Shown: positions 1 to 64,000 of the stretch, one piece after another
How the letters are laid out: every line of letters begins with the position of its first letter
Position numbering within the stretch: the stretch's first letter is position 1
Source: Ectocarpus siliculosus
Lineage: Eukaryota; Sar; Phaeophyceae; Ectocarpales; Ectocarpaceae
Length of the DNA: 64,000 nt
NCBI GenBank assembly: GCA_000310025.1
Contig: FN647849.1
Span: 286,793-350,792, forward strand
Direction: 5' to 3'
The notes under the pieces: generated by a model
The model's input: the letters and a program-made list of their open reading frames with translations, nothing else
What the model was told of the DNA's origin: nothing
Database searches by the model: none
Position numbers and translations under genes: made by a program

Positions 1-185
1 GCACTCGAAAATTGTCATGCACGAAGAAAAAGAGCGCACACGCAAGCTGCAAGGAAGCAGCGTGTTGTTCCACCTTGCCGTTAGAACCGTAGCGTATTTT
101 TAGCTGCTCATCGTCGGCTTTGGAAAACCTTCGCGAAAATATTTGCCAAGCAATACGTGCACGATGACAACGACGAATAACTTAC
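1..185. other. Left edge, no exon found
   Basis: This holds the 5' part of an intron of the minus-strand Cys-module gene. The splice donor of its last visible exon lies at 185-180 (GTAAGT read on the minus strand). I tested the minus strand for a continuing exon with a compatible phase; the only acceptor-like site leads quickly to a stop. The rest of the gene is probably left of the window. Confidence 0.5.
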
Positions 186-3015
186 AATCCATCAGGCACG
201 GAGACTTTCCGGTGGCGGAGCACAGGCTCTCCGCGGCGTCGCTCGTGCAGCACCCTTCGCCTCTACCGCCGCACCCAGTACCGCCGCAGGTGCCGCAACC
301 TGAGTTCACATTAGGCGAGGAGATGGGGTTTCAAAATGATCGCGTGGCAGAGACAAAAAAGGGGGCTGGAGGGTGACCAGGCCTGGTCACACCGAATGGT
401 CAGCAACGCTGCACTGACAGTCCCGTCATGTCCCCGAGTAGCGGAACATCACGGTTGCAAAACAACCCTATGGGGTATCAGGCGTGAGTATCCAAGCGGC
501 GAGAATAATGCCTCCACGCCACTACAACCTACTAGTTCTACTATAGATCCACGCACCGGCATTGCAACAGAAGGCACCCTTGGCAACTCCGCCACACGAT
601 GTGGCCGTGGAGGCGACCGACGACGTGCCGCTGGTTGAGACGGTGGTGGTAGTTGTTGTTGTGCCGGTAGTTTGGCCGGCGGTGTCGCCTGAAAGCGTTT
701 GGTGAGTCGCAGGGAGAAGGGGCGAGGGTACAAGCAACATCGCGTCTAGACAAGAAAAAGTACCACGTAATATTCGGCGAACTATTCTCCCTATACAACC
801 TTTCTCCATGTTGTGAAGGTCTCTAAATTAATACTCATGCACGCCGTGTGTTTCCTGGCAGTCGGATTGTTTTGGGTACGCTGTTCGTGTAACCACCGGA
901 AGTTCCGTGCCGCCAACGAGTTATTTTTTTCTTGGAAGCCGGTGTTCCAAGCGTCAGTCGGATTGTTTTGGGTACGCTGTTCGTGTAACCACCGGAAGTT
1001 CCGTGCCGCCAACGAGTTATTTTTTTCTTGGAAGCCGGTGTTCCAAGCGTCATCTTCGAAACAGGTGCTTAATTCAGCCTGTTGTGGTAGTGTCAAGAGT
1101 TAGTGGTTCTACCGTTGACTGAACACATGATGGACTTGAGCAGCGAGGTGTCATTAAACACAGCTCAGCCGCATGCAGGCAGACCTATCATTGTGCTCAG
1201 CCCCAGCCAGAAACTACTCACCAAGGTCGCTGCCGCCGCTCATGACGCACGGGGCAGACTGGTCGTCGCAAGATTTGTTGGCCGCGGCGATCGTGCTGGT
1301 GCAGCACTCGTCTCCGCTGAGGCCGCCCCGCCCAGAGCAACCGGAGCCACCACAGTAGCCGCAACCTTGAGTGCGCACGGAAGGGGTGCGGTGGGAGGGA
1401 GGTTTTTTCTCCTCACGGCAGTATGTTTTTCTTCGGCCAGCGTTTATTGCACTGTAAAAGGATTTTTACACTGCAATACCGGAGAACGAAAACACGATGG
1501 AAAGGGAGAAGGCCTTCAGATAGAAATTCAGACGAAATGGTGTTGAACCCATATGTCGAGGGAACACCACACGAAAAACCGGTGAGGTCAAAGCGGAGCG
1601 GAGCAACGCACGCGGCTGAAACGACAACAATCTAGGATTGGTAGTATCCACATACCTGCCGAACAGCAGATATCGCCCTTGGCCACGCCGTTGCTGCAGG
1701 TGGGGTCGGCCTCCGTCTATCCAAGGGGTGGGGCGTTGGCGGGTTCAATTTTTGGAGTCAGGGAATGCTTAGTTATCGTATGGAGTGGGTGTAGTAAACG
1801 TAAGAAACGGGCGTAGTCTAGTGGCGTGTCACGCCCGTAGTTGACTGCACGAACAGATGGCAGGGTTCCTACAGTGACGAAACTGACCGATACGACGACC
1901 TACAGCCACATTACAAATAGCATACCTCCTCGTCGATGACGCACGGAGCCTCCTGAGTGACCGAGCACAAATGGTTGTCCGCTTTGATGGTGGATGTGCA
2001 GCAGTCGTACTTGGTGAGGCCAGGCCGTGACCCACAGCCTTCGTTGTACAGGAGAAAGAAAGGTGAAGAAACCAGAAAGGGGCGGAGGGGGCGTGAGGTC
2101 TTTATCGAATGGAACAGAAAAATTCTACCGAAGCGACACACTACTTTGAAGAGAGACAGCGAAAGGTAGAGAAGAGACATACGATATTTTATTATGTGCT
2201 TCTACCACGGTCTACACAGAGAAAATGAACGAGAGAGAGAGAGGGCAGTATTCGCCAAACGTACCAGTTCCGCCGCAGGTCCCACATTCAACCGGACAGC
2301 ACACACCGCCTTTCTCAAGCCCGGAGAGGCCGTTGCTGCACGTGGTGCCACTGGCTGTTTGCACAAGTACGATCGACAGACAGGGACGGCAGGTAGATGG
2401 GGGGAATCATCACCAGATAAACAACATTATATCATTTAGCGGAACTAGCGCCTTGTTAGAGTAGTGGTGTTTTGCGTAGAAGGGTCAAAGGTGCCTTAGT
2501 TACACCAAGACCAGCTCTTCGTTTCCTTCGCCTTGTCGTATTTTTCTCCCGGTATTTTTTATTTGCTCTGACCTTGTGACTGTTGTCTACAGTACTGTTG
2601 TCGTGCCCTCCAAAACGCGTTCTGACCTCTGTCCAGTTTTCTATCTGATTTGTGATGTCGACTTAACAGCTAAATGATGGTTCTTCAATGCACGCGTACG
2701 CACGTACTACGTACGTTGACGTTGTTGACCCCCCCCCTCGAGAAGGTCCCGTTATCCGAGCAAGAATACTGATGATGTGGGACGTTGGAAAAATGAAACG
2801 TCGGAGTACCTTGCAAGGCTACAGACCTAGTCTATTCTTGTACCACATGAAAATTTACGAAAAACAAAGATTGTATCCCCATAAAGAGAGGCCCAAGGAA
2901 AAAAATGCGAAATAATAAACATACGTGAAGCAACAATGTAACTGGTGAGGACCAGGCAAGCCCACTCACCACGGGCGACCCCAACCGATAACAGAATCAG
3001 CTTGAAGAGATGCAT
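186..3015 (-). CDS. Secreted Cys-rich module protein (3 modules, partial)
   Basis: Seven minus-strand exons join in phase: 3015-2970, 2354-2265, 2038-1926, 1716-1656, 1365-1222, 688-557 and 299-186 (about 233 residues; the C-terminus lies outside the window). Exon 1 encodes a start and hydrophobic signal peptide (MHLFKLILLSVGVARG) before a GTGAGT donor. The rest is three copies of one module, each split over two exons. The first half is T-C-S-N-G followed by G-x-x-C-C and C-G-x-C-G-G. The second half is G-C-x-x-R-x-G, then C-C-T-S, then a spaced C and A/S-P-C-V/L. A Thr/Ser-rich linker (about residues 150-175) precedes module 3. Most boundaries are phase 1, the class suited to exon shuffling. 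The same module occurs in the plus-strand LRR gene at 35230-35445. I know no named family for it; a secreted or cell-wall/surface role is inferred from the signal peptide and the paired cysteines. Confidence 0.82.
859..1050. repeat. 96-bp tandem duplication in an intron
   Basis: Two adjacent copies with a 96-base period (copies begin at 859 and 955) look identical by eye. They lie in the intron between the 1222-1365 and 557-688 exons of the Cys-module gene. Identity of the copies suggests a recent duplication. Confidence 0.9.
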
Positions 3016-5972
3016 CTTGGTTGTTCACTTGATCCAACGGATATGTGATAAACGAGGAGACTGCTGAACGTGAGGGCCTGAAACAAAACAAATCCCAGAA
3101 GCACACGCGAAAGAGAGTGGCCGAGGGAGGTCGGCGAGTTTTTTTGTCAGAGAGAGCGATAAGATAGAGGGCGTCTGAATCAACTCATCATCAATTTAGC
3201 CAAACAAATGTCGTCTTCATCGCCAGAATGGTACCTCTTGTCACTCTGTCATCGGGTCCCGGCGGGCGGTAGTACTATCGGTTGCAAGACAGAAGTTGTC
3301 CAAGGAGGGTGGGATGGTGGGGCAATGCACTGGGTAAGGTATTCATAATACCGTCTTTGAAAGGTAGGTGTGAGGAACATCGAGATACATATTATTTTGA
3401 ATAAACCCGAAAGGATTGATGCGGGTGACAAGCACATGTTGCCCACATATGTGCACGATCCAAAAGAAATCCCCCCGGAATGCGAAAGGCGACAGCGAAC
3501 GCCCGAACCGATGGTTGCCTAGACATAACAGTCTATGAACGCACCTTTTGAAAAACACGCGCGCGGGATTATGATAGCAGCAGTGCGTACAGAGTCTTTA
3601 AACTGCTCGTGGGAGGACCTGTCCGCAAAGGTGCGAAGTACACGAACGAACAGAAATGACGGCTGTTCGCGGCAATTCAAATCAGACTCCCGGCAGGCTG
3701 GGTACTACAGTAGCGAGCATTGGCACCATCCGCACAGAACACTTGGCGAGTGGTGCTCATGATCCACCTCACATATGGCATCCAGCCCATCTATTGTAGT
3801 GTTGGTGAGCTGTTCGCACTCGTCAGCTCTAGCTAATTCTACATGTGCTCCCCCAGATGTCCCGCCCAGAGTGGTTTCCAAGAATCGCGAGTGTACACAC
3901 GGCAGCCATGTGACTCCAACGGAACGTCAACACCCTTCCTCACACCCCAACATTACTACTCGTGCTACTCGTGCGTACTTGCCTCGGTAGAAAAGAATGA
4001 TGTGAAAAGAGCCCGTGGGCTTGTCTGCAGCCAGAAGTCACTGCCGAGGCAGGGGAAGAAGTGTGTGTGACGAAGGGGCCAGTGCGAGCAAGCGCCAGGT
4101 GTTTGGGCACATCAAGACATCAACGCGATTGTGGCCAATCAGTCGCGCTCGCTGCAATACGCGTCGGGGGTTCATTTCATCATCTCCTCGCTGGAACTCG
4201 TCTCTACAAATGTGACCAGTCGTCGCCAATGTACGTGTTCTATTTTGTCTTGTCGAGGAGTTTCTACTGTATATCTATTTACATCATGCTAGGTGGGCAC
4301 TCGTCGTGCCTACCTCTCTTGTACATGCTTCGGTAGTCCACATTAGTCTACAAGGGCAGCAACAGCAGTTGTTGAATTCCAACATGTATCGCCCCCGGGA
4401 TCGTGTTATGTTGCCTGGAAGCCGGCACGGAGAGATGTGCCGTTTGGAAATGTATCCGTTCGTAGTTTTGACTCTTCGTTCGTATGTGCACATTTTTTTT
4501 TTTTTTTCTTAATATGACACAACAAAACCATCTCTATCATATTTGTTCCGCAACAATCGTTTTCCATCAATGTTTTCGTCCGTCAAGGGTTGCGAAAACA
4601 CACGACTACTTACAGCAGTCCGCTCGTTCGCTACTGTAAATATTGTTCACCCGCCCGTCTTTTTCTGGTGGAGAAAAGTTAAGAAGGGAGTCGAACTTGT
4701 CGAAACGTCACATTTTTCTGACAGTTTCATAACATAGACTATGCATACGCAGCCTCGGTAGTGGATCTTAAAAGTTCTGCCAGAACTGCTGTATTAAAAG
4801 TTAAGAAGGGAGTCGAACTTGTCGAAACGTCACATTTTTCTGACAGTTTCATAACATAGACTATGCATACGCAGCCTCGGTAGTGGATCTTAAAAGTTCT
4901 GCCAGAACTGCTGTATTGTACGTATATCCAGGGATGGATGCATCCAGCACCCATTTGGCGCTGCTGATGTCGAGTTTCTTCACAACAAGGGAAAAACCCT
5001 TTAGACCGTAGGGTAGACCCTCCTATTTTGCTAAGGCTTGAAGCCCGGTATGCACCGACATTTATGGTGTTCGACCAGCTACACTACTGTGTAGTCTGGT
5101 GGTTCTCAGCGGATCGAAGTGTTGACCATCGTCGCTAAAAGCACTTCTACGATGTATTTGCTTGCGTGGAAGATGTATGTGGTGAGTGAGTGTGAAATCG
5201 TAGGAGAGGGATCTTGAGTAAATAGCGCTGCACGAGCACGCTAAAGAGGGGTATGGGTGGTGTGCGCATGTCTCAGCCGGCAGGGTCGCCACATACTGCT
5301 GCTGCTGTTTGGTAACGAGATCGAAAAGAAAGAAATGCGGCGCTCCTACTTGTTCCGCGTTGCATTGCGTGGAAAGACCCAAAGGCCGATTGCTTTCACT
5401 TGTGGGGTTCTTCTGATCAGGCGTGCCACACGCTGAAAGAAGTTGGGAAAGTTTGTTGTCGTTGTGGTGCTCACAGTAAAAAACATTTGGAGCTCTAGCT
5501 ATGTTGGCACATGGAGCACATTCTCTTCCTACTTTTCAAGACGTACATGCAACGAGTTTCCGGGATCGCCTACTACCGTACCCCAATTTGTCACAAACAT
5601 GCACACACATAACATGCACATGGCAAACAAAACATCACTCAGGAAGCTCTGGACATGATCTGAACGTCACAGAGGACTAAAAACTGTTGTGCATGGACAA
5701 ATTGAACAAACGGGAGCCGATCGACCCCAACGCCAAAAGTTCTGGCTGCCGCAACACATCACGCAGGCACCAACACACCCAATCAAAGCAAGCCGCGACT
5801 GCGAATGAAGCATGGATAGGATACATCCAAGTTGCACCTCTTCTCTTCCGGAGATGACAGAGTAATCCTGCGATGCACTTCCAGTTTTCGAAGGGCTTTG
5901 AACATCATCATCATCAGATCAACTATCGTACGAAGTAAATGTTTCACAAGGGTAGCAGCAGGTCGCCCTCGA
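3016..5972. other. Intergenic, one tandem duplication
   Basis: This lies between the start of the Cys-module gene and the stop of the PC4-type gene. Several short open frames (for example plus 3775-4070) show no domain and no consistent splice framework, so no gene is called. Contents are a T-rich run at 4494-4509 and the 122-base tandem duplication at 4676-4919. Confidence 0.5.
4676..4919. repeat. 122-bp tandem duplication
   Basis: Two adjacent copies with a period of 122 bases (the shared AAGAAGGG word is at 4681 and 4803) look identical by eye. The junction reads GCTGTATT in both copies. It is intergenic and probably recent. Confidence 0.9.
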
Positions 5973-8900
5973 CTAGGCCAGCCGCCTGATGTTTGCGTCG
6001 ATTTGCCCAGCCGCGCTTCTCAATATCTCCCATTGAGAGGGATTGAGCGACATTCCTTTCTTTCCAGGCCTGTACTCCTTCGCTTCCTTCAGGTAAAACT
6101 CTCTGATGTCCACCTATGAAGAGCTCAACATACGATATATACGTCGGGTACAAGCAGGGGGGTTCGGGAGCAGCAAAGTGTCTTGGGCTTGTCAAAGGAA
6201 GCACCAAAGCGGACGTACATACTTCACAATACTGCTTCGAAAATAGAAAATAGAAAAGAACTACATGTACATGCCTCATTCTTAAAAATAACTACATAGC
6301 AGTAATGCTTCGTCCTAAGAACACACAAAAGAAATACCACAAAATCAGAATCAAAGAGAGCCTATCGTTCGAGACAAAATACCGTTCGAAGGAATGCGTT
6401 GAAGCCAATCCGTCAAGGGAGACGACAAGCAACACATGTTGACAGCCGTTTTGAACATGGAGCAAAAAGGCATCATAACGAAATGCACAGCAGTCGCATC
6501 GGAAGAGCAGACACACTGGCCTGGGGTGCCTAATTCGGAGTAAAAATGACGTTAAAGGGAGTGAAAATGGGTCACACAACCAGGCCTTGACCCCCACCAC
6601 CCAACGGCGGATTGCATGCTGCCGGCCTGCACACGTTGATTGCCACTACAGCGGCCAATTTCTCAAGCGCAATCAACACGCCAGACCGCTTCGTCAAACG
6701 TATGGGATGCCCCCTACCAGAGTGCGCTTGTTCCAGGTCCTGACGTTGACTTGCTTCCTCGCACTCTTCGTTTCTCCCAGCTGTCGCAAAAAAACGGAGA
6801 GAGGCATTCGGTCGTGTTGTATTTGCTAAAATGCGTGCTTGACACGTGACCGAAGCGCGACCAAGCGCTACCTCCATCTTAGAATGGCCGGTTTTCGTCG
6901 TGGGGATTGCTGTTTCTGCGACGCGCACGACCTTGACCACCGCTACGATGGCAACAACAACAACACCACCACCAACAACAACAATAAAACAGCAGCAACT
7001 GCGGCAGCTGGAGCAGCAGCAACCAAGTCACCACTCACATGGCATGGAAAGCCATTCGCTTTGATTGAGGGAGGGGCTAGGCTCAGCCAAGCAAACCGGA
7101 AAACACCGCCGCTCGTGGCGGCCTGAAATCTCAACAAGCTGTGGGCAACCCTTCTGTTAAACAAAGCATTGTAATCCACATGACGGCCGGTTCCTGACCG
7201 ATTGCGTCACTCGGAATACGGCAAAAGTTATTGATGTGCACCCTGTATCTTCGTATCGAGGTTAATAATGCACCATCCAACATCAACGATGGCCTGGAGA
7301 GGTTGAGCGCAAGGCTAAAACAAACATCACCGCGAAAAGGCAGAGGCCACGCTAGTTGACAAAACGACTCGCAATACTGACGGCAGCGACCGCCGCACCC
7401 CTAAGATATCGAAAATGCGCACACTGCTGTCTGCGCCGTCTGCCCTTTTCGCACAGAGGTGCCCTGCTTTCTCACCACGCACACCAAGTCCCCGTCTCCG
7501 CCGTCTTCCCCGCCGGTTTTTCGAATGTCCTTCTTCTGCTTCTTCCCCTCCTTCGTTCCGACTTCCTTCCCGTTACCAGCTGCGTCTGTTTTATTGCCAC
7601 TATTTCTGTTGCTGTGCTTGTCGCCGGATGCGTCTTCGCCCCCGGAACCAGTCGCGACCTTCCTTTTCGTCGACGAGTTTTTCGGTATAGCAGAACGGTC
7701 GTCGGTATCTCCGCGGCTGCTGTAGATGTGCGAGGGAGCAGGAGCGGCGCTGCGCGTGGTGTCGTCGACGAATTCTTCTTCTTCTTCTTCTTCTTCCTCT
7801 TCCTTGGCCGTCGTCTTTGCCCGATCCGCTTCGATGTCGTCCTACCCGCCAACCAACACAAGGGGAGGCGGCGGCCCGTCAACACACCAGCTCACCGGGT
7901 GAGAGCGTGGGGGGGCTACAGCAGCTGGCCAAGCTCAGGTTCTTGCCGTTGCGGGACTCTCGCCAAGCAAAACCCCTTTCGCTCGAAAAAACTATTTTAT
8001 CGGCCACGAGAACACTTCGCCGTCATCGACATTTGTCGATTTGTTTTTGCGGCAGTCTTTGCAAAACGGGTCTCGTTGTAACCAACACTTATATTCTGAG
8101 TTGGCATCCTCGTGGTTGCTTCATTGTGGGCTTGTAAAAATATTTGTCCCATAGTTTCCATCACTACGGGGTCTGAAAGGTGATGTGGGGAAACGTGCTG
8201 AACTTCACAATGGTTCTCTATCAACGCCGACCACGACAAAAACTAGGGCGTCGCGGTCACGATGTTGGTCGACTGGCTAGTCTCTGGTCCGCTACAAACA
8301 GGTCGGCAGCATGTGGAATTATCCCCGAACGACCCGTTCCCGAGCATGTTCTACTGTACCTCGCACGTAAGGTTCACCGATGCTTGGGGGTTGCACTACA
8401 CATTGTATGCTTCAACCTACTCGTTGAGAGATGCTTACTCTTCGACCCGTAAGATCACATCGAGATCCAATATCGCTACTTAGGTTTAACGACGCCGCCT
8501 TCCTTTCCTTCAAATCTGCTCTAGAAACAGACTTGCAACTACCGGTGTCGGGAACCTATGTATGCCACGAAAGGCGAAACTTCAGGTAGGCGGGAAAATT
8601 GACTCCTTGTTCGTCAAGGAAACGATGGAAATGGCGATCACTCCGACGGGTCCCACGATAGATCAATTCGTGATGAAGAATCTAAGAATTTTTGAGGTGG
8701 CCTGCAGCCGACTGGTTCCGTACACCAAGATATGGTAATCAATAACGACTCCAAATGTTCGCGCTCCAGAAAGAGACGCACAAAGACAACCACACCTGTG
8801 CTGCAAGCCGCTCCAGCAACACAAAGGTTAGCCATCAAAAGCAAACGGAACTCATACACAAGGTCGTCTTGGTCTTGTTCTCACCATGACAGAATGCACA

Positions 8901-11614
8901 GCCTCCTTGATCTGGGACTTGAACCCCTTGTGCAGCGACCCTTCCGGAAGACCCAGCGACTCTTCTACCGCCAGACGAACCTGTGTGTCAACCAGGCAAG
9001 GCCGCGCGTGGATTTGGTGGGAGCGAATCGGAAGTGCAGTGGAGGTACTCGAAGAAGGCGGTCTGCATAAGGCGGCCGCCCTGTATAACGTGGGTGAAGT
9101 GGTTGGCATAGACGGAACAATCAAGTTGTTCTACACATTGTCCAAGGCAGCTGCCCCTACAAGACGGTCATTATCAGTTGCCCAACGACCGCCATACTCG
9201 GGGACCCCGACTGTACGGGAAACGTCCCACGCGTTCTCTCCACTGCAGAACGGTTTCAACCTTTTTCGTTGGCTACCCTATAAGATGGTGGGCATTAGTC
9301 CAACAACGTCGGGTGTACAAGTGTAACCCTGCAGTGGGGGGACCGCTTTAGCGCCCCCCTGCGTAATGATGTGCCCTGAGCAGCGGCCACACTTCGTCGT
9401 GACACTAGGGGTCGCTATACCGGCCCCCTCCCACTGGAACGACAAATGTGTCGTGGCCCTTACAATGCGGCGGCACCCGGCGCTTTGCATGGCTTCGACG
9501 ACGAGAACGACCCAGCAACAAAGCTCGCGTCCATCGCACTTTCCCCCGGTCGTTCTGTTACGCTTGGGGGGCGACTCGCCCTTTTTCCTCCGCAATAGAA
9601 TTCAACATTGCCACGCTAGCGAATGACTTCGTACAACCTCGTCGAGTCCTCCTGGTTCTCCCCTTTGGGGCACTGCAATCGTTTGATCACGGGATAATAG
9701 AGATAGACGCCCGCACGAGAGGGCTCGCCCTCATACGGGCAAAGCTTGCCGTACCAAATGATCGCCACCAAGTTGCAAGATGCACCAAAATTCAAAGCAA
9801 GAACAATGCTACCTCGTTCTGCTGGGATCGGCCCACGGTTGGGGCCCTCCCAGTCGTTCGACCATCGGTCCTCAGTGCGCTCAGCAAATTTGTCCGGTTT
9901 CTGTTCCTTGAATCAGAGTGAGGCACTGGGAAACTGGCAAAGACGTGCTGTGTGTGCGCGAGTGACACGCTTCCCCTGCTCGCCGGGCACTATTCAACAC
10001 ACGGCTGGGCCAAAATATGCCTTTGCTAAAATTTTAGTATATACCTTTTTGGGTAAGTTAGTCTGTGACCACGGGAATCGACCGCGTCAAGTGTTTGACT
10101 AGAGTACGGACAGAAGAAGCTACTGAGTAGAGAGGACGGAACGGATTTTAATGTGAAGACAACAACAACAACAACAACAACAACAATAACAACAATAACA
10201 TGCTTCTGCATGCTTCAACTAGCGCATGAAGTTTTCCAGCACTAAAACATTTTCCGGTCATGCTTCCTTGCTTTCTCTCTTGGAAGCTTGAGCATTCCAT
10301 TTCGCTCCTCTAGAGCGCTGAGAAACGTCAGTTTTTCGATCGGAGAAAATTGAAATTCTAGGATGAGATGGCTGACGGGAATCTTCCTGGAACCTTCCTG
10401 TACACAACAACGTCTAGAATTCCAACATACCCCGATGGATAGATTGTTTTCTTTCGAAACTACTGGTTCCTCTGGTTCGAACACGGCCCGCTGTACATTT
10501 TTCTACACTGCTCCAAACCTATGGAATATAGTCCTATCCCTGACCCGAACACAAATAACCATACTCGAAGCAGTACCATGGCTGCTAAGCGCTAGGTCAC
10601 TGCTGTACGTAGTAAACCTAGGCAGCCGCGNNNNNGCGCGGTTAGCGCTAGGTTGCTGAACGGTGAAAAGCTAGGTTGCTGACGGTACTTGTAGACCTAA
10701 GGCAGGGCAGGTGAAACACTAGGTCGCTCTACGTGTAAGCTTATGCCGCGTCGCAAGAGCGGGGTAACGGCTAGGTTGCTGTTCCGGTAAGCGCTAGGTT
10801 GTATAGGCGCTATGTAGGGCACTTGCCAATGAATGTATGAATGGTATTCCGATGGTCAACTATTGCGTTCGACCAAGTTATTGAGTATAATTTAAATTCG
10901 AGATACGGTGGTTGGGTGAGCGTGATTGACATCACTCACGGGATCCGTTCCAATTCAGCGACTACTACACTGTAGTCAGCTGGTGGACTGTAGTCCAGCG
11001 CTTTGGTATCACAAATGAATTCACTGCTTTCCGTTCCATATTCACAGCAATTCGTGTAGACCATTCCTGGTAGAGTAGTGCGGTGAGAGATGATGTCAAC
11101 TGAAACAAGATGGAAAACGTAAAAACAAAGATTGCTTTGCTGTGATGATATATTTCGAGGTCCTGGGCCAGCGTTCGCGAGAGGGACAGGTTGCAGAGGG
11201 GGGAACACAGAAGGTACCTAGAGGGTAGATGTACAGTCATCATACAGATTGCATACAGACCGAGCAAACCGAGAGAGAGAGAGAGAGGGAAAGATTACGA
11301 CGGATACAAGGCATGGTCCGCAGAAGGAATTGTTCTGCGTGATCCCAGGAGTGCAGGACCTGATGACAAGAAGTTGGTGGCGTTAGTGCGGATACTCTGC
11401 GCGAGTAACCAATGGCACCACCACAAACAGCAGAGATGACCAGGCGATGAAATTACGAAAAAAGAAAAAAAAATCAAACTCCGTGATTGCACCGCGTCCT
11501 CACTTGTTTGAATGTGAGGGCGTTCGGATCGGCTGCAGCCCGCAGAAAGGTCGAGATCTCTCGGCGCAGGGTTCCCGCAGAAGGTAATGCTGTGCTGTCC
11601 GATGACGAGGCCAT
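5973..11614 (-). CDS. DEK_C + PC4/Sub1 transcription coactivator (KELP-like)
   Basis: Five minus-strand exons join in phase 0: 11614-11504 (start), 8980-8885, 7841-7476, 6780-6718 and 6113-5973 (TAG stop), giving about 258 residues. Residues 14-69 resemble a DEK C-terminal-type helical domain (LRREIS...LTFKQ joined to VRLAVEESLG...FKSQIKEAV). Residues 70-190 are an acidic and Lys-rich linker with a run of nine Glu, typical of chromatin proteins. Residues 191-257 are a PC4 domain: KQVNVRTWNKRTL, then VDIREFY, then PGKKGMSLNPSQWEIL, which match the family's single-stranded DNA-binding beta strands and helix. DEK_C plus PC4 is the architecture of plant KELP coactivators; PC4/Sub1 proteins bind single-stranded DNA and assist RNA polymerase II in the nucleus. 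The sequence directly before the ATG resembles a splice acceptor, so a 5' UTR exon may exist. Intron 1 spans a 5-N gap. Confidence 0.93.
6950..7025. repeat. Low-complexity AAC/ACC-rich stretch
   Basis: This is a run of AAC, ACC and GCAGCA triplets in the third intron of the PC4-type gene. It creates long open frames in several phases on both strands; none fits the gene's splice phases, so they were not called. Confidence 0.6.
10149..10200. repeat. (AAC)n microsatellite
   Basis: Repeated AAC triplets, with a few AAT, lie in the first intron of the PC4-type gene. Confidence 0.9.
10590..10815. repeat. Degenerate GCTAGGTTGCT repeat cluster around a 5-N gap
   Basis: The word TAGGTTGCT or close variants (GCTAGGTTGCTG, ACTAGGTCGCT, GCTAGGTTG) recurs about seven times with irregular spacing on both sides of the N run at 10631-10635. 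It lies in the first intron of the PC4-type gene. The gap probably reflects difficulty assembling the repeat. Confidence 0.7.
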
Positions 11615-11877
11615 CGTCTGCTGGCTGGTGGGCAAATGTGTGTGTGCACGTGTGCACGACCCTTCTGTTCAAAACAAGTGGCTTGGTGCTTTGTGCGCAT
11701 GTACAGCCTATAAGATTCTACGGAGCCCCCTCCTTTGGTTAGGCTCTGGTGTATGCAACACCCTGCAGCACAAAGCAGCATCCCGCTGTCTATTGGCTTG
11801 GTACATAGGGCCCTACATCCCGGTGTCACACCTTCCACCCGAGACTTCCTTGGAAGTCTAGTACGCGTAACACCTGC
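11615..11877. promoter_or_regulatory. Putative bidirectional promoter
   Basis: This 263-base interval separates the ATG of the minus-strand PC4-type gene from the ATG of the plus-strand kinase-like gene. Divergent starts this close usually share a promoter. A TATAAG word lies at about 11709. If the PC4 gene has a 5' UTR intron, its transcription start lies further right and transcripts may overlap the kinase exon. This is inferred from layout only. Confidence 0.4.
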
Positions 11878-14800
11878 ATGGCGCTTCTGTGTCCTGCGTA
11901 CGCGAAAGTGCCCTCGGGTGATGCGATCTCCGTCGCGTGGTTGAACAGCGTTCTTCCGCAGCAGCAGCAGCAGCAGCAGCAGCACGGGTCTACACAAGCA
12001 ACGATCACCCGCTTCAAAGTCGACGAGGCATCCACCATCGAAGGCAGACACTCCGTGACGTTCAGGCTCCTTTTGGACTGGTCCTCTTCTCGCGTAGAGG
12101 CTGCCGGCGATGGGAACGCGACGGGCTGTGGACGCGTGTGCAGCGGTCCGTTGGCATCAATCTTCGTGAAGCGCATGACGTGTCGCGAGCTTCCTGCTCG
12201 ATCTTTGACCAAGTGGAGGTAGGTGACCTTATAGAGCGTACGTCGTGCGTTGAGTATAGTGTGGAGGTGCGGGTGTTTAGTAGCGTGGAGGTACGCGTAT
12301 TATTTTACATCGCCGACAAGGTGTTTCGCTATGTAGGTGCATACAGCGCATGTGTGCACGACGACCGTTATTATGTTATTATCGTTGATCTGTGTGCATA
12401 GACTGCGTATATATTTGTATACCTGAAATCATTTCGATCATGTGTACAATGTGCACGTTCCCACACCCAAGGTGAGTGGACACAATAGCCACGACCGCAC
12501 ACTCACCAAAAGCATGCTACGGTACGATACGCGTGTCATGCATTCTCTTTCTACATGATGTACCTTCGTTTATGTTTCCCGAACCATTGCTCGGCAACGA
12601 CGTGCACTGTCTCGCTCAACAGATTTGACTGTGTTTAAAGTGCAACACTTGCGGATTGTAACACCTGTGTCAAACGAGGCGCACTTGGTTGAGTATACGT
12701 AGTCCATTAGCTCTTGCTTACTGACATGTAGAATTTGAGCCTTAAAAAAAACAACTAAATCGAGCACTTGAGCACCGTTTTGTGAGCCCGACTGAGATCC
12801 CGTTTTACACTACAACCAGTAATGTCCATTCGTAGCCCACGAGAGGTAACCAAGAACCCCAACCTCCAAAAGTAGAGGTTCTCAAGTGCGGGTGCTATCT
12901 GTATTGCACCCCCCGCATTTCTCATCCATTTGTCGGCTTGTGTGAATTCTCAGTAAACTCTTGACAAGCTGCGTCTGTGTGCAAAATTCGCCCATTTTCA
13001 GCTCTTCATCTGCGCCACATTTGGGGTGGTGGAGAGGGTGGGGGCGTCAACTGCCACTTGCTGTCGCTCTCGTTGCCGTGCGGTGGGTGAGCACCGTAAA
13101 AGAAGATCTACAAAGCCTGCTGCCCGATTCGGTCCCCAATCTGTGTGTGTGTGTATGTTTGAGCACCGACCGCGCTACATAAAAAGGACGCCAGTCTTGC
13201 AGCGGGACGAAAAACACGAACAATTTTCTAATCAAAATGTGTTTGTGTCTGTACACTACATTAGCATCGACCGCGTTAAACGGCTGTGCGCGTGTGTTGC
13301 GTTTGGCGCGTGTCGACATACACCCGCCGCAGGACTAGCATCGCCTCGTACCGCGCGGAAGCGACGTTCTTCAAGACCGTCGCCGGCTCCGCGGCGCTCG
13401 ACGCCATCGTCCCGCACGCCTTCTGGGTGTACGTCGACGACCGCCTCGGGGGGGGAGAGGAGACCGGCACCGCCGCCGCCGCCGCCGGCACCGGGGACAC
13501 GGAGGCGGATGCTGCTGTGGTGGAAGCGCTGCGAGAGTCTTGCTTCATGATGATTACCGGTGGGTGGGTGTTGGCGGTGAATGACGTACTCTTTGCTGTA
13601 TGGTAGGTCAAGAGTTGGGCGGGCGGTGAATGTACCGTAGGTGACGCAAGACATCACACCCTCTGGGGACCGACTTAGAACTCGACTGCCCCACGACGAT
13701 GAGACGACTTTCAGAGCTCGGCTGCCCCACGACGATAAGACGAATAATCTAAAGGACAAACGCGTTTTCGGAAATCTCTCCACGAAATGGTTCCCAAGCA
13801 GCCTTTTTTCGGAACCCACGCTTGACGCGGTGGACAAGTCGAGCTTTGAAAACGAGTCCAGGGAGTGTGATATCTTGTGTCATGTTACCTATTGTGGTGA
13901 CTGGGCGACAAGAACAGGGGGGCGGTACGAGAAACGAAATCATTCTGGGCATTGGGTAGCACTGCGTTTAGGTTGCAAGATGTTTTGCGGGGCTGAACAG
14001 CAAAGCGAGGTCGATTGCTAAAAGGCCTTGTAGAATTTGCAAGTGGCGGTCGTGCTCATTGGCGATCACTAGTGGGAGACATCGCAGAAAACGTGGCAGT
14101 ATGGTGAGCTTTGTAGCGTCCTTCATGTCAAGGAATATCAGCGGGTATTCGAAAGGTGAGTTACATTTTTCCGCGACGCAAACGAGGTGATATGATGCGG
14201 TGTGGGGATGAGGTTTCAGTAAGGCTTGCTGTATTTTCTCCCAATTCACACGCGCTACTTTTTTTTAGCTACCAAGGCCACGCAGGGGTAGTGACAAGTG
14301 TCGGTCCACTTCTTTCTGTCTACTGCTTGGGCGATGCTATGTAGGTTTCATGGCAAACCCCCTCTTTCGTCGCAACCGCCCCCTTGAATTGTGGGTAGCC
14401 ACAAAGCCTCTTTCGTCGCAACCGCCTTCCCTATATTACTCACGCGTTGTTTGTGCCCTGGGAAATATTGGTGTGATTTCGAACACAGGATGCCGACTTA
14501 CATTGGGCATGTTGTATTTACAAACGCCGGTGCCAAACACAGAATTCATTTGTCGTGGACGGTGCTCGCCTTTGTGTTGCTACAAAAGAGGATCTTGGGA
14601 CGGTATCCCATCCCGGATGCGGCGAGAATGACCCAGAGGCGGACGCGGAAAACCGTGGGCCGAAGAAGGCAGACTGGGAACAGGTGAGCGGTGGGGAAAT
14701 TGTCTTGTGTTTTTGTTTTTGTTTTTTCTTAGGGTGCCGGCAGAATGGTGCGCTCTCTTCGGTCTGTCTTGTTGCTGGTGGTGTTCTTCGGATCAATCAG

Positions 14801-17800
14801 GGAGGCAGAAGACAAGGTTGATCCAGCGGAATAGCGATGCAACACCACAGCCTTCGAGTAATATGAAAGCTCTCCCCCCACCTCGCTTGGCCTGTACATC
14901 GTGTCGAGTGCTCCATGTTGTTTCCTTTCCCTGCTGTCCCCCTTGAAATGCTATGGGACCAGTTGTGTAAGTCTACTCCTCCCCAACGACAAGCTGCCAT
15001 CAACATATTGGTGATATCCCTGTTCGGAGTACGTACGGTGCCCCTAAGGAATACCGCCGGCCAATGGCCTCAACTAAAGGTGAGTTCCAACCTATCCCAC
15101 CCCCCCCTTGGCCATTGGTCTAACAACTAAGGCATGCGAAACATGACCTACCCATGCCCTTGAAAAGGTCGGAGCTTTGGACCTCGGACGGGCGAAGGCC
15201 GTCCTCTCCGCCGCTGCCCACCTGCACGCCTCCTTCTGGCCAGAACCCCCGGCGGCGGCGGCGGGTTGGGAACCCCGTCGTCACTCCCAGCCGCAGAGCC
15301 CCAAGCGCCAGGAGGACCACGGGCGGGAGCAGCAGCGACACCCGGACCTGGGTCCCGGCCACCACCATTGCGACGGCGGAGGGCGGTACGCTCGGGGACT
15401 CCACAAGCAGGGCACGTTCTGGTCCCTCGAGAAGAGGGACGCGGGAGACCTCGCGGGGCTGGAAGAGGAGTACCAGAAACTTCTGGGAAATTTCCGCCCG
15501 CTGCTGCCCGCGGCGTGGTTCGAGTCTCCGCACCAAGGGGGAGACGCAGTCGGTGATGCCGCCCGGCATCCCGGAGTGTGCGCTGGGGCAGATGAACGAC
15601 ATCTTGGTCGCCGTTTGGCGGCGCGAGCGTTGAGCCTCGATGCGGCCGTGCATGCGAACGGAGATGGTGTTTTGGCATCCTCAGGCGGCGGAAAGAGGGG
15701 CAGGAGCCTGGTCCATGGGGATTTGAAGACCTGGAACGTTTTCTTCAAGACGGGAGGCTGGGCAGAGGCTGGAGAGCAAGGGGAAGGCGCCGCAGCTAGA
15801 GACGGTGGAGGGGTTGATGCTCAAGGGCCGGCTGCTGCTGCCGGAGGAAAAGTGAAGATTATTGATTGGCAGGTGTGGTTCGTGTTGGAGGTCGGGGTGG
15901 TGACGAACGAGGTATTTTCGTACTGTTTTTTTTTTCGCATGGAATCCGTTTGTTTTTGAGAGGGTGGGCTTGACAGTTGTATTGGTACACAGAGCGTGCT
16001 TTCTTTGGCACGGATGCGTTACCAGCAGAAAACCTTCCAAAGTGTAACCATCAAGGGGAAGACTGACTGTCACGTCAGGCGTGGTGGGCGTGGTTACTCT
16101 TAGGGCCCTTGGAGCGGAAAATCTGCCTGCTTTGAACGAGCATCTCTCCAGGATATGATCATCAACGTAGATCATGGTTGATACCACCCCAATGCCATCC
16201 TGTTGTGAGTGTGGCCTCAGATCCGGCAGTTGTTTTGGAAAGGCCTCCGATGCTGCTCTAGAACGTACCCCTGTCCAAGCCCCCCGGTGTTTGCCATCGG
16301 GGTTGGGTTTTCGTCGCTTGGCAACGACGTTGTAAAACAAGCCAATTCACTTCGTGAACTCGGCAACCAGGTTACCGGGTTTTTTTTACCTCTGTTTTTT
16401 TTTTTGGCGGTAACCATAATGGTGGTCGAGTAGATCATGTTGTGCGGGGTGGAGAAACCTCACTCCGCGCATGGGGGATGATCGCACCACGTTGTGTTAA
16501 ATTGGTCAAGCATCCTCGAGGCAGCTACACAGTACTTATAACTGTCTCTGGAAGTGAAAGCGCCAGAAAATAAATTCAGTCATACGCAGCTGTCATCCGT
16601 ACGCAAGGAAGTAAGCGCAAGATGCCTAACACCCTTAGCAGGATGCAGCTCACCCTTCATGCGACTCGCCGAATACCTCGCGGTGCTTCTCGCTTGGTGA
16701 TGTGAGAGCCTGGTCCGGTGAGAACCCGGCATGCTCCGTCCCGGCTTTGTAGGGATGCGAGGTCAATGGTCTAACGACTACGGCATGCACGACTATGAGT
16801 ACACCCCCCCCCCCCCCCCCCTTGGCCTTGTTTCTTCCCCGGAAGAATTTGTGCTCCACACAATGCGCCAGCAATGAGTTGCATCACATCCTACTGGACT
16901 GTCATTCTTTTGCCGGAATGGCTTTGATCTCAATACCAGCATTGACCTACAGCATCCTCGGAACGTTGCAAATCATTTTTGCCTGGTGATTCCGCTGACG
17001 CAGTGGTGCGGGGAAGGGCTAGCAGCAACGGACGCCGCTTACGTAATCTGCACCAGCCTGGAACCATCGCTCTTGTCGAGGGAGCGAGAACTGCTCGACC
17101 ACTACCACGCCGAGTTGTCCCGGGGCTTAGAGGCGCGCTTCGGCAAGCCGTCGGCGCCGGAGGGAGGGGGAGGTAGCGATGGTGCCTGGTATCCGTCGGG
17201 GCAATTCGCGGACGACTATCGGGTTGCGTTTCTCGACTACATGAGGTGAGAGAAGAGGGGCTGAGAAGGGCAGCATACGCGGGGGTGTACTCATAGGCAT
17301 TTAGACTACATAAGGCGAGAGAAGGGAGGCTGAGAAAGGTTGCACGCGGGGGGGGAAGTGGTTACTAATGTCTGGCGGTGTCGCCGCTCTTCAATATCGG
17401 AGGAAGTTTTTGCGGACTCTTGGGAAAGGCTCCCAAAAGAGACAGAGGAAGCGGGATAGATTGTGAACGTGTGGAAGTTGGGAGCCGGAGAAAGGCAAGT
17501 ATTCTACGCGTCGCTGTTGTTGGTGCGCCCGCTGGTGTCCCTTTCTCCCGGCGCATCGCACTTGTCTCCTTATTCTGCACGAGCATATCTGCCATTCATC
17601 ATCATCACGTGGCGTCCCCGCTCTCTGTTTCACTGCCTTGCTGGCACAATAACACTCAGGTGCGTGGTCAGCACACTGTGGAAGGGGCTGACGCCAGAGA
17701 AGATGGACAGAAACCGCTCCTCGGGACCCGGTAAGTTCGGCGTGTGAATGTAGAGCATACCAAAGGAACGCTACAGCAACTGTACCTAGCGACTGTCGCC

Positions 17801-18045
17801 TGTCTTTTTGGCACTTGGTTCAATCCCGGTCCTCACCTAGCAGAACGAGCACACCGAGTTGCTAGCACAAGGTCTGGCGTAAGAGTGTTTCATGTGTTTA
17901 CCCCCGACCCGCCGGACTCTGCTTTTATGCCGACCTTGACCCAGGTATGAGCCTGATCAACCGCTCCGCTCGACACATGCAGTGGATGATCGAGAAAGCG
18001 ACAAGGCTCTTGGACGAGCTCGACAGCCTTGAGGAAGACAAGTAG
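11878..18045 (+). CDS. CHK/ecdysteroid-kinase-like phosphotransferase
   Basis: Seven plus-strand exons join in phase: 11878-12218, 13333-13559, 14589-14683, 15168-15872, 17004-17245, 17660-17730 and 17945-18045 (TAG), giving about 593 residues. The family (CHK / ecdysteroid kinase-like, related to choline and aminoglycoside kinases) transfers phosphate from ATP to small molecules; the substrate here is unknown. Visible landmarks: the N-lobe strand with the ATP lysine (ASIFVKRM, about residues 97-104), the hinge-like MITEDLG made by joining exons 2 and 3, LHASFW, the catalytic loop LVHGDLKTWNVFF (HGD then N), the metal-binding KIIDWQW (equivalent to DFG), and a C-terminal helical tail ending LEEDK. 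The protein is longer than the usual 400 or so because of Gly/Ala/Gln-rich insertions, including polyglutamine coded at 11958-11981. The start was chosen because the ATG immediately precedes the first conserved N-lobe sequence. Introns carry a MITE and other repeats. Confidence 0.92.
13633..13893. mobile_element. MITE-like element, TACCGTAGG family (copy 1)
   Basis: The left end begins TACCGTAGGTGACGC and the right end reads back as a degenerate inverted copy (both arms include a GATATCACAC-like block). Internal sequence, including TCTCCACGAAATGGTTCC, matches the copy at 58660-58880. No coding capacity is visible. It lies in the second intron of the kinase-like gene. Confidence 0.7.
15116..15167 (+). 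repeat. TGGTCTAAC repeat next to a 3' splice site (copy 1)
   Basis: The core TGGTCTAAC and ACTAAGGCATGC lie at 15116-15137, and the intron ends at 15167 before the large kinase exon. The same core lies 52-82 nt before three other predicted acceptors. CTAAC also fits a branch-point consensus. Confidence 0.65.
16548..16822 (+). repeat. 275-bp dispersed repeat (copy 2 of TGGTCTAAC family)
   Basis: This is similar over its length to 35757-36027. Shared blocks include CGCAGCTGTCATCCGTA, CAAGGAAGTAAG, TTAGCAGGATGCAGC and CTCCGTCCCGGCTTTGTAGG, and it ends with TGGTCTAAC plus a C-run. It lies in an intron of the kinase-like gene, about 237 nt before the next acceptor. Confidence 0.8.
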
Positions 18046-18059
18046 TGGCGACTCTGTGC

Positions 18060-20067
18060 ATGTTGGGCCCCAACAGCGCTGGCATCGATCTTTGCGACAA
18101 AGACCCAGGATCCGATGTCGCACTAAACTTCTCGAGAGCCCGTCCTGGTATTGGACACGTTGCCGTGGTATCTTTCATGTTCTGCGGTTGGTTGCACAAA
18201 GGAGTCGTGCTTGGTATGTGGTAGCATTTCTGACATTCCTTCGGGGCGTGAACATGGAACGCGGTCGCGTCTTCCCGTGAGACTCCCGCGACCCCATTTT
18301 TTTCTAGGAGAAAGTCTGAGGTTGAGGTGTCTCAAACCAGCGCACAGCTTAATTGAACCTCCTGTTTTGCGCAACCCTGGAGTTATTCGTTCATGTTGGT
18401 TTGGTTTGGCAACAGCTACTACATACGGGTGCCAGTGTTGGGTCGGGTTTATGTTGTTGTGTTTCGAGGTACTTGAAGCCTCGCGACAAACTTTACCCTG
18501 GTGTTGTCAACTGCGGTGCGGGGATTTCACTGCTGTTCGAGTGTTTTGATGCTTACGCGTCTTCTTGCTGTATCTTGAACGCCCGTTGAAGAAAAGACAG
18601 ACAGACAAAGCAATAGTGTCAAGGGTTGGTGATCGGCTTACAATACCGTGAGAGGCGGAGAGATGGTGGCACCAGGCGAGGTACGCAAAACACAGTGAGT
18701 CACATGTCCTTGTTTCGATTTCCGCACACGGGTCAATGCGATCGCACCCCAGGTACCATCTCGCCGACCAAAAATCCAAGATTGAGGTTTTCGCAGGTGG
18801 GGGCCACTCTTTGAGCTGCTTGTGAGGAGGAACATGTGGGTACCCTTGACGCGTGGTGAGGATATAAGCGAGCAATACTCCAAAATATTATCGCTTGCTG
18901 TCGGGGATGTCGCACCGGGTGCATGTTTATAGCACCGCCGCAGCATCAAGCTGCTGTGTGTATGTAAATGGGCATCGCACCGGTCGGAGAGATAGCACCG
19001 GGGCGCCTTGATACAGCTACATAGGAAGAGATGGTTGAATGCTGGTCCCGCACTGGGGTCGGTGAGATGGCACGTGTCGGAGACGTCGCACCGGGTTGCA
19101 AACATTTACGAAAGACGATTGCACCTGGTGCCATCTCTCCGCCGCCTCCCTCACGCTATTTTGCTTGGTGCGGTACATAGACTGCTGTGCATAGGGCTTG
19201 GTCGTTCAGGGGCTACACTTGTGGACGTTCTGCTGGCAGATATGTTGCTCGTTTCAGGTCGATGAGAGCAGGGCAGCGACGGTTTTCGAGCCCCGAGCGA
19301 GAAAAAGGGCTTGCTTGGAGGAAACAACGCAGCAGGTAGGTGTTGTACGGCTTCGTTGTGCGTGTGTTTTGGGATTCATTTGCTAAAAATTGTTGGCTCC
19401 GGAATCCCGCTGCACTGCTGTGTCTCTCCCACCACTGCTTTTCCTGTAGGTGGTGACACAGCAATGAAACGGTGGGGGCAGAACTACTGTAGTTCATGGT
19501 TCCTCTCCCTCCCTAACAAGATCTCAGCACACACGAGACATGGATCTCTCCGAAAACTACGTACCATAACTACTTCATGCTCGGGAGGGAGGGGCTCCGT
19601 ACATCAACAGCAATATATATGCGGCATAATTAGTGAAAGAACCGGACAAGCTGGGGTCTCGGGGTCCTACACAACCACCAAACAACAAAAAATTGTGTGT
19701 CAAGTTGATGTTTTTATTGATGTTGTTGTAGGGTCGTCTGGCCTCTCACACTGCTGCCGCACACCTAGCTCTCATCGCCACTTCCCTCTCTTGTCTTGCT
19801 CTTGTTGACAATCGAAGAGCGATTGCGCAGCAGAACAGCACCAGGCGTAGGACCGGCATCTCGTCCTCTCTCTGCTTCCGAGCCGCGTGGCAAACCGTAG
19901 CCAGTGCCCACGCGGAGAATCTCCCATCCATCTGCGCCATCTCCGGCCTTCTCACATACGACGAACTACAGCAAGCTGTAGCGTGGAGCAGCTTCCAGCT
20001 CCACAGGGTCGCACCACCGCCGTATTGCCTCCCTGTGACGTGTGTGCGTCGGGAGCAGGAAGAGTAA
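18060..20067 (+). CDS. Hypothetical protein (tentative 4-exon model)
   Basis: I do not recognise this gene. Four plus-strand segments have good splice sites and matching phases: 18060-18213 (ATG start, donor GTATGT), 18308-18468 (acceptor after TTTTTTTCTAG), 19258-19335 and 19732-20067 (TAA stop), giving about 242 residues. The last exon is the best supported, with a long open frame containing RAAWQTVASAHAENLPS and LTYDELQQAVAW and a strong acceptor. Hydrophobic stretches occur near residues 35-45 and 85-105. The start is only 14 bases after the kinase stop, so exon 1 may instead be 3' UTR of the kinase. A MITE-like element sits in the third intron. Confidence 0.4.
18645..19155. mobile_element. 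MITE-like element, GGCGGAGAGATGGCACC family (copy 1)
   Basis: Inverted ends read GTGAG-AGGCGGAGAGATGG-CACCAGG on the left and the complement on the right (about 19113-19155). Internal fragments of the motif GTCGGAGAGATGGCACCGGG recur in both orientations near 18910, 18972 and 19050. No coding capacity is visible. Confidence 0.7.
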
Positions 20068-22070
20068 GGTCGGCCGCAGCAGCAGCCGGCTTGGTGAAGG
20101 GCAACCTGAGAGGCGACACCAGCCTGACAAGAAGCGACACACCCGAGCAGCAGCTTCTACGTACCAAGCGGCAGACAGACCCTTCGACCTTCCACGACGA
20201 CCAACAGCGGTGGTGCACCATGTTGGGGTCCCTGAGGTCTCTCGTTCGAGGGAAAAGCAAGCGGTGAGAGAGAAGAGAAAAGGAGAGTGAGGAAGCGAGC
20301 GAGAGAGGGCCGCGAGGCATAAACCGCGCGAAGCAATGCACCTTATGTACACACACAGCAGCACCCACAAACACGTTGCTTACGTTTTTGTTCTCGGGGC
20401 GATCATGTTCCAGCATTTTTTTGTATCCTTCCTGCTGCCCACAACAGCCAACAGATGTGGTGAGCAGCATCACCCACGACAACCTGCTCCTCCGTACCCG
20501 CCGCTCGGTACGTGTGACACCTGTCACACCCCCTGTGGCATTGCGATACCTGCGATGCGATGGGGGAACAACCATTTGAAATCGGGGGTCGGTTTTCCGT
20601 ACACACCAACTTTCTTTGCAAATTTCTTCGGGGTCCTCCCTTACCTCTCACATCTCAACCGCCACTTCATGGTTGTTCCTGCTCCCAAAAAGGTGTTGCA
20701 CATGACGCCAGGCAGAACAGAATATACACAAGCCCCCCCACACACCCTTCGTTGCCACACACACACCCTTACCGTGACGCCCAACACAAGTCCTTCAGCG
20801 CCTCCGCGACACGGCGGGTCCTTCCAAGCCATCCATTGGGCGTTCCATGTATGCCGCCTTGGAGTGTAGCTGTAGCGGTACTGGGGGGGCTGTATGTACC
20901 GGTAGGTTGTATCACCACCATTATTTTTTAGTGCCCTTCCTCCCATCGACGGACTGCACCCTCCCTCCCTTTCACCCGAAATCGTCTCCGACACCGGATG
21001 AGTTGCCACGTGAGATACCGCATCTCGAGCTATCTCGCCTCAGTCCCCACGGTGATGTGTACCATTTGTTGCCGCTTCTTTTTTTCCTCCTTCGGTGTCG
21101 CTGCAAATCAAAGGCTCTTTGGGGTTGACCATGTGAGATCTTCATTGGTGGTAGTTACTGCTGCTGCCACAATAAGACGCTGTTGTAGGTAGGAACATGT
21201 GTCACAACGAATGATGCATATTTTATATTTTGGCCATGTTGCAGTCCACCACTGCCTCTCGGGGTATTATCGTTGTCCGCTTCGGGATAATATTCCGTTG
21301 GACAAAGACGAAAATTTGCTTGAGATCCTGCAACGTTTGTATGATGCGCATACGTGTTCAACTGTGGAGAAAACTCCCTGACCAGGGGTCTACGTGGCGG
21401 AGGAAAGGGATCAAAACCCAGGTGTCGGGACGAAAGTAAAAAAATAGATACCAAATCTATGAGCTCTATTCCGACACTTCCAACCACGAGCTGCTCGGCA
21501 ATCGTACGTGTTCGGCTACTCTTCACCTCCGATTCTGCACACGCAAATCCCTGACCTGCACGCAAGTGCACTAGTGCTGTATAGTCTAACACAGCAAGTC
21601 GGGCTACCACCACATGAGCGCAAGCAACGGATACAGCCGTGGCAGATCTCGCTGGTGTCACTCGAGAGATCATTATGTTAAGTCGGGTAATAGCGTCATT
21701 GGCTGTGTACCCGAACACATCATGTGAGTCGGGATATGAACAACGGGGTTCGATCATTTTTATTTCTAATAAAGTGTGAGGAGCCGCGCGCTACCTATCT
21801 AGCTCACCCGCCCCAGTAGTACAACATGAAATTTTTGGTCCGTGGTGGCATCCAATGGGTCGCTCTAGTGTCGGTCTCCTCCCCCACCGTGCAACGAGGA
21901 CGCTGAATCGTGCGGGAATGATCGGCTGTGTGCGCTCTCGTCCATGCACTCCTGACCTGGCTCAAGACTACGAGACGCAAAAAATCATAACCAGTGGTAA
22001 TCCTGTAAGCCGAACGAGGCACAAATAAACAAACAAACCCATAACCGCGTTGTACACGCCGCCGAAACAG
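20068..22070. other. Intergenic or unresolved 5' region of the phosphatase gene
   Basis: No domain was recognised. The phosphatase exon that opens at 22071 has no in-frame ATG upstream of its acceptor-like site, so at least one 5' exon should lie here or further left. A plus-strand frame at about 21240-21380 (containing IPLDKDENLLEILQRLYDAH) looks protein-like but could not be tied into a model. Confidence 0.4.
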
Positions 22071-25000
22071 GTCAATCAAAGGTGCCGGCGCAGGCGACGA
22101 CAAGAACGCTAACGACGGCAAGGGCAGCAGCAACGGGAAGCTGCAAGCAGTGGGCCAGGAGAAACAAAACGGCGGCGGGAAGAAGGACGACGACGGCAGC
22201 CCGTCGAGCCAGTCCAGCTTCTTCTCCAGCGGCACCGGCGAAGCGTCTCTGTCTTCGGGGTCCGCCTCCCCGGTGCCCCCGGGCTCCCTGTCTCCGTCAC
22301 CCACGCAGCCTCGCCACGTGAACAACAACGCCAAGGTCAAGGGAGGGGACAAGAACAACGTCAAGGCGGGAGGGGAGGAGGAGGCGGGCTCGGGCTCCCC
22401 GAGCACGCAGCGCAGCAACAGCGGCGGCAGCACAGGGGGAGGCTGGTACGCCGACGGCGGGGGCGGGGGCGGCGGCGGCGGCTCTCGCCGCCGCCAGGAT
22501 GACATCCAGCCCCCTCCTTACCACGCTCTCGTCGCGTCCCCGCCGCAAGCTCCCGCCCGGTCTGACGCTGACGCGCCAGCCGGGAGGCCGAGGGGCCAGC
22601 GCCACATCCTCACGAAGAAGGACAGAAGCAGGAGCCGACGCCGCATGAAGGGTAAACGTAGCAGCAGCAGCGCCGCCGCCCAGTCGTGTAGCTACCCCGT
22701 CGGCAGCAGCATCGGCGGCGTTGGCGACCCTCACATGTCCCCGGCGGAGAAGGCCGCTCTTCGCGCGGCTGGCGAGGACAGCTTTGCCACCATCGAGGAG
22801 CAGCAGGGGTACCACGACGAGAACCAGGAGCAGGAGGAGAGCGCCGGCGGCNNNNNNNNNNNNNNNNNNNNNNNNNNNNNNNNNNNNNNNNNNNNNNNNN
22901 NNNNNNNNNNNNNNNNNNNNNNNNNNNNNNNNNNNNNNNNNNNNNNNNNNNTTGTTTAGTTCCCCCTCCGGCAGCAGCTTCGGGGGGGTGGGCGCCCCCC
23001 ACATGTCCCCGGGGGAAAGGGCCCCTCTTCGCCCGGCTGCCGAGCACCCCTTTCCCCCCCTGGGGGACCACCGGGGGTCCCCCGCCGAAACCCAGGACCA
23101 GGAGGAGAGCGCCGGCGGCGGTCGCGGGCAGAGGGCGGAGACAGAGGAAAAGGATCCAAGCAAGCAAAACGTACGTTGCGTCATGTGTGTTTGCTGTCGT
23201 GGGGGGGGAGGGGGGCCGAAGAGAACGTTAAAGTGTTAGATAGAAACTATTCTTTCAAAGATTATAGTCTTTGCAAGGTTTTATTGGTTTGCCTTGTGCG
23301 GCGGGGGGGGGGGAGGTAATCCTTGCCTCGAAGTACCAGATTGTCGCCGTCTATCCTGTCCCGTCTTCTCTCTTTGGGAGTTGTGTGTATATTCCACAGC
23401 TGTTCGCACGGGCTTTTGCTCCGCACTCTTTCGCCAACCACCCCTCTCGAGGACGTGTGGTCTAACCACATAAGGCATCACATAACACGAGGTACGCCCC
23501 CCCCTCCCCCCAGGTTGGAGTTCCCGACCTGGAGAAAGCTTTCATCAGGTCCCTCGCCGAGATAGACGCCGACGCGAAGGCCTACAACAACCGCGTGCGG
23601 CCGTTGCTGGCGCACATCCCCCGTCCACGCCTCTTCGGTGCCGTGGCCCCCGCCCCCGGCGTCGCCCGAAGCGACGACGGCGGCTTTGGCGGCTCGAAGA
23701 AGCTGGTGCCTATGGGCCACAAGAAGACGCTGGTGCTGGACCTGGACGAGACGCTGGTTTCGAGCAGCCGGACGCCTTGCGACTGCGACTACAAGGTGCG
23801 GGCTTGGTTGCGGGGCCGGGCGAGGAGTGGTGGTATTCCGCACTTGTGTCGCCTGCCGTAGTCGTGCGACAACGAGGTGGGCTTTGCTTTGCTTGGTTGC
23901 TGAGGGGGAGGAGTGGTTGGTGTCTTGTTGCTTGTCGTCGTCGTCAGCCCCGCGCGTCCCCGCTCGAAACGGAGCTTGAGGGGGCGCGGCCGGCGGTCTG
24001 TGGCGCGGGCGAGGTGGGGGACCGGGGGCAGCCTTGGCAGCCTTACATACAACCTTGGACATAGCATTTGTGTGTTCATTTTTTTCTTTATTTTTTGTTG
24101 TGTTTGTTGGCAATCTTCTTATTCTTTGCTTGAGGACGTGCACGAAATGGCGACGACGATCGATGGCTTGCACACGGAAAGATATAACTGCACATTCAGT
24201 AGCGTACGCGGCAGCAACCGCATTGCCCGTGTGGCCCGTGACATTGTTAGCTTGTTCGTGGTTCCTTCCTTGACCCTGTTCCAAATGACCCTGTTCCATA
24301 GGTTGCTGCTTGACCTTTTCCATGGGTTGTTGCGTCCACCCGTAAAAAATCCTACCTTAATAGGCGGAGAGATGGCACCGGGTGCTTTCTTTTTTTTTGA
24401 ACGTCCCCCCATTGTTTCTCGCACCCCGGTCCGATCGCTCCGACCCCGGTGCGGAAAAACAATTGAACCGTTTCGTTTATTTAGTTTTTTCAAGGCGCCC
24501 CAGTGCGATCTCTCCGACCGGTTTGATGTGCGATGAACAACACCCATCGGGGGCCTGCTGGTGCTCGGCGGTGTTGTACGCATGTGCCCCTGGTGCCATC
24601 TCCCCGACCGGTACCATCTCTCCGCCTCTTATTATCTACAAGCAGCTGTGTGCGGCGTAGGTACCGTTGTTGTTGGCTGGGAGGGAGCACACGGGCAACG
24701 GCACCGTGAGCTCGTACGTAGCAGCGTTCCATGCAGCGAGTGGCCCATGGGTTGGAATGCGAGTTTGGCTATGGTGTGCCAAGGACAACAAACGATGTGG
24801 AAAGGGGCACCGGTAAACACGGTATCGGGTTGTCTTACGCTCTCGTTTCTGTCTCTTCCTCCACGAACACCAGCACGTACGCAGTAGTACATCATAAAAT
24901 CGTTGTGCAAGTGGGCGGCCGACTTGTATGTTCGTCGATGAAATCTTTCTTGCCTCTCTTGATTTTCTTTGCGCACCCCGGTACGCCATCTCGCCGACCG

Positions 25001-27665
25001 GTGCCATCTCTCCCGCCTTACGGTGGAATAATATACTTCCTTCAGGTCGTGTTCAAGATTCACAGCCGAGAGAAGGCCAGCAACAACCAGGAGAACACGC
25101 CCTTCTTCGCGGCTAACGCGGACGCGCCCGATGCCAACAACAGCGATGGCATCCAGCACGCAGGCGGGTACTACGGTGGAGACGACGACATCGTGCAGGA
25201 GATCGTCTACTACGTGCAGCTACGACCGGGCCTGGCCAGGTTTCTCGAGAAGGTTGCCGCCATCTATGAGGTCAGCATACGAAATGCCATTTATTTTCCT
25301 CAACCAGTGTTTCATTCTCGCATGTTTGAGGTCAAAACCAAAGCCAACCAATTTTCCTCAACCGGTGTGCCATTCTCGCCATCTATGTATGAGGTTGAAT
25401 CAAGCCCAATTATTGAGCCTCGCGTGGGGCCCCGGGGGGGAACGAGATGAGTCAGATTGTACCTTGTCTTTGACAACTCCAAAAAAGACCCGAGCGTCAC
25501 CAACAAACGCATGGTGTACCCTCACCCGCCCTGCTAGTTTCTTCAGACTCTTGTGTCAATGTTTCATGCGTGACGCACGACTTCACGGGCCTTGATACAC
25601 GGAGCCAATACTGTACCCAACGCCCCCGCACGTGGTCTGTTTATGCCTCCCCAGATTCTACGATCGGTAGTTTGTTGTCGTTAATTGTCATGGTCAGCTC
25701 CACTTTCCAGAGTAGAATGCATCTACACACGTTGGCTATAAAACTCGACGTGAAATACTCTCGTTAGTGTGTTAAGGGAGAGGAGGCGGTTCTGCCTGAG
25801 CGGGGGGGAAGGAGTAGGGGGGCACCAGGCAATTCACGAGGATGGCAAAACGAAAATGGTTAAGAGCTGAACATCCAAGTGTCGACATCTCTTTCGCTGA
25901 GTGACAGGTGGTCTGGTGCCCTTCGGAACATATTGGCGTGTGTGTATCGTTTAGACCCCGTTGAGGGTGTTTTCCCTCTGTTTTTACGGGGATGCTGGTG
26001 CGTTGCGCTGGGGCTTGCATCCTCGTACATGCACACATTCGTGTCGTAAACGCAATACCAAATGCTTGCTCTGTGATTGCTTCCTTGCGCACGCTCACCA
26101 ACTACAGTGTCTTTTCGTTTTTTTCGTTTTTCTTCACATCCCCACCGGCTCGCTCGTCCATCTCGTCTAGACCTCCCCCCCCCCCTGCTTCGTTCTCGTT
26201 CGCTGACCCCCGCCTTCCCCGTCTGTTCCGCGACGCCTCATCAACTGCAGCTCGTGGTCTGGACCGCCTCGGGGAGGTCCTACGCCGACGCGATCATCGA
26301 TCTCCTCGACCCGGCCGGTGACATCTTCGCCGAGAGGTTCTACCGCGACTCCTGCCTCCGTCACCACAACCTCTGCGTCAAGGACCTGCGGCGGCTGGGC
26401 CGGCCCATGAACACGGTCGTCCTCCTGGACAACTACGTCTACAGCTTCGGGTTGACCCTCGACAACGGGGTGCCCATCTCCCCGTGGACTGGCGCAAAGG
26501 TGCCCCCCCCGCCCCCCCAACCGTCTCCCATTGCCCCGAGAGAAAATGTTCATTCAGCACACGCGGCTGGTGGACGTCTCCTCGATTTTTTTTTCTGGGG
26601 GGTGATGGGGGGTTCCGCGTTGTCGCCCGGGGGGGGGGGGTTAGTGCCATGCCAAGACGAGATCTGTTCTTGGGCACCTCTAACTACTTCCACCTCATCG
26701 TCCTGGCAACGTTATAATTCTTTGTCCATGACATAACGTGTTCGAGACCATCCTTGCATGCACACCTTTTTCAGGGGCGTCCTTTTTGATCTCGATGCAG
26801 CCGATTTACTCATTTTGTTGTTACCGGTCCCCTGTCGTCGTTTTCTTCCCATTGTTGTCGCCCCTTGCGTTGCCCCTACCGTTGTTGACTCTGCCTCGTC
26901 GTCCTTCTTCTTTGCTCCCCCTCCCCCCCCCACGCTCTTGTATTTGTCTCCCTCTACTCCCTACCGCCCTTGCCACCCTCGCGCGCCAAACGTTTCCCCT
27001 TCCGAAACACAACACCTATTCACAGGAGGCAAAGAACTCCGGCTTGACGACGGCCTATTCCCTTCTCCGTGGCATCTCCCGCTTCCCGGACGTACGCGTG
27101 CCTCTGGTCACTGCTTTCGACCTGCAGCGCAAGATCCACGGCTACCGCTTCCCCTTGCCCCCGACCACGCTGGGAGCCGCCGTACCAGCGTCGACGGCGA
27201 GGAGAAAACCGGGCTCCCAACACCACCACCAGCAGCAGCAGCAGCAGCGCAAGCGCTACCAGAACCCGCTTTCCCCCGTGCACTCCTGCTCCGCCGTCTC
27301 GCGCTCTTCCTCGGCGTCGTCGTCGCCGGCATCATCTCCGACGGCAAGATCTCCGGAGATCTTGACGCCACCACTATCCCCCGCTTCTTCCCCCACTACG
27401 GGGAGGCGTGCTTCCGGGGCGGGGGGGGGGGGAGCGTCCTCGACGGGGGGGGCCCGTGGGGGGGGGATCCCCTGCGCCGCTGTCCCCGGTGGCGGCCATG
27501 TGGGCCGCGAACGCGGAGGCGAGAGCGGAGGAGGAGAGGCTGGACGCGAAGCGAGAGCTTCTTCTGCCCAAGAAATTGCGGCAGGAGGCACAGACGGAGG
27601 CGGAGAGGGCGAGCCAGGAACTGCAGGCGAAGCTAGCCACACTGGTGGAGGGCGCAAAATCACGA

Positions 27666-27706
<41 letters not shown>

Positions 27707-27908
27707 GCGACACGATCAGCGGGGGGTGCAAGCAGTAGCGGCGGTGTCGCCGAAAGCGACCACCACTATGAAGGGAGGACAGGACACAAGCTTGTCGCCG
27801 GTGGTGGCACAGTGGGCGGCGGAAGCAGCCGCTAGGGCTGAGGTAGAGGCAAAGGCCGCGATGGCAAAGGCAGAGGCAGCGCTGGCAGACTCTTCGTTGA
27901 TGGAGTGA
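22071..27908 (+). CDS. FCP1/SCP-like DxDxT phosphatase (N-terminus unresolved)
   Basis: Plus-strand exons are about 22071-23170 (interrupted by the N gap), 23514-23795, 25046-25270, 26251-26499 and 27026-27908, all phase 0. The domain belongs to the FCP1/NLI-interacting-factor phosphatases, which remove phosphate from Ser/Thr, classically on the RNA polymerase II tail. LVLDLDETLVSS gives the DxDxT nucleophile and acid pair. VQLRPGLARFLEKVAAIYE and LVVWTASGRSYADAIIDLLD give the hydrophobic core and the Thr motif. KDLRRLGRP and VVLLDNYVYSF give the basic and final Asp motifs. An Asn/Asp-rich insert of about 45 residues interrupts the domain after DYK. The N-terminal exon is Ser/Gly-rich with basic patches; the tail has polyglutamine and two LSPV-x2-WAA helical repeats. 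The tail needs a frame change in a poly-G tract near 27418-27476, probably a sequencing error. Nuclear location is inferred. Confidence 0.9.
22852..22951. other. 100-N assembly gap with a duplicated edge
   Basis: Exactly 100 N bases lie inside a coding exon. Sequence to the right (about 22966-23118) is a low-fidelity, indel-free copy of the sequence to the left (about 22700-22851), ending in the same AGGAGGAGAGCGCCGGCGGC. The true gene probably has one copy and no gap. Confidence 0.9.
23458..23513 (+). repeat. TGGTCTAAC repeat next to a 3' splice site (copy 3)
   Basis: TGGTCTAACCACATAAGGCAT is followed by a C-rich tract and the acceptor of the catalytic phosphatase exon at 23513. The match is limited to the core. 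Confidence 0.5.
24362..24627. mobile_element. MITE-like element, GGCGGAGAGATGGCACC family (copy 2)
   Basis: It begins AGGCGGAGAGATGGCACCGG and ends GGTACCATCTCTCCGCCT, an inverted pair. Internal copies of the GGTGCCATCTC-CCGACCGG motif occur at about 24500 and 24590. A solitary partial motif follows at about 24974-25018. It lies in the phosphatase intron 23796-25045. Confidence 0.75.
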
Positions 27909-29418
27909 CGGTAGTGGGAGTTACTGTACGGCGGGAGGGGGAGGGTCACTCGTGTATTGTTTATTGCTGACTTTTTAGTTGCTGGCACACACGTGTACAA
28001 CGAGTTAAGGTAGTCGCTGCGGGTTCATTTATTTCAGTTTTGTTTTCCCACAAGGTGTACATCTTTGGTTCGTCGGTGTCAGAGGTAAGATTTGACTTGG
28101 AATGAACGAGATTTGGTTAATTTTTACCTGCGTTGCGACATGCCCCTGTTGACGGTGGCTTGTTAGTTTCTCAAGCTGCGAAGCGATTGACTCGATAACC
28201 TATCGAAGCTCTGGTCGGGGATTGTTAACTGTGTATTCATTGGATGGTTTCTTGCACCCATCCGATGGTAGATTTGCACACGCACGGCACGGCCATGGCC
28301 CAGTTTGCTTCGCGGCGTTACGGTACTCGCGTAGAAACCGTGTGATTTTGTTTCTAAGGGATTGTGTACGGGGGGGGGGGTTCACGTGCGTGTCTATTAT
28401 TCCATTTGTGGAATGTTCATGGAAGCATCAGGTTCCTGAACCGCGGGCATCACGATCGCGACCTGCTTAATTGATTGAATGTTCTCGAAGAAGGTGGTTG
28501 GTTGTCAATTTCTTTACTGTGATTATCTGGGCTACTTGAGATTTCTTTAACTGGGATTCTCGGGGCTACTTACTATATTTGCGTCTTGAAGGAATGTGAT
28601 TGGTTGTCCAATTCCTTTACTGGGAAGTAGTGAGGAAAGTGACTCGGGGGGTATCTAGATATACCTATGGAGATACCCCCGCCCTCGACCACGCGTCCTG
28701 CTAGGTGTCCATGAACCTGGGAGGTAGCCCCGCCACTTGCGTCGGTGGTACGTGGACAAAGGTGGCGCGTTTTTAGTTTTCATTTTCTCCTGTTTTTTTT
28801 TTTTTTCATAGAGTTTTCGTGCGTGTTTCGTTCTTTCTTGTGTGTGATCTGCCCTCATATTTGTCGGTAGCTTGGTAACTGCTGTGCGTGTAGTGTTTCA
28901 TTCCTTCAGTACGTTTAAATCCTTGTCAAGGATCGGCGAAGGGAGGGGATGTACACGAACACAACACGTACGTGCTAGATGTAGATGGTGAGGAGTTTCG
29001 AGGCCTGTGTGATGGGACGCACGGGTAGCGCTACCGCCTTTCTCGTGGTTGTTGCCCGCTATTCCCACAAAATCGGTGGTTTGGCGTTCTTATTTTCCTG
29101 TACGACGGCCGCTAACGAGAACGATGCTGGGTGCTTGATACTGTTGGACGTACAGACAGACTCGAATGTCTTTTCCGAGTGATTGAGCTTCACTTGTTCG
29201 CGTACCAACGACGTAGTAGATGGATGGTGCTACGTGAACGTGTGTTGACGGTGGTTTTTGTGCAGCTGAGTACGTGTGTGAAATTTGGTGTGAAACTAGA
29301 TGACTTCGGCAGGGATGTGTGTATGGGGTCACACCATGTGAGTTTGTTTTTCAGTCCTTCCAAGCGAATCTATTTAAGAGTAGAGTGCACACTTCGCTTA
29401 ACAAATTAAGTGAGTAGT

Positions 29419-29460
29419 AGGCTACGGATGATGTAGGCTACGGATGATGTAGGCTACGGG
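29419..29460. repeat. 16-bp tandem repeat
   Basis: TAGGCTACGGATGATG is repeated about 2.6 times in intergenic DNA. Confidence 0.85.
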
Positions 29461-30433
29461 ATGGTGATGAGGTTCGCCACTGATACATGGCATGGTTAGT
29501 ATCAACCAGGAACGAACAGCCTGTGTTCGAGTGTGGACCAGCTGGTGTGGACACGACAGTGTGTTTTGTTCGTGGAATGAAAGGAATGAAAAGAGAAGAA
29601 GAGAGACTGAACAAGAAGATACATTTTGCTGTTGCGCTGTGTCAGCCGCAGCAACTATTTATCCCAGGACTGCCGTCGGCCCTCCGAACCGTGGCGTACA
29701 TACGGCCGTTCTCGCGTTCTTTTTAGCTTGTTGTGTGGTCGCACGTCACACGCTCTGTACTCCAATGCTGCACGAGACCCTTGACATGTGACACTTTCGT
29801 ACACGAATCATCGCACTGCACCCGGAGGGACACTGCTGTAGCCGGTAAGTTCCAATCTGAAATGTCTTTCTTTCATTCGCGAAGTCTTGGGCTGACCGTG
29901 ACGCAACAATTACACACCGACACTCGCCATAACTCCGCAGCGTGCAGGGGGAGAGCTAACCACTAACTCAAGGCCACGATCAAAAGCGCGGTCAGTACGG
30001 CTAACGAACGGCCCCATTTTTCGCTTTCTTGCCCGCCCTAACAGCGCAACGAATAATCTCGGGGTAGGGAGAAATTTCTTCGGGGTGTTTCGTTTTCCGT
30101 TCACGTCCTTCCGAACAAAAATGCTCTCTCTTGTAGACTGCACCTCTCGCACGTGGACAAAGGCGCAGCACACATTTTCCCTGGTGGGTAAGGACTGTGT
30201 GGGCTCCAGACTTGATGAGGTCGGTCCTGATACTCATGCAGAGCATGAATCGGATACATTTTTGCTGTGACGTGCAGGCGCGATACTTTCGACATCTGTC
30301 CGTTCAACCCCCTTTGGATTGCTGTCATGGAGTTGTTGGTCGGGCCTACTATTTAGCAACGTAGCCTCCACATTACAGCAAGCACCACGTTTGCGGCATG
30401 CACGAAAAACCCGTGTGCACATGTGTGTGTGTG

Positions 30434-30434
<1 letters not shown>

Positions 30435-30512
<78 letters not shown>
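30435..30512. repeat. (GA)n microsatellite
   Basis: A nearly uninterrupted GA dinucleotide tract of about 78 bases runs directly into the 112-base tandem array. Confidence 0.95.
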
Positions 30513-30518
<6 letters not shown>

Positions 30519-30843
30519 AGTCTAGCCCCGCCACGTATTCTTGGAGGACGTGTAAACTGTAGGCTAGGTTAGGGATACTCACTCGCTTGTTGGTCCGGCG
30601 GGCGCGGGACTTTGGCCCACAGAGGTATTTAGTCTAGCCCCGCCACGTATTCTTGGAGGACGTGTAAACTGTAGGCTAGGTTAGGGATACTCACTCGCTT
30701 GTTGGTCCGGCGGGCGCGGGACTTTGGCCCACAGAGGTATTTAGTCTAGCCCCGCCACGTATTCTTGGAGGACGTGTAAACTGTAGGCTAGGTTAGGGAT
30801 ACTCACTCGCTTGTTGGTCCGGCGGGCGCGGGACTTTGGCCCA
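30511..30843. repeat. 112-bp tandem repeat, 3 copies
   Basis: Copies begin at 30511, 30623 and 30735 (AGGTATTTAGTCTAG) and look identical by eye. Each includes a TAGGCTAGGTTAGGG segment. The third copy ends in GGCCCAC at about 30843. Confidence 0.95.
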
Positions 30844-33800
30844 CCAGCCACTGCTGCCTTGTTGAGCCTGTTTCCCGCAGTGGAGATATGGTGCATCTGC
30901 ACGTGTGTACATGGTGGAAATGAAATGCGCGTCTTCGGTGCAAATGCTGGGCCTGGTTAGAAGGAGCAATGTGTGTGAGCATCTGAGAACGTTGCATGAG
31001 CGCTACTGTAATGGCGTACATGGATACCACGTAATATTTCGGTGGATACAGACACTTGGAGTCGTCATGGGGTATTCAGTGCTGTAGTTTTTGCAGGAAG
31101 ATCAGAATCCCCAGCCCTGCCCACTCTCCAAGTGAGCGATGCGCGGTTTAAGGAGGCTTAATCAAGCGATCAAACAGCAACTAACTGCTGTGAGCCTCGA
31201 TGCTACAGCAGTAGGAGCAGCGGGCCTACGTGGGCGCCCGCTATATTTCTGTCTTAATCAAATTCATATATTTTCAAGTTTGTTGCTCATACTTAAAGCA
31301 TGCATAGTCTATGGCGCCTAGGCCCACCGGAAGCTTTGGCGCGCGTCCTGCAGCATACTAGCGGGAACAACCACCAATAGCCGCAGGAACCCACTCGTCT
31401 ATCCTGTTACAACGTTGCAACCAAATGCACAGAATGGGTTCAGGCTGTACCAAGCGATCGTCAAGCACCGCCGACGGTGGCACCACCGCAACTCCCGCCC
31501 TCGTCACGCCTAGACTCAGCACAACCAGGCCGGGACACTACCCCGCCCCTATCAATCCACCCCATCGAACCAATGGCCAACGCGCTCCGGCCCACAAACC
31601 TGCCATCACAATGCTGTGTACAACTCGAGGCAGCGGGTACCACACGGGCGGTCATATATATGATGGGGGTGGGGGGTTTGGACGTGTCGGATTTGGGATT
31701 TGGGGACTAGAGGGTGGGGGATTTGGGGACGGAGGTTCGGGGGGTTCTGGTGGTGGGTGTTCTGGTGGAAGCTGTGATTCGTAGCTAGTGAAAGTGCGGT
31801 GGAGGTCGTGACTCTCGCGGAGAGAAGATCTCTGGCCTGTTCGGTTGCTGCTGCCGTCGTGGTCGTACATACTCCGAGCTGGTGTCATGATTTATCGCTG
31901 AGGCAGTGAAATTTCGTCTGATGGTGCCTGGCGTCGACTTGTGTTCAAAGGAAAATTAATGAAGCATGTATTTGGGTCGATTCGGTGTGATGGGGGACAA
32001 CAGTCCAAATGTATGAGGAAATAATCCGTGGCAATGTCTGTTGGGGTCAATAGGTAGAGACTCAACCCGGGGAGTGGAAAGCCAACAGGCCAGGCGAAAG
32101 GTCACCAACACCGAGCGAAATTTGTTGTTGGCCGCAGCTGGGAATGTGTCATCGGCGAGGAAGAAGGAGATGACAAAGGCACACGGGGACAGGACAGCCG
32201 TCGCGACTCACGACGCCCAGGAGGCGACGAAGAGAGCCCGGGAAATTTTTGCGTCGCCGTTCCGTTCGTTCATGAAAACGCAAGTTGCCTGCAGTATGAG
32301 GTCATGACATTTTTGGCCGACCACGCCGAATACAAGTGTCAAGAGAACTCGGGGCGATTTTTTACTGGTGGCGGCGCCTGGAAAAAGTCTATTGTCTATA
32401 CAGTACAATAAAAAAGGAAGCAAGGCTAGGCCTTTCTCTCGCGAAACACCTTCGACCACTACGTCGATTCACAAGCGGGTTGCTGCAGATGATGATGCAG
32501 AGTGAGCAGGAGGCCACCTAGATGTGTCTGCGCTGTGAACGACTGTCCCATTTCGTCCACTCTCGGTGTTTTTTTGCAGCGCGCAAGCAGTACATGTAAA
32601 AAAAATCATCATCGTGTGCCCGTCTATCTGTGTACACGGCCATTTCAACACAAGCAAGCACGCCATTGTCTCAACAGCAGGCCAGCGGCAGCCAAGTGCA
32701 GCGAGCAGCTCCGGCGGTGATTCGAGCAACCAACATGTAGAGACAGGTGGTGCCGCCTTGAGATCCGCGCCTGAGATATGATGTGTGCAGTGTGCAGTGA
32801 AAAATCCCGCCGACAGTACTTCTGCTGCTGCTCCACATAAGACATGAACACAGCAGTCCTTCTACAGTATCAGTAGGAAACTTCCCAGCTAAACCAGCAC
32901 TTGTAAGGCCCAAGACAGACAAGAGAGAAAGATATGCCTCCTCATATTTCTCGGGTAATGGGGCTGGAATGTTGACCTTGGCCAATCAGTTGAATCAGTG
33001 CCTCATACCCCCTGTCGTCAGGTGGATACTGCTGTGTAACCCGCCTTCGGTTGGCGCCACAAGGTGGCCGTGTGCGTCCAACACCTTACATCCCGGGGCC
33101 TCAAGACGAAGGACACACATACGCACCATACACGTGTCCAAGCAGCTCAGCGAGGACGCAAGGCTGAGTTGAAAAATAGTCATAACTTTTTGGCAGGTGA
33201 TGTTGTATTGCCAAACCCACATGAAATCTCTGTGTTGACTGTTAATAATGCACTCATTAGAGTCCCAGCTCTTCTTTATATATGGGAAGGTTCTCTCTCT
33301 CTTTATAGGAAGTAAAACTCTCTCTCTTGTTCCTGTTTGTTTGTCTTTCAACAAGTGATTTGCCCGTCGGGATTCCACCGCACTGCTGTGCGTTTCGTCG
33401 GAGGAACTCTGACCGGAGGAAACAATTCGCCGATTTCACGGATTTCGCTACGAAGTTTCGGGGTTAAGCCGGTCACAATCGTAGACGAATTAATTCCGGC
33501 TTGGGCTATCCTGCCCCTCCACATTGTTATGTACATGCGGAAGCAGAAAGTGTATTTGTGACGGTTCACACATGAGCAGCGACGGGATATTGCCGCAATA
33601 GTGGTCCTCGGTTGATTGTTTCCGTGGCAATGGACCGAATTCACGCCTCGGGAGGACTGCAATCTTCTTGGGTATCCTTCCTAGTGGTTGGGAAGTATGC
33701 ACCTTCTTACTCGTACCGTCCATGAAGTGCGTTTACCCGTGTGTGCGTTTCCCCGGGAATACACGGGCGCATCGCCCCCGTCGTGTTCTTCCCCAGTCGC

Positions 33801-34413
33801 TCACTCTCCGTTCTTTTCCTATCCTGGCTACTTGAGCACCACCAAACAATCTCATATCGCCATCAACAAAGGTGGGTGCACTTTACATTCAGTGGGCTTC
33901 TATTCGCACGATAGACGAATAGTGGCCGCATCGCCGAGAATAACCCCCTACATAGGTTATCGAAGGAATCGGGCCCGTGTTCATACGCTTTAGTACGGGG
34001 CCGAGAGTTCTTGCCCTTGTCGTTGCCTCAATGTACGACACTGTACGTTTCATATTTTTCCGAGTTCACTGTTTGATTGCAATGTACCGGCCGCAACTTA
34101 GGCCCTAAATGCATATCTATGTTATATAGTGGTCGCAAATATGCTGCTTTCATTTCGTCTGTCTTTGAAGAGCATGGACGGTACCCCGAATCTGTTTTTC
34201 TTCAACCACCGCGGTAGGAAAGAGAGCAATTGACAGAACACGCTGTCATATGTCCTGGGATGCAGGTGGGTGTCTTCTGTCATGCCCTGTACCATGCTTT
34301 CGTGCGGTGACAACATTTTCCGTTTGAGTCCATCCCCTGCCTGCTTCCCTTCTCGCTTGCTCTTTCGAAACGTTGTCGGCTCCGTCGTCAACGTCTCGTA
34401 TAGCCAACAGAAG

Positions 34414-37400
34414 ATGCCGGCGCGTTCCGCAGCGCACGTCTTGATTTGGCTCGTCTGCCTTCTCGTTGCCACTAGCGTTCACGCGCAAGGTAAGGATTTT
34501 CCCTTCGGCAAGCAAAGTGTGAACGAAACAGGGCGAAGATGATCTCCACCCCCTTCGGCTATTCCCAATTGTTTGGAACCGACATCCACCCGAAGAACAC
34601 ACCTTTTTACCTCCGGAAGGCGATGGCGTTTCGGTCCATATACAGAAGAACCGCACCCCCACACTTTTCATGGCAAACAAATATAGCAGCTCCAGCCACA
34701 TCCTGGAGAAGCGTGACTCGTTTCTGAGCCCTGCCTCAACTTCACTGGCCTACTCAAGTCAAGGATGGAGGATGTGGGTTGGATGTGGCACGCTCCCTGG
34801 CGTGCAGAAGAAAATATATACAATACAATCGGACAGGGCGCCAGCCTTTCGTGTTTGCAACGTGTCTTCGCGCACAACTGCGCAACCTTTCCAGCCAATA
34901 GTCCGCGGATACTTGTGTTGGCTCGGATTGAACAAGCCATGGTTCGTACTTCCTCCGCGCAATTCCCTGACAAAGCTAATCGTCCTTCGGCGCTTGTTTC
35001 TGCTGTGGCGCTGGGCTGTTTTTTCCCCCGTGTGCCGTACACCGTACACGTCTTATCCTCGTGATTTACGTTAATAATCTTCCGCTAACGCCAAAGCCAA
35101 TGCGAGCAGGCTGCTCGAATGAAGCTCGATTCATTGCCGAGGCTTACCATACTTAACTGAGTCCCTCCTGCACGAAACGGGACGGGACCTCACACCCCTC
35201 CTCTCCGTGCACAACAACCAACCCTCCAGGGCCTACGTGCAACAACGGTGTTCCGGGCGTCCAGTCGGAAGCTTTCGAAGACATTTGCTGCGATCCTGGG
35301 TGTCGGCAGTGTGGCGGCCCACAGTGTATCTCCGCCAATCGGCCAGTCGGACTCGGAGAGCCAGATTGTTGCAACAGCGGTATCCGCAACGCCGGCGATG
35401 ATTGCGCTACCACTGGAGAAGGGCCGTGTGTAATCTTCCCCCAAGGTGATCTTGTCTGGCGTATTTTCTCCAGAGCCGTCGAGGCGATGGGCTCCGGCTC
35501 TCGGGCAGCCGGGGATGGGTGTGGCCCGATTTGTTCTCGCGAACCCACGTGCCTCTGCGGTTTCGAGGCTGATTGACTACTGACCATGTTTCATTTATCG
35601 CCAAACGAAGAGCAGAAGGTTGCTTCATTCAGTATTCGCCCGTGGCAACGCAAGAGAACCATTGAGAGTGTGGAAGATGGAGGCCCTCGCTCGAACTATT
35701 CTCACTTCTCACTCGCTCACACCCAGCTTATTCCCGCCCCTTGTGTGGTTAACTACAGTATCTCGAAGTGAAAGCATCAGAGAATATATTAAACCATTCG
35801 CAGCTGTCATCCGTATGCAAGGAAGTAAGGAATGATGTCGAACATCCTTAGCAGGATGCAGCGCATCCTTCATGCGACTCGCCGAATACCTCACGGCGCT
35901 TCGCGCTTGGTGATGTGAGAACCTGGTCCGGTGATAACCTGGCGTGCTCCGTCCCGGCTTTGTAGGGAAGCAAGATCAATGGTCTAACTACTACGGTATG
36001 CACGGCTGTGAGTAACCCCCCCCTTACTTGTCGCGCGAACTCTCGACCAGGTGCAGAAAACCAGTGCTTGAACCTCACCAACAACGCCAACCGATGCAGC
36101 GTCAACGAGGACGGATTTATGTAAGACCCTCCACCTAGATTGACTTTACTCCTACCTTTCAAGTGTTTTTGACCGAGACCAGTGATAGTGATGGCTGATG
36201 GCATGATGTGGTGAGGTTAATTTGCCTCACTACAGGAAATCCGGATATACATACCGACTATACGCGCGATCGTTCTTGCTCGTTTTTTTTTTTATGATCA
36301 CGTTACGTTTCATGTGACCCAGCTTCCCGTCGCCCCATCCATGTTGAAGAATTTTTCGAGGCGTCAAAAAATTAAATGCGTAGCAAAAACCGAAATGAGT
36401 AGCCCCGTGGGTTGGCAGACAAATGCACCTATATACACGCGAAGGAAAATGCTCAACGCGCCAAAACGAAGCGAGTTGTAGAGTTTCCTTGTATTCCGTT
36501 TCTTGTGGAATTATGTCGCGTCCACCTCAGGGATCTGTCTGTTTGCGGAATAACCGACCAAGATGTCGAAGCGGGAGACTTGGCGGCATGCCTCGACGCC
36601 GCTGGACGACAAACCATCCTTGATCTGTGAGTGCCTGGCGATATCTTCACTCGCGGTGATGATTCCTTGCTGCTGGCTGGTGCTCCTCCTACTCTGGGCA
36701 CCAAACATAGTCGAACGCATGATCAGCTCCGTCTTGTGGATTTATATTCAAATCGCAGCATCGCGCCCGAACCCACGTAGCCGTAGGCTAACTCCTGCCC
36801 CTTACCCACTGCCCTGTATGTCTCTCTTTTTCGACATCAACAGGAGCCTTGCAAGGAACGACCTGACGACTCTGCCTCCGACCATCTTTAACTCCCTTGC
36901 GAACCTGGGAAGTCTGTAAGTCCCGCCGAAGGCAGGCGGAGGGGTTTCACCCCTGTAATGAAGGACTCAATGATTCCAACTATGTGAAATTGTTCCAAAC
37001 CCGCGCGATGATGCAGTATACCTACAAGCATATCGCGTATTCAATGGACAATCTTGTGCTCATAGTCCAAACAATTGTCAGTGAATGCGAGTGCATGAAC
37101 GCAGCTGCTGACACCTGGCCCTCGCCGCTGCTCTGTTGGCCTTTCCGCCGACGTCCCCAAAACAACCAGGAGTCTGTTCGGGGATTTTTCCAGGGGTCTG
37201 GTGACTCTTCCCTCGGGAATCTTCGACTCGCTCACGAAACTTAGAAGCCTGTGAGTACCGCCGAAGTTGGCACGCACGGCTTCCACCTTGGTGTTCCCGT
37301 GTGACGCATGGCTGAGGTAAATTCGTGATAGCCTGTTTGCTGCCGTTCGTTAACTTCGCACATCCCGTGTGTGTGGTCTGTCGATTTGGTTCTCCTCTAT

Positions 37401-40400
37401 CAGCCGTCTCGGGTGTACGCCACCTCACATCGGCGTCGACGGTCGCGACCAAGCGAAACAACAGTAAGCCCTGGCTAACATCTACCCCTTCCTCGCCGCC
37501 GTGCTTTGTCTCTCTCCGCCGACATCAATAGGCGTCTGGAGGACAACGACCTGACGACTCTGCCTCCGACCATCTTTAACTCCCTTACGGCCCTGGAAGA
37601 TCTGTAAGTCCCGCCGAAGGCAGGCGGCGGGGTTTCACCCCTGTAATGAAGAACCCACCGATTCTATGCTGTGAAATCGTCGCAAACACGTACGATGCAG
37701 TACAGCTAAGCATCTCGCGTCTTCAACTCCACATTCCAAAACCTTGTCATCGAATGAAAATTGTCGTAGTCGAGCTGCTGACGCCTTGGCCCTCGCCTCT
37801 GCTCTGCTGGCCTCTTTGCCGACGTCCCGAAAACAAACAGGCGTCTGGATGGCAACGGTCTGGTGACTCTTCCCTCGGGAATTTTCGACTCACTCACAGA
37901 ACTTACTGCCCTGTGAGCTCCGCCGAAGTTCACACGCACGGCTTCCACCTTGGTGTTCCCGTGTGATGCATGGCTGAAGTGAATTTATGATAGCCTGCTT
38001 GTTGCCGTTCGCCTGCTGCGAACATCCCATACGTGTCGGTTGTCGATTTAGTTCTGCTCTGCCAGCCACCGTTCCGTCTCGGGTGTACCTCACCTCACAT
38101 CGGTGTCGACGGTCGCGACCAAGCGAAACAACAGCAAGCCCTGGCTAACATCTACCCCTTCCTCGCCGCCGTGCTTGTCTCTCTCCGCCGATATCAAAAG
38201 GAGCATCTCAAGGAACGACCTGACGACTCTGCCTCCGACCATCTTTAACTTCCTTACGAAACTAAATTTTCTGTAAGTCCCGTTGACCGAGGTATGTAGG
38301 CGGTGGGGTTTCGCCCCTGAATAAAGAACCCAACAGTTGGAACTACGTGGTGAAATTATCCCCAAACCGCGTGCTGCGGTAATCCAAAGATTCTACTGTA
38401 GCGTGTTCAACTACCAAGATCTGGTCTTCATCTTCCCAACACTTTTCTTTGAATGTTTGTCGTGACCAAGTGCGTGAACGCAAGTTGCTGATATCTGCCC
38501 CTTATCCCTTTTCCTGTCTGACTCTCTCCGCCGACATCAACAGGGGCATTTCAAACAACGAGCTTCTGACGACTCTGCCTCCCACCATCTTAAACTCCCT
38601 TACGGTCCTGACGTTTCTGTAAGTCCCGCCGAACGAGGGAGGTAATGGGGTTTCACCACAAAATTTCCCCGTTGATGAAGGACCCAAGAAATTGAAGCAC
38701 GTAGTGATGTTGTTCCCAGACCGCGCGATGCAGCACACGCCTAAGCACCTCGCGCCTTCAATTGCCAGTCTGGCTTCATATTCCAAACACGTTATTTGAA
38801 TGAGCATTGTCATTATCGAGTACATGCAAGCAGTGGCTGACACCTGCTCCTTCCCCGCCGCTCTGCTGGTCTCTTCTTTGACGCCCCGAAAATATGCAGG
38901 GTTCTGTCCAACAGTGGTTTGGTGACTTTGCCCTCGGGAATCTTCGACTCACTCGCGGAACTCACATTCCTGTGAGTACCGCCGAAGTTGTAGCACGTAA
39001 AGCTTCCTCCTTGATCTTCCCGCGTGATGCATGGCTGAAGTGGTTGCTACGGGTCGCCAACGACGCACATCCCGTGCGTGTTCATCTGTCGTTTTGGTTC
39101 TGCTCTATCAGTCACCGTTCCGTCTAGTGTGTACCTCACCTCGCGTCGGCGTTGACGACGGTCGCGACCAAGCGAAACAACAAAAAACACCAGTGGCTAA
39201 CACCTTCTCCTTCCCCACCGCTCTGCTGGTCTCTTCGCCTTCGCCCTAAAAACTACCAGGAGTCTTCGTGGCAACAGTCTGACGACTCTGCCTACGGATA
39301 TCTTTAACTCCCTTGAGAAGCTGGGAAGTCTGTAAGTCCTGCCCAAGGCAGGCGGCCGGGTTCACCCGTGTAATGAAGGACCCAACGTGCCAACTATGTA
39401 GTAGTGAAATTGTTCCAAACCCGCGCGATGCAATACACTGAAGCATCTCGTGTCTTCAACTGCTAATCTGGTCTTCATCTTCATCGTCGTAATCGAGTGC
39501 ATGAACGCAGCTACTTACACCTGGCCCTCGCCGCTGCTCTGCCGGCCTATTCGCCGACATCCCGAAAATATCAGAAACCTCAATGGCAACGTTCTGGTGA
39601 CTCTTCCGTCGGGAATCTTCGACTCACTCACGCAACTTGAAACCCTGTGAGTACCGCCGAAGTTGGAGCACGCGCGTTTTCCCCCTTCCTGTTCCCACGT
39701 GATGCATAGCTGAGGGGCTGGTGCACTTTATGTTGTTCTGGTCGCTGTAGTTCGCCGACTACGCACATCCCGCACATCCCATGTGCCATGTGTAGATTTG
39801 GTCTTGCTCTCTCAAGCACGGATGCGTCTCGGGTGTACCCTACCCTAACTTGGTGCGTCGGCTGTCGCGACCAAGCGAAACAACAGCATTGGCGGATACC
39901 TGCCCCTCCCTTTCCGCGCTGCTTGTCCCCCTCGTCTGACACCCGAAAAACAAGCAAGACAAAGGATGTGATGCTGTTGAACGAGTGCTGGACATTGAGT
40001 TGAATTTGATTGGATCTATGTGCATTTGTCTGAGGGCACACGAAATAATCACACTCCAATAACTTTGAAGTATTATGATGTCATGCCGACTACAGTAGTT
40101 GTTTCAGTTGTATCGCCTGCTCGAGGAAAAACCGTTGACAGCTGGGATGGCAACTCACACGTTGAGCCAGTGATCAGCGTGCTTCGTTTTGGGATGATGT
40201 TGATCGAGCATTCGACAATTATACATCGATTGTTCTTTGACCCCGACAAGATATGAAAAAGTCATTCAGGCAGTTTCATTGAGTCGTATGTTCCAATGCC
40301 GCGGTTAACGCCTTTCGTCATTGCGACTTCTGGTCGTGTGCAGGGACGTACGCGAAAACCCGGGCCTGCAGTGCCTCCCCACCGTGCCACCGACGGCGGT

Positions 40401-41267
40401 CAGGTAAGAATTTGTGTCGCCTTGTATTTTCATTTTGGATTCGTTTGTTATTGTTGGTTCAGCACGAGCAAGAAGTCGACATGTAGAATAGCTTTCTGTT
40501 TATTGTACATCTCGAAGCAAATTGATACACGTAACTTAGTCCTAGAGTTCACGTTCCTTGCCGGATTTTTCTAGCATACGGTGGGTACTGACATAGACAG
40601 GAGTTCGAAGTACTGTGTACTTGGCTGCACCTTCTGTTGGATTGCGTGCGCAGCCACACATGATATGTATGTCGAAGGTTTGAGGATTTCAGGATGCAAA
40701 TTGCACGTCTTTGTGCAAGGTTCGCAGCTGTGTACATGGGCGCAATGCCGACGGCGTGATATTTCCGCAGGGTCGCTCACAAACCAATATATTCGCATCA
40801 ATCGTGGGTACTTCTGTGCACGTTAGATGCGCCTTTCACGACATCATCGATGAAAGAACAGAAATACTCCGTTTTGCCGACACCCGCACCTTTCCTCTGC
40901 GTCTTGCTCCGTTTGCCTCCTCGCAGTCAACTGAGGGTCGACACAGTCGGCACTGAATGCGGTGAGTTAGTATGTTCCAAGAGCGATCGGACGAACGGAA
41001 GAACAAAAAATCTGGATGAAACCTCGCACTACAACACTTCACCACACTGCAACTCATCCGTCCTCAACATGTATGTGGATTGAATAAAATTGCGACCTGT
41101 TCGGCCTGCGGCACGCGCTTCGCGGCGTGTCTATACTTCAATGCGTCATCTTGCATGTTTTGTGCATGCACGCGTCTTTGCAACTACAGGGTGTTTCCTC
41201 CCCGATGTAAGCAACCCGTGTGGCGAAAACGAATCATGCTCGCCTGGTGCCAGAGGATTCACGTGTG
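34414..41267 (+). CDS. Secreted Cys-module / LRR / EGF-like protein (3' end unresolved)
   Basis: Sixteen plus-strand exons join in phase for about 430 residues: 34414-34489, 35230-35445, 36051-36120, 36531-36626, 36844-36915, 37170-37250, 37532-37603, 37841-37912, 38201-38272, 38544-38618, 38900-38971, 39260-39331, 39575-39646, 40344-40403, 40927-40961 and 41190-41267. Exon 1 is a signal peptide ending SVHAQ. Exon 2 is one complete Cys-rich module, the same as in the left-edge gene. Exon 4 opens the LRR region (LDLSVCGITDQD). The next nine exons each encode one 24-27-residue LRR of the form L-x-x-N-x-L-T/V-T-L-P-x-x-I-F-x-S-L-x-x-L. A C-terminal cap follows (VRENPGLQCLPTVPP), then a Cys-containing exon and an EGF-like exon (CGENESCSPGARGFTC). 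LRR exons are phase 2-2; the Cys-module exon and the EGF-like exon are phase 1-1. Extracellular recognition is inferred. No membrane anchor or stop was securely found. Confidence 0.88.
35757..36027 (+). repeat. Dispersed repeat, TGGTCTAAC family (copy 4)
   Basis: This is similar to 16548-16822 over its length. Its TGGTCTAAC core at 35980-35988 is followed by a C-run, and the predicted acceptor of exon 3 of the LRR gene comes at 36050. Confidence 0.8.
36844..39646 (+). repeat. Array of nine one-LRR exons with homologous introns
   Basis: The exons start at 36844, 37170, 37532, 37841, 38201, 38544, 38900, 39260 and 39575, spaced 309-362 bases apart. Two types occur. Type A (LTTLP-PTIF-NSL, donor GTAAGT) is at positions 1, 3, 5, 6 and 8. 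Type B (LVTLP-SGIF-DSL, donor GTGAGT) is at 2, 4, 7 and 9. Intron ends are type specific (ATCAACAG or similar before A, CGAAAACAAACAG or similar before B). The array grew by segmental duplication of exon plus intron. Confidence 0.92.
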
Positions 41268-44200
41268 GTAAGAGAACTACATGTAATACCTGACAATCCG
41301 CTCGCTGATGTCGTCGATTGTACATACGCATTAAGCAATTGTCAACGCTGGTGCCGTCTCCAAGTATTTGGTTGTCCCTTCCTTACATGACATGTCCGGG
41401 CCATCAGCCACAATCCATAACGAGCGGTAACAACGAGGGTCATTCCAACCCGAACAACACCAAGTGGCAATATGATAGAGCAAAACAGATGTGCAACATT
41501 GCCCTGGCAACCCACACGCTCAAGCAGAACATTGCTGTGGACAATGTCGTCTCACTTTTCTAAACTGCCGCCGCTACTGCGTTAGGCGGCCACTGCTGTC
41601 CTTCCGTTGCTTCACGCGCTCTGTAGCTGTCACACGTTACCCGACTTTGCTACAGCCCCTGCGTGGACTCGATCACGGAATGACACCCCCAACTATAGAC
41701 TAATAATTCCAAACACCGTGACCCTGGGTTTCCGGTAGAAAATGAAGCCAAATTCTAATTCGACTGTTACAAAATAAACACCAGTTTATTCTATCTGCTT
41801 CGACGAACAAACCTTCCTACTTTCTTCGTCGTAGGATACAGACTTTGCATTTTCTCTCCACGCTTAACCCTTCAGTAGTCGAGCACGCCGTTGGGTATGG
41901 AAGTGGTGTCGCTATTCCCAATCCTTACAGGCAAGAAGCGATTATATTGGCCTGTTTGACATGGCCGTCGAACCCACCACCCAAGCCCAGCATCCATTCC
42001 GGATTTGACATAGTCTACTAGAGTTCCTCACGGCTCGGCAAGGAAACGGATGCGCAGGAAACGTGCGAACTCGCTGGAAGCGCGCAATAAGCAGCAGGGT
42101 TAGGGGTCGAGATCGGGATCTGGTACAAGACGCAATGGATGGTTGCCTTAGGAGCGTTTGTCCGGAAGATACCGTAGAAAACAGAGTGTTGCCAGATGTA
42201 ATGTACCTCTGGTGGCACTAATGAACGATACCCTACTACACACCTTGACGAAAAACGAACACCGACACGTGGCACGTGTAGCTTTTGCGAAACAACGACG
42301 ATGATCAAAATGCACCAGGAGCCGCCATCAAAACTACGAAAATAAACACTCCGTATGCGTCAACGCCATCATTTTGATCCCTTTGCAGGTTTATGAACGT
42401 GGCACTCCTGCCGCCCAATCGAGCATGGTGTGTGTGGAGCCTCCATGCGGTTGACCCACGGTGGGGGCACAGGGGCTGGCCTCGGCCTTGAGTGTTGCCG
42501 CTCGAGCGACATTCATTCTCGAGTCTGGACTTGTCTGCGAAACGCGAACAACCACCAAATAGCGCCGTACGTCATCCCATCTCCTCCTCTCCTCCTTGAT
42601 TGGGTGGGCCGAGGACACGATAACTCCGTGTGTTGGTCGTTGGCCCGGTGCCAAGAGCTCCAGGCGCAGCCTCTCCGTTGCTTCCCGTACACTTGGTTCT
42701 TGGGAAATTGTCGAGTAGTTTCCAGAGAGGCAATCTACCAGAAGCCCCAGGTCGAGCTACTTTTAGCTTTTCTCTCCGGGGGCTGATGTATGCCTGGTCG
42801 GTCAGCGATGGTGTACCTATTGCTTGAACTTTCATTCGTTATGGCGCGTAGAGAGGTGGTACCTTGGCAAGGCGCTGTTTTGTCGGACATGGTGTCAAGA
42901 TGAGCGGCCCTCCTCCCTAGAGAGCTAAAGTGTCACACTGCGTGACTGTGTTGAAATACAGCACATGGCCGCTGTAGGATGTTTGTAGCTGTGTGATTGG
43001 CGTATGCAATGAAAAGTAGATGCGGTGTGAAATACGGTGCATCCGTCTTGCTGGGGGAGGTGAAAAGTGATTCTGGTGAATGAAATGAAGGTAGAGTGAA
43101 AATGGGGTCACGCATGGGCGGGGTTGAAATCGGTTGCTTTTGTTGTACAAAAATCGGTATTGGTAAAAACAGTCTGTTATGAAGTACATAGTGTACGAAA
43201 GACATCAAGTTGTGTTGGTTCGGTGTGATGGTAGACTGTTTTCTTCGATAGAGATGGATTCGTTTGGTCGTACTGGTGAAATAGAAAAAAAGGGGAATGA
43301 AGTATTTGTCTTGGTTCAAGTGTGTGATGGGTGATAAGTGGCGTTTGATAGAACGCAACATGTAGCGGCGAGTTATAGTGAGGAGCTCGTGAATATGTTA
43401 ACTATTGATCGTAGGAGATTGTAATCGTAGCGAGATCCCGAGGCGTGGCGAGCCCCACCAGGCTCACTCCCAACTACAGTACTTCGAGTATCAACATCTC
43501 AACTCTGCAAATAATCTGTAAAGTGGAGAAATTGAAAAGCACAAGACCCAAAATCGACTTCGGCCACTGCCTCCACAGGCTTCGGTCTGCACTTCATACA
43601 GACTGTCCGGAAGTTACCTGCAAAAGGCTTATCCGCCGGCAGACAACCGTTGGTACAGGGCACCTCGACCACAAATATTGACAGATAATGTTATGTGTTG
43701 AGCACTCGTGTGCTGCGTGCCGTGCAGGCTGGTGAAATTTCTCACCACCGTTGGTTCTGGCTTCGATTTTCTCCCTCTTGGTACATTCGAATTGTACATT
43801 GTGTTTGGTGGAAATTCACAGGGTGTTCTCCTTTGATTCTGTGCTTGCTGTAGGGTACATGTACGCATATCGCACCCAGTTCCCCCCCCCCGTCAAACAC
43901 GGCTACATGACATAAACGGGGTATGTGTTACCCTTGATTGATTCCGTCTCTTCGAGATCTAAATTGGCTACATAAGACAATAGATCGAAGGCCCCACTTT
44001 TTCAGCCTCAATTTCGTATCTTCCCAAGATACCTTTCCCAGAGTGCAAACTACGTACTGTGTATCTCCCGCGTCAAGCAGATCGACTGGACTGTCGTGCC
44101 ACGTGTCGGCGACGAGGACGGCGAGGCAGGCTCCGGGAAGTTGGTTGTTGCCGTACTTTGCCGAACGTGGTCGTGGGGGTATACCTCACTCCTGTGCCAG

Positions 44201-46915
44201 AAGGACGCTATGTTCGTAGTCTAAAATGTGGGTTCTGTGAGTCGATGCTAGATCGGACCTAGAGGCCTGCTAGAGAACACGGGATGCTCTGGGCGAAAGG
44301 TAGGGATGCTTGGCACGCCAATATGGTACACTTCCCGTAGGCTTCAATATCATAGTCCAGTTTATCCTGCGCCATCTTTCATCCGCTCACGTCCTGCGTG
44401 TTTCGTGCGAGTATCTGCGGAGTTTCCTACGCTACGGCGACATACATCGGGACGGGTACATAACAAGGGTAGCCTCTGCCCGTCTGAAGCTCTGCTCAAC
44501 GGTCAACATCGCTGAACGCAACGCACTCGACATTTCAAATAGCGTCTACGAGTTGAAGTGCGATGCAAGGAAGTCGTGGCTTTAAGGCTGCGAAGGGTCC
44601 ACGTGACCGGCTGTTGTTGCCGTCATCGTGAATCGCAGACCCATCGCACTCCCCCCCGTCTGCCATATTTCCCTCCGATCCTTCCTGCACCATTCCGTCC
44701 CGCCGCTATGTATCCATCAACCCAACCTACCAGTACCTCCATGACCGCCAACAAACGCTATTCAGAAACACACAGAACGCCAACCAAGCACCACCGGTAA
44801 TGCTCAACGTGGGCCGGATGTAAGTACCACCGATGTAGCTCCGGTTGGAGAGACAAGATACCATCATACCCACAACGAGATCAAGGCAGAGAAAACATGG
44901 CCAGGTATGTATACACGATACTGCACCGACATCAAATGTTTGCCCCCGTTTTCACACGAGTCCACAATCAGTTTCTGTTTCGTGTACCCCTACATAGCAT
45001 ATTCACGCCCATCGGCAAGCTGTGACAGCTGAGACGCACAGCATCCATCCATGTGGGCACCACTACTCAGGCAACCTTTCTTCGTACCCAAACCAAGCTC
45101 GCGCGACGCGCGGAGAGCTTGCAACTGTCTCCTCGCCCGTCAGCCCGTCCCAGTCTCTGCGCATCCAGTCCACCCAATCGCTTCTCGACTTCGACCCGAA
45201 ACGTGGTCCGCCAGCTGGCCAACCAAGCAGCGCAACAACTTCCAATGTTGTTGTGTTCTAGAAAACTCATCGAGGCCTTCTACCTCGCCGGCCACATTTC
45301 TTCGTCCTAGTAGTCTTTAGAGCGACGTTCCCCAACCCTACGCTGAACTTCTTTCCCTACCCCACCCGTTTTTGAGGTGTTTTCCTGGTGTACACACGGC
45401 GTTTTATTTTCTCCGGGCCCCCCTTCTATTCTAAGGTACATCCCGACCACGCAACCCCCACCGTATCAGCGACAAACCACCGTATGCACTCACTCCTCGC
45501 CCGCTGACGAGCCTTCGTCTCCGCAGGTAGATGTTTCACCCCGCCGGTCTCTTCGGCAAGCACAATGAACAAGCGCATGCACCCATCACAAGCTCTAGAA
45601 CAACGCAAGGCGGCGGACTCACTCTCTTGCTGCTGTCACAGCCGTGGACGGGCGCGAGTCACCACTTCCGACAGCAACACAACGGAAACATCGCGGGCTC
45701 CCTTCCCAACCACCCAACCGACGATTGCCGACTGAGAAACCGGAGTTCTCTCGCCATCGGGGTCAACATATCCACCCAGACGGGATGCTGTGAAGAAACA
45801 ACATGCCATGCAACTCCAGATGCCCCCCAATCGCGCCACCAACACCTGCCCCTAGGGCTGACTCACCCTGCCCCGAAAAACACGCAAGCAGAGGTAGGAT
45901 TTGGGCATGTATATCGATGGTTGGTCGTTGATGACAACTCATCTTTTCAGCCCTCTCATAATCGTTACCGCCAACATTGTCGCGCGGACAAGATGATTCC
46001 CTCCTCCACACATGCCCCCAAGCAGCACGGCTGCCCTGGGTAGGGGTGACGCCCCCTGCCAACACTACTCCTCGCCTTGAAGGCTTCCGCGGATTCTCGT
46101 CCCCGCTACATCTCGACCGCAGTCTCTTCCTTGCAGAGCGCTATTGCGAATCCGATAAAACTAAGCCTAGGGGGCAAGACAAGCCTCGTCATCGCGCCAT
46201 AACGACTGGTCGACAATTTTCGGGTTTTGGGCACCGTTGTGCCACCACAGGGTCATCAAAGAACCGAAAGACCGCCCGGGTTCCGGCCAAGTACGTTCAT
46301 CTCCTACTTCGCCGCGATAGCTTCTGCAACCTTCCTTCAGAGCTTTCGTCACTCGAATTCAGGGCACCCTCCAAGGCCAGTCTAACCACCCGGGCCAACG
46401 TGACGGCGACGGCAGTGCGACGCACACCTGCCATGTTCTTTTTGTCCCAACCCGTGCCATCGTTGTGTCCCTGCGATGACTACTGTGGGTGTCGGGTTCT
46501 CTCTTTGTCGCTCGCGTCAGGACTGACGTGTTAACGAGGGGCACCGTGTTTCCTCGGGAGGTAGAGACCTCGCCGCATTTCCATGCCCCGTCACCCCCCA
46601 CTCGGCAATCGAACGCAACAAGCGCGAAGGCACGTAAACCATGACACACCAGAGAGAGAGAAAGAGTGAGCAAACGAGTCCCTCTCGTGGCGCATCAACT
46701 CAAGCTTTCCGCCGCGCCGGCGTCGACGCGGGCACGATGAGCATCCACACAGAACCTCGCATTGGCCGAGAGCAACTCGAACACCTCTCGACTAGGCGCG
46801 GTTCTTGAATATTCCAGGGAAGCAACACAACCTCCAAGCTTCCCTGCAGCCCCCTTCGTTGCTCTAGCCCACATATTCCGCCGCCTTTCCTCAGGTTTTT
46901 CCGCCACCTTTCCGC
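41268..46915. other. Unresolved interval, possible 3' exons of the LRR gene
   Basis: No stop exon for the LRR gene could be fixed. Phase-compatible options are a short exon after 41405, a frame after about 42660, and a Cys-containing frame at 44042-44236 with a pyrimidine-rich acceptor and a GTGAGT donor. A minus frame at 43590-43680 (PCTNGC, later ACGGSGR) faintly recalls the Cys module but lacks its CC pairs. The 42990-43370 stretch is purine-rich on the plus strand. Confidence 0.4.
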
Positions 46916-49900
46916 CTAGAACAATCCGGCTTTGGAGGACGGAAAGAAGCTGCTGCTTCTTGCGCCAACCCCGCCGCCGGCTCCGCTCGACCGGTTGCCG
47001 GGGGAGGCGTTGCGGGAGTAGTAGCCACGGACCTCCATCGGGGTCTCCGGCCTCTTGGGGGCGAACCGGCCGCCCTGTTTATTGGTACGTCATCGAGAGT
47101 GATCCAGGAAATACGTGTAAAATATACCCGGGGGGAGGACGAAACGGAAAGTGCAAAAGGACGGGGAGGGAGGGAGAGGGGGAAGGGTTGCCGATGGGCT
47201 GTCTTTGTGATCGCCGGACGGCGGAGCGACACATGAAAGGTGAGGCGCGAGAACCATGCAGATGCAGTTGCGAGGAATCCGACCTGGAAGATAAAGCGGT
47301 AAGTGCCAATTGGCGCTGAAAGTCTCCTTAGCCATGGAGACGTGACAGACAGTATCGCTAACGCGACCATGTACCACAACGGACTAAAACCGCCGGTGTA
47401 TAACTTGCAGGCCAACCAATCGAAAGCTGGTACCTACACAGGAGAGCCCTCCTACCTACACAGGAGAGTCCTTGAAAGACGTCGAGAAGTCTTGGAAGCG
47501 AAGTATCACAGTTAACGAAAGCGATCTCCTAGACCTCATGAGGGCGATGGCCAGATGCCCCATAGAACATTATCTTGAACTAGCGTGCGATACCAGGACG
47601 AACCTAAATAAATCAAGGGAGGCAAAATATACTCTTACAGATCGATGGCAACCCCCTCCGTACGCGCTGCGGCTGGTCGGCCGCATCTGGACGTGATCCG
47701 ACCCTTCATTACGAAATCGCGAGTATCTCAAACACACCACGACCGAGGATGCCCCCGCAGACAAGCGCGTAGCACACATCGACGTATACTCATTGCTCAG
47801 CGAGTTCGCGGGACGGTCGCTGGTTGTCGACACGCACTCCACACACACACACACGCACACCGCCCCTAGGCTTCCGAACCGCACGCACACTCATATCCTC
47901 CCCCATGACGCCCTCTCACGAGTCCGCAGATCATGGCCTTTATTTAGAATCACCTTGTGTTTTCAACCGCAATGACGCTGACATCAAAATATTTGGTCAG
48001 CCGGCTTGTACAAATAGAACAACAAACACCGCCCCGCAGGGTTCGAAACGCACGTCCAAACACACACACACACACACACACACTCACACACTCACACTCA
48101 CACTCACACTCACACTCACACTCACACTCACACTCATCCCCTGCTGGGCGGAAAAGGTCGGTGATGGGGTGACGGAGTGGGACGAATGGCCCTGCCCGTC
48201 GCGCGGCCGCAGCATCGGGCTAACGCGGTCGCCGGTGGCGCCGTTTCCGCTGCCGCCGCGGGACGTGTTCGGACGGGGTATCGGCCAGGACGGCCTGGAA
48301 CTGCGACCACCGCCCGCTGCGTAGCCCGCTACACCCCTGAAATGTTTTGGTTTGAACGGGTTGTAAGAGTACAGACGGGGGTGGGAGGGTTGCGGTGGTA
48401 TTTTACGTGCTGCTCAATATCCCGACCTCGCGTGCGGGTCTCTTCAAGCAACACATCCAATGACGCTGGTTGATTTTGATTGCCTGACAAGTCCTTTCCT
48501 TGTTTTGACTCTCCCGCAAACACCACCATCAATAGAAGCAGCAGCACGCAGCACTCGCGAGACCCACCCACCCTACCGTATCTATTCAACCTGTTTACAG
48601 GGCAAAATAACAAAGTAATCCCATCGCACCGCACCTGTTGCTTGAGTGAGGAGAGTTGGTTCCGATGCGATCACCAGGGCGCGGCATGCCCGCAACGCCG
48701 AGACCACCGCCACCTCCGCCGCCGCCACCCGGACTAGCGGCTCTCCGAGGAGGGCCTTGGTGCTGCATCGATCCTGATGAAATACACGGTGTTACTTTGG
48801 TCGCCATAGTTACTGCTGGTGCTGCTGCTGGTGCTGCTAGTGCTGCTGTTACCGGTGCTTTCATTGTTGTCGTTACCGATCTTACTGAAGCTACTGTGTC
48901 ATCCGCTGCTGAGGCTGAGGCTGTAGATACTGCAAGCGCTAGATGCTGCCATGATGTACCCCCCCTCACCTTTACCTTCATCCGTTTTAATGAAACAGAC
49001 CCTCTGACTTAGGGTTGGCCGCAAAGGCTGGGTTGATCATGATATGGGTCGAGTTTGCACGAACCACATGTCACTGGACGGCGGAACGACGAAAGCAACA
49101 GTGTGAACCTCCACCTCCCGCCACTAGATAACCCTGCACTTGTAGCGTGAAATCCTTCGCGGGGAATGACACCCGGGGGATAGGGGAAGAGAACCCGGAC
49201 TTTCCCCCCAACTAGACGCGGGGCGTGTTATGTTGACAGGGTTTAGGTTGTTTACTAATAGTGGTCCTTGAGATATGTTGACCGAGCATCATTCCGTTCG
49301 AGCTGGCGTTTTACGTGTTAAGCTCGCCCAGAAACAGGTACCGCGGACGTTTAGGATGCATCCACCACGTGCCTATTACATTGAGGCTACAGATCCTTCC
49401 TTTTCGGCAACTCTGCGCAATGCGTTCGGTCTCCTGTCGGAGACGGAAGGCAGGGATTGCGTTGGAACCTCTAGTCAAGCCGCGCCCTTACCTCCCTGTC
49501 CGCCGTTGAACGAGCCGGAAGGGCCGCGCATGGCGCCTGCTCGCGGAGATTCGGGAGGTGTGAAACCGCCGCCCCTGCTGGGGTCGGTGGTCTTCCTCGG
49601 AGCGATAGTCAACGCACGGGTGAAATAAACGCATGCGTTTGCAAGAAAATCGGGGGGCGGGGTGGGTACACCGACTATTAGGGAGGGAGGGAAGTCGTCG
49701 GGAAGGTTGCAAGTTAGCAGGCCGGTTGGGTGAATCCGGACGCACTGCTTCTTGTATCCATGGCTTGTGGAGGGGTTAGACGAAGGTCGGCGATGTTTGG
49801 AGGCTACCTATCCTTCCCAAGCGCCAATCAGTCTTCTTCCAGTACTTCATCGGGCGAGGTGTTCGAGCGAAAGGGACGACTGAGGGATCATAAAAAATTA

Positions 49901-52900
49901 GAGACTGGGGGTATGCTTTGTACGACGGTTCTAGTTCCTCAATGCAGGGGATAATGCTTTGACAACCAGCAGACAGCAAAGCGCGAAGAAGTACATCCCG
50001 GTCGATCAAAAGGGGAAAGGGAGGGCATCCACCGGGAAAACGAATACAACAACGCATGCAAATAGGTGAAGCGCCTAAAGAACCGAATGCACCAACAGTA
50101 AGAGAAACCTCCTCCGAACCATTACAATACAGTCAGTAGCAACAGCCACGACGGCATCAACCTTCAACGATATCTACAACAACAGAAGCGACAACAACAG
50201 CGATACCTGAGAGCGAAGGTTTGCGTAGGCCTTCTCCCAAGCCTGGCACTTTCTGTTCTTCTCCTTGTACGCCTCCTGCACGTGACAACGATTCAGTGTT
50301 TACGCTTAAAACAGGATAAAGATCGCCCAGCCGTTTTTTCTCTCGCCCGTACAAAGACTTCAACGCTACCCCTTCCACTGCAATATTATCTCAACGGGTC
50401 GTCTTTCTGTGACTGTATGTTAATGTCCTAAGACGTGTTATTGCCGTGTTCAAGCCTTAGTCTCTCAACATTCGCCGCAATATCAAAGAAGGCCACGCGT
50501 ATTCAACGTTACGTTCATAGAGAGGGCGCATACATAGGGGGCTCCCCGTGCATCACGACTCAGGGTTAGGGTTGGGGATAGGGATAGGGTTAGCCTACCA
50601 AGGTGGAGACCCCTATTGCTGCGCCAGAGGTGAGGCCAATCGAGCGTTGACTACAAGGTGTCGCTTTGACGAGACCCAGGAGACTTGACCATTGTTCATG
50701 GGCGAAAGAGGAAAAGTACTATCTCCTACTTTGAATGGATACACGTGTGGGTTTCGTTTCTTTCCGAACCGGGGTAGAAGGGAAACGTTGGGGGCACCAC
50801 GGCACGTTGCATGCGGGTATTTTGCGCATTTTTGTGTCGTATGGTGCCTTTTTGCTTTGAGTGCGTGATACAAGAGCAGTCCATGGCACGCTTTGGAGAG
50901 AGACTGCTGCCGTTCATGTTTCTTTGCAGTCGATATTGATACCAAGGACAAGTCGGCCTGACAATCGCCTGTGCCCGGTTTCACATCCTCGAGACCCATT
51001 TATTCACACGCGCCACCAAGCTTCCGATCGCGCCGAGGCACGACCTCAATGAACTGACCATCGTGACGTTTTCTATTCGTTCTTTGCCGAGTGAACAGAG
51101 TGGCACTGTAGTTGTACCTGCAGATCGACGAGCTCCTTCGTCCTCACGCGGAGCTTGTGCTCCATCTCCCGGTGCTTCTGGTCGGCCGCGGCGTTCTGGT
51201 TTCTCATCTGCATCCACAGGACAGCAACGCCTTTCCGTTACAGACAAACGAGTAATCGCCTACTTGCGCTGTGCAGCAGGCGATCGGAACCAAGGAACAG
51301 GGTCTACGTCGATGGCCGTCAAAGGGGAAATAAGAAAAGCCGATTGTAGCACCATGACGGCACTTATTGGCTCCACTACCCCATGTTCATGCTCCTGATA
51401 TTTTGTCGTGCATGGTAGACCGCTCGTCACCGTCTGTTCCACCTGATGCCGGCTGATATTACGGTAGGGGGGTGGCATTTGTTTGGGTGCAATCATATAC
51501 TTTTTGGAGACAGCGTGTAGCCCTGTTTCGGTGATCTTTCGGTGAAATAGAAAGCGGCCAATAGGTTTACGTGGAGTGCGTCTCCCCACCCGAAATTGTT
51601 TGATGAGGTGCCGAATAGGAGCACCACTCGTCAGAGGGGAAATAAACAATGCCGCTGGTCGCATCTTGCCGGCAGCTCTTGCCCCACCACATGTTACAGC
51701 TCCCGTCCCATGATATCATGCGTGGTAGTCCCATGATATCATGCGTGGTAGACCGTTCTTCATCGCCCGTTCCACCTGCTGCGCCCGGCGGCGTCGTTCA
51801 CCTGCATGGTCACGCGTCCTTGCTCGTGCTTCAGCTTGGCCACTTCACCCTTGAGCACGGAGGTGGCCTCGGCCCCCCTCTGGTTCTCCAGGAGCATCTG
51901 GGAGAACAAGAAACCCAGAGTCTCGTTGGCGAGCTCGGCCGTCCGGAGGGCCGCCTGCGAAGAGCTGTGGTGGTTGGGCTCCTTCAGGGCCTCCTGGTGG
52001 TGGTGTGGATTCGAGTGTATCGCCGGAAAAAAACACGGCAGTACAGCGGTGCCGTTGTGGAATGATAGCGCGTTAATCACGAGGTCCTCCGAGCAGATGT
52101 TGGAATGTTCACTCCTGTATGCAGCACATTTCGGTGGGTAGGAATAGGATGGCGGAATAGGATCGCAAATGAAGAAGACCGGGTCCGGCGAAACACTGCG
52201 GTCGTCTTCCGTCTGAGCACATGTTGGAATTTTCACTCCTCCACGACTGACGTATTTCGGGAGGGAAGGTATGTAGGATCGGACAGTGTAAAATGCTGCG
52301 CCCGGCGACAACACTGCAGTCGCCTTTCGTCTGAGCAGATGTTGGTATATTTACTCCTCTGTGACTCACGCTTCGACATGTATGTCGTATAGGATCGTAC
52401 AATGCCGTATCCGGTGATACTGCTGTCGTCGTCTTCTCATGAGCAGATATTGGGATTTTCACTCCTCCTCCACTCCTCCACGACACACAATTCGGCAGGG
52501 ATTTGTTTAGGCAGGATCGCACGCACCATGTGGAATACCGTGTCAACGATAACGCTTCGGTCCTCTTCGATACCTCATGTCAAAAACGTGAGAATATCGC
52601 GAGGCACACATCCGCGACGGCACCAAACACTTCGCATGTTGAGAGAAGAAACCTCTAGGAATTCATTGTGAGATCGACAAATTTCGGTCACGAGGCGGGG
52701 CCCAGCGGTATCGTGCAAGGCCTTCGACACAGGGCAGCTCCACGGATATCTCGTGTGTGAAACCGGCGCGCACGAGAACGGGCACAAACAATGGCAGGCA
52801 CTAACCGTGGGGTGAGGTTCGATGTTCAACTGTCAATGGGAATGCACACCGAAAAACCGGGTCGCGCCATTATCTAGAACTGTTTTCACTCTCTCATGCG

Positions 52901-54080
52901 CCAACTGTTAGTACTCCGTGTCCAAATAGGTTCCCGGTAGTCTACCCAGGTTTCCCAAAGTAAGCAAAAATGCTGGGTAAAAGTAAGAATCGGCGAAGGT
53001 GAGGGTTAGGGTTAGGTTGTGCGTGCCCCCTGTCTTGTCTTTCTTCGTGGTAAACTACTAACGTTCCTTTGCGTAGGCAGTCCTAGGTTTAACACCCACG
53101 ACTACCGCCAGATCGCAGCACGACGAGGCAAAAAATCTCTCTGAACGATCGCATGATGTCCTGCAACACCTCAAAGGACGCGAAACGAGTACGGTACCTC
53201 GAACACAATCCTACGGAGGGAGCTCGGCTCGAGGCCCAACGTGAGGTCCTGAATTTCTGACTCGTCGAGGCCGTGGCCACAGGTTGGGCAAGCCTGGCTC
53301 TGGCCGAAGTGGCGGAAGGCGCAGGACTCGCAGAACAGATGCCCACACCGAGTCACATAGCACGAGCCGGTCCCCTCCTGGCGGGGAAGTGCGACGGGGT
53401 GCGGCTGAGTGAATTAAGGGTGGATTGGGTTTGGCGAACATCAGTCGAGCGATAGGTGGAGTGATGGGGGGGGGGAATTGAAAGAATGAGTAACCTAATC
53501 TAGGAGTGTTGAGCAGATTGATTCGTGAACGCACTAGTTCCTGCACGAATATGGACCCCCGGCGGGTGCAGTGACATGCAGATGGTCTCTGTTGTGATGA
53601 AACCTGAAACGCCTCCTTGCTGTGGTAGCACAACCCGATGCACCTTCCCTGAGGACAAGGCATAGACAGACACGCAGGTGGAGTGAGTTTCGTCGATACG
53701 CTGGCTATAGAACTTGCACTGTTCACTCGACTAGAATTTCCTCTGATACGATTCATTCCATGTGGTGTCACGCGATCACGCTTGCTTGATGCTACCACCG
53801 AAGCCGGGATCCTCCTCTTCTTGCCGATCGAACTCCATATTTTCCGCTGCCAATTTAACCAAGGTACAATACTGTTCATAGATTTCTCCAGCAACCTCAA
53901 GTGATTTCATGAATCATCTTGGTATTCCACACTGCGTGTGCAGGAAGTATCCCAAAGGACCTATGCAACAAGGTGTTCCGGACATGAATGAGGGAGAAGA
54001 GCGTTCCATTGTTGTCTCACATTCCAGCACATGTTGCACCGGTGCGGCAAGGTTTGGCCCGGCGCCCCTTCTTGTATCAT
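46916..54080 (-). CDS. RING + coiled-coil protein, HEI10/CCNB1IP1/Zip3-like
   Basis: Minus-strand exons are 54080-54021, 53377-53198, 51993-51802, 51207-51118, 50275-50207, 48762-48675, 48316-48132 and 47074-46916 (TAG), giving about 340 residues. Joining exons 1 and 2 makes a C3HC4 RING at residues 15-55: RCNMCWN, then CYVTRCGHLFCESC, then ACPTC. A coiled coil follows (TSVLKGEVAKLKHEQGRV, KHREMEHKLRVRTKELVDLQ, EKNRKCQAWEKAYANL). The tail is Gly/Ser/Pro/Arg-rich. RING, coiled coil and disordered tail in this order and size (family members about 280-305 residues) is the Zip3/HEI10 layout: SUMO or ubiquitin ligases that mark meiotic crossover sites. The assignment rests on architecture. A short segment between the RING and the coiled coil may be missing, because no phase-0 exon was found there. 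The last donor lies in a GTGAGT microsatellite. Confidence 0.82.
48057..48136. repeat. (CA)n then (ACTCAC)n microsatellite
   Basis: CA dinucleotides pass into hexanucleotide ACTCAC repeats. On the minus strand the hexamer is GTGAGT, the consensus 5' splice site, and the RING gene's penultimate exon ends at its edge (48132). Confidence 0.9.
50562..50597. repeat. Interstitial telomere-like repeat
   Basis: Degenerate TTAGGG and ATAGGG units (GGGTTAGGGTTGGGGATAGG) lie in the intron of the RING gene between 48763 and 50206-side exons' neighbour 50276-51117. A second short tract (GAGGGTTAGGGTTAGG) occurs at about 53001-53017. Confidence 0.7.
52085..52560. repeat. Diverged 108-124-bp tandem repeat, about 4 copies
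   Basis: Units start with GAGCAGATGTTGG or a close variant at 52091, 52215, 52333 and 52441. Each also holds TTCACTCCTC, an AGGATCG word and a CCGGCGA-ACACTGC-like block. It lies in an intron of the RING gene and creates spurious open frames on both strands. Confidence 0.85.
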
Positions 54081-55487
54081 CGTTCCAGGTCAGGAATCGC
54101 ACCCCTGTCAGAGGAATCGGAGGTTAACAACGACCGGGGTTGGGGCAAGGTCAGTTGTTGGCGCCCATTGTGCAAACCCCGTCTGATGGCCACGCTCAAT
54201 GAGAATTCAAGGGGGGTCCTCCGGGGACAATGTTGAGCCCGCTACGTGCCAGATGATGAAACGTATTCCGCGCCCGAAAGATAAGAGCGTTGTTCCTCAA
54301 GAAATACATACATGTATTCTTCCGTGGCAGGCACTCGTTGGAGCGAGCGGCGGCACGCAGCAGGCACCCGACGACGAAATATTGTCAGGATTCCATGAGC
54401 GGCGCCCCATGTATTCGAAAACACCGAGCACGGCACGAGCAAACAACGGAGAGGAGGGGGGAGATGGGGCTCCGGCACGGCTACTTATGTTTTTCTTGCT
54501 TCGATGGCCTGCGAAACAATGGAGCTAAGAGGTGAAGACCTATATCTTTCAGCTCGTCTCAGCTTAGATTCACTCTCGGGCCCGAGGTTAAACCGCAGAC
54601 TATATGGAATTCGGTTCAACCCGTCCTCCCAGCACGCCAGCACACGTTGGAGACAAGAGGACACGGAAACCAACCAAAGTATTATTTGCTCGCTAAATGT
54701 TTGGATGCAAATCGACGCCGACACGTTGATGCCTGACACACCGAGAACAAGAGGTCAACACGCTTTGTGACAGAATATTCTGAAGTTTCAGGTATGCCTT
54801 TGGCATTTGATCATACTCCGTACACGTTTGCAGTACCCGAAAGTACAGTCCGCTCGAATTACCCTGCCGCCCATCCGCGTTTTTTGTGTTTCTCTCGGAA
54901 ACAAACACACATTCACTTCCCGACTGCATTTGAGCTCAGTTGCAGCGAGGATATACAATGAGGTATCGCGTATGTTTTCACGACCAACTATTGCTACCAG
55001 TGCTCTCAACAACTAGTATGCTTCGACTAGTGGATGTTTACGCCTGGTACTCAGCACAATCTGTCCATCAAGCGGGGGGACAGGTGGTAAAAGACCAACC
55101 CACTTTCATTCTTTCATTTCATTAGACACCAGGCGAGGATGGACTCCCCAAGGGGCAATGAAGACTTTCAGTTTTCACCTGCAAGACTGGAATCTAACAA
55201 TGGGAGCAGTATACTTTCTGGGGCCCTGCCACGCTTGTGCGTTCGTGTTGTAGCAATATTGAGCAAGATTGCGAGAATACACCCCCGCTGAAGCGTCTTC
55301 CTTTGCTGGGTGCCGTAGCAGACCACGCTGTAGGTCTGCCTCAAGAATCACACCCTGTTCCCACGCTGCTGCTGTAGACTGCTGTGCACGGTACAGCAGC
55401 AGCACCTGTAGCCTGTAACCCTATGCTGTTAGTCCAAATGGCCAATGACAGACGATGCTTGAGTGTGATGTTCTTGGGGTTACATAG
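54081..55487. other. Intergenic, nothing firm
   Basis: A plus frame at 54199-54528 (about 109 codons, containing PRPKDKSVVPQEIH) is open but has no recognised domain and no splice partner. No other supportable feature was seen. Confidence 0.4.
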
Positions 55488-55932
55488 TTATCCGCGTGTT
55501 GCCAGCGCTCGAGCACACAGCAGAAGCATGTGTGCATGACGCTGGGTCTGTGAGGCAACTGCTCTATGTAGACGTTTCGCGGTGTTGGGCACCTGTTTCC
55601 TTTCGCAAATGCACAACAAAACTGGCTGCGCGGTAGCACAGTCGCGTGATAGGCTTACGGTCTCGCCATGTGCCCACCCAAGCGCTAGCTACAAAGTTGT
55701 GCACGGAGTTTGCGACATGTTTGTTTCCTCTCTCTCTCTCTCTCTCTGACTCCCTCCGCGAGGAGCACGAGTGAACAGAGAGGCAGATGTTTGGCCGGCT
55801 CTCTCTTTGGTTCAAATTTCAAACCAAATAAGAGAGGTTGAAGTTTCTCACCTCTGGCTGCTTCGACTTGGAGATTGCGACGGCAAGGAAACTCAAGACT
55901 TCCTCCACCGTGTCGATCCAACGAGAACGAGA
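55488..55932 (-). CDS. Two 3' exons of an unidentified gene (tentative)
   Basis: Minus-strand segments 55932-55852 (27 codons, SRSRWIDTVEEVLSFLAVAI, GTGAGA donor) and 55592-55488 (34 codons plus TAA) are both phase 0 and join cleanly. The product would be helical and partly basic. Further minus-strand exons may lie at 56600-57530, where several open frames have plausible donors (for example the GTATGT at about 56697), but their phases could not be reconciled. I do not recognise the gene. Confidence 0.33.
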
Positions 55933-58181
55933 CTCGTCGATATGTGTGCACACTCTCGTCGATCACTCTATGTAGCGATGTAGCGCCCTTCTCTCTCTCG
56001 CCAGATTTTTTTTTTTCCGTGCCCCCCCTTCTTCATTTCGATGGGTACCCTCATCTTGGTTCTGAGTGTTCGCGGGGCCCCTAATGATCTCCTCACGTGT
56101 GCTGCGCTACGCTGTTGAAGGAGAGAGCACGGGTACATAGCTACGCCGTGTCGTGTGAGTGCAGCGAAAGTGTAGAGGGAGGAAAACGGAGTACCTGGAT
56201 TTCTCGAGGATAACCCCTTGGATTTGGTCGTACCCAACAGCTGTGGGGTGCAGAGCATCAGTTTGGGAACACGGCTGCTGTGTCCGTTGGGCCTTTGCCG
56301 AAATAAACACCGCCCGTTGCCTCTGCTGGGCAGCTCGGCACAGCTCTCACGCTCTTTGGGGGGTAGAGTCAGGACGGAGATCCTTGGGTGGACGGAGAAC
56401 GGGAGATTTGCTACGGCTTCCTTTGTGCTGTGGTTTCGAGAGCAAAGCACAGGGGCTAGTTGCTCTTGCCGCAGGGGGGGAGGTGCCGCATGATGCGAGG
56501 CATGGACAATCCACGACATCATGGGACCCATCTTGCAGACGGCAATGATCGGGTAAGTTCGTACCACAGCAGCTCTTGTGCAGAGACGAGATGCACGATG
56601 CGGGCCTGGACTTGAGACTGATTCTGACCTGCTTCAGGAGTGCATTGGCAATCCCTGTCCCCTGCAGATGAAGAAAGCGTGTAGAGTGTAAAACATACCA
56701 AAGGCTCTTGCACCGCAGGAATCCAGGTGGCGTACCGTACGGCGCAGTTTGGTGCACCGCTGCTTTGTACTGTCCTAGCGTGGATTTGCACGGAAGCCGT
56801 GCGACAAGTACACATGTAGATATACACATAGTATCGCCTGTGTGGGTTGGCCACACTCTTTCGGGGGACCGAAAGATAAGGAGGTCTTACTCAACAGGCT
56901 CGGCTCTTTTAGATGTATACATGTACAGAGTACAGAACGAGTTCCTCTTTCTCAGATCCGGTGAGTCTTGCCCATCCACAGCACCGCCGCCGTTCGAGAG
57001 CAGGAGCAAAGGAGGCGGGGTAGAAATCAATGAGCACGTCAAATATCGAAGGCCACACCCACAAAACTGCAAACATCTCACGCTCGAAGCTTGTTCCCAC
57101 CACGTGTTCGAGAAGGTTCCCGTGCGACTCTGTTGTCGATTGGTTCTGTGTTTCGTTGACGGCCCCGCGGGTGGGAGACGATACTGATCCACCTGTAATC
57201 GGAGATGAGGATGCAGAGTGTGTCTATCGGATAGCAGCGTTCTGGCGCCTGCCAGACTTGTTGCGGGAAAGCTCTCGGTAGCAGCCCGATCATGAACGGC
57301 GTTTGAAGAGAACGGGACGGCCACCTTTCCAGATTTTCCCCGTACACCAGTACCTCTGCGGTATCGTGCAGTTCGTTGGCACTTGGGGGTAGGCATTCGT
57401 CGGCACTTCCTTGCAGCCACCACAGCAGCAGTCCGTCCAGTCCCTCAGCGAGAGATCCAGCTCGACCGCCACAAAAGCTCCGAGACAAGACGGTCAGCGT
57501 GATCTCGTCTGCTTTTTGTAGCAGTGGCAAGTCTCAAGAAGTGTCGCCATCTCCGATCGCCGTAGATCGAGACAGCGCAACTCGTTGGCGGTAGTCGAGA
57601 AGAGCAACATGCGGCCGTTTGTTCTTGCTGTGCTTATCTTGTAGTGAGAACAGCATTACCAACCCCCTTGTGGCCGTATTTCGTGTTGTGCCTACCTAGC
57701 AAGAACAGCACCACTTCTTTTTGGAAAACACCCATACAATCACAGAAAAACTACACTTTCTCGTTTGGCTAAATTAGCACCGGGTCCGCCGCTTAGTCTA
57801 GGGGCGTGGCTAGCCCCGACGACCGTCACGTTTGTTGAAACTAGCCGGCAAGTAGCCTAGTACCGCCCGACGGGTAGAGGGTAGGGTCCACCCCTCGCTC
57901 GTTCGGTTCTCACCCCTTTCCTTTTTTGGTATTTGTTGCTTGGTTGGGTTTCATGCGGGTAGGCGTCCACGTCTGCGACAAGAGGTGCTATTTATTTATT
58001 TTTTTTTTTCTGCGCCACTCCGTCATGCTCGAAGTAGGAAGGAACGGATTGGCCATCGGTGATCTGTCCTGTGGGAACAACAACTCCGTCCTGGTAAAAT
58101 GGTCTAACCGCTAAGGCATGCATAAACATGAGTACACCCGACCCGCGCGCCATTTGCCGTTTTTTTTTTTCCTTACGCCAG
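55933..58181. other. Unresolved, possible upstream exons of the minus-strand gene
   Basis: Minus-strand frames at about 57365-57530 (DEITLTVLSRSFCGGRAGSL) and at 56620-56660 (GTGIANALLKQ after a TCTGCAG acceptor) look protein-like but are not joined in a consistent phase. A CT-rich run lies at 55729-55747. No confident call. Confidence 0.3.
58100..58181 (+). repeat. TGGTCTAAC repeat next to a 3' splice site (copy 5)
   Basis: TGGTCTAACCGCTAAGGCATG, then an ACATGAGTACACCC block shared with copy 2 (as TATGAGTACACCC), then a T-run and a CAG acceptor at 58181. Upstream sequence from about 58055 weakly matches the longer copies. Confidence 0.6.
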
Positions 58182-58599
58182 GCTGTCCACCAAACGTGCT
58201 GCCGCCGACGCCGACGCCCGCGGCCGCTGAGCGCAACGGCTCGACGTGCGACTGTGGTAGTTAGTGTTGCTTCTGCTACGCTGGCGGCGGTGGTGCTGGT
58301 GTTGGCCGTCGTTGCCCACCCTACTGCTGCCGCTACTAGCACTGCTGCTGCTGCTTCGACGTGGTCGAGTGGTACCTCAGGTACGTAGTTCCTACCTCTA
58401 CAACTTCTGTTTCAGGCAAGTTCCTGACACAATTTTTGTTATGTTTTTGTATGTGCAGGCAACAACAGACAACAATCTCCAGACACGCCTGGCCTGCCGA
58501 AAGGACGTAGATGTACTTGCCTACTTGTCGGGGTTCCTCCGTGTATCTCTTGCTGGCACTTCGCAAGCTCCTACCTCCGTCGAACTTTGTATCTTGCAG
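58182..58599 (+). CDS. Two tentative exons with a membrane segment
   Basis: Segment 58182-58380 encodes a basic stretch followed by a hydrophobic segment (VVSVASATLAAVVLVLAVV) and a Ser/Thr/Ala-rich stretch, ending at a GTACGT donor. Segment 58459-58599 has good splice sites, but its best-looking frame (RLACRKDVDVLAYLSGFLRV) is not the one that the upstream phase dictates. It could be the start of a type II membrane protein or simply intronic sequence. The TGGTCTAAC repeat abuts its 5' side. Confidence 0.25.
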
Positions 58600-58659
58600 G
58601 TGTGTAGAAAATTCTGGTGACCACACACGCTTGGGATGGCATGCGGTGTACGTGGCTGC

Positions 58660-58880
58660 TACCGTAGGTTGCGTAAGATATCACACCCCGTGGACCGATT
58701 CTCCAAGCTCGATTACCCCACGAAGAAGAGGATGCCGAAATTGAAGTATACGATTTCGGAAAGCTCTCGACGAAACGGTTCCAATGCCGCCATTTTCAGC
58801 ACCATCGCTGCTTTTCTTGCCGAGATACCGAGCTTCGAAAATTGGCCCAGGGGACGTGATATCTTATGCAGCCTACGGTA
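58660..58880. mobile_element. MITE-like element, TACCGTAGG family (copy 2)
   Basis: This 221-base element starts TACCGTAGGTTGCGTAAGAT and its right end is the inverted copy (ATCTTATGCAGCCTACGGTA). The internal sequence resembles 13633-13893. No coding capacity is visible. Confidence 0.85.
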
Positions 58881-59103
58881 CGTTGCTGCCTGTGTTTTGG
58901 CGAGGGGGAGGAGGAGCGGCGTGGAAAGCGGTTTGATGAACCGTCCTTGCATCGTTTCGCTCGTGCACAGTCGATCCGTACGTTCCACGAACACATCAAA
59001 CCACATCGAGATCCATCGTCCGACACCATCATCTTTCTGTGTGGTAAATAGTGGTCAACCGTACCGTAAACCTTTTTTACCATACCACAATAAAATCGTG
59101 CAG

Positions 59104-62100
59104 GAGGAACCGTGGTCCCAACCCCGTGGGGTTTGAGAGGCGGCGGGGGGCAGGGGGGAAGAGGGGGCGGCAAGGGGGCGACGCCGCCTGCGTACGCTCG
59201 AACCCCCCCCCGAGACGGCGTTCTCTACGATGAGCTGGAGGTGCACTGGGGAGCTACCGCCAGGTACGGCCTTACGTGGCGCATCGTGATGTGCAGAACC
59301 GACTGCTGTCCGTAAGGAGATGGTAAATAGGTTCGCAGCTGGGCCAAAAAAAACGTACTTTATTGCACAACATGGAGGGCCACAAATGTGGAGTTTGGTA
59401 TTCCGGTGAAGCATGCCACACCGATGAAGGGTGTGCGACCGCTGTTGTTGGTTAGCATGCAGATGAGAGGTCGGGAAGCTCGCCAGCTGCGCAGGTGCCC
59501 TAGCCAATGAGCGGGAAGTGGGAGTATGTGTCCAAGGAAACGACGGGGGGGGGCGCACGACCAGATACAGCAGAGCAGCAACAATAGACAAATGATCCAA
59601 ACATCCAAAACCAAATATGACTCTTTCTTGCCAAGCGTCCTGAAAGCAGCAGGGACAGGCAACCAGCAAAATCTCCGCAGGTCTGGCTCACGTTTGTTAC
59701 TGACAATGCGATGAGTAACTTGGGAGGATACAGCAGTGAAGCTTTGGTAGTGAAGTCGACTCCTTTCTCGTTTCTCGGACAAGGGAGAGCAACCGTTTCG
59801 GATCCAACAGGCCAAACCGATACCGGGCGCGTGTTTTGGGTGCTCTATGTTGCACGAAATCGGCCTCTCCGCGTGGGGCATTGGATGGTGTTTTTCTGTT
59901 TGGCATAACTACCGTGCGTCTGGTTGCTGATGCCGGTGCTTCTGTTCCTGTTGTTGTTGCTATTGCTGTTGCTGCTGCTATCGATTCGTTGGATGGTCCC
60001 TGCTTTCTTCTGGGATGGGCTTGGTGTTTCTCAGGGAGATCAAGAAGGCTTACTACCGCCTGGCTGTGCAGCATCACCCAGACAAGAAGCCCGGAGATTC
60101 GCAATCTGAGGTCAGTGCCTTATACCCCCAACCGCTCTTCCGCTGAGACTTTTAACCTTTTCGGCACAACGATTACGGCGATGTGTCATAACTTGTCTTA
60201 CCCTTGCCACCGCTTTTTTTGGGAGCATGCATAAAGTTGCGAGAAAAGTTTATGGTTGCAAACTTTTCTCATGTACGCTATTTTCGGGAGTAAAAAGTTG
60301 CGCCAACATTTTGGAAACTTTTCCTTTTGACAATAATCGCGCGATCCGGAGCAAAGTTTGCAAAATTTTCTTGTGTCAAAAGTGTCGATCAACGGTACCA
60401 ATTTCTCGCCGAGACTTCCCACTACCGTAAGGTTGCGAGTCAACGCACAGGGGTGCGATTGATTTTCAAAGCTTATTTTCTCCACAACCAGGAGGGTGCG
60501 AGCGCCAACCAATACTTCTCAGGAAAGCTCTCGATGACATATTTCCATGACCGCCCTTTTCGACAGCAGTGGTATTCTAACCTCCTGGTTGTGGAGAAAA
60601 TTACGCTTTGAAAATCGTTGGCACCCGTGTGCGCTGACTCGCAACCGTACGGTAATCAGACTTCCCGCCAATCCACGTCAAGCACAACCTACCACACACG
60701 TCGACCCTCTCCCACCACGCACACGCGCACGACTCACGCGATAGATAAACGGCCAAGTCAGCATACTTGATCGACGAGTTGGAATTGCCTGCGATGGCCG
60801 CAGCTGTGTAGAGTACGTAGACAACACATGTTTGTAGAGTCTGCGTCAACAATTTGTGTTGGATGTGAGCATGATTTAGGTCTTCCTGCCTTCGATTGGA
60901 GGGCATAACGCCAGGTTTTGTGCCACCAACTCGTTTGCCAAGCTTTTTGTTGCACGCTTTGGCAGGTTTCGCGATGTGGGGTGTGCCCGCTTCTCGCCGT
61001 TACTCAATAAACAACAAATGATCTCGTGCCTCCGCTTCCCACCAGTCCCGTGAAGAAATTTTCTTCGCCCCAGTGAGCGTGCAATAAATAACAATGAAAG
61101 TAGTTTCAACAAAAGCCCGACCAAAAGGGGCCCCAAAACTTCAACTTTTCTCGCAAGTTTATGCTCCCAAAAAAAGGCAGTGTGAGGGACACATTTTTTT
61201 TGTGCCAAACTTAGTGCCAGAAATGGTCGTGGTTTCATCCTGATGACGTCTGTGCAGACGCGCTTCCCTCTTTCATTGACATTTTTTTGTTGGTCTACTA
61301 ACAATCTGCTTGTTCTTTTTACGTGTTCGATCGCTGCTGTTGCTGCCGGGCTCGGCAGGACCGGTTCAAGCGGGTGAGCGAAGCGTACCAGATCCTCCAG
61401 GACGATAGTGTCAGGTATGCACCTCTTCAACAATAGACCCTCCAGAGTGGGCTCACACGTACGCGAAGCACAAAACTGAAAGGGACCCCGCATGTCCTCT
61501 AGCACACGAGGTATACCGCCTGCAATGACCGGAACATTCCACGGAAGATTCCATCTCCAAAAAAAGGGTGGCACTCCAGAGTCTGTAGCAACGATGTGGT
61601 CGTAGGTGGCCCATGTCCTCTAATGCACAAGTTACACACCCCCTGAGAAGAACGGAATTTTCCACGGAACATTCCGTCTCCGTAGATGACCCTCCTCACT
61701 TCTTCTGGGTGGCTACCATGCTAACGGCCATCGGGCTCGTTTTTTTTTCTTTGCATTTCTGAATTGTAGTGCCCATGTCAAGTGTGTCTTCGGCGACGTC
61801 TGGCATTCTGGCGCCTTTGTGTTCGTTGGTCAATTTCCTCGCTTTGTTCTATGATCGCGTGTGTGATAATTTCGATGGGTCCTTGTTTTATTGACGTGTG
61901 TGTACCCTTGGTGTGGTAGATGGATTGTGGACACGGCAGGCGTCTTTCTGTCAGCTAAACCGGTATGGGCGTTAGAAGGCTCCATTTTCTACTTAAGCAG
62001 AGACTGGTGCGGTTTTAAGCGTTAAAGATGGCAACAATGGGGAGGGAATGGGAGTGCCTTCCAGATTCTCGCCAGCTACTTGAAGCTTTTTTAGGCGTCC

Positions 62101-62646
62101 GACAATAAGTGTTGGAAGAAGAATACACCAGGCAGCGCTGGAGAACGGCATAAAGTATCTATCAGGGAGGATAATTTGAGATATCCCGCTCGCCTTTTTC
62201 AGCCACCATATTGTCCTCTGTTTCAACAGCACATGTCATCCGATGAGGACTTGCACCTAGGTTGCCCCCCCCGCCCCCAGGAGACGTTGATATCCTTACG
62301 CTAGTAGTGGGGATGCAGTGACGTCAGCTTGCACAACATCCACACACGACTGCTGTTTGTCTGTGTACGAAGTCTGCGTTCTCTCTGTTTTTTCTCCTGT
62401 TCAGTTTTCGCGCAAGGAAATAATGTACCCCGCCCTTCACGCCTCATTCACTCGATTCTCGACTTTGTGTTTTATGCCTTGATGTGGGATGGAGAGAGAA
62501 GGGAAAAGTACCACCGGCAAGGGGTTTCTGCGCTAGAGGAGGACAGCTGGGAGGGAAGCCGAAATGAGCAAGGAGGCGGCGGCGGCGGCGGGGTTGGGGG
62601 TAGAGACTCGACTGGGAGGAGACGGCGGCGGGTTGACCCCATGGAG
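59104..62646 (+). CDS. J-domain (DnaJ/HSP40) co-chaperone, partial
   Basis: Plus-strand exons are about 59104-59263, 60035-60110, 61359-61414 and 62502-62646, joined in phase; the gene continues rightward. The J domain stimulates Hsp70 ATPase activity and is read across all exons: helix I LYDELEVHWGATA, helix II REIKKAYYRLAVQHHPDKK with the invariant HPD, helix III RFKRVSEAYQILQDD, and helix IV REKYHRQGVSAL. A Gly-rich stretch and VDPME follow, which in the family often leads into a DnaJ-X-type region. Residues before the J domain are Gly-rich. No in-frame ATG precedes the domain in exon 59104, so a start exon is missing. Introns carry a nested MITE, a larger inverted-repeat element and, if transcription continues, the long hairpin at 63131-63877. 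Confidence 0.88.
60205..61180. mobile_element. Inverted-repeat element of about 1 kb in a J-gene intron
   Basis: The left arm at about 60205-60250 (TTTTTTTGGGAGCATGC, then AAAGTTGCGAGAAAAGTT) is inverted at about 61143-61180. The interior holds the TACCGTA-family MITE and no convincing transposase. It may be a non-autonomous DNA transposon. Confidence 0.6.
60423..60654. mobile_element. MITE-like element, TACCGTA family, long inverted repeats (copy 3)
   Basis: Inverted arms of about 73 bases lie at 60423-60495 and 60583-60654, both starting TACCGTA then GGTTGCGAGTCA and including TTTTCTCCACAACCAGGAGG. The termini match the 58660 and 13633 elements (TACCGTAGGTTGCG), but the arms are longer. 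Confidence 0.85.
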
Positions 62647-64000
62647 GTATTGAAACCGTGCTGCCATTGCTGTTGTTGTTGTTGTTGTTGTCGGGCATTT
62701 GATTGTTGGGTCTCTCAGATTATTCTCGCCGCTCGTTCTACTCTTCTACACACGAAAAAGGCCGAAATATGCTACGAGCTTGCTTATCATGCTAGAACGC
62801 CCTACATGTAGATTTTCCTGTGTTCCCCAGCTCCGCCCGACATGTCACGCGCAGTTTACCGGGAGGTGGGGTCCTGGTCTGGCCTCAGTCAAGCGTTACG
62901 TGGCATGGCTGGAGCATGCCCCCCCCCCCCCCCCCCACATTCTTTCTCCCAGTGGTTCCTCCCCCTCTGGTAACTTAAAAAGGCCCAACCGGGAACCCAC
63001 CCCACAACTCGTTTGGGGTGAATAAACGTCTTCATGTTCTAGAGGTTGTTGGATCTCTTTTCTCTAACCCTCCCTGGTGACAGGGAGTCGAGCAGTGCAG
63101 CGGCAGTCGTGAAGCGAAGGTATGCAAGGCGGAAAACGAAAAATCGATGTCTTGATCACGTCCGGGCGTCATTGCAGGAATGAGGCGCACGTAACATATG
63201 AGTACACTTTGGTCACATGGACAGACCTCACTGACTTTGTCGGCATATCTCCTCAACCTCTTGGACGCATCAGAGCCTCTATAAGAACGTCGTTTCAACG
63301 AGGTTTTCTCCACTTTGCCCTCAACCCCTCCTCAGTGGCAAGAGCCCCCCCCCCCTCTTCTGAACTGAGAAAATTCTCATTTGACAACATGTACAACTAT
63401 GGCGAAGACCATGTAGCGCTACATAGATGCGTTGAGGACAGAGGCACTCACGGCCTCCTTTGATGTCGGCATTTCTGAGAAGAAACGGAAGCCCTGCTGA
63501 GACTAGCTGTGCTCCGTGTACGCCGGGTGCAGAGTCGGGTGCACCGACGTCAAGGAGGCCGCCAGTATCGCTGTCCTCAAGGTATCTAGCTTAACACGGT
63601 CTTTCGCATAGTTGTACATGTTGTCAAATGAGGATTTTGGCTCAGTTCAGAAAACGGGGGCTCTTGCCACTAAGGAGGGGTCGAGGGCAAAGCGAAGAAA
63701 GCCAAGTTGAAACGGCGTTCTGATAGAGACCCTGATGCGTCCAAGAGGTTGAGAAGATATGCCGGACTAGCGAGTGAGGTCTGCTCATGTCACCAAAGTG
63801 TACCTAGGTGTGACGTGCGCCTCGTTCCTGCAATGACGGCCGGACGTGATCAATACGTCGACCTTTCGTTTTCCTCTCTCCACCGCGTCACGCGGGTCAC
63901 TGGTACATGCAGGCCAGCCGCGGCTGCCGAAACGCCAGTAGCAGCGTTTACGTGAGGCGGAGGAGAGAGGAAAAGAAACAACGACGGATTGATGACGGGC
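62647..64000. other. Right edge: J-gene intron or 3' region
   Basis: The next exon of the J-domain gene was not identified. A 36-base in-phase candidate (about 63083-63118) has splice-like edges but no family support. Most of the interval is the long inverted repeat. Confidence 0.4.
63131..63877. repeat. Long inverted repeat (340-bp arms, about 70-bp loop)
   Basis: The left arm at about 63131-63471 is inverted at about 63540-63877, separated by about 70 bases. Shared blocks include GATCACGTCCGG, GTCATTGCAGGAA, GTGGCAAGAGCCCCC and TTTGACAACATGTACAACTATG. Mirror open frames on opposite strands result from the two arms. Confidence 0.9.

What the first reader, a model, noticed from the sequence alone, without database searches (positions are those of the whole stretch)
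34414..41267. Secreted LRR receptor-like gene with one exon per repeat and a VLR-like LRR consensus
Seen: nine consecutive single-LRR exons, all phase 2-2, in a protein with a signal peptide, a Cys module and an EGF-like exon. Known: the L-T-x-L-P-x-G-I-F-D-S-L consensus resembles the LRR class of lamprey variable lymphocyte receptors, and single-LRR exons have been reported, as I recall, for brown algal ROCO-type genes. Inference: a fast-evolving recognition protein outside the ROCO/NB-ARC classes.
Basis: partly seen in the sequence, partly recalled or inferred. Interest (0 to 1): 0.8.

Follow-up and report, generated by a model that had tools for sequence, protein, structure and literature searches.

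The report
Secreted algal LRR proteins, diversified exons
A brown-alga gene encodes a probably secreted, horseshoe-shaped binding protein built from one small exon per repeat, and the exon parts that form the binding face vary far more than the rest, which makes it a candidate recognition protein, though neither its expression nor its target is known.

Summary
At 34414-41267 (+) lies an open 16-exon gene model: signal peptide, Cys module, Cys N-cap, nine single-LRR exons (seven of 72 nt, one 75, one 81; all phase 2-2) and a Cys C-cap. The "EGF-like exon" is part of the C-cap and needs a missed 35-nt exon (40927-40961). The consensus is ordinary extracellular LRR, not specifically VLR. The gene belongs to a family in this genome, probably a brown alga; seven members read here have single-LRR exons. 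Codons for the concave (binding) face differ between repeats more than flanking introns in four of five exon sets; the fifth points the same way without significance. The exon core is nearly fixed. Two related loci carry 5 and at least 12 LRR exons. Each intron cuts the binding strand in the middle, so every strand is built from two exons; published brown-algal ROCO exons appear to keep the strand in one exon. Best reading: secreted recognition proteins diversified in the germline by exon duplication plus selection. Ligand, transcript, splicing variants and strain variation are untested. New variant of a known kind.

The parts
34414..34489 (+). exon 1: start codon and signal peptide (MPARSAAHVLIWLVCLLVATSVHAQ)
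   Evidence: a crude scan finds a signal-peptide-like start upstream in five of six sibling loci
35230..35445 (+). exon 2: Cys module, symmetric phase 1-1, 216 nt
   Evidence: 63 of the 96 matches are such modules elsewhere in the genome; no Pfam, NCBIfam or PDB sequence match; not found in the six sibling loci as fetched
36051..36120 (+). exon 3: first part of the Cys N-cap (ENQCLNLTNNANRCSVNEDGF)
   Evidence: aligns to NPCLDPASEAYLCSVNGTE of the homologue in L003
36531..36626 (+). exon 4: second part of the N-cap (DLSVCGITDQDVEAGDLAACLDAAGRQTILD)
36844..36915 (+). LRR exon 1 (type A), 72 nt
37170..37250 (+). LRR exon 2 (type B), 81 nt with a 9-nt insertion that creates a second in-frame acceptor before 37194
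37532..37603 (+). LRR exon 3 (type A), 72 nt
37841..37912 (+). LRR exon 4 (type B), 72 nt
38201..38272 (+). LRR exon 5 (type A), 72 nt
38544..38618 (+). LRR exon 6 (type A), 75 nt
38900..38971 (+). LRR exon 7 (type B), 72 nt
39260..39331 (+). LRR exon 8 (type A), 72 nt
39575..39646 (+). LRR exon 9 (type B), 72 nt
40344..40403 (+). exon 14: start of the C-cap (DVRENPGLQCLPTVPPTAV)
   Evidence: matches VDDTTVGTCG of the homologue in L003 and HVDLYGDECG / HVDTYGTECG of siblings C33 and C16:6.73M
41190..41267 (+). exon 16: end of the C-cap (CFLPDVSNPCGENESCSPGARGFTC); TGA at 41291-41293 if the following GTAAGA donor is not used

Best explanation
This is one member of a brown-algal family of secreted (extracellular or cell-wall) LRR recognition proteins. 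Signal peptide, Cys N-cap, a run of nearly equal LRR exons and a Cys C-cap give a soluble horseshoe. The window copy has in addition a symmetric phase 1-1 Cys-module exon, probably acquired by exon shuffling. The repertoire is diversified in the germline in two ways: (i) unequal exchange between near-identical exon-intron units changes the number of LRR exons without breaking the frame; (ii) selection keeps the codons that face the concave surface different between repeats while the exon core stays homogeneous. Because every intron cuts the LxxL-x-L-x-x-N strand inside its second Leu codon, each binding strand combines the 3' end of one exon (x2, x3) with the 5' end of the next (x5, x7, x8). 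Every duplication, loss or skipping of an exon therefore makes a new strand. SHOWN: gene anatomy, family, face-specific variation, different exon numbers at related loci. INFERRED: secretion, recognition as the function, unequal exchange and selection as the causes. NOT TESTED: transcript, ligand, alternative splicing, strain variation.
For: Anatomy: 16 exons with AG/GT borders and one open frame; caps checked against a homologue with both caps in one exon. Six sibling loci with single-LRR exons; 23 N-cap matches in the genome at E<=10, 16 of them at E<=0.05. Amino-acid variation sits on the six concave positions: exact permutation p = 2.2e-4 (window A exons), 2.8e-4 (window B), 0.015 (C33, five units); 3e-5 (C15, 12 units), 0.03 (C33, four units), 0.0019 (C16:6.77M, six units). 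Nucleotide diversity of concave codons vs flanking introns: 0.583/0.337 (A), 0.556/0.297 (B), 0.315/0.042 (C33, four units), 0.386/0.146 (C15, 11 units), 0.348/0.240 (C16:6.77M), with column-bootstrap P = <1e-4, 0.0006, 0.0002, <1e-4, 0.066; core 0.03-0.08. Window B core: pN 0.020, pS 0.240, so the framework there is under purifying selection. C33 and C15 loci match at 87-95% DNA identity over most of the gene yet carry 5 and at least 12 LRR exons.
Against: No transcript, strain or second species was available, so expression and variation between individuals are untested. The cruder test (fraction of variable columns, exon ends vs introns) fails for window A (p=0.19) and C33 with five units (p=0.21), and for C15 (0.99) and C16:6.77M (0.98). 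In C16:6.77M whole ends do not exceed introns by diversity either (0.184 against 0.240). Only 5 of 10 window A pairs show ends above introns at p<0.05, against 5 of 6 in B and 5 of 6 in C33. In window A the core has pN about equal to pS (0.079 and 0.074), so purifying selection is not shown there. Silent sites in the exon ends are also raised, so gene conversion that spares the ends, or local hypermutation, could contribute. No membrane anchor or signalling domain was found, so 'receptor' is not shown.
Confidence: 0.6

Rival explanations
1. A structural or adhesive extracellular-matrix protein whose concave face is simply free to vary; the array is a passive product of tandem duplication.
For: Cys modules of this type elsewhere alternate with Pro/Thr-rich (PTAPVAE) exons like wall glycoproteins (L009), and two homologues have Pro-rich stretches after a C-cap (L003; L004). 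Concave residues are solvent exposed and vary in most LRR proteins (general knowledge).
Against: Free drift should bring concave codons up to intron divergence, not above it; in C33 concave codons are 0.315 against introns 0.042, in C15 0.386 against 0.146. The C16:6.77M set alone does not exclude drift (P=0.066).
Confidence: 0.2
2. A gamete, self or non-self recognition protein, or a soluble inhibitor of pathogen enzymes (as plant PGIPs are), rather than an immune receptor: same diversification, different partner.
For: Soluble secreted architecture with no anchor found; reproductive and inhibitor LRR proteins also evolve fast (general knowledge).
Against: No specific evidence for it; expression pattern unknown.
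Confidence: 0.15
3. A mutational or recombinational effect: conversion homogenises introns and exon cores while the exon ends escape or mutate faster, with little selection on the protein.
For: Silent sites in the ends are raised too (window A pS 0.61 in concave codons, 0.385 in the Leu/Asn codons of the ends). In C15 the SLGNN 5' end occurs in differing codon versions and with both EL and AE 3' ends.
Against: Within the ends, structural codons 1, 4 and 20 change amino acid much less than concave ones (pN 0.109, 0.184 and 0.000 against 0.577, 0.597 and 0.308 in window A, window B and C33).
Confidence: 0.05

Closest known systems
Brown algal LRR-ROCO genes with shuffled 72-bp LRR exons (Teng et al. 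2024, PMC11378527: abstract, sections 3, 11, 15 and passages read; Zambounis et al. 2012, not held, not read)
   Same: One LRR per 72-bp exon, constant phase, concave sites under diversifying selection, shuffled exons. That paper also mentions 15 non-ROCO sequences with such exons in Saccharina japonica, most with LRRs only.
   Different: Signal peptide and Cys caps, no ROC-COR. The intron lies inside the binding strand: here the whole LRR codons are exon nt 2-70 and the conserved Asn is residue 5 of 23; from that text (nt 3-71, selected sites 14, 16, 18, 19) I infer that ROCO exons hold the whole strand (figure not seen).
[quoted passage not shown]
   Same: Equal-length phase-2 LRR exon arrays; the authors propose unequal crossing-over.
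   Different: 90 bp not 72, another lineage; the Cys caps seen here are not mentioned in the passages read.
Lamprey variable lymphocyte receptors (recalled; solved structures matched)
   Same: 24-residue extracellular LRRs with a similar backbone and variable concave face.
   Different: No LRRNT or LRRCT cap by Pfam; complete germline gene with its own splice sites; no cassette assembly shown.
Brown algal LRR receptor kinases (2 in Ectocarpus: PMC3268121, passages; PMC8307928, passages)
   Same: Extracellular LRRs in a brown alga.
   Different: Those have a membrane span and kinase; none found here. Exon structure is not described in the passages seen.
Plant PGIPs and other soluble LRR proteins (recalled)
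   Same: Soluble secreted LRR horseshoe.
   Different: Recalled to have another repeat class and caps; one LRR per exon here.

Membership tests
Lamprey/hagfish VLR | LRRNT and LRRCT caps | tested here: not met
   Pfam lists only LRR families up to E=1; caps align instead to an algal cap type
Lamprey/hagfish VLR | incomplete germline gene assembled from cassettes | tested here: not met
   the germline copy is complete from signal peptide to C-cap with spliceable exons
Brown algal LRR-ROCO | ROC-COR domain tandem | tested here: not met
   Pfam scan of the protein shows LRR only; the genome's COR-A and COR-B matches are on other contigs, C17 and C19
Brown algal LRR-ROCO | one 72-bp LRR exon per repeat | tested here: met
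   7 of 9 exons are 72 nt, all phase 2-2
Brown algal LRR-ROCO | position of the intron within the repeat as reported for ROCO | tested here: inconclusive
   differs by inference from the text of PMC11378527; no ROCO LRR exon was found in this genome to compare
   no EGF family in Pfam; the exon belongs to the LRR C-cap
LRR receptor kinase | transmembrane span and kinase | tested here: inconclusive
   no kinase in Pfam and no span outside the signal peptide and LRRs, but a further 3' exon is not excluded
Capped-LRR family of this alga (N-cap CGITDxD, C-cap NPxLQC...CxPGxxGxxC) | both caps around the LRRs | tested here: met

The most novel reading that the evidence does not exclude
An algal counterpart of variable lymphocyte receptors: a secreted LRR family in which each binding strand is split between two exons, so that alternative splicing or somatic exchange among interchangeable exons makes a combinatorial repertoire of soluble binders within one individual (nine in-frame skippable exons would allow up to 512 forms from this gene alone).
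Probability: 0.1. Interest if true: 0.93.

Novelty: new variant of a known kind. Interest (0 to 1): 0.62.

Why it matters
[quoted passage not shown] A secreted LRR family with binding-face diversification and interchangeable exons would add a soluble extracellular candidate. The split-strand exon layout gives a directly testable idea of how exon duplication or skipping could make new binding surfaces.

Tried and rejected
EGF reading of the last exon: rejected after alignment with the homologue in L003. 57-nt version of LRR exon 2: kept only as a possible alternative acceptor, since the 81-nt form restores the LRR start. Donor loci for the LRR exons: a DNA search with 36627-40343 found only the window itself; that search can miss short or diverged copies. 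Relatives outside the genome: viral contigs gave none; no collection of eukaryotic genomes was on hand. ROCO arrays for comparison: one COR-A place and one COR-B place; no single-LRR exon found in the 17 kb fetched around the first (both strands) or in the 20 kb fetched around the second (+ strand only; the one frame that passed a loose pattern is not an LRR). Pro/Thr-rich stalk for the window gene: none in the window by pattern. Cys-module fold: AlphaFold from one sequence had mean pLDDT 41, so no fold search was made. Papers: searches listed no paper that, by title or abstract, describes this secreted family; besides the papers named above I saw passages of PMC4421812. The library lacks most subscription papers and the 2012 ROCO paper, so that is not proof of absence.
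Full report
1. What was reported and what is there. The nine LRR exons exist, on the + strand between 36844 and 39646, with AG/GT borders and phase 2-2 throughout. Seven are 72 nt, one 75, one 81. A strict scan of both strands of the window gives 7 hits, all in this array (the two odd-length exons miss the strict pattern); 60 Markov windows gave a mean of 0.08 and a maximum of 1. The complete model has 16 exons and reads without a stop up to its last donor.

2. The organism. The genome (189 Mb in 492 contigs) holds at least 150 EsV-1-7 repeats (150 of 880 first-look candidates were scored; 0 of 14 control genomes ring). I recall that domain as strongly expanded in brown algae, so I treat the host as a brown alga. 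No tool named it.

3. What the protein is. Pfam sees only LRR families. NCBIfam gives five bacterial LRR proteins, all far below their cut-offs. A homologue at C16:2.359M (L003) has one 575-codon frame in which the unit [N-cap with CLDP...CGITDD][LRRs][C-cap NPxLQCVP...CxC...C(I/V)PGExGxxC] is repeated, with Pro/Thr-rich linkers. Its upstream part does seem to have introns: a 72-nt LRR exon at L003:129 and an N-cap match at C16:2357881. Window exons 3-4 align to the N-cap and exons 14-16 to the C-cap. So the supposed EGF exon is cap sequence.

4. The family. An N-cap query finds 23 places in the genome at E<=10, 16 of them at E<=0.05, some places belonging to one gene. I read seven genes with single-LRR exons: the window, C33:4.145M (L005), C15:5.21M (L015-L016), C55:156k (L012, L020), C16:7.96M (L017-L018), C16:6.77M (L019) and C16:6.73M (L004; here the N-cap exon also holds the first LRR). 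In L021 (C33:4.45M), fetched for the same reason, the scan found no LRR exon. A crude scan finds a signal-peptide-like start upstream in five of the six siblings. None of the six shows the Cys module in the stretch fetched. Cys modules make up 63 of the 96 matches, a lower bound. In the L009 array, four of the five copies that the script picked out have the same 1-1 phases as window exon 2; for the fifth the acceptor was unclear. The window copy therefore probably gained its Cys exon by shuffling.

5. Where the repeats vary. Numbering the 23 whole codons of an exon from 0, the concave-face positions are 0, 2, 3, 5, 21, 22 (x5, x7, x8, x10 of one strand and x2, x3 of the next; the assignment follows general LRR knowledge). 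Amino-acid diversity is concentrated there: window A exons 0.82 against 0.22 elsewhere, exact p 2.2e-4; window B 0.81 against 0.13, p 2.8e-4; C33 five units 0.43 against 0.09, p 0.015; C15 twelve units p 3e-5, C33 four units p 0.03 and C16:6.77M six units p 0.0019.

6. Against introns. Mean diversity of concave codons vs flanking introns is 0.583/0.337 (window A), 0.556/0.297 (window B), 0.315/0.042 (C33, four units), 0.386/0.146 (C15, 11 units) and 0.348/0.240 (C16:6.77M). Bootstrap P is below 0.001 in the first four and 0.066 in the fifth. Whole exon ends exceed introns in the first four (P 0.031, 0.010, 0.0003, 0.025) and not in the fifth (0.86). The core is below introns in four of five and equal in C33. 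Rows left out: the fifth C33 unit, since its downstream intron is unrelated, and the last C15 unit, since its downstream intron differs. With pairwise alignment and all 12 C15 units, ends are 0.241 and introns 0.096; in C16:6.77M 0.184 and 0.195. Tests that count variable columns are weaker: ends exceed introns for window B (p 0.0025) and C33 four units (3.8e-5), not for window A (0.19) or C33 five units (0.21), nor C15 (0.99) or C16:6.77M (0.98). Pair by pair, ends exceed introns at p<0.05 in 5 of 10 window A, 5 of 6 window B and 5 of 6 C33 pairs. The clearest window pair, LRR exons 3 and 5, has 95 of 99 aligned intron bases identical upstream and 71 of 87 downstream, yet 18 of 34 end positions differ and 1 of 36 in the core. 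Copies share history, so pair counts are not independent.

7. How the arrays change. C33 and C15 match at 87-95% over most of the gene but carry 5 and at least 12 LRR exons; C15 has a 100-N gap between units 4 and 5, and near-identical units can be miscounted by an assembler. In C15, units 9 and 11 share a downstream intron at 99.3% but differ at 5 of 19 positions in the 5' end, and the SLGNN 5' end occurs with both EL and AE 3' ends. That suggests exchange between the two halves of the exon through the near-identical core; convergence is not excluded. Label shuffles in the same call give partial support only: 5' ends go with upstream introns (p 0.0018) and not with downstream ones (0.21), but 3' ends do not go with downstream introns (0.47) and do go weakly with upstream ones (0.018). 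The window LRR array showed no DNA relative elsewhere, so its copies probably arose inside the gene.

8. Mechanism. The phase-2 border falls inside the second Leu codon of LxxLxLxxN, in the middle of the binding strand. Each strand is thus built from two neighbouring exons, and any gain, loss or skipping of an exon keeps the frame and creates a new strand. Germline exon turnover plus selection on the binding face explains the data best. Secretion, binding and selection are inferred; splicing variants and somatic change are possible but untested.

9. Comparison with the literature. Teng et al. 2024 (PMC11378527; abstract, sections 3, 11, 15 and passages) describe 72-bp single-LRR exons in brown algal ROCO genes, diversifying selection at four concave sites, alternative splicing, and 15 non-ROCO sequences with such exons in Saccharina, most with LRRs only. 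The general phenomenon is therefore known; the secreted capped family, the comparison with introns and the split strand I did not meet in the searches listed. From the text, ROCO LRRs run from exon nt 3 to 71 with selected sites 14, 16, 18, 19, which places the whole strand inside the exon; here the codons are nt 2 to 70 with the Asn at residue 5. I infer a different register, not having seen the figure. Tetrahymena has 90-bp phase-2 LRR exon arrays (PMC6564038, passages). Ectocarpus has two LRR receptor kinases (PMC3268121, passages). Against solved structures the LRR part scores best with DLRR_K, LRRTM, IGFALS, LRRC15 and LGR5; natural VLR-A is row 13 of the 60 shown.

10. Verdict. Observation confirmed with corrections; interpretation partly supported; new variant of a known kind.

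Noticed in passing
L009 (C4:5413000-5420000) and 63 of 96 matches: Cys modules like window exon 2 form tandem arrays; in L009 they alternate with Pro/Thr-rich (PTAPVAE) exons. No Pfam, NCBIfam or PDB sequence match for the window copy.
   Followed up: partly
L003 769-2493 (C16:2.359M): One 575-codon frame encodes tandem capped-LRR modules without introns, in contrast to the one-exon-per-repeat genes; upstream parts of the same locus look intron-containing.
   Followed up: partly
L001 (C14:709000-719000): LRR exons come in two near-identical sets (462 and 7288; 3201 and 8684), as in a tandem gene duplication; further family matches lie on C14 between 673k and 816k.
   Followed up: no
window 37170-37250: A 9-nt insertion in LRR exon 2 brings a pyrimidine-rich stretch and a second in-frame AG acceptor, a natural candidate for an alternative splice site.
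   Followed up: no
window A-type LRR exons, core codons 6-17: Silent sites in the core are nearly fixed (pS 0.074) although introns differ by about 0.23; B-type cores do not show this (pS 0.240).
   Followed up: partly
whole genome G000: Only one COR-A and one COR-B match, although brown algae are reported rich in ROCO genes; the models may miss them.
   Followed up: partly
window, ten long open frames outside the gene (of 161 frames of 110 aa or more): The ten open frames tested have no Pfam match at E<=0.01.
   Followed up: no
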